22,663 bases of DNA from positions 1 to 22,663 of the IMG/VR virus record IMGVR_UViG_3300021165_000644; one strand, 5' to 3'. The translations under genes were made by a program, and so were the position numbers. Of this stretch, positions 1 through 22,663 are shown in pieces. This stretch comes from a virus. Within the stretch, counting starts at the first letter, position 1; the number at the start of each line of letters is the position of its first letter. The notes under the pieces are model-generated. The model was given only the letters and a program-made list of their open reading frames with translations. It did not search any database and was not told the DNA's origin.

Positions 1-122
1 ATACTGTTAATAATGACGGAAGGGTTACTTCAGATAACAAACATACTTATGGGGGATTCAAACCGTTTTATAGAACGATTATGGCATCACCGGTAACAAA
101 TAACGAATTTAGAGGATTATAA
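1..122 (+). CDS. C-terminal end of an upstream phage gene (partial)
   Basis: A reading frame open from the left edge (first full codon at base 3) gives 39 residues ending in NNEFRGL and stops with TAA at 120-122. Its composition, including GGFKPFYRTIMASP, looks like real protein, and it ends exactly where the next gene starts: the last A of the stop is the first A of the next ATG. This TAATG junction suggests translational coupling. Only the C-terminus is present and I do not recognise the family. In T4 the gene before gene 15 is gene 14 (neck), so a neck or head-completion protein is possible from gene order alone. Confidence 0.6.
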   Translation, partial: TVNNDGRVTSDNKHTYGGFKPFYRTIMASPVTNNEFRGL

Positions 123-514
123 TGAAAATATTAATAACAGAAAATAAAGTATTTGATTTAATATATAGATATATTGATAACATTATTGACACAAGTGATA
201 TTGGTTGGGTTTACGGACCAAATGAAGATGAAGATAATGAAGATGAAGATAATGAAGACTTTTTAATTTTCCACAAAGGAAATTGGGCCGGAGAGGACTA
301 TAGTGACATTGTTTTTTATTATTTCACGGCAGATTATTACAGTGATGAACCATCAGGTCGCCTATTTAGGGAAGCGTCCCCAATTTTAGATGTTTTGGAA
401 AAATACGGTGAAAAATTAGACTCGATGTTTGGTAAGCATTGGCGGGAACCTATGAAAAAGTGGTTTGAAGATAAGTTTAACTTACCAGTCAAAACAATAA
501 ATACTTATTATTGA
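122..514 (+). CDS. Small acidic phage protein, function unknown
   Basis: A 130-residue protein, unrecognised. It begins MKILITENKVFDLIYRYIDN, an amphipathic helix-like start, followed by a very acidic low-complexity stretch (about residues 34-46, repeats of NEDED) and an aromatic-rich segment (VFYYFTADYY, about residues 64-73). The C-terminal third ends in FGKHWREPMKKWFEDKFNLP. There is no signal peptide or membrane segment. The ATG at 122 overlaps the upstream stop by one base, so the two genes are probably co-translated. A 39-base gap follows before the gp15-like gene. Its place between neck and tail-completion genes suggests a virion accessory or assembly role, but nothing in the sequence shows it. 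Confidence 0.7.
   Translation: MKILITENKVFDLIYRYIDNIIDTSDIGWVYGPNEDEDNEDEDNEDFLIFHKGNWAGEDYSDIVFYYFTADYYSDEPSGRLFREASPILDVLEKYGEKLDSMFGKHWREPMKKWFEDKFNLPVKTINTYY
221..258 (+). repeat. 15-bp in-frame tandem repeat encoding NEDED
   Basis: The unit AATGAAGATGAAGAT occurs twice in tandem (221-235 and 236-250), followed by a partial third copy to 258. The unit is a multiple of three and in frame, so copy changes would lengthen or shorten the acidic loop of the 122-514 protein without a frameshift. Confidence 0.9.
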
Positions 515-552
515 TAGATTAATAATTACACCAATAATTAAAGAACAAAAAC

Positions 553-1587
553 ATGGGATTACCAAGTAAAATAAAAAAAAACATACCACTAACAGAATCA
601 AAAACTCTTTTACCAAGAAGACAAGAGTTGTTAGACAAAATTAATAAAGACGGAACTTATCTTCCAAAATCTTTATTGCACGCTGATTTGGATAGAGGTT
701 TTTTAGATTTTGTTAAAGATGAATTAAAAGTGGTTGTTGAAGGTAAGACAATTCCAACGGTAGATATTATTGTTACAACTCAGAATTGGACTCAATTTAC
801 TGAAACTTGGGAATTTCAAAACATAGATAAAAACGCTGAACCCCCATTTATAACAACAATTAGACAACCCGAAGTTAAGTTTGGAACAAACCCTTCGTTA
901 TTATATAACATACCAAATAGAAGACAATATTTTTATGCTCAAGTACCTACTTGGGACGGACAACGAAACGGTATGGATGTTTATACAATACCTCAACCGG
1001 TACCGGTAGATATTACTTATTCTGTTAAAATTATTTGTAATAGAATGAGGGAATTAAATAAACTCAATCAAATCATTCTTGAAAAATTTTCGTCAAAACA
1101 AGCTTATGCGGTTATTAAAGGTCATTATATTCCTATTGTTATGGGTAATATTACTGATGAATCCGCTATGGAAGTTGAAAAACGAAAATACTATATTCAA
1201 AGTTATGAATTCACAATGTTAGGTTTCTTAATTGATGAAGATGAGTTTGAAGTTTCACCGGCAATCACAAGAGTTTTACAAGTGGTTGAATTTGATAAAA
1301 CAACAACAAGACGTAGTAAGAAAAAAAGAGAAGAAGACGGTCCGGGTAGTCAAGCATTATTTGTTGTTGGTACCACTACTTTAACACAATTATTTAGTTA
1401 TATTGTTGATATTAAAATTGGTGGAACAACAAACGTCGATTCATTTGATGTTTATATCAATGACGACTATTATGGTAGTGATTTAGAGTTAATCCAAATT
1501 AATTCCGGTGATGTTTTAAGATTGGATATTGTTAAAGATGATAACCAATTAGAATCAACAATTCAATTCATAGATAAGATACTTTAA
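553..1587 (+). CDS. Tail sheath stabiliser/completion protein, T4 gp15-like
   Basis: A 344-residue protein that I match by pattern to T4 gp15, which caps the tube and sheath and joins the tail to the neck. The similar parts are a segment with a strand then helix (VDITYSVKIICNRMRELNKL, about residues 152-171), comparable to the YELSIFTRYEDDMFQIVEQI region of gp15, and EKRKYYIQSYEFTMLGFLID (about 209-228), comparable to the gp15 strand that precedes its YPP. T4 gp15 is 272 aa. The excess is mainly a C-terminal beta-rich extension (about residues 265-344) after a basic linker RRSKKKREE. Position just before the sheath gene agrees, although T4 has genes 16 and 17 between. No Shine-Dalgarno precedes the ATG; the leader is A-rich. 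The 3' end overlaps the convergent small gene by four bases. Confidence 0.65.
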   Translation: MGLPSKIKKNIPLTESKTLLPRRQELLDKINKDGTYLPKSLLHADLDRGFLDFVKDELKVVVEGKTIPTVDIIVTTQNWTQFTETWEFQNIDKNAEPPFITTIRQPEVKFGTNPSLLYNIPNRRQYFYAQVPTWDGQRNGMDVYTIPQPVPVDITYSVKIICNRMRELNKLNQIILEKFSSKQAYAVIKGHYIPIVMGNITDESAMEVEKRKYYIQSYEFTMLGFLIDEDEFEVSPAITRVLQVVEFDKTTTRRSKKKREEDGPGSQALFVVGTTTLTQLFSYIVDIKIGGTTNVDSFDVYINDDYYGSDLELIQINSGDVLRLDIVKDDNQLESTIQFIDKIL

Positions 1588-1748
1588 TCTTCACCATAAA
1601 CATCTTTTGACGGTTTACATTTTTCAATAATCAATCGTTCCAAAAACCGATACATCTTTATTCCCCTCTTTTCACAGTAGGTTTTAAGAATTTCATGTGT
1701 CTCCACCGATATCTTTAAATTTTTAATCTTTTTAATGTCTTCATCCAT
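1584..1748 (-). CDS. 54-aa ribbon-helix-helix-like DNA-binding protein (antisense gene)
   Basis: Reading the minus strand from the ATG at 1748-1746 gives an unbroken 54-residue ORF ending at TAA 1586-1584. The core (KNLKISVETHEILKTYC, then a helix around MYRFLERLIIEKC) fits the ribbon-helix-helix plan: a short basic beta strand at about residues 9-15, helix 1, a turn with Gly, then helix 2. RHH proteins bind DNA as dimers and commonly repress their own promoter. It is the only convincing minus-strand gene here. It converges on the gp15-like gene with a four-base overlap and diverges from the sheath gene. The TATTTATA motif found before other genes lies on the minus strand at 1791-1784, 35 bases upstream of the start. 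Regulation of late or sheath transcription is inference. Confidence 0.65.
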   Translation of the reverse strand: MDEDIKKIKNLKISVETHEILKTYCEKRGIKMYRFLERLIIEKCKPSKDVYGED

Positions 1749-1783
1749 AAGTAGAAAAAAGGCAGAAAATAATCTCCCTAAAA

Positions 1784-1791
1784 TATAAATA
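1784..1791 (-). promoter_or_regulatory. TATTTATA motif, candidate promoter of the antisense RHH-like gene
   Basis: The minus strand reads TATTTATA here (plus strand TATAAATA), 35 bases before the minus-strand ATG. Its orientation relative to the gene is the same as in the six plus-strand cases, which supports a directional transcription signal. Confidence 0.45.
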
Positions 1792-1827
1792 GTTGCTACG
1801 AAGTAAAGTATTTTGATTTTTTTTTAA

Positions 1828-1843
1828 TATTTATATATAAATA
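1828..1843 (+). promoter_or_regulatory. TATTTATA motif/palindrome upstream of the sheath gene
   Basis: TATTTATATATAAATA is a perfect 16-bp palindrome made of the TATTTATA octamer and its reverse complement. The forward octamer ends 30 bases before the sheath ATG. It lies between the divergent RHH-like and sheath genes, so it could serve as a late promoter, an operator for a dimeric repressor, or both. A long T tract precedes it. Confidence 0.5.
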
Positions 1844-1865
1844 AAATTATAAACAAGACAAACTA

Positions 1866-4800
1866 ATGGCAACAAACAGTAAAGTATTCGTATCTCCCGG
1901 GGTATATACTTCCGAAGTTGATTTAAGTTTCGTAGCACAGAGTGTGGGAGTTACCACATTAGGTATTGTTGGTGAGACACTTAGAGGTCCAGCTTTCGAA
2001 CCTATCTTTATACGAAATTTTGATGAATTTACTAACTTCTTTGGGGGTACAACACCTGAAAAATTTATTAATACACAAATACCGAAGTATGAAGCTTCGT
2101 ATATCGCAAAATCTTATTTACAACAATCTAATCAGTTGTTTGTTACAAGAATTTTGGGATTGTCAGGATATGACGCAGGACCATCTTGGTCTTTTAGAAC
2201 AATCGCGAACGTAGATAAATCAACTGTAGGATTCGAATGTTCAGGTTTTACATATGACTTAGCATTATGTGCTAACGTATGTACAGGATATACCATCACA
2301 CCATTTACATTTACTTTTACAGGTTGTAATAGTGGAATTGGAACTGTTGAAATATCTGGTACACCTTCTTCTACTTTAATAATAAATAAAATAAATGATA
2401 CTTACGAAACATTTAATGGTAGTACATCAAGACTTTTAGATGATATTCAATCTCAATTATTTGATATTATAACAACACCAAGTACATCAGCAACATCGAT
2501 TAACTACTACGGTACAATTTCGGGGTCTGATTATAACTCTTTAAGTGCGTATACTTCAGAAAATAATGTATATGGTATTGATAGTGTTAGTTCAACAAAT
2601 GCTGATTACACGGACGCAAATAATGACCCTTGGTATTATTCTTTATTTGATAATAATAGTGGCACATATAGTGGTTTTTCATTCTATAATGTTGTTAGTA
2701 ATTTAACACAAACATCATCATTATCAAATTGTGCGTCTTTCTATTCATTCTCAGTTAGTTCCGCAACAGTTTCAAACACTGTTGGTAGTATAAATTATAA
2801 TAACAATACTATTAGTGTTGTATTACCTTCAACAACACCAACATCAGGATTAACAGCGTTAACAGTAATGTTTAGTTCTTGTACTACGAATGTTAAAGTT
2901 AGTGGTGTAACACAACAAAGTTCAGGGTCAACACAAAATTTCTCAGCAGGAACTAAACAATATGTTTTAGTATCTCAAGATAGTGGGACAACAAATAATT
3001 GGACGGTTAATGTGACTATTAATAATCCTTGTAATCCTTCTACGTCAGGTAATACAGGAACTAATAATATAGGAATACTGACTACTTGTTATAGTGGAAC
3101 TGTAAGTGGTAAGATTTACACATATTCAGGGGTATCATATACTGATTTTGATGATATGGTTATTGCGACCCTACGTTCAAGAGGTATTGCAACTTACGGT
3201 ACAAATAGTGATGGACCAGTTTATGAAGTGACAGGAGCAACAGATGTGTCAATTAATTGTACCGCATCAACGTATTCTGACATTGCTAAAAACCCATTCT
3301 CAACATTTGGTCTTAATGTAACTGATTATGAAGGTAACACATTCTTCTTTGAAACATCATTTAGTGAATCAGATTCAAAATATTTACCTAAAGTATTTGG
3401 TTCTTCAAACTTTGCTAAACCAAGAACAACGGTTCCTGTATTTGTTGAAGAAAGATTTCAAGCTTTATTAAACTATGGTTATAATAAAGGTTATATTAGA
3501 GGTTTAAATTGTAATTTATTGGATTTACCAAGAGCCGCTGGTGGTGATTCAAGTTCAATAGCTTACTACTTAGAAAGATATCAAACACCGGTTTCTCCGT
3601 GGGTTGTTTCTGAGGTAAGAGGTAACAAGGTATTTAATTTATTTAGATTTGCAACTATATCTGATGGTAATGCGGCAAATACTGAAGTTAAGATATCAAT
3701 AGCAAATATGTCTTTTGGTAATTTAACTTTTGATATATTAGTTAGAGATTTCTATGATACAGATAATAATCCGGTAGTTATTGAGAAATTCACAAATTGT
3801 ACTATGAACCCTAACGATAATTCATTTGTTGCTAAGAAAATAGGTACAACTGATGGTGAGTATGAGTTAAATTCAAAATATATTATGGTTGAGATGAATG
3901 AAGACTCACCTATTGATACGTTACCTTGTGGATTCCAAGGGTTTAAATTCAGACAATATGGTTCATCAAGAGCACCATTCCCAATATATAAAACTAAATA
4001 TGATTTTCCTGGTGAAGTGGTATTTGACCCCCCATTTGGATTAAGTTCAGGTGGTAATGATGCTACGTTAAGTCCGGGTGATAATGTTCGTAGAACTTAT
4101 TTAGGAATTTCTACAGGAAACGGTGCCGGATATGATGTTGATTTCTTCCAATATAAAGGTAAACAAAAACCATTAAACTTATGTATTGATAGTGATGCTG
4201 CTGAATGGATAACATTAACAAAAGGTTTTCATATGGATAAAAATGCGAGTGGTATTACAATATCAAACGCATTTACTACAAGTGGAACTCCGGCATATTA
4301 CGTTGGTGATACAACATTTACTTCTGACCCAACAAGTGAATCAAGTCCTTACTACAGAATATACTCACGTAAATTCTCATTGTTAGTACAAGGTGGATTC
4401 GATGGGTGGGATATCTACAGAGAATCAAGAAGTAATACAGATACATTTAAATTAGGTAGAAGAGGTTTCTTAAATGGATACTGTCCGGATATCCAATATC
4501 CAACGGCTACAGGATGGGGAGCATTCAAGAAAATTACTGTTGGAAACAATAGTGTTGATTATGGTAATTCTGATTACTACGCATACTTATTAGGACAACA
4601 AACATTCTCAAATCCTGAGGCGGTTAATATTAACTTATTTGTTACTCCGGGTATTGATTATTCAAATAACTCTGACTTAGTTGGTGAAGCAATCGAAATG
4701 ATTGAGTTTAACAGAGCTGACTCATTATATATTTGTACAACAGCTGATAGTGATTTATTTATTCCAAGTCCTGACCCAAGTGCGTTAATCTATCCACAAG

Positions 4801-5456
4801 AGGCGGTAAATATTTTAGAAGAAAGTGGTATTGACTCTAACTATACTGCAACTTACTACCCTTGGGTATTAACGAGAGATAGTGTTAATAATACACAAAT
4901 CTACTTACCACCAACGGCAGAAGTTGTTAAAAACTTAGCGTTAACAGACAACATAGCTTTCCCTTGGTTCGCAGCGGCAGGTTATACAAGAGGTATCGTA
5001 AATGCTATTAAAGCGAGAAAGAAACTTACTCAAGAAGATAGAGACACACTTTATCAAGGTCGTCTTAATCCAATTGCAACTTTCTCTGATGTCGGAACAG
5101 TAATTTGGGGTAATAAAACTCTACAAGTAGCTCAATCAGCACTTGATAGAATAAATGTAAGAAGATTATTACTTCAAGCTCGTAAATTAATTTCAGCGGT
5201 ATCTGTAAGATTATTGTTTGAACAAAACGACCAAAAAGTAAGACAAGACTTCTTAGACGCGGTTAACCCTATCTTGGATGCAATCAGAAGAGACAGAGGT
5301 TTATATGATTTCCGAGTTACAGTATCATCAGACACTGCTGATTTAGATAGAAATCAAATGACTGGTAAGATTTATATCAAACCAACCAAATCGTTAGAAT
5401 TTATAGACATTACGTTCTATATTACTCCAACCGGAGCTTCTTTCGAGAATATATAA
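1866..5456 (+). CDS. Contractile tail sheath protein, T4 gp18-like, with large insertion
   Basis: A 1196-residue sheath subunit that polymerises around the tail tube and contracts on infection. The N-terminus (VSPGVYTSEVDLS at 9-21, VGETLRGPAFEP at 35-46, then FDEFTNFFGG at 52-61) is the standard phage sheath start. The last 150 residues (INVRRLLLQARKLISAVSVR, LFEQNDQ, then FLDAVNPILDAIRRDRGLYDF) are the conserved C-terminal sheath domain. T4 gp18 is 659 aa, so about 500 residues are extra. Residues of roughly 112-470 are Ser/Thr/Asn-rich with scattered Cys and contain an Ig-like beta domain. Tandem TAA stops end the gene. It begins its own unit behind a TATTTATA motif with an A-rich, SD-less leader, fitting a highly expressed late gene. 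Confidence 0.93.
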   Translation: MATNSKVFVSPGVYTSEVDLSFVAQSVGVTTLGIVGETLRGPAFEPIFIRNFDEFTNFFGGTTPEKFINTQIPKYEASYIAKSYLQQSNQLFVTRILGLSGYDAGPSWSFRTIANVDKSTVGFECSGFTYDLALCANVCTGYTITPFTFTFTGCNSGIGTVEISGTPSSTLIINKINDTYETFNGSTSRLLDDIQSQLFDIITTPSTSATSINYYGTISGSDYNSLSAYTSENNVYGIDSVSSTNADYTDANNDPWYYSLFDNNSGTYSGFSFYNVVSNLTQTSSLSNCASFYSFSVSSATVSNTVGSINYNNNTISVVLPSTTPTSGLTALTVMFSSCTTNVKVSGVTQQSSGSTQNFSAGTKQYVLVSQDSGTTNNWTVNVTINNPCNPSTSGNTGTNNIGILTTCYSGTVSGKIYTYSGVSYTDFDDMVIATLRSRGIATYGTNSDGPVYEVTGATDVSINCTASTYSDIAKNPFSTFGLNVTDYEGNTFFFETSFSESDSKYLPKVFGSSNFAKPRTTVPVFVEERFQALLNYGYNKGYIRGLNCNLLDLPRAAGGDSSSIAYYLERYQTPVSPWVVSEVRGNKVFNLFRFATISDGNAANTEVKISIANMSFGNLTFDILVRDFYDTDNNPVVIEKFTNCTMNPNDNSFVAKKIGTTDGEYELNSKYIMVEMNEDSPIDTLPCGFQGFKFRQYGSSRAPFPIYKTKYDFPGEVVFDPPFGLSSGGNDATLSPGDNVRRTYLGISTGNGAGYDVDFFQYKGKQKPLNLCIDSDAAEWITLTKGFHMDKNASGITISNAFTTSGTPAYYVGDTTFTSDPTSESSPYYRIYSRKFSLLVQGGFDGWDIYRESRSNTDTFKLGRRGFLNGYCPDIQYPTATGWGAFKKITVGNNSVDYGNSDYYAYLLGQQTFSNPEAVNINLFVTPGIDYSNNSDLVGEAIEMIEFNRADSLYICTTADSDLFIPSPDPSALIYPQEAVNILEESGIDSNYTATYYPWVLTRDSVNNTQIYLPPTAEVVKNLALTDNIAFPWFAAAGYTRGIVNAIKARKKLTQEDRDTLYQGRLNPIATFSDVGTVIWGNKTLQVAQSALDRINVRRLLLQARKLISAVSVRLLFEQNDQKVRQDFLDAVNPILDAIRRDRGLYDFRVTVSSDTADLDRNQMTGKIYIKPTKSLEFIDITFYITPTGASFENI
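2733..3026 (+). other. Ig-like beta-sandwich domain inserted in the sheath protein
   Basis: Residues about 290-387 run FYSFSVSSATV, VGSINYNNNTISVVLP, LTALTVMFSS, VKVSGVTQQSSGSTQNFS, YVLVSQDSGTTNNWTVNVTI. The order (strand, short I-x-V-x-L-P strand, the T-x-F-S strand, a Gly/Ser turn, then a final strand with D-S/G-T-T-x-x-W-T-V) resembles the Ig-like domains, DUF5018-type by my recollection, that are frequent in Bacteroidota secreted proteins. It is flanked by low-complexity Ser/Asn/Gly linkers, as expected for a surface-exposed decoration. Family assignment is by eye. Confidence 0.5.
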
Positions 5457-5464
5457 TAAAAAAA

Positions 5465-5495
5465 TTATGACCCATTGTAATAGTGGGTCATAATA
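5465..5495 (-). terminator. 11-bp perfect hairpin after the sheath gene; U-tract only on the minus strand
   Basis: ATTATGACCCA (5465-5475) and TGGGTCATAAT (5485-5495) are exact inverted copies around a 9-base loop. Seven A residues lie just to the left (5458-5464), so minus-strand transcripts would see stem plus T7, the intrinsic terminator form. Plus-strand transcripts from the sheath gene get the hairpin without a U-tract. There it could act as a weak terminator or as a 3' stabiliser separating sheath from the phosphatase gene. Confidence 0.7.
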
Positions 5496-5512
5496 AGCCT
5501 TAATATAAAATT

Positions 5513-6331
5513 ATGTTAAAAAATAAAATACTCGAAGGAATTGATGAGTTTGGAGCTCCTGATGAAAAATATTATGCTTTTGATTGGGACGATAATATTG
5601 TAACGATGCCGACAAAAATTTTGGTTGATGATGAAGATGGTGATGTTGTTGGAATGTCTACAGAAGATTTTGCAACTTATAGAGAACAAATAGGTAAAGA
5701 ACCTTTTGAATTTGATGGACACACAATAGTTGGTTTTTCTAGTGACCCTTATAAATATTTTGGGGTAAAAGGAGATAAACAATTTATAATCGACGCTATG
5801 AGGGCTAAACCAGCTGCGGCTTGGCCTGACTTTGTTGAGGCAATTAATAACGGTTCAATTTTTTCAATTGTGACTGCTCGAGGACATACCCCATCGGTAT
5901 TAAAAGAAGGTGTTTATAACTATATTGTTTCAAATACCAACGGTATTAATTCTAACGAATTAGTTAAGAATTTAGAAAAATATAGAGATTTAAATGACGA
6001 AGGAACAGTATCTAAGAGAGAAATGATTCGTGAATATTTAGATTTATGTAAATTTTATCCGGTTACTTACGGAAAGGGTTCGGCTGCTGAAGTAGAAGAA
6101 TTAAAAATAGAAGCGTTAAACGAGTTTGTTAATTATGTTAAGGAAATGTCCAACCATATTCAGAAAAAGGCTTTCTTAAAAAATAAAATAAGTAATTATT
6201 TTGTACCAAAAATAGGTTTTTCAGATGATGACTTAAAAAATGTAGAAAGTGTTAAAAAACATTTTAAAGATGACCCAGAGAATATTATAAAAACATATTC
6301 AACAAAAGGAGGTATTAAAAAAGAATATTAA
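5513..6331 (+). CDS. HAD-superfamily phosphatase/nucleotidase-like protein
   Basis: A 272-residue protein with haloacid-dehalogenase motifs in order: motif I FDWDDNIV (D24 the expected nucleophile, D26 the acid/base), motif II SIVTARG (T121), a Lys-rich helix before motif IV supplying a candidate motif III Lys, and motif IV IGFSDDDLKN (acidic cluster D238-D240). HAD enzymes hydrolyse phosphate esters with Mg2+. The substrate cannot be told; phage members include nucleotidases and polynucleotide-end phosphatases. The long segment between motifs I and II (about 90 residues) could hold a cap or insertion. The gene lies between the two main tail-structure genes, 17 bases after a hairpin, without the TATTTATA motif. 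It probably relies on read-through from the sheath and is expressed at a lower level. No SD is visible. Confidence 0.75.
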   Translation: MLKNKILEGIDEFGAPDEKYYAFDWDDNIVTMPTKILVDDEDGDVVGMSTEDFATYREQIGKEPFEFDGHTIVGFSSDPYKYFGVKGDKQFIIDAMRAKPAAAWPDFVEAINNGSIFSIVTARGHTPSVLKEGVYNYIVSNTNGINSNELVKNLEKYRDLNDEGTVSKREMIREYLDLCKFYPVTYGKGSAAEVEELKIEALNEFVNYVKEMSNHIQKKAFLKNKISNYFVPKIGFSDDDLKNVESVKKHFKDDPENIIKTYSTKGGIKKEY

Positions 6332-6490
6332 AATAATTATTATAAATAAAAACTATTAAATAATTTATTATAATAACTAGGATTTCTAGAATGATAAAAA
6401 ATTTAATTCTAAAAGTCAAGAGAAAAAATTAAATAGAACATATTTATAATAAACAAGATAAAAAAATAAAATTTAAAAACAAATAGAACA
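6332..6490. other. Intergenic leader before the tail tube gene
   Basis: A 159-base, very AT-rich gap. It holds a reversed copy of the motif (TATAAATA at 6341-6348), a forward TATTTATA at 6441-6448, a small imperfect inverted repeat (TAGAAT near 6394, ATTCTA near 6413), and an A-rich leader. A 13-codon ATG frame within it is not credible as a gene. Confidence 0.6.
6441..6454 (+). promoter_or_regulatory. TATTTATA motif upstream of the tail tube gene
   Basis: TATTTATA at 6441-6448, ending 42 bases before the ATG. It is followed at once by ATAAACAAGATAAA (6449-6462), which is repeated with one change in the sheath leader (1849-1862). Candidate late promoter plus shared leader element. Confidence 0.5.
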
Positions 6491-6979
6491 ATGGCTGATT
6501 TATTAATGAAAATGCCCATACCGTATGAACCAAAAAGAAATAATCGTTTTATTATGCGATTTCCATCAACATTAGGGATTAATGAATGGTTTGTTGAAAC
6601 GGCTAAAAGACCAAGTATTAAAATTAACGCAACTGAAATACCATTCTTAAATACTTCAACATATGTTGCGGGACGTTTTGTTTGGAACGAATTAGCTGTA
6701 ACTTTCAGAGACCCAATTGGGCCGTCTGCGTCACAAGCTTTAATGGAATGGATACGTCTATGTGCTGAATCAGTTACAGGTCGTATGGGATATGCTGCGG
6801 GTTACAAAAAAAATGTTGACCTTGAGATGTTAGACCCAACCGGTGTTGTTGTGGAAAAATGGATTTTAGAAGGAACATTTATTACAACATCTGATTTTGG
6901 TTCATTAAGTTATAGTGATGATAAAATTGCAACAATCAATACATCATTACGTATGGATAGATGTGTTTTAGTTTACTAA
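6491..6979 (+). CDS. Tail tube protein, T4 gp19-like
   Basis: A 162-residue protein, essentially the length of T4 gp19 (163 aa), which stacks as hexamers to form the inner tube. Recognisable are the N-terminal P-x-x-x-NRFIMRFPSTLGI (about residues 14-30), TAKRPSIKINATEIPFLN with the conserved K-RP segment (about 37-54), the tube-type strand WNELAVTFRDPIGPSASQAL, the helix MEWIRLCAESVTGRMGYAAGY, and the C-terminal strands LEMLDPTGVVVEKWILEGTF. No signal peptide or membrane span. It heads a transcription unit with its own motif and long A-rich leader, which fits high expression. Confidence 0.95.
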   Translation: MADLLMKMPIPYEPKRNNRFIMRFPSTLGINEWFVETAKRPSIKINATEIPFLNTSTYVAGRFVWNELAVTFRDPIGPSASQALMEWIRLCAESVTGRMGYAAGYKKNVDLEMLDPTGVVVEKWILEGTFITTSDFGSLSYSDDKIATINTSLRMDRCVLVY

Positions 6980-6989
6980 AAAATATAAA

Positions 6990-7187
6990 ATGTTAACCGC
7001 AATAGACATTTATAATTCACCAACATTATCTAATGAAACTTGGGTTTCAATTAATAAACCTAAAGTTTATCAAAGAATTAAAAGATTAACTATACATATG
7101 AATGAAGATACATTATTTATTGATAGACTTAAATTTGTTGAAAATTTAATAATTCAAAAAAAAATATGTCTTTTATCGTTATCATAA
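6990..7187 (+). CDS. 65-aa unknown protein after the tail tube gene
   Basis: An ATG ten bases after the tail tube stop opens a 65-residue frame with plausible composition (AIDIYNSPTLSNETWVSINK, then a basic/hydrophobic helix RLKFVENLIIQKK). It fills the space up to an intrinsic terminator at 7190, so it would be co-transcribed with the tube gene. I do not recognise a family. Its small size and AT-richness mean it could be chance, but the exact fit between stop and terminator favours a real gene. Confidence 0.5.
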   Translation: MLTAIDIYNSPTLSNETWVSINKPKVYQRIKRLTIHMNEDTLFIDRLKFVENLIIQKKICLLSLS

Positions 7188-7189
7188 TT

Positions 7190-7214
7190 AAAACCCACGT
7201 TAGTGGGTTTTTTT
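7190..7214 (+). terminator. Rho-independent terminator after the tail tube unit
   Basis: A 9-bp stem (AAAACCCAC at 7190-7198 with GTGGGTTTT at 7203-7211), loop GTTA, followed by a T run continuing into TATTT. Classic plus-strand intrinsic terminator. Its T tail runs directly into the next TATTTATA motif. Confidence 0.88.
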
Positions 7215-7226
7215 ATTTATATAAAA
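7214..7226 (+). promoter_or_regulatory. TATTTATA motif upstream of the gp26-family gene
   Basis: TATTTATATAAAA begins at the end of the terminator T-run; the octamer ends 44 bases before the ATG at 7266. The terminator and motif form a compact stop/restart unit. Confidence 0.45.
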
Positions 7227-7265
7227 AAAACATTACCTATTATTTATTATAAAAAACAAATTATT

Positions 7266-8021
7266 ATGGAACAAAATATTATGGATGCTGCAACACAAGG
7301 TTTTAACTTACCTCACGATGTTGTTCAATTACCTACTGGCGGTATATTTTATCAATCAAAAAAGAAATCGGTTAAAGTTGGTTATTTAACGGCTAATGAT
7401 GAAAATTATTTAGTTGGTTCAGGTATTAGTGGTGAAAACATTATTTTATCATTATTAAGAAATAAAATATATGAGCATGATTTAAGACCCGAAGAATTAT
7501 TAAATGGTGATGTTGAAGCTATTTTAATATTCTTAAGAAATACGTCATTTGGAACCGAATATAAATTAAATTTAATTGACCCTAAAACTGATAAATCATT
7601 TGTTGCTACAATTTTATTAGATGAATTAAATATTAAACAAACAACTATAAAACCTGATGAAAATGGTTTATTTACAACGACATTACCAAAAAGTGGTAAA
7701 ACCGTTAAATTAAGACCTACCACATTTTTTGATACGGTAGAATTGGATAGAATGGTTAATCAATATCCTGCCGGAAGACAAGCACCGAGGGTGACTTGGA
7801 AATTAAATCAACATATCGTTGAATTTGATGGGGATACCGATAAAGGTAAAATCGCGGCTTATGTTGAGACATTACCAATTAGTGATTCAAAATACATAAG
7901 ACAATTTTTAAGAGATAATGAACCATCATTAGATTTAAGTAGACAAGTAATCGCCCCTTCAGGAGAACTGGTATCTTTCGAGATAACCTTTGGGGTGGAC
8001 TTTTTTCGCCCTTTCTTCTAA
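7266..8021 (+). CDS. T4 gp26-family baseplate / tail assembly chaperone-like protein, frame-0 product
   Basis: A 251-residue protein. LPTGGIFY (residues 22-29), LTANDENYLVGSGISGENII, and LLNGDVEAILIFLRNTSFGT (78-97) fit the pattern of the T4 gp26/tail-chaperone family (LPS-G-hy-Y, T-x-x-DE, then LL-x-GD-x-x-LL-x-x-R). A second beta region, LPKSGKTVKLRPTTFFDTVE, follows. The frame also opens at a GTG at 7203, but that lies inside the terminator stem; ATG 7266, with an A-rich leader, is the sensible start. The position between tube and tape-measure genes is that of the tail assembly chaperones that shepherd the tape measure. The frame ends right after DFFRPFF, and a second frame continues downstream (see 8008-8163). 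Confidence 0.8.
   Translation: MEQNIMDAATQGFNLPHDVVQLPTGGIFYQSKKKSVKVGYLTANDENYLVGSGISGENIILSLLRNKIYEHDLRPEELLNGDVEAILIFLRNTSFGTEYKLNLIDPKTDKSFVATILLDELNIKQTTIKPDENGLFTTTLPKSGKTVKLRPTTFFDTVELDRMVNQYPAGRQAPRVTWKLNQHIVEFDGDTDKGKIAAYVETLPISDSKYIRQFLRDNEPSLDLSRQVIAPSGELVSFEITFGVDFFRPFF
8001..8009 (+). promoter_or_regulatory. Candidate +1 ribosomal frameshift site TTT TTT CGC
   Basis: Frame 0 reads GAC TTT TTT CGC. A tRNA-Phe in the P site on TTT (8004-8006) can slip one base forward to TTC (8005-8007), a full match for its GAA anticodon, while the A site faces CGC, a rarely used Arg codon in this AGA-rich genome. The new frame continues GCC and stays open to 8163. A -2 slip on the T run would give the same frame. 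A one-base homopolymer error in assembly is the alternative. Confidence 0.6.
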
Positions 8022-8163
8022 TCATAGACAAGGTCTAATTGAGGAGTATTATTTTTTAGCTCGTTATATTAGACTTTCATATTCAGATTTTAATATAATG
8101 CCGACGTATGTAAGAAAATATCTTGTAGACCGGATAATCGAAGATAATACACCAAAGACGTAA
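8008..8163 (+). CDS. C-terminal extension of the tail chaperone in the +1 frame (frameshift product of 7266-8163)
   Basis: After the T6 run the +1 frame is open for 51 more codons: ALSSNHRQGLIEEYYFLARY, then IRLSYSDFNIMPTYVRKYLV and DRIIEDN, ending at TAA 8161-8163. It contains no ATG except one 18 codons from its end, and no independent start region, so it is most simply made as a fusion of about 298 residues with the preceding protein. The pattern (hydrophobic helix, S-Y-S-D-F, then M-P-x-Y-x-R and an amphipathic helix) resembles the second part of tail assembly chaperones, where a small fraction of ribosomes shift frame to make the longer form that contacts the tape measure. The stop codon lies in the loop of the following terminator hairpin. 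Confidence 0.7.
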   Translation, partial: ALSSNHRQGLIEEYYFLARYIRLSYSDFNIMPTYVRKYLVDRIIEDNTPKT

Positions 8164-8187
8164 TTTAAAACTACTCTTTGGTGTATT
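8146..8187 (+). terminator. Terminator between the tail chaperone and tape measure genes
   Basis: A 13-bp stem (8146-8158, core ACACCAAAGA, with 8175-8187, core TCTTTGGTGT) around a 16-base loop holding the chaperone extension's stop codon, followed by ATTTATTT-like T-rich sequence. It reads as a plus-strand intrinsic terminator, with a longer loop than usual. Confidence 0.7.
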
Positions 8188-8198
8188 TATTTATAAAC
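8188..8198 (+). promoter_or_regulatory. TATTTATA motif upstream of the tape measure gene
   Basis: TATTTATAAAC directly follows the terminator stem; the octamer ends 14 bases before the ATG at 8210. If this is a -10-type element the leader would be very short. Confidence 0.42.
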
Positions 8199-8209
8199 AC
8201 ATTTTTATT

Positions 8210-9973
8210 ATGGCAAAAGGGATAAAAGATTTTACCGCAGCACAAACACAATTAGTACTTGATATAGATAATTTAAGTAGTAAAATGTTAGCCCAATTCG
8301 GTATGACCGAAAAAATGGCTCAGTCAATGAGAGCGGCAATGGCTTTATCGTTGGATGCTATACAAGATATGGGGGGTACTCTCCAAGATGTTGAGAACTT
8401 ACAAAAAAGTGTTGCCGAAAGTTTAGGTAGAGCGGTAACACTAAGTGCCAATGGTGCTAAAGACTTATACGCGTCATTTAAAGTTACCGGTCAAGAAGTT
8501 ACTAAAATGGTTAGTGGTATGGCGGATGTTGGTGTATCGGCTTATAACACTGCGTCTGAAATGAAAAAAGTTGTAGATATTTCTCGTGAATCCGGGGTTA
8601 ATGCTCAGGCAGTATCAGGTAAAGTTTTAGATAATATGAAATACCTTAACCAATTCAATTTTGAAGGGGGTGTTTCAGGTTTAGCTAAAATGGCGGCCCA
8701 AGCGAGTATGTTAAGAATTGATATGAAATCAACATTAGATTTTGCAGAAAAAGTGTATAACCCTGAAGGGGCTATTGAAACAGCAGCGGCTTTACAAAGA
8801 TTAGGTGTTACCCAAGGTGATTTATTAGACCCATTAAAATTATTGGATTTATCACAAAATGACCCAGCGGAATTACAAAATCAAATTGCTCAAATGAGTA
8901 AACAATTTGTAAAATTAAAAGAGGATGGTTCTGGGTTTGAAATTATGAAGGGTGGTAAACGTCAAATGCAAGAAATTGCTAAAGCGATGGGGATGCCCTA
9001 TACCGAATTAACTAAAATGGCTTTAGCGGGAGCGGATTTAGATAAGAAATTGAAAGAAATAAGTTTTCCAAAAGATTTTAGTAGTGAGGAAGATAGAAAA
9101 CTTATTGCTAATATGGCGGAAATGGGTACGGGTGGAAAATATCAAGTTACTATTGGTGATGAAACTAAAGATGTTGACCAACTTACACCTGAAGATTTTG
9201 CAAAACTTAAAGAAGCCGCTGAAAAAGGTCCACTAACTATGGAGGAGTTAGCTAAACAACAATTATCGGCTCTACAAACAATTGCGGGAGGTATCGCAAA
9301 ACTTGTTTCAACTCCGGCAACAGCTTTGGCTAAATCATATACCGGTGACGAATTATTGACATTAGCAAAAGGGGTTATGCCGGCAATAAATGATTCTTTA
9401 GACCCAAATTTAAAAGCTAATAAGATGGGTAAAAATCTTGACGAAACAGTTGCTGGTGGTAATTCTATTAGTGATTTTTTGATGGGTACGTCAAAAGCTC
9501 TTATGTCTTCTACAACAAATTTTGCTGAGGCTATGGATAAACTAACTCAAAAAATGCCATTATTAAGTAATGGTCTTCAACAAATACTTGATAAGATGAA
9601 TATTGGTAATCCACTTGTTCAAGCCAAAGACGTTTTAAAAATGCCGGGTCAAGATATTCAATTATTACCGGAAGACACTTTTGCTGCATTTACAAAAGGT
9701 AGTGATGTTTTATCTAAACTCACTGGGTCAAATAATACATCTACACCACCATCATCAACTAATTCTACTGTAGATTTAACACATACATTAAATATTAATA
9801 TAACAGCACCTAGTAATGTTAATACAGACCAAGTCATCGCAATGTTTAATGACACCGGTGTTTCACAAGCTTTAGGTGTTGCGGTTAAAGAGGCATTTAC
9901 TAATGGGGGATTAACAACATCCAACCCTAATAAACAACAATTAATGAATTCAGGAAATTTACAATACTCTTAA
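8210..9973 (+). CDS. Tape measure protein (T4 gp29-like length)
   Basis: A 587-residue, mostly helical Ala/Met/Lys-rich protein directly after the chaperone gene, the standard position of the tape measure that sets tail length and occupies the tube lumen. T4 gp29 is 590 aa, so a tail near T4 length (about 90 nm at 1.5 angstrom per residue) is predicted. The N-terminal half has repeated amphipathic helices (MAQSMRAAMALSLDAIQDMG, DNLSSKMLAQFG). The middle has LAKQQLSALQTIAGGIAKLV. The C-terminus after a Ser/Thr/Pro linker (about residues 508-522) has a small beta-alpha end, THTLNINITAPSNVNTDQVI, seen in many tape measures. No clear transmembrane segment. Identity with gp29 is not shown by sequence, only by role, size and place. 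Confidence 0.8.
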   Translation: MAKGIKDFTAAQTQLVLDIDNLSSKMLAQFGMTEKMAQSMRAAMALSLDAIQDMGGTLQDVENLQKSVAESLGRAVTLSANGAKDLYASFKVTGQEVTKMVSGMADVGVSAYNTASEMKKVVDISRESGVNAQAVSGKVLDNMKYLNQFNFEGGVSGLAKMAAQASMLRIDMKSTLDFAEKVYNPEGAIETAAALQRLGVTQGDLLDPLKLLDLSQNDPAELQNQIAQMSKQFVKLKEDGSGFEIMKGGKRQMQEIAKAMGMPYTELTKMALAGADLDKKLKEISFPKDFSSEEDRKLIANMAEMGTGGKYQVTIGDETKDVDQLTPEDFAKLKEAAEKGPLTMEELAKQQLSALQTIAGGIAKLVSTPATALAKSYTGDELLTLAKGVMPAINDSLDPNLKANKMGKNLDETVAGGNSISDFLMGTSKALMSSTTNFAEAMDKLTQKMPLLSNGLQQILDKMNIGNPLVQAKDVLKMPGQDIQLLPEDTFAAFTKGSDVLSKLTGSNNTSTPPSSTNSTVDLTHTLNINITAPSNVNTDQVIAMFNDTGVSQALGVAVKEAFTNGGLTTSNPNKQQLMNSGNLQYS

Positions 9974-9993
9974 AATAGATAATTTATCTATTT
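9973..9993. terminator. 9-bp AT-rich inverted repeat after the tape measure gene
   Basis: AAATAGATA (9973-9981) and TATCTATTT (9985-9993) are perfect inverted copies with a 3-base loop, starting on the last base of the tape measure stop codon. The stem is AT-rich and the tail is short, so it may be only a weak terminator. It overlaps the next TATTTATA motif. Confidence 0.45.
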
Positions 9994-10001
9994 ATAATTA
10001 A
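9989..10001 (+). promoter_or_regulatory. TATTTATA motif upstream of the 1641-aa baseplate gene
   Basis: TATTTATAATTAA, with the octamer ending 16 bases before the ATG at 10013. The right arm of the 9973-9993 inverted repeat overlaps it, so hairpin formation in upstream transcripts and promoter function share sequence. Confidence 0.42.
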
Positions 10002-10012
10002 ATAATAAAAAT

Positions 10013-13000
10013 ATGTCAAATAGTACATTATCGTTTACATCCTCATCTTCGTTTAGAGATGTTTTATTAGCAAGAAACTTAACACCGTATAGTGTTACCG
10101 GAGTTTACACACCACCGGGGTCTAATATTAATAGTGAGATTAGTTTAAGTAATTTTAATGTTATAAATTCCCCTGATGAATTAATGACAGATGGTCTATT
10201 CTCGAATAAATTATATCCTTTGAATGAATATGGGCCGGATGGTGGGTATGATTTAAATATAAATTATAATAACCCCCCACTTCCGGTTACGTCAAATCAA
10301 GGAGAATATAGCCCTAATGATACTGTATTAGATATTGTAAATGAATTTTTTATTGATGCGGCGTATATTGATAATTACTATGGACCAGTTGGTGGATTTA
10401 ACGATATGTACGGGGTTACTACTCAAATATTGGGGCAACCAATACATCAACCATATTTACCAACAACTTTTGTTCCCTCATCATATTCTCCATATGAGAT
10501 TTTATTATCATCAAATCCAACAGGGAGTGATGGTTCATTATCTCAGGATTCGTACTTGACTAGATTAGGGGCAACATTTTTAAATCAATTATTCCAAGAT
10601 AGAATTGCAAGACAAATTTACATAAATACTGTTGGTCAAGTTAATTTAGAATCATTATCGGACCCTTTTGAGGCTAGTTTAATTATATCGGGACAAGAAC
10701 CTTTAATATATAGAAATTGGAAGATTACATCACCTGAGGGTCCAATTCTCGCTGCGGCAGATTTAATTACTAGATTAGGTGGTGCGTATTGGCCTGTTTC
10801 ACCAATCCCTGGTGATTATTTTACAGATAATACAAGAAATAGTCAAACACAACAAACATCAAATGCGTTAAACGTCGTTAATCAATTAACAGGTGGGTTT
10901 TTAGGTCCAATTTTAAATGTTAAAAGAAATCCTTCTGAAATATTTTTAGCAAATACCGGAAATGGGCAAAGGTCTGTTTTATTTAGAAATCTTAATTATA
11001 ATCGTTATCAACCAAGTTATGATAAAAATTTTGGTGGGTTATTAGGTATTGGACAAGCTATTCTTAGTTTAATAAATCCTGATAATGGAACCTTAGTTGG
11101 TGGTTATTATGTTGGTAGTAGAAACTCTGAACCATCTACAATAACTTCACCACCAAATCAAGTTCCTGTTAACGCTTTTGGGCAACAAGAACAATCACCG
11201 GTATATGGGCCTTCTGAAATGGGTATTTTATTTGAGGGTAACCAAGATACACTTAACTTTGGTTTGGCAGCTAAATCATTGACTGATGGTGGAGGTATTG
11301 TCGGTCAATTTGTTTGGACTTCACCAAAATATAAAGCAAATGCGGGATTTAGTGCAACACCGGGGGGTGGTTCAGGTTCTGCTGACCCTGAATTTAATTT
11401 AATTAGTAGTAATTATACTCGTGATGAATCTACTAATTTTACATTTAAACAAACGTCAATTCTTGACCAAACACAAAGATTAGTTAATTCGGCTGATAAC
11501 GTTCAAGGCATTACAAGATTAAAACACGTTGGTAATGCAATTAACCAAGTTAGTAAAGTGTTTCACGATGGATATAAAGAAATAACTAAAGGCTCTCAAG
11601 TAGTGTCTTATAAAGACCAAACAACCGGAGGTGAGGCTGGTATTGAATATTGTAGAATATTCACCAAAGACACACCTTATTACACTTATGCCGACTTACA
11701 AAAAACAGATGGAATAACCACATCCGGAAGAAGATTTACGAGTTCCGTATTAGATAATACATTTAATTTAAATATTTCTCCTACAAGAAATCCGGGGTCA
11801 ACAAACATAGTTGCAAATGGTCCTAATGGAATTGGGGGTTACGCTAAAAAATATATGTTTTCGATTGAGAATTTGGCTTGGAGAACATCAACAAAACAAG
11901 GTTATACTTATGATGATTTACCTGTTTGTGAGAAAGGTCCAAATGGGGGTAGAGTTATGTGGTTTCCCCCTTATGATTTAAAATTTAATGATACTAGTAC
12001 TGCAAATTGGTCTGAAACATCGTTTTTAGGTAGACCGGAACCGATATATACGTATAAAGATACTAAAAGAACAGGCACATTAAGTTGGAAAATTATTGTT
12101 GACCATCCATCAGTTGTTAATACCATAGTTGATAAACAATTAAAAGGCGCTAATAAAGATAGGATGAACTCTATATTAGACTCATTTTTTGCGGGATGTG
12201 TTAAATATGATATTTACGAATTGGCTAAAAAATTTAATACGGTTCCAACAAGAGATTTATATACTTATCAAGAAATTTTAACAAACCCTAAAGTTAGTAC
12301 TGAGGACATTAAAACTGTTAGTCAAAATTTACCTAAAGGAAATGCAATAGTTAAATCTGGCCCCGATAGTAGTGTTCCACAAACAAATAATGATAATAAT
12401 ATTGATTTAGGTTCAAAATATGATAATTATGGGTTTTATTTTGATAATGATATTCCCGGACCTTCTAATAGAACTAATCCAATCCCAAATTCAACATATA
12501 AATCTGATTATGATACATACATTAGTAGTGTGAATCAAGACCAATATGTTGCAATTTCTAATAAAACATTTCCATTAATGAGCACTAATTTAAATGTAAA
12601 AGAATTTTTTGAAAATGTTATAATTGATAATTTTAATTTTATAAATAATAGCTTTATTGAGGATGCTTTTAAAATTTTAAGTGAGGAAACTGGAACTATT
12701 AAAATTTCATTAAGAGCGGCGGCTTCAGCACCTGCAAATAAAACATATAATAAGAAATTGTCAGAAAGAAGAGCAAATTCTGTTAAAGAATATTTCAAAA
12801 CAACTAAATTAGATAAATTTGTTGATAAAACTTTAACTTTTTCAAAACCGGAAACTGTGGGTGAGGATGAAACCGCAATACCAAGAACATCGAAAGGTTC
12901 TGGAGCCTCAGTCAACTGCACTAAAGATATTGTAGATAAAAATGGTAGTGATAAAAATAAAGACGCTCAAAAATACTCAGTTGATGCTATGGCTTGTAGG

Positions 13001-14938
13001 AGAGTTGTTATAAAGGTCGATGTAACAGCTATTGATAAACCAATTGTACCTAATGTTGAAAAACCTGATGTAGTTGTTAACGCTCCGGTAGAAAAAAAAC
13101 CGGAACCAAAGAAACCGGAACCAATAGTTACTATTGAGAAAAAATTAAAAGACGGTATAAGTAAACAAATATTAAGAAATTTATTTTCTGAATGTGATTA
13201 TTTTGATGTTATTAAGGAAGACGCTCCCATGGTATATGACTCAATTCAGGAAAAAATTAAATATTTTAATCCTGCGTTTCACTCTATGACACCGGAAGGT
13301 TTAAACTCTCGTTTAACATTTTTAAATCAGTGTGTAAGACCTGGTGAAACAATACCAGTAATTGGTTCCGATGGAAAACCAAGACAAAATGATGCTCAAA
13401 ATACATCGTTTGGAGCTCCACCAATATTGGTATTAAGAATTGGTGATTTTTATAATACTAAAATTATACCTAGAAATTTATCATTCACGTATGACCCATT
13501 ACTTTTAGATTTAAACCCTGAAGGTATTGGTATACAACCTATGTTAGCAACCGTTACATTATCATTTGACTTAATTGGTGGTATGGGTCTTAAACAACCT
13601 GTTGAACAATTACAAAACGCGTTATCATTTAATTATTATGCCAATACTGAAATATATGATGAAAGGTCTACTTGGACTGATGATAGCTGGAAGGCATTGG
13701 ATAAACAATACTTCCAAGATATTTTAGATGCTCAACCTACGGTAAAGAATGTTGATAACCAACAAACAAATACCGCTGGTGAAACAATTGGTCAAATACA
13801 AACAACGGTTAATGTTGAGAGTGGTCAAACCGGTGATATTACCTATATGAAAATTATGGATAGTTTATTGGATGTAACCAAAGAGTATTATACAAATATT
13901 GTAAATCAGGCGGAAACTATGACCAAATCGTATAATGATGGTATTTGGCAATTAACAACCAAAGAATTGTTATACACTGATGGTGAATTTAATTTAAATT
14001 CGTCAAGTATGTTAGTACCAATTTTTGGAAAATCTGTTTTTGAAAGTAAAATTGATGAGTTATTTACAAAAACAATTGAGGATATTGATAATGATACTAA
14101 TTTTATTATAGTGGGTTTACTTGGTGATAATTTTAACGAAGCAACAATTAGAGATGTTAAATCAAATATAAAAAAATATATAACTGATTATAAAACTGAT
14201 TTTAGTTTGGGGGTTAATTCTATTGTTAGTAATGTTGTTCAACAACAAGTAGATATGGTTCAGGTATTTAGAAAAATTAATTATGTAACAACATTTTCTG
14301 ATGGTGTGATAATTGATTCTAAACCTAAAGTATATAATATATCCGCAACAACAGAAATTAGTAAATTAAGTGTTCCTGAACCAATAGACACTTATGATGA
14401 ACTTTGGAGAGATTATCAAACAGTGGGGGATAATATTTTAAGTTTTAATGATTTTTTAATAACAAAACAACTTATAACAAAAGAATATTTAGAACCTGGT
14501 GGTTTTAATTCAACATCAAATAATTTTGATGTTAGTAATTTACCCGATAAACGATTTTTTATGATTATGGCTCAAATTTTTAATGATAGAGATAAGTTTA
14601 ATCAGTTTAATGATATTGTTATCACTAATACTATGGATAATTCCACATCAGGTTTAAAAAGAAAATATAATAAAATTGTTGATAATTTTAGAGATAAAGT
14701 TAAAGAAGAGTTAGACGCTGAAGAAAAATATTATAAAGTCGTTAAAAAGGATGAGGTATATTTGGATTATCTTGCGGTTGAAAACCTTTATAAAAAAGGT
14801 AAAACACGTAAATTTACATATACAACAGTTCCTAATTCATCAACAAATGAACTACAGACAACAGATTTATTATTATTGTATCAAGGTAGTAATAGTGGTG
14901 ATAAAACAATTTGGACAGATAAAACCCAATTTAATTAA
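10013..14938 (+). CDS. Giant baseplate protein with embedded OmpA-like domain
   Basis: A 1641-residue protein. The first ~600 residues are Asn/Ser/Tyr-rich and look structural. About 620-705 has a compact conserved-looking block: KKYMFSIENLAW, GGRVMWFPPYDLKF, FLGRPEPIYTYKDTKRTG, LSWKIIVDHPS. A second block follows at about 1085-1195: FHSMTPEGLNSRLTFLNQC, FGAPPILVLRIGDFYNTKII, LDLNPEGIGIQPMLATVTLS. These motifs feel like large-phage baseplate or tube-adaptor proteins, but I cannot name a T4 equivalent. Between the blocks sit an OmpA-like domain (about 860-1006) and a Pro/Lys linker with repeated KKPEP (about 1030-1045). The last ~400 residues are helical and charged. No signal peptide. It heads the longest unit, with the gp53-like gene two bases after its stop, so joint translation and assembly into the baseplate are likely. 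Confidence 0.75.
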   Translation: MSNSTLSFTSSSSFRDVLLARNLTPYSVTGVYTPPGSNINSEISLSNFNVINSPDELMTDGLFSNKLYPLNEYGPDGGYDLNINYNNPPLPVTSNQGEYSPNDTVLDIVNEFFIDAAYIDNYYGPVGGFNDMYGVTTQILGQPIHQPYLPTTFVPSSYSPYEILLSSNPTGSDGSLSQDSYLTRLGATFLNQLFQDRIARQIYINTVGQVNLESLSDPFEASLIISGQEPLIYRNWKITSPEGPILAAADLITRLGGAYWPVSPIPGDYFTDNTRNSQTQQTSNALNVVNQLTGGFLGPILNVKRNPSEIFLANTGNGQRSVLFRNLNYNRYQPSYDKNFGGLLGIGQAILSLINPDNGTLVGGYYVGSRNSEPSTITSPPNQVPVNAFGQQEQSPVYGPSEMGILFEGNQDTLNFGLAAKSLTDGGGIVGQFVWTSPKYKANAGFSATPGGGSGSADPEFNLISSNYTRDESTNFTFKQTSILDQTQRLVNSADNVQGITRLKHVGNAINQVSKVFHDGYKEITKGSQVVSYKDQTTGGEAGIEYCRIFTKDTPYYTYADLQKTDGITTSGRRFTSSVLDNTFNLNISPTRNPGSTNIVANGPNGIGGYAKKYMFSIENLAWRTSTKQGYTYDDLPVCEKGPNGGRVMWFPPYDLKFNDTSTANWSETSFLGRPEPIYTYKDTKRTGTLSWKIIVDHPSVVNTIVDKQLKGANKDRMNSILDSFFAGCVKYDIYELAKKFNTVPTRDLYTYQEILTNPKVSTEDIKTVSQNLPKGNAIVKSGPDSSVPQTNNDNNIDLGSKYDNYGFYFDNDIPGPSNRTNPIPNSTYKSDYDTYISSVNQDQYVAISNKTFPLMSTNLNVKEFFENVIIDNFNFINNSFIEDAFKILSEETGTIKISLRAAASAPANKTYNKKLSERRANSVKEYFKTTKLDKFVDKTLTFSKPETVGEDETAIPRTSKGSGASVNCTKDIVDKNGSDKNKDAQKYSVDAMACRRVVIKVDVTAIDKPIVPNVEKPDVVVNAPVEKKPEPKKPEPIVTIEKKLKDGISKQILRNLFSECDYFDVIKEDAPMVYDSIQEKIKYFNPAFHSMTPEGLNSRLTFLNQCVRPGETIPVIGSDGKPRQNDAQNTSFGAPPILVLRIGDFYNTKIIPRNLSFTYDPLLLDLNPEGIGIQPMLATVTLSFDLIGGMGLKQPVEQLQNALSFNYYANTEIYDERSTWTDDSWKALDKQYFQDILDAQPTVKNVDNQQTNTAGETIGQIQTTVNVESGQTGDITYMKIMDSLLDVTKEYYTNIVNQAETMTKSYNDGIWQLTTKELLYTDGEFNLNSSSMLVPIFGKSVFESKIDELFTKTIEDIDNDTNFIIVGLLGDNFNEATIRDVKSNIKKYITDYKTDFSLGVNSIVSNVVQQQVDMVQVFRKINYVTTFSDGVIIDSKPKVYNISATTEISKLSVPEPIDTYDELWRDYQTVGDNILSFNDFLITKQLITKEYLEPGGFNSTSNNFDVSNLPDKRFFMIMAQIFNDRDKFNQFNDIVITNTMDNSTSGLKRKYNKIVDNFRDKVKEELDAEEKYYKVVKKDEVYLDYLAVENLYKKGKTRKFTYTTVPNSSTNELQTTDLLLLYQGSNSGDKTIWTDKTQFN
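12593..13030 (+). other. OmpA-like peptidoglycan-binding domain within the baseplate protein
   Basis: Residues about 860-1006. After TGTIKISLRAAASAP (a strand that matches the I-x-I-x-G-H position of OmpA) comes YNKKLSERRANSVKEYF (912-928), the signature helix of the OmpA C-terminal family. Later come a VGEDE segment, matching the usual G-x-G-E, and ACRRVVIKVDV (994-1004), matching the RRV-x-I final strand. The GHTD segment, whose Asp binds diaminopimelate in known OmpA domains, is replaced by an Ala-rich stretch, while the helix Arg (R919/R920) is kept. An acidic Lys/Asp loop is inserted before the last strand. Confidence 0.8.
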
Positions 14939-14940
14939 AA

Positions 14941-15267
14941 ATGAATAATAGACAAAATTATAATAGATACAATGATTTTTTGTTAAATGGAGAACAAACT
15001 ATTGTTCCGTACATTACTATACCTAGTAAATCTACGGACAAAAGGTATATTTACAAAATTGGTCAATCAAGGTTGGATAAAATATCTCAACAATATTATG
15101 GGACACCAACGTTTGGGTGGTTAATTATGGCATCAAACCCCAATTTTGGTGGTGAAGAATGGAATATACCGGATGCAAGTATTTTAACAATACCATTTCC
15201 GTTAGTAACATCTTTACAAGATTATAAATCAGAATTAGATAATCATTTCTTTTATTATGGAAGGTAA
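14941..15267 (+). CDS. Baseplate wedge protein, gp53/LysM-like
   Basis: A 108-residue protein. Residues about 35-90 have the LysM-like pattern used by T4 gp53 and phage tail protein X: a strand RYIYKIGQSRLDKISQQYYG, then helix GWLIMASNPN, then WNIPDASILTIPFP. The YYG-x-P-x-x-GWLI-x-x-x-NP signature is typical. T4 gp53 (196 aa) joins baseplate wedges into the ring; LysM-fold proteins of this type also occur near hub proteins. The start lies two bases after the upstream stop, and the 3' end overlaps the next gene by 11 bases, so translation of all three is likely coupled. Confidence 0.75.
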   Translation: MNNRQNYNRYNDFLLNGEQTIVPYITIPSKSTDKRYIYKIGQSRLDKISQQYYGTPTFGWLIMASNPNFGGEEWNIPDASILTIPFPLVTSLQDYKSELDNHFFYYGR

Positions 15268-18200
15268 ATCTGAAAATATTTTAGTAGAATTTGACTACAA
15301 CAACATAACAATTATTGACCCAAACAAAGTTATTGATGATAATAAGGTTATTAGTGAAAGATATGTAAGTCAAGAAAATTTGGTAATGTATGCTAATCTT
15401 GAATGTAATGTATTACCAAGAACTAAATTAGCTGTGGGTGTCTCAAATGATAGTGCGATAAAAACAATATCAATAGCGAAAATTAATTTTTTAAAACCGG
15501 GAGACAAACAATATTTGGATAATTCTTACACTGACGATATTACAGGTAAAAATAGTATTAAGTCAGAAATTGTTAATTTATCAAATAAAAATTCTCCGTC
15601 TAAACCTAATGTTAGTGACGACTATTACATTAAACATTCTCCAAGTTCGGGTAACCAAACCGGAAGTGTGGATAATGGTTTATTAGGTATAACATCAATT
15701 CAAATTAGACAAGGGTTAGATTTTATGCCAACGGTTGATATTAAATTAGTGGATGTAAAAGGACGAGGTTTGTTTGAGGGTGGTAATAACTCACCTTATG
15801 CGGCATTTTTTAATTTACCGTATCCACTATTTCATTTAACAATTAAAGGTTATTATGGTAAGGCGGTTAGGTTAGCATTGATGTTACAAAATTTTACTAC
15901 AACTTATAACGCTGATACGGGTAATTTTGTGGTAGATTTAAAATTTTATACTTACAAATATACTATTTTAAGTGAAATCACTATGGCGGCTTTGATGGCA
16001 ACACCACATATGTATCAATCAAGATTTACCATAACGGCAACAAATGGTGGACCAAATAGTACAAGTAAAACCAATGATGTTGTTGTTGAAAGAGGTTATC
16101 AAAAAATAGTTGAAATGTATAGTGAATATAAATCAAAAGGATTAATTCCTGATGATTTTCCTGAGATAACTCTTATGCAAATGAAAGATAGAATAGAGAA
16201 TTTTATTACAAATGTTTTGGAGTCATTCACTAAACAAAATTTAGACCCTTTAACTGATTTAGATATATATAGTAATAATTTAAGAGATTATCAAAAAGAT
16301 GTGTTTTATACATTACAAACATCTTGGTTTAATAAATATATGGATGTTGTTAATTATTATATTTTAAATACGGAACAAAAAGTCTATACCTTTAAAAAAG
16401 GTACAAGTTTAGAAGTTAAAAGTAATGCTATTTCAGATTTAAAAGGTATTATTGATAAGTATAACATAATGTTAAACGGTAATAAGACTTGTGGTGAAAA
16501 TGGTAGTTATGAGATTAATGGTAAGAAAACAGAATGCAAAATACCTAACCCTGTTAAGTATGAAGTTTTCCCAATTAGTGTAGATTATAATAGTCTTAAT
16601 CTTAAAGAAACATATAAAGCACAAAGAAAAAATAGTCAATCAACACCGGAGGATTTAACTAAATTTAGTGAAGAATTAAAAAATTCAAATATATTAAATA
16701 ATATAACCATAACACTTAAAGGTGGTAGTGTCCAAGCAACATCACAGTATTTTGTTTTTGAAGGTAAAAATAGTTTTATTGATTTAACTGATAAAATGAA
16801 TAAAGACCTTCAAACAAAAAGGGAAATAATTCAAGACGAATTAACAAAAGCTTTGGCGGAATTATTAGAGAGTAAGGATAATGGTATTGGTTTTATTCCA
16901 AATATTAGAAATGTTCTTGCGGTTGTATTTGCCAATGGTGAGGCCTTTTTAAGATTAATGGACGATGTTCACACTAAAGCTTGGGCTCAGAGAGATGAGA
17001 AAATTAGAAAAAACGCAATCTTTGATAGTACGGTCTCTAATGCAAATCCAGATAATCAAACTTCGGGTAGCAATTCTACTCAACCAATTTACCCTTGGCC
17101 TCAAGTAATTAAAGCTACAACCGGTGAAAATGGTCAAGAAAAATATGAAGTGAGGTATCCGGGGGATAATGATATTATTGCTCAAACAAAAGGTTATTTA
17201 TATGATGTTTGGCCTGAGATTGAATTTGTTGAGGAGTTCATTAGAGGTTTAACTCAAAAAACACCACCACCACAACCAACAACGGATAATTCAAATTCGG
17301 TTACTGAACCAAACCGAATATCATTGGGGGCTATTGAGTTTCCAATTAGTAATGATGTTTTTGCTAATAAAGTGGACGTTAATTATATTTACGAAATTTA
17401 TGAAAGAATTTTATTAACATCTCATTATTCAAAATTAGATAGAAGTGAAAACAACACGACCGATTTGGATAAGGTGTCAAACATTATTGCGGATGGTGAG
17501 AGTATTAATATAAAGAATAGTGTGTCAAATTCGGACGCGTCTTTAATTAAAATTATTAGAGATTATGACCTTACTGCGAGTAAATTTGAGGGAGTTTTAC
17601 GACATATCTCAAATGAAGGGGTGGGACAGAGTTGGCAGAATTATATTAGAGGCACATTTAACACAGGTTATATTAAAAATGAAGTTGAAAATGCTGATTT
17701 TGAATTTATTAGTCAAAGTAAAATTGATAGTAGTAATTCTCAACCATTAGTTTCCTTAAATAAGGAAGAGGATATTTCTACATACGTATCTACCTCAACA
17801 TCATCAAACAAATATGATTTTTCTGATTTATACCCATTTACAAATAAAAAATGGGTTCAAGGTAATTTGTCAAACGGTATTAGTACAGATGAGAAATTAG
17901 CGTTTAATACAACCAAAACTTTGGTGTTTAATAGTAATAAAAAGGTTATTTGCAATTTTAGTGATTCACAATCTCAGGATGTTAAAAAACCTATAACTAA
18001 TTTTGTTTATAAAAACATCAAAACTCCTGTTGTTATAAATAATGATTTTAGAAACTTTTACGCAACTAGAACATATGAAAATCAATTACCAACAGAGGGT
18101 GATATCAAATATTTAAACTATTCAGGTTTGGTGAGTAATTACCAAACAACATCAATATTAAACACACCTTATTTTATTAACGCAATTCAAGAGGGTGTTG

Positions 18201-21200
18201 AAAAATTAATAAATAAAGAGCAATACCCATTTGTTAGTTCGGCGTATTTGTTTATCAATAGTTTACCACTATCAACGTTAAGAGAAAAATTTAAATCGTA
18301 TACCGGTTCAGATGCTCAATATTCGGATGAGAGTTTAGATTATATCTTTGCGTCACTAAATAAGTTTGCTGCCTTACATAAAATGCCTTATGCTTGGATA
18401 TTAAAAATGGGGTCAATTTGGAATCGTTATAAAACATATATTGAAACCGGTAATGATATATTAACAAATTGTTGGAAAAATTTTGATTATGTTAAAAATT
18501 TTGACCCTGTAACTAATAATAAAACCAAAACATATAATTTTACTATTCCGGGACAAGTTTCTGCTACGACAATGGTTTTGGAAACAACAAATATCTACCC
18601 AACAGTCCCATTCGGGAGTAATACGGTTGAAACAATAATTAATACAGGGTTTTATCCTAAACTAATTAATGATTTTAATGTTTTTTATCAAGGATTTACT
18701 GTGTTTACCGGATATACTGATTCTGATATTCAAAAGGGACTTAATCAGGGTGTTAAATTGAACTATTCACCCGAATCGGTAATAAATAATGTTATTGGTG
18801 AAACAACCGGTAATGGACAAACAACTTCGGTAACACCTTGGACTGTATCTGTAACGGCTGACTATGGTTTATATCAATTTATTTTACCATCAAATGGTAG
18901 TATTATAAATCAAACAAAATCAGAATGTTTTGATAATTCAGGTAATATGATTTATCAGGTTACCGGTAATACATCAATGTATAATGGTTCGGTTAGATTA
19001 TTTTGGACGGCACCAAATTATGGGTATTTTGATAATTCTAAAGTAGTAAAACCTTTACCTACAAAATATTTAAAAGAAGTTTGGCCAGGACAAACACCAC
19101 AAGAAAATTTCTCTATTAATGGGGAAAATATTAATTATACCGATATTAGTGAAATGTTTTCTATTTTTGGTAAAGACACATTAGATGAATTTGAAAAAGA
19201 ATTTTTAAATTTTACTAAATCAACGTATGAATATGTTGATGAAGATAATGGTGATAAAATTAATTCTCAAAAAACATTCAAAAATTTTCAAGAGTTGATG
19301 AGGAGTTTAATGAAAATTACTAACAATAGTGTTAGTAATACATTATCTGTTGAGGATATGCAATCAAAACAATTAACAAATATTTCTAACACAATTAGTC
19401 AATTTTTAAATTATGACATATACTTTAAAAAGGGAAACCCGTCTAATTTTGATAGAAGATTATTCTATAGTTTTTCAACAAAGCGTACCGCTTTACGACC
19501 TGAACCAGTAGTTAGCCCTTACACTTGGGATTATTATAATTATGTAACACCAAATTCTTTACCTAGTACCAACCCTAATTCTCCATCATTAATTACATCT
19601 ATATTTTTAAAACCAAATGAATGGAAAGCGTTAGAAACTTACGTTGGTTTTTCCAATATACCTGAATTGGTTTATAAAGATAATGGGTCTTACATTACCG
19701 ACTTCTTTATTGATTGTAATGTTGCGTTTGACGTTGAAAACATTACAAACTTATATCCTATTATTAAAATTTATGCGACTCAAAAATTAAAAGATAATAC
19801 TTTGAATTATGATAAGTTTGTCATATTGATGAATGAGTATTTAACTACGTTGGATAGTTTTAACAATAAAATTTTGGATAGTGCGATGATTAAAATTAGA
19901 GCACTATTACCTAAGATTAGCGAAACACCTAAACCACCCAAAGAATCTGTTTTAGAGAGTACTCAAAGTAAATTGGAGTTATGGGAATCATTTAAAGCGA
20001 CAAACGATAAATGGATTGCCGGTAACGATTTTAAAACTAAAACTTTATTTGAAGATATTTTATTATTGGATAGAGCAAGTAGAAATATTGGTGAAAAAGT
20101 GTTGGTTGATATTATAAAATTAAAAAATACTTTAACAAATATTAATGTTACTTCAAGTATGTTAACATATGTTAATGATATTTTGGTAACAAATAATTTT
20201 GTTGTAATGAATATACCATCATATGTTAATTTTTATAATGTACAAGACGCGGTTAAAAATCCAAAACCAAAACCTGATGGTACCTTGGAATTTGCTAATA
20301 TAATGTTTGGTACTTTTATGAATGTTGATTATAGAAATTCATCAGCAAAAATGGTTTGTTTTTATGCGGGTAAACCAAGTCAACACGTTGCAATTAATAA
20401 TGTTGATTATAGATTTAAAGACGATGCTTTTGATTTAAGACGTGCTAGTGATAATCCATTAAATGAAAATCAAATCGGTAAAAATGATTGGGATAAATCA
20501 AATAAGGTTGTTGGGTTTAATGTTGAATTTGGGTCTCAAAATCAATCAATATTTAAAGGTTTTAACGTATCACAAAACCCGGGACTACCAACAGCAGAAT
20601 CATTACAGATTATAAATCAAATGGCTAATCAATCAGGGAATAGAGGGGGGTCAACTCAAAATATGTCATTATATAATTTATACAAAAATAGAAGTTATGC
20701 TTGTCAGGTATTTATGATGGGTAACGCTATGATACAACCAACTATGTATTTTAATTTAAGACACGTTCCGATGTTTAGTGGTCCATATATGATACAAAAA
20801 GTTAATCACACTATAACACCCGGTAATTTTGAAACCACTTTTGAAGGTATCAGACAACCAACCGCATCTTTACCTTTGGTTGAAAATTATATTCAATCAT
20901 TAAAAACGTCGTTATTACAAACTATAATTGAGACAAATAATAAAAAAAGGACCGAAGACGCTAAGGCAAAATCAACGGGTTCAAAAGATAATGTTGTGGT
21001 TCAAAAAGATAATATAGTCAAAGATAACACTGAAAAAGGTGTTACTAAACCTGCAAATACTCAAGAATGTCCACCTGTAATTTCTAAATATGATAGATTT
21101 ACACCTGAAAAATCAATAGAAACCACGGCAACATATAAAGAAGTTATTGAGTTAATATCATCAAAAACAACGGACCAAAAAATTAGATATTCTGTTTTTG

Positions 21201-21967
21201 GTAAAATGTATTTGAATAGTGATAATGCTGGATATAATTTAATTACTCAATCTAATAATTATAGTGGTACGGATTTATTTGGTGATTGGGGTGCGTCAAT
21301 TAAAGAATATTTCACAAAAGAACAATATTATTGTGGTGGTAGTAGTAGTAATATTAAACCTTATGTTATGTTTGAAAATTTAAGTCAAAATATTGATTTT
21401 TTAATTAGTAGGTTTAGTGGTAGAGTTTCGCAAATAAAAGATATAAATTCTTCTGACATAACTAAGTTTATCATATTATATTCTGACGCGACTATATCTA
21501 ATGATAATGTGTATACAACAATGAACCCAACAGATATTACAAATATGGAATCTAAGGTAACGGAATCGATTAATTTATTTAATCAAAATACTGGCAATTT
21601 TACACAAACACCACCACCGGCGGATGTTCCGGCACCACCATCCGATATTAAAATAGTTAATTTAGGAATATTCACTGATTTACAGGGGGATGATTATAGT
21701 TATCGTAATATTTTACAATCCAACGGTAAATACGTTGTGTTAAAAATTGAAGACCCTAATTTTACTTTTGATAAGTTAGGTTCAACAAGATTTTTAGACG
21801 CTAATAATCAATCAATCATTTATAGTTGTTCAGGTGGTTCAGGACCTTTAACTTGTACGGTTAATAATAAAGAGTCTGGATTATATACTTGGTCACAAGA
21901 ATATTACCCATATAAACCAAAAAGTTATGAAAAAGTGAATTTAGTTAGTCAACCGTTTGGTCAGTAA
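15257..21967 (+). CDS. Very large baseplate hub-type protein with C-terminal hydrolase-like region
   Basis: A 2236-residue protein. Two blocks look like split parts of a hub/spike-base protein (gp27 or gpD type): GLLGITSIQIRQGLDFMPTV, KGRGLFEGG, then YPLFHLTIKGYYGKAVRLAL (about 140-205), and, near the end, FNVEFGSQNQSIFKGFNVSQ, RSYACQVFMMGNAMIQPTMY, FSGPYMIQKVNHTITPGNFE (about 1755-1870). About 1500 residues, Asn/Ser/Lys-rich and of unknown fold, lie between. After a charged linker, residues about 1955-2060 may be a lysozyme or glucosaminidase-like module, then a PPP-rich linker (about 2113-2128) leads to a final ~110-residue beta-type domain. No signal peptide or membrane span. Its start lies inside the gp53-like gene (11-base overlap), indicating coupling. 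Hub assignment is from motif feel and context. Confidence 0.7.
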   Translation: MEGKSENILVEFDYNNITIIDPNKVIDDNKVISERYVSQENLVMYANLECNVLPRTKLAVGVSNDSAIKTISIAKINFLKPGDKQYLDNSYTDDITGKNSIKSEIVNLSNKNSPSKPNVSDDYYIKHSPSSGNQTGSVDNGLLGITSIQIRQGLDFMPTVDIKLVDVKGRGLFEGGNNSPYAAFFNLPYPLFHLTIKGYYGKAVRLALMLQNFTTTYNADTGNFVVDLKFYTYKYTILSEITMAALMATPHMYQSRFTITATNGGPNSTSKTNDVVVERGYQKIVEMYSEYKSKGLIPDDFPEITLMQMKDRIENFITNVLESFTKQNLDPLTDLDIYSNNLRDYQKDVFYTLQTSWFNKYMDVVNYYILNTEQKVYTFKKGTSLEVKSNAISDLKGIIDKYNIMLNGNKTCGENGSYEINGKKTECKIPNPVKYEVFPISVDYNSLNLKETYKAQRKNSQSTPEDLTKFSEELKNSNILNNITITLKGGSVQATSQYFVFEGKNSFIDLTDKMNKDLQTKREIIQDELTKALAELLESKDNGIGFIPNIRNVLAVVFANGEAFLRLMDDVHTKAWAQRDEKIRKNAIFDSTVSNANPDNQTSGSNSTQPIYPWPQVIKATTGENGQEKYEVRYPGDNDIIAQTKGYLYDVWPEIEFVEEFIRGLTQKTPPPQPTTDNSNSVTEPNRISLGAIEFPISNDVFANKVDVNYIYEIYERILLTSHYSKLDRSENNTTDLDKVSNIIADGESINIKNSVSNSDASLIKIIRDYDLTASKFEGVLRHISNEGVGQSWQNYIRGTFNTGYIKNEVENADFEFISQSKIDSSNSQPLVSLNKEEDISTYVSTSTSSNKYDFSDLYPFTNKKWVQGNLSNGISTDEKLAFNTTKTLVFNSNKKVICNFSDSQSQDVKKPITNFVYKNIKTPVVINNDFRNFYATRTYENQLPTEGDIKYLNYSGLVSNYQTTSILNTPYFINAIQEGVEKLINKEQYPFVSSAYLFINSLPLSTLREKFKSYTGSDAQYSDESLDYIFASLNKFAALHKMPYAWILKMGSIWNRYKTYIETGNDILTNCWKNFDYVKNFDPVTNNKTKTYNFTIPGQVSATTMVLETTNIYPTVPFGSNTVETIINTGFYPKLINDFNVFYQGFTVFTGYTDSDIQKGLNQGVKLNYSPESVINNVIGETTGNGQTTSVTPWTVSVTADYGLYQFILPSNGSIINQTKSECFDNSGNMIYQVTGNTSMYNGSVRLFWTAPNYGYFDNSKVVKPLPTKYLKEVWPGQTPQENFSINGENINYTDISEMFSIFGKDTLDEFEKEFLNFTKSTYEYVDEDNGDKINSQKTFKNFQELMRSLMKITNNSVSNTLSVEDMQSKQLTNISNTISQFLNYDIYFKKGNPSNFDRRLFYSFSTKRTALRPEPVVSPYTWDYYNYVTPNSLPSTNPNSPSLITSIFLKPNEWKALETYVGFSNIPELVYKDNGSYITDFFIDCNVAFDVENITNLYPIIKIYATQKLKDNTLNYDKFVILMNEYLTTLDSFNNKILDSAMIKIRALLPKISETPKPPKESVLESTQSKLELWESFKATNDKWIAGNDFKTKTLFEDILLLDRASRNIGEKVLVDIIKLKNTLTNINVTSSMLTYVNDILVTNNFVVMNIPSYVNFYNVQDAVKNPKPKPDGTLEFANIMFGTFMNVDYRNSSAKMVCFYAGKPSQHVAINNVDYRFKDDAFDLRRASDNPLNENQIGKNDWDKSNKVVGFNVEFGSQNQSIFKGFNVSQNPGLPTAESLQIINQMANQSGNRGGSTQNMSLYNLYKNRSYACQVFMMGNAMIQPTMYFNLRHVPMFSGPYMIQKVNHTITPGNFETTFEGIRQPTASLPLVENYIQSLKTSLLQTIIETNNKKRTEDAKAKSTGSKDNVVVQKDNIVKDNTEKGVTKPANTQECPPVISKYDRFTPEKSIETTATYKEVIELISSKTTDQKIRYSVFGKMYLNSDNAGYNLITQSNNYSGTDLFGDWGASIKEYFTKEQYYCGGSSSNIKPYVMFENLSQNIDFLISRFSGRVSQIKDINSSDITKFIILYSDATISNDNVYTTMNPTDITNMESKVTESINLFNQNTGNFTQTPPPADVPAPPSDIKIVNLGIFTDLQGDDYSYRNILQSNGKYVVLKIEDPNFTFDKLGSTRFLDANNQSIIYSCSGGSGPLTCTVNNKESGLYTWSQEYYPYKPKSYEKVNLVSQPFGQ
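21120..21435 (+). other. Possible cell-wall hydrolase (lysozyme/glucosaminidase-like) module of the hub protein
   Basis: Residues about 1955-2060: YKEVIELISSKTTDQKIRYS, VFGKMYLNSDNAGYN, ITQSNNYSGTDLFGDWG, then YFTKEQYYCGG, YVMFENLSQNIDFLISRFSG. The order (helix, F-G-x-M-Y, N-N-Y-x-G, W-G, Y-V-x-F, then a helix with D-F-L) resembles glucosaminidase-type and phage tail-lysozyme domains. T4 carries lysozyme on hub protein gp5. The position after M-Y, where I would expect a catalytic Glu, reads LNS, so activity is uncertain. Assigned by eye only. Confidence 0.35.
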
Positions 21968-21985
21968 CATTTACAAATAAAGAGA

Positions 21986-22000
21986 TATTTATATATAAAA
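21986..22000 (+). promoter_or_regulatory. TATTTATA motif upstream of the 74-aa gene
   Basis: TATTTATATATAAAA, nearly the same as the sheath motif; the octamer ends 13 bases before the ATG at 22007. It starts a new unit after the long hub gene; no terminator hairpin is visible in the 39-base gap. Confidence 0.45.
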
Positions 22001-22006
22001 AAGATT

Positions 22007-22231
22007 ATGGATACAAAATCATTATTAGAAAATTACTTAGGTAAAAAAACCCGTACAACTGAAAAAGATATGGGTAACGGTTCAAAACAAGTTTGTGACT
22101 TGGATTCGGGAGATTGTTATACAATTAGAATGAAAGATGGTCTAATTGAAAGAGTTGACAACACAATGAACCAAAATAGAAAAATACAGGTTGAAACAAC
22201 AACCGGTGTAAAACAATTATTAAACGGATAA
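22007..22231 (+). CDS. 74-aa unknown phage protein
   Basis: A 74-residue, charged, soluble protein. It opens MDTKSLLENYLGKKTRTTEK, followed by a likely beta hairpin VCDLDSGDCYTIRMKDGLIE with two Cys seven residues apart, and ends in VKQLLNG. No family recognised. It is first in its unit, behind a TATTTATA motif, and the next gene begins one base after its stop, so the two are probably co-translated. Confidence 0.7.
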   Translation: MDTKSLLENYLGKKTRTTEKDMGNGSKQVCDLDSGDCYTIRMKDGLIERVDNTMNQNRKIQVETTTGVKQLLNG

Positions 22232-22232
22232 T

Positions 22233-22663
22233 ATGAAAAAAATAGACAATAGAATTTTAGAAGAAATTGCTAGATATAACTCAATCAATAATTATATTGT
22301 TGAACAAGACGCAACATTACCACCACCACCGGGAGACGACCCAAACGCTCTACCACCTGATGGGGGTGCTATGGCACCGGCAGACCCAAATCTTACTCCA
22401 CCGGCTCCGGCAGCTCCAGCTGGACCTCAACCCGTTGATTTAGAAAATGACCCTGATGTGGAAAAAGTGGGTGAAGATGACTCAACAGGTAAAACTGAAG
22501 AAATGGATATTACTGATTTAGTAAAATCTCAAAAAAATGTAGAACAAAAACAAGAAGAGTATTTTGATAATCTATTCCAACATTTAGACAATTTAGAAAA
22601 CAAATTAGGTGAAATGGATGGTATTATGAATAAATTAAATGATTTAGAAATGAAGATTGAAAA
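22233..22663 (+). CDS. Pro-rich, coiled-coil phage protein (partial, runs off the window)
   Basis: The ATG at 22233 opens a frame that continues through the right edge, giving 143 residues. An N-terminal helix (KKIDNRILEEIARYNSINNY) is followed by a Pro/Ala-rich low-complexity stretch (about residues 30-70, several PPP and PAP runs), an acidic segment, and then a heptad-like helix (EYFDNLFQHLDNLENKLGEM, then NKLNDLEMKIE) that looks like a coiled coil. This layout suits an elongated structural or scaffold protein, but I do not recognise it and the C-terminus is missing. The Pro-rich part is clearly more GC-rich than the surroundings because of CCN and GCN codons. Confidence 0.75.
   Translation, partial: MKKIDNRILEEIARYNSINNYIVEQDATLPPPPGDDPNALPPDGGAMAPADPNLTPPAPAAPAGPQPVDLENDPDVEKVGEDDSTGKTEEMDITDLVKSQKNVEQKQEEYFDNLFQHLDNLENKLGEMDGIMNKLNDLEMKIE

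Follow-up and report, generated by a model that had tools for sequence, protein, structure and literature searches.

Frameshifting between G and T is described as conserved in the long-tailed phages "except T4" (2016 review, PMC5009743), and for lambda gpG/gpGT and SPP1 gp17.5/17.5* it is a −1 shift at UUUUUUC (PMC6316719). The tail chaperone of the myovirus HSTV-2 is very likely made by a +1 shift (PMC5009743). Tail assembly chaperone genes of T4-like phages were identified by Vladimirov, Gautam and Davidson in 2022, and as that work is cited some T4-like phages have a short gene and a long fusion gene in place of frameshifting (PMC10274946) and poly-T −1 signals occur in T4-like chaperone genes (PMC12846349). 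Going by these citing papers the two-gene form is published and the −1 form apparently so too, and an initial remark that a described T4-type case was not known needs qualifying to that extent; no description of a +1 class in T4-type chaperones was found in the open-access literature, where absence is not proof. Sullivan and co-workers (2010) reported cyanophage gp51 at some 20% of the length of T4 gp51, and scored gp51 as missing in Aeh1 (PMC3037559).

The window, by which is meant the whole 22.7-kb IMG/VR virus fragment analysed here, carries the tail module of a T4-type contractile phage, including the sheath (1866-5456) and baseplate genes; a DNA-level search of an isolate phage collection gave no matches. 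A gp26-like gene sits between the tube gene and a putative tape measure gene, as is the case for chaperones of the G/GT kind, and the order sheath, tube, gp26, tape measure is found also in SP-15, LIS04 and immuto. The tape measure assignment is made from position and is weak by profile (TMP_3, 23.9 bits, under the TMP_3 cut-off). The features of this region are:

6491..6979, + strand, tail tube protein gene, upstream (phrog_4542, 2.4e-24)
7190..7211, + strand, terminator-like hairpin before the gp26-like gene
7266..8021, + strand, gp26-family gene, frame-0 product (short form, TAC-N equivalent), 251 aa
8001..8007, + strand, proposed shift site TTT TTT C, where the P-site TTT (8004-8006) would re-pair to TTC (8005-8007)
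8007..8009, + strand, rare Arg codon CGC in the A site, CGN in 53/55 relatives
8008..8163, + strand, +1-frame C-terminal extension, 51 codons and stop, homologous to the T4 gp51 C-terminus
8019..8021, + strand, frame-0 stop codon TAA, which is TAA, TAG or TGA among relatives
8146..8187, no strand assigned, inverted repeat, seen as a self match on reverse complementation, that overlaps the stop of the +1 frame; candidate terminator
8210..9973, + strand, putative tape measure protein gene, 587 aa, directly downstream

Membership of the gp26 family comes from matches to PF12322 T4_baseplate (27.3 bits, above the curated cut-off of 24.5) and to phrog_150 (2.8e-11). At the junction frame 0 reads GTG GAC TTT TTT CGC CCT TTC TTC TAA and the short form so ends ...GVDFFRPFF; in the +1 frame no stop is met between the T6 run (8001-8006) and 8161-8163, and the segment encoded is ALSSNHRQGLIEEYYFLARYIRLSYSDFNIMPTYVRKYLVDRIIEDNTPKT. 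The preliminary description had given the frame-0 stop at 8021 and the open +1 frame to 8163 exactly, and its 298-aa fused length is reproduced when the frames are joined by reading TTTC, which occurs in frame once only within the gene, as one step. It is very probable that programmed +1 ribosomal frameshifting yields a T4-type tail assembly chaperone in a short and a long form from this arrangement, and the two products are predicted from sequence to have a common N-terminus; we infer the ribosomal nature of the slip, its efficiency and the chaperone function.

Two IMG/VR scans yielded 152 loci covering the junction, of which 55 are non-redundant at below 95% DNA identity. The broken frame, whose conservation in related phages had been proposed as a check, is kept in all 152, most of them 65-95% identical to the window. 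Across the 55 non-redundant relatives the +1 extension is free of stops in every case and each of the other two frames is interrupted in every case, the probability that a shuffled extension stays open being 0.016. Differences among the 55 relatives across the extension fall at codon positions 1, 2 and 3 in the numbers 17009, 11010 and 28715, a third-position excess in the +1 frame, and so the +1 extension evolves as protein-coding sequence. No conserved start codon is present in the extension of these 55, the first ATG, GTG or TTG lying anywhere from codon 9 to codon 35. With its coding pattern and no conserved start the +1 frame thus behaves as a translated segment best reached from gp26. 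The −1 frame closes shortly past the junction in the window and in its relatives, and a canonical −1 signal (X XXY YYZ) is not what is found there.

Constraint at the junction itself is unusual. The second Phe codon is TTT and is followed by C in 152/152 relatives (55/55 of the non-redundant set); the first Phe codon is TTT in 150 and TTC in two. Among the 7,078 codons of the window genes there is a single in-frame TTT TTT C and a single in-frame TTT CG. In the A site 53 of the 55 have CGN, the exceptions (L036 and L097) having CTC, and elsewhere in the gene Arg is encoded by AGA in 81.7% of cases, by CGC in 0.4% and by CGG in 0/530, to be set against CGC or CGG at 39/55 A sites and about 2/530 Arg codons elsewhere. 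A conserved and presumably shift-prone P-site codon able to re-pair at +1 is followed, then, by a rare CGN in an AGA-using gene, which would be a slow A-site codon, and the originally suggested slip from TTT to TTC before a rare Arg codon fits these comparative data. The third base of the CGN takes all four values, giving A, D, G or V as the first residue of the extension, and although this is a non-synonymous site in the +1 frame it varies freely; it is therefore frame 0, and not the +1 residue, that is under maintenance. One relative (L036) lacks the frame-0 stop of the window, and its frame 0 stops two codons later.

In the proposed scheme most ribosomes would read on in frame 0 and release the 251-aa short form ending FFRPFF. 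A fraction would slip +1, the peptidyl tRNA-Phe on the second TTT re-pairing with TTC with the rare CGN waiting in the A site, and would go on to make the 298-aa long form with its helical C-terminal domain. By analogy with lambda G and GT, coating of the tape measure protein would fall to the short form, and the extra domain of the long form would recruit tail tube subunits. AlphaFold2 models were made of the short form and of the extension, each by itself: the extension alone gave three helices at pLDDT 92 and found no match by Foldseek against BFVD, and the short-form model was poor (pLDDT 63), with no usable Foldseek match against the PDB and weak matches, below significance, to the annotated chaperones of Rhodococcus phage Finch and Gordonia phage Teatealatte.

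Two elements upstream of the shift site are candidates for stimulating it:

7953..7957, + strand, invariant GCCCC, candidate upstream stem with GGGGT at 7992-7996
7992..7998, + strand, SD-like GGGGTGG shortly before the shift site, candidate stimulator

Five codons ahead of the shift, Gly is encoded by GGG in 55/55 relatives against a background of about 10% in the gene, and the anti-SD duplex at GGGGTGG is worth about −8.5 kcal/mol against a gene mean of −0.9. Similarly 55/55 use GCC for the Ala at 7953, against a background of 8%, and the GCCCC/GGGGT stem has a column-shuffle z of about −4. As both the GCCCC and the GGGGT halves are invariant there is no covariation by which to test the pairing, and the stem and SD-like readings both fit; either GGGGTGG or the GCCCC/GGGG stem may act as a stimulator. 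The GGGG element is missing from several other +1 phages. Over 7953-7996 (GCCCC...GGGGT) synonymous sites are conserved for some 55 nt before the shift site, which exceeds the need of the shift codon alone. A terminator-like hairpin at 7992-8012 with the T run in its loop was considered and rejected, since it needs CGC and is broken in the relatives with CGA, CGG, CGT or CTC. Downstream stimulatory RNA structure was not found, the consensus from +9 to +110 being unpaired.

The same +1 layout is seen in distant phages, namely SP-15, LIS04, GXN1, Flavobacterium phage immuto, Microcystis phage Mel-JY01 and the 484-kb phage LR756508. Four further viral scans, with the immuto, Mel-JY01, LR756508 and SP-15 groups, gave 176 scorable loci, of which 169 are +1 (167 as scored, and L325 and L354 on inspection); the remaining seven comprise five cut off by contig ends and two exceptions, L276 and L281. 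An in-frame TTT followed by T or C is present in 107/107 distinct junctions counted, TTT TTT TGG CCT being the commonest, and A-site codons elsewhere among the +1 phages include CTT, CTA, TGG and CAC. Two annotated small genes, SP15_046 (L085, 4740-4859) and immuto gp038 (L162, 3330-3440), are internal parts of the +1 extension and in its frame.

Of the rival explanations a −2 ribosomal slip on TTTTTT, which would give VDFFFALSS, or else slippage of RNA polymerase along the T run, survives best, and is improbable. Either gives the same resulting frame and the TTTTTT of the window would permit either, and LIS04, with TTT TTT AGT, is compatible with −2 on TTTTTTA, any +1 slip there having to be at the first TTT. 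However the layout is kept where there is no permissive T run, as in L154 and L158 (TTC TTT CGN), Streptococcus phage GXN1 (TTC TTT CGT), LR756508 (AAC TTT CTA), immuto (AGC TTT CTT) and eight further junctions with TTC TTT TGG. Re-pairing from TTT to TTC is possible at the L154, L158, GXN1, LR756508 and immuto junctions, and since these lack a suitable T run −2 and polymerase slippage are excluded as general mechanisms. Of the "+1 (or −2)" put forward at the outset, it is the +1 reading that fits, and loci such as those with TTC TTT CGN and AAC TTT CTA take −2 out as a general mechanism.

Slightly less probable again is independent expression of the extension as a small gene, whose own start, or re-initiation, would give a free C-terminal peptide like the annotated "gp51" of cyanophages and KVP40. 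Own ATG codons on the extension do occur in LR756511, L276 and L281, and SP-15 and immuto are annotated with short separate ORFs. In the clade of the window there is however no conserved start, the first candidate often lies inside the helical domain, and conservation of the +1 frame begins at the TTT run itself. The claim that the extension has no start of its own needs amending to the extent that the window has an internal ATG at 8099, one that is not conserved (several relatives having IPT), and downstream segments with their own start, which had been named as a finding that would tell against frameshifting, are seen in LR756511, L276 and L281, all three of which have left the +1 frame relation. 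In the 595-kb phage LR756511 (L086) the ATG that opens the downstream segment, near 3820, overlaps the stop of gp26 (TAATGGATG), and the tail of frame 0 is rich in Arg. In L276 and L281 the TTT at the site is lost (TTC TTG and TTC CTT) and the extension, which lies in a different frame, has an ATG of its own; judged by these sequences, both have apparently escaped from frameshifting. A homopolymer error in sequencing or assembly, with T5 misread as T6 so as to hide a single uninterrupted 298-aa gene, is excluded, for while T6 runs are error-prone in some technologies, the identical break recurs in some 150 contigs from many metagenomes and in isolate genomes, none of the 152 junction-covering relatives has one uninterrupted frame, no long run is present where the site reads TTC TTT C or AAC TTT C, and the varying frame-0 stops (TAA, TAG, TGA) and free CGN third base look as if frame 0 is translated.

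Programmed +1 frameshifting is thus the preferred reading, and the gp51-like nature of what it would append is seen by comparison with other phages. PF12322 is matched by both T4 gp26 (8.8e-64) and T4 gp51 (3.9e-52), and T4 gp51 consists of the gp26 core and about 45 further residues. A −1 type is found in 16 other single-gene phages, among them P-SSM2, KVP40, Ah1, Cr30, 121Q and RaK2, in which frame 0 reads T TTT TTN, a stop usually follows one codon later and the extension is in the −1 frame. The P-SSM2 and KVP40 extensions match phrog_634, the gp51 C-terminal family, together with T4 gp51, and the extension of Ah1, which is unannotated, is picked up by the C-terminal columns of the phrog_150 model. 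Profile alignment runs through the join for the long forms of the window clade against other +1 long forms (E 3.5e-37), for +1 long forms against −1 long forms (E 3.6e-16) and for −1 forms against gp51, these E-values being pairwise, not database-calibrated and drawn from related sequences that are not independent. Profiles of the extension alone score 36.5, 45.4 and 21.7 against shuffled maxima of 17.1, 14.6 and 13.6. The window clade compared directly with T4 gp51 alone gives E 0.55, and the extension of the window, taken by itself, matches no PHROG or Pfam family directly; since direct comparison with gp51 failed, the homology runs through intermediates, by way of which the window extension is recognised as a gp51-type C-terminal domain. 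In RaK2 (L169), PA5oct (L165) and Ah1 (L180) the −1 frame directly beyond the gp26 stop holds a gp51-type extension that carries no gene annotation. The families phrog_634 (cyanophages and KVP40) and phrog_18291 (121Q and RaK2) are apparently out-of-frame C-terminal halves of gp26-family chaperones and not independent genes.

Core genes matching PF12322 or phrog_150 number one in each of 18 single-gene genomes or large contigs and two in T4 and RB43. The +1 phages cluster together in a tree of the core (support 90/89, which is below the starred level), with the −1 group of jumbo phages next to them, and gp26 and gp51 of T4-like phages come together next to KVP40 and Ah1, a placement that is as expected if duplication within Straboviridae replaced frameshifting. 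The T4 gene pair looks like such a duplication.

Overall the T4-type family itself appears, from its reading frames, to frameshift in both directions in the single-gene members examined. We hold it rather probable that the two forms of the chaperone are made across the family by −1 shifting, by +1 shifting or from duplicated genes, with changes between −1 and +1 at the same spot through re-phasing of a T-rich string, and that the +1 phages make up an undescribed clade, large and old, whose hosts are Bacteroidota, Firmicutes and cyanobacteria. The shortness of cyanophage "gp51" is then explicable, the rest of the protein being supplied by gp26, and this perhaps also explains the gp51 scored missing in Aeh1, for which the unannotated extension of Ah1, taken as a relative of Aeh1, would suggest why. 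With −1 and +1 sites at the same position, one family offers a natural system for studying what sets the direction of a shift.

Where T4 has two paralogous genes (26 short, 51 long) and does not frameshift, the window combines a single gene with a +1 shift; T4 gp26, ending GLKEFFELL, is the counterpart of the short form ending GVDFFRPFF, and gp51 that of the long form. The cyanophages, KVP40, Ah1, Cr30, 121Q, RaK2 and others share with the window the core and the C-terminal domain, joined at the same place and often on the same letters TTTTTTC, read as T TTT TTN in the −1 type and as TTT TTT C with a +1 extension in the window. Lambda gpG/gpGT and SPP1 gp17.5/17.5* are likened to the window by layout, having short and long chaperone forms from a gene before the tape measure, but their shift is −1 and that of the window +1. 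HSTV-2, an archaeal virus, is likened to it by the +1 direction in a tail chaperone. The bacterial prfB gene undergoes a +1 frameshift at CUU UGA. It resembles the window in that the slip is forward, on a codon rich in U, and that an SD-like element, at uncertain spacing in the window, closely precedes it, and differs in that a stop codon occupies the A site in prfB and a sense codon does so in the window.
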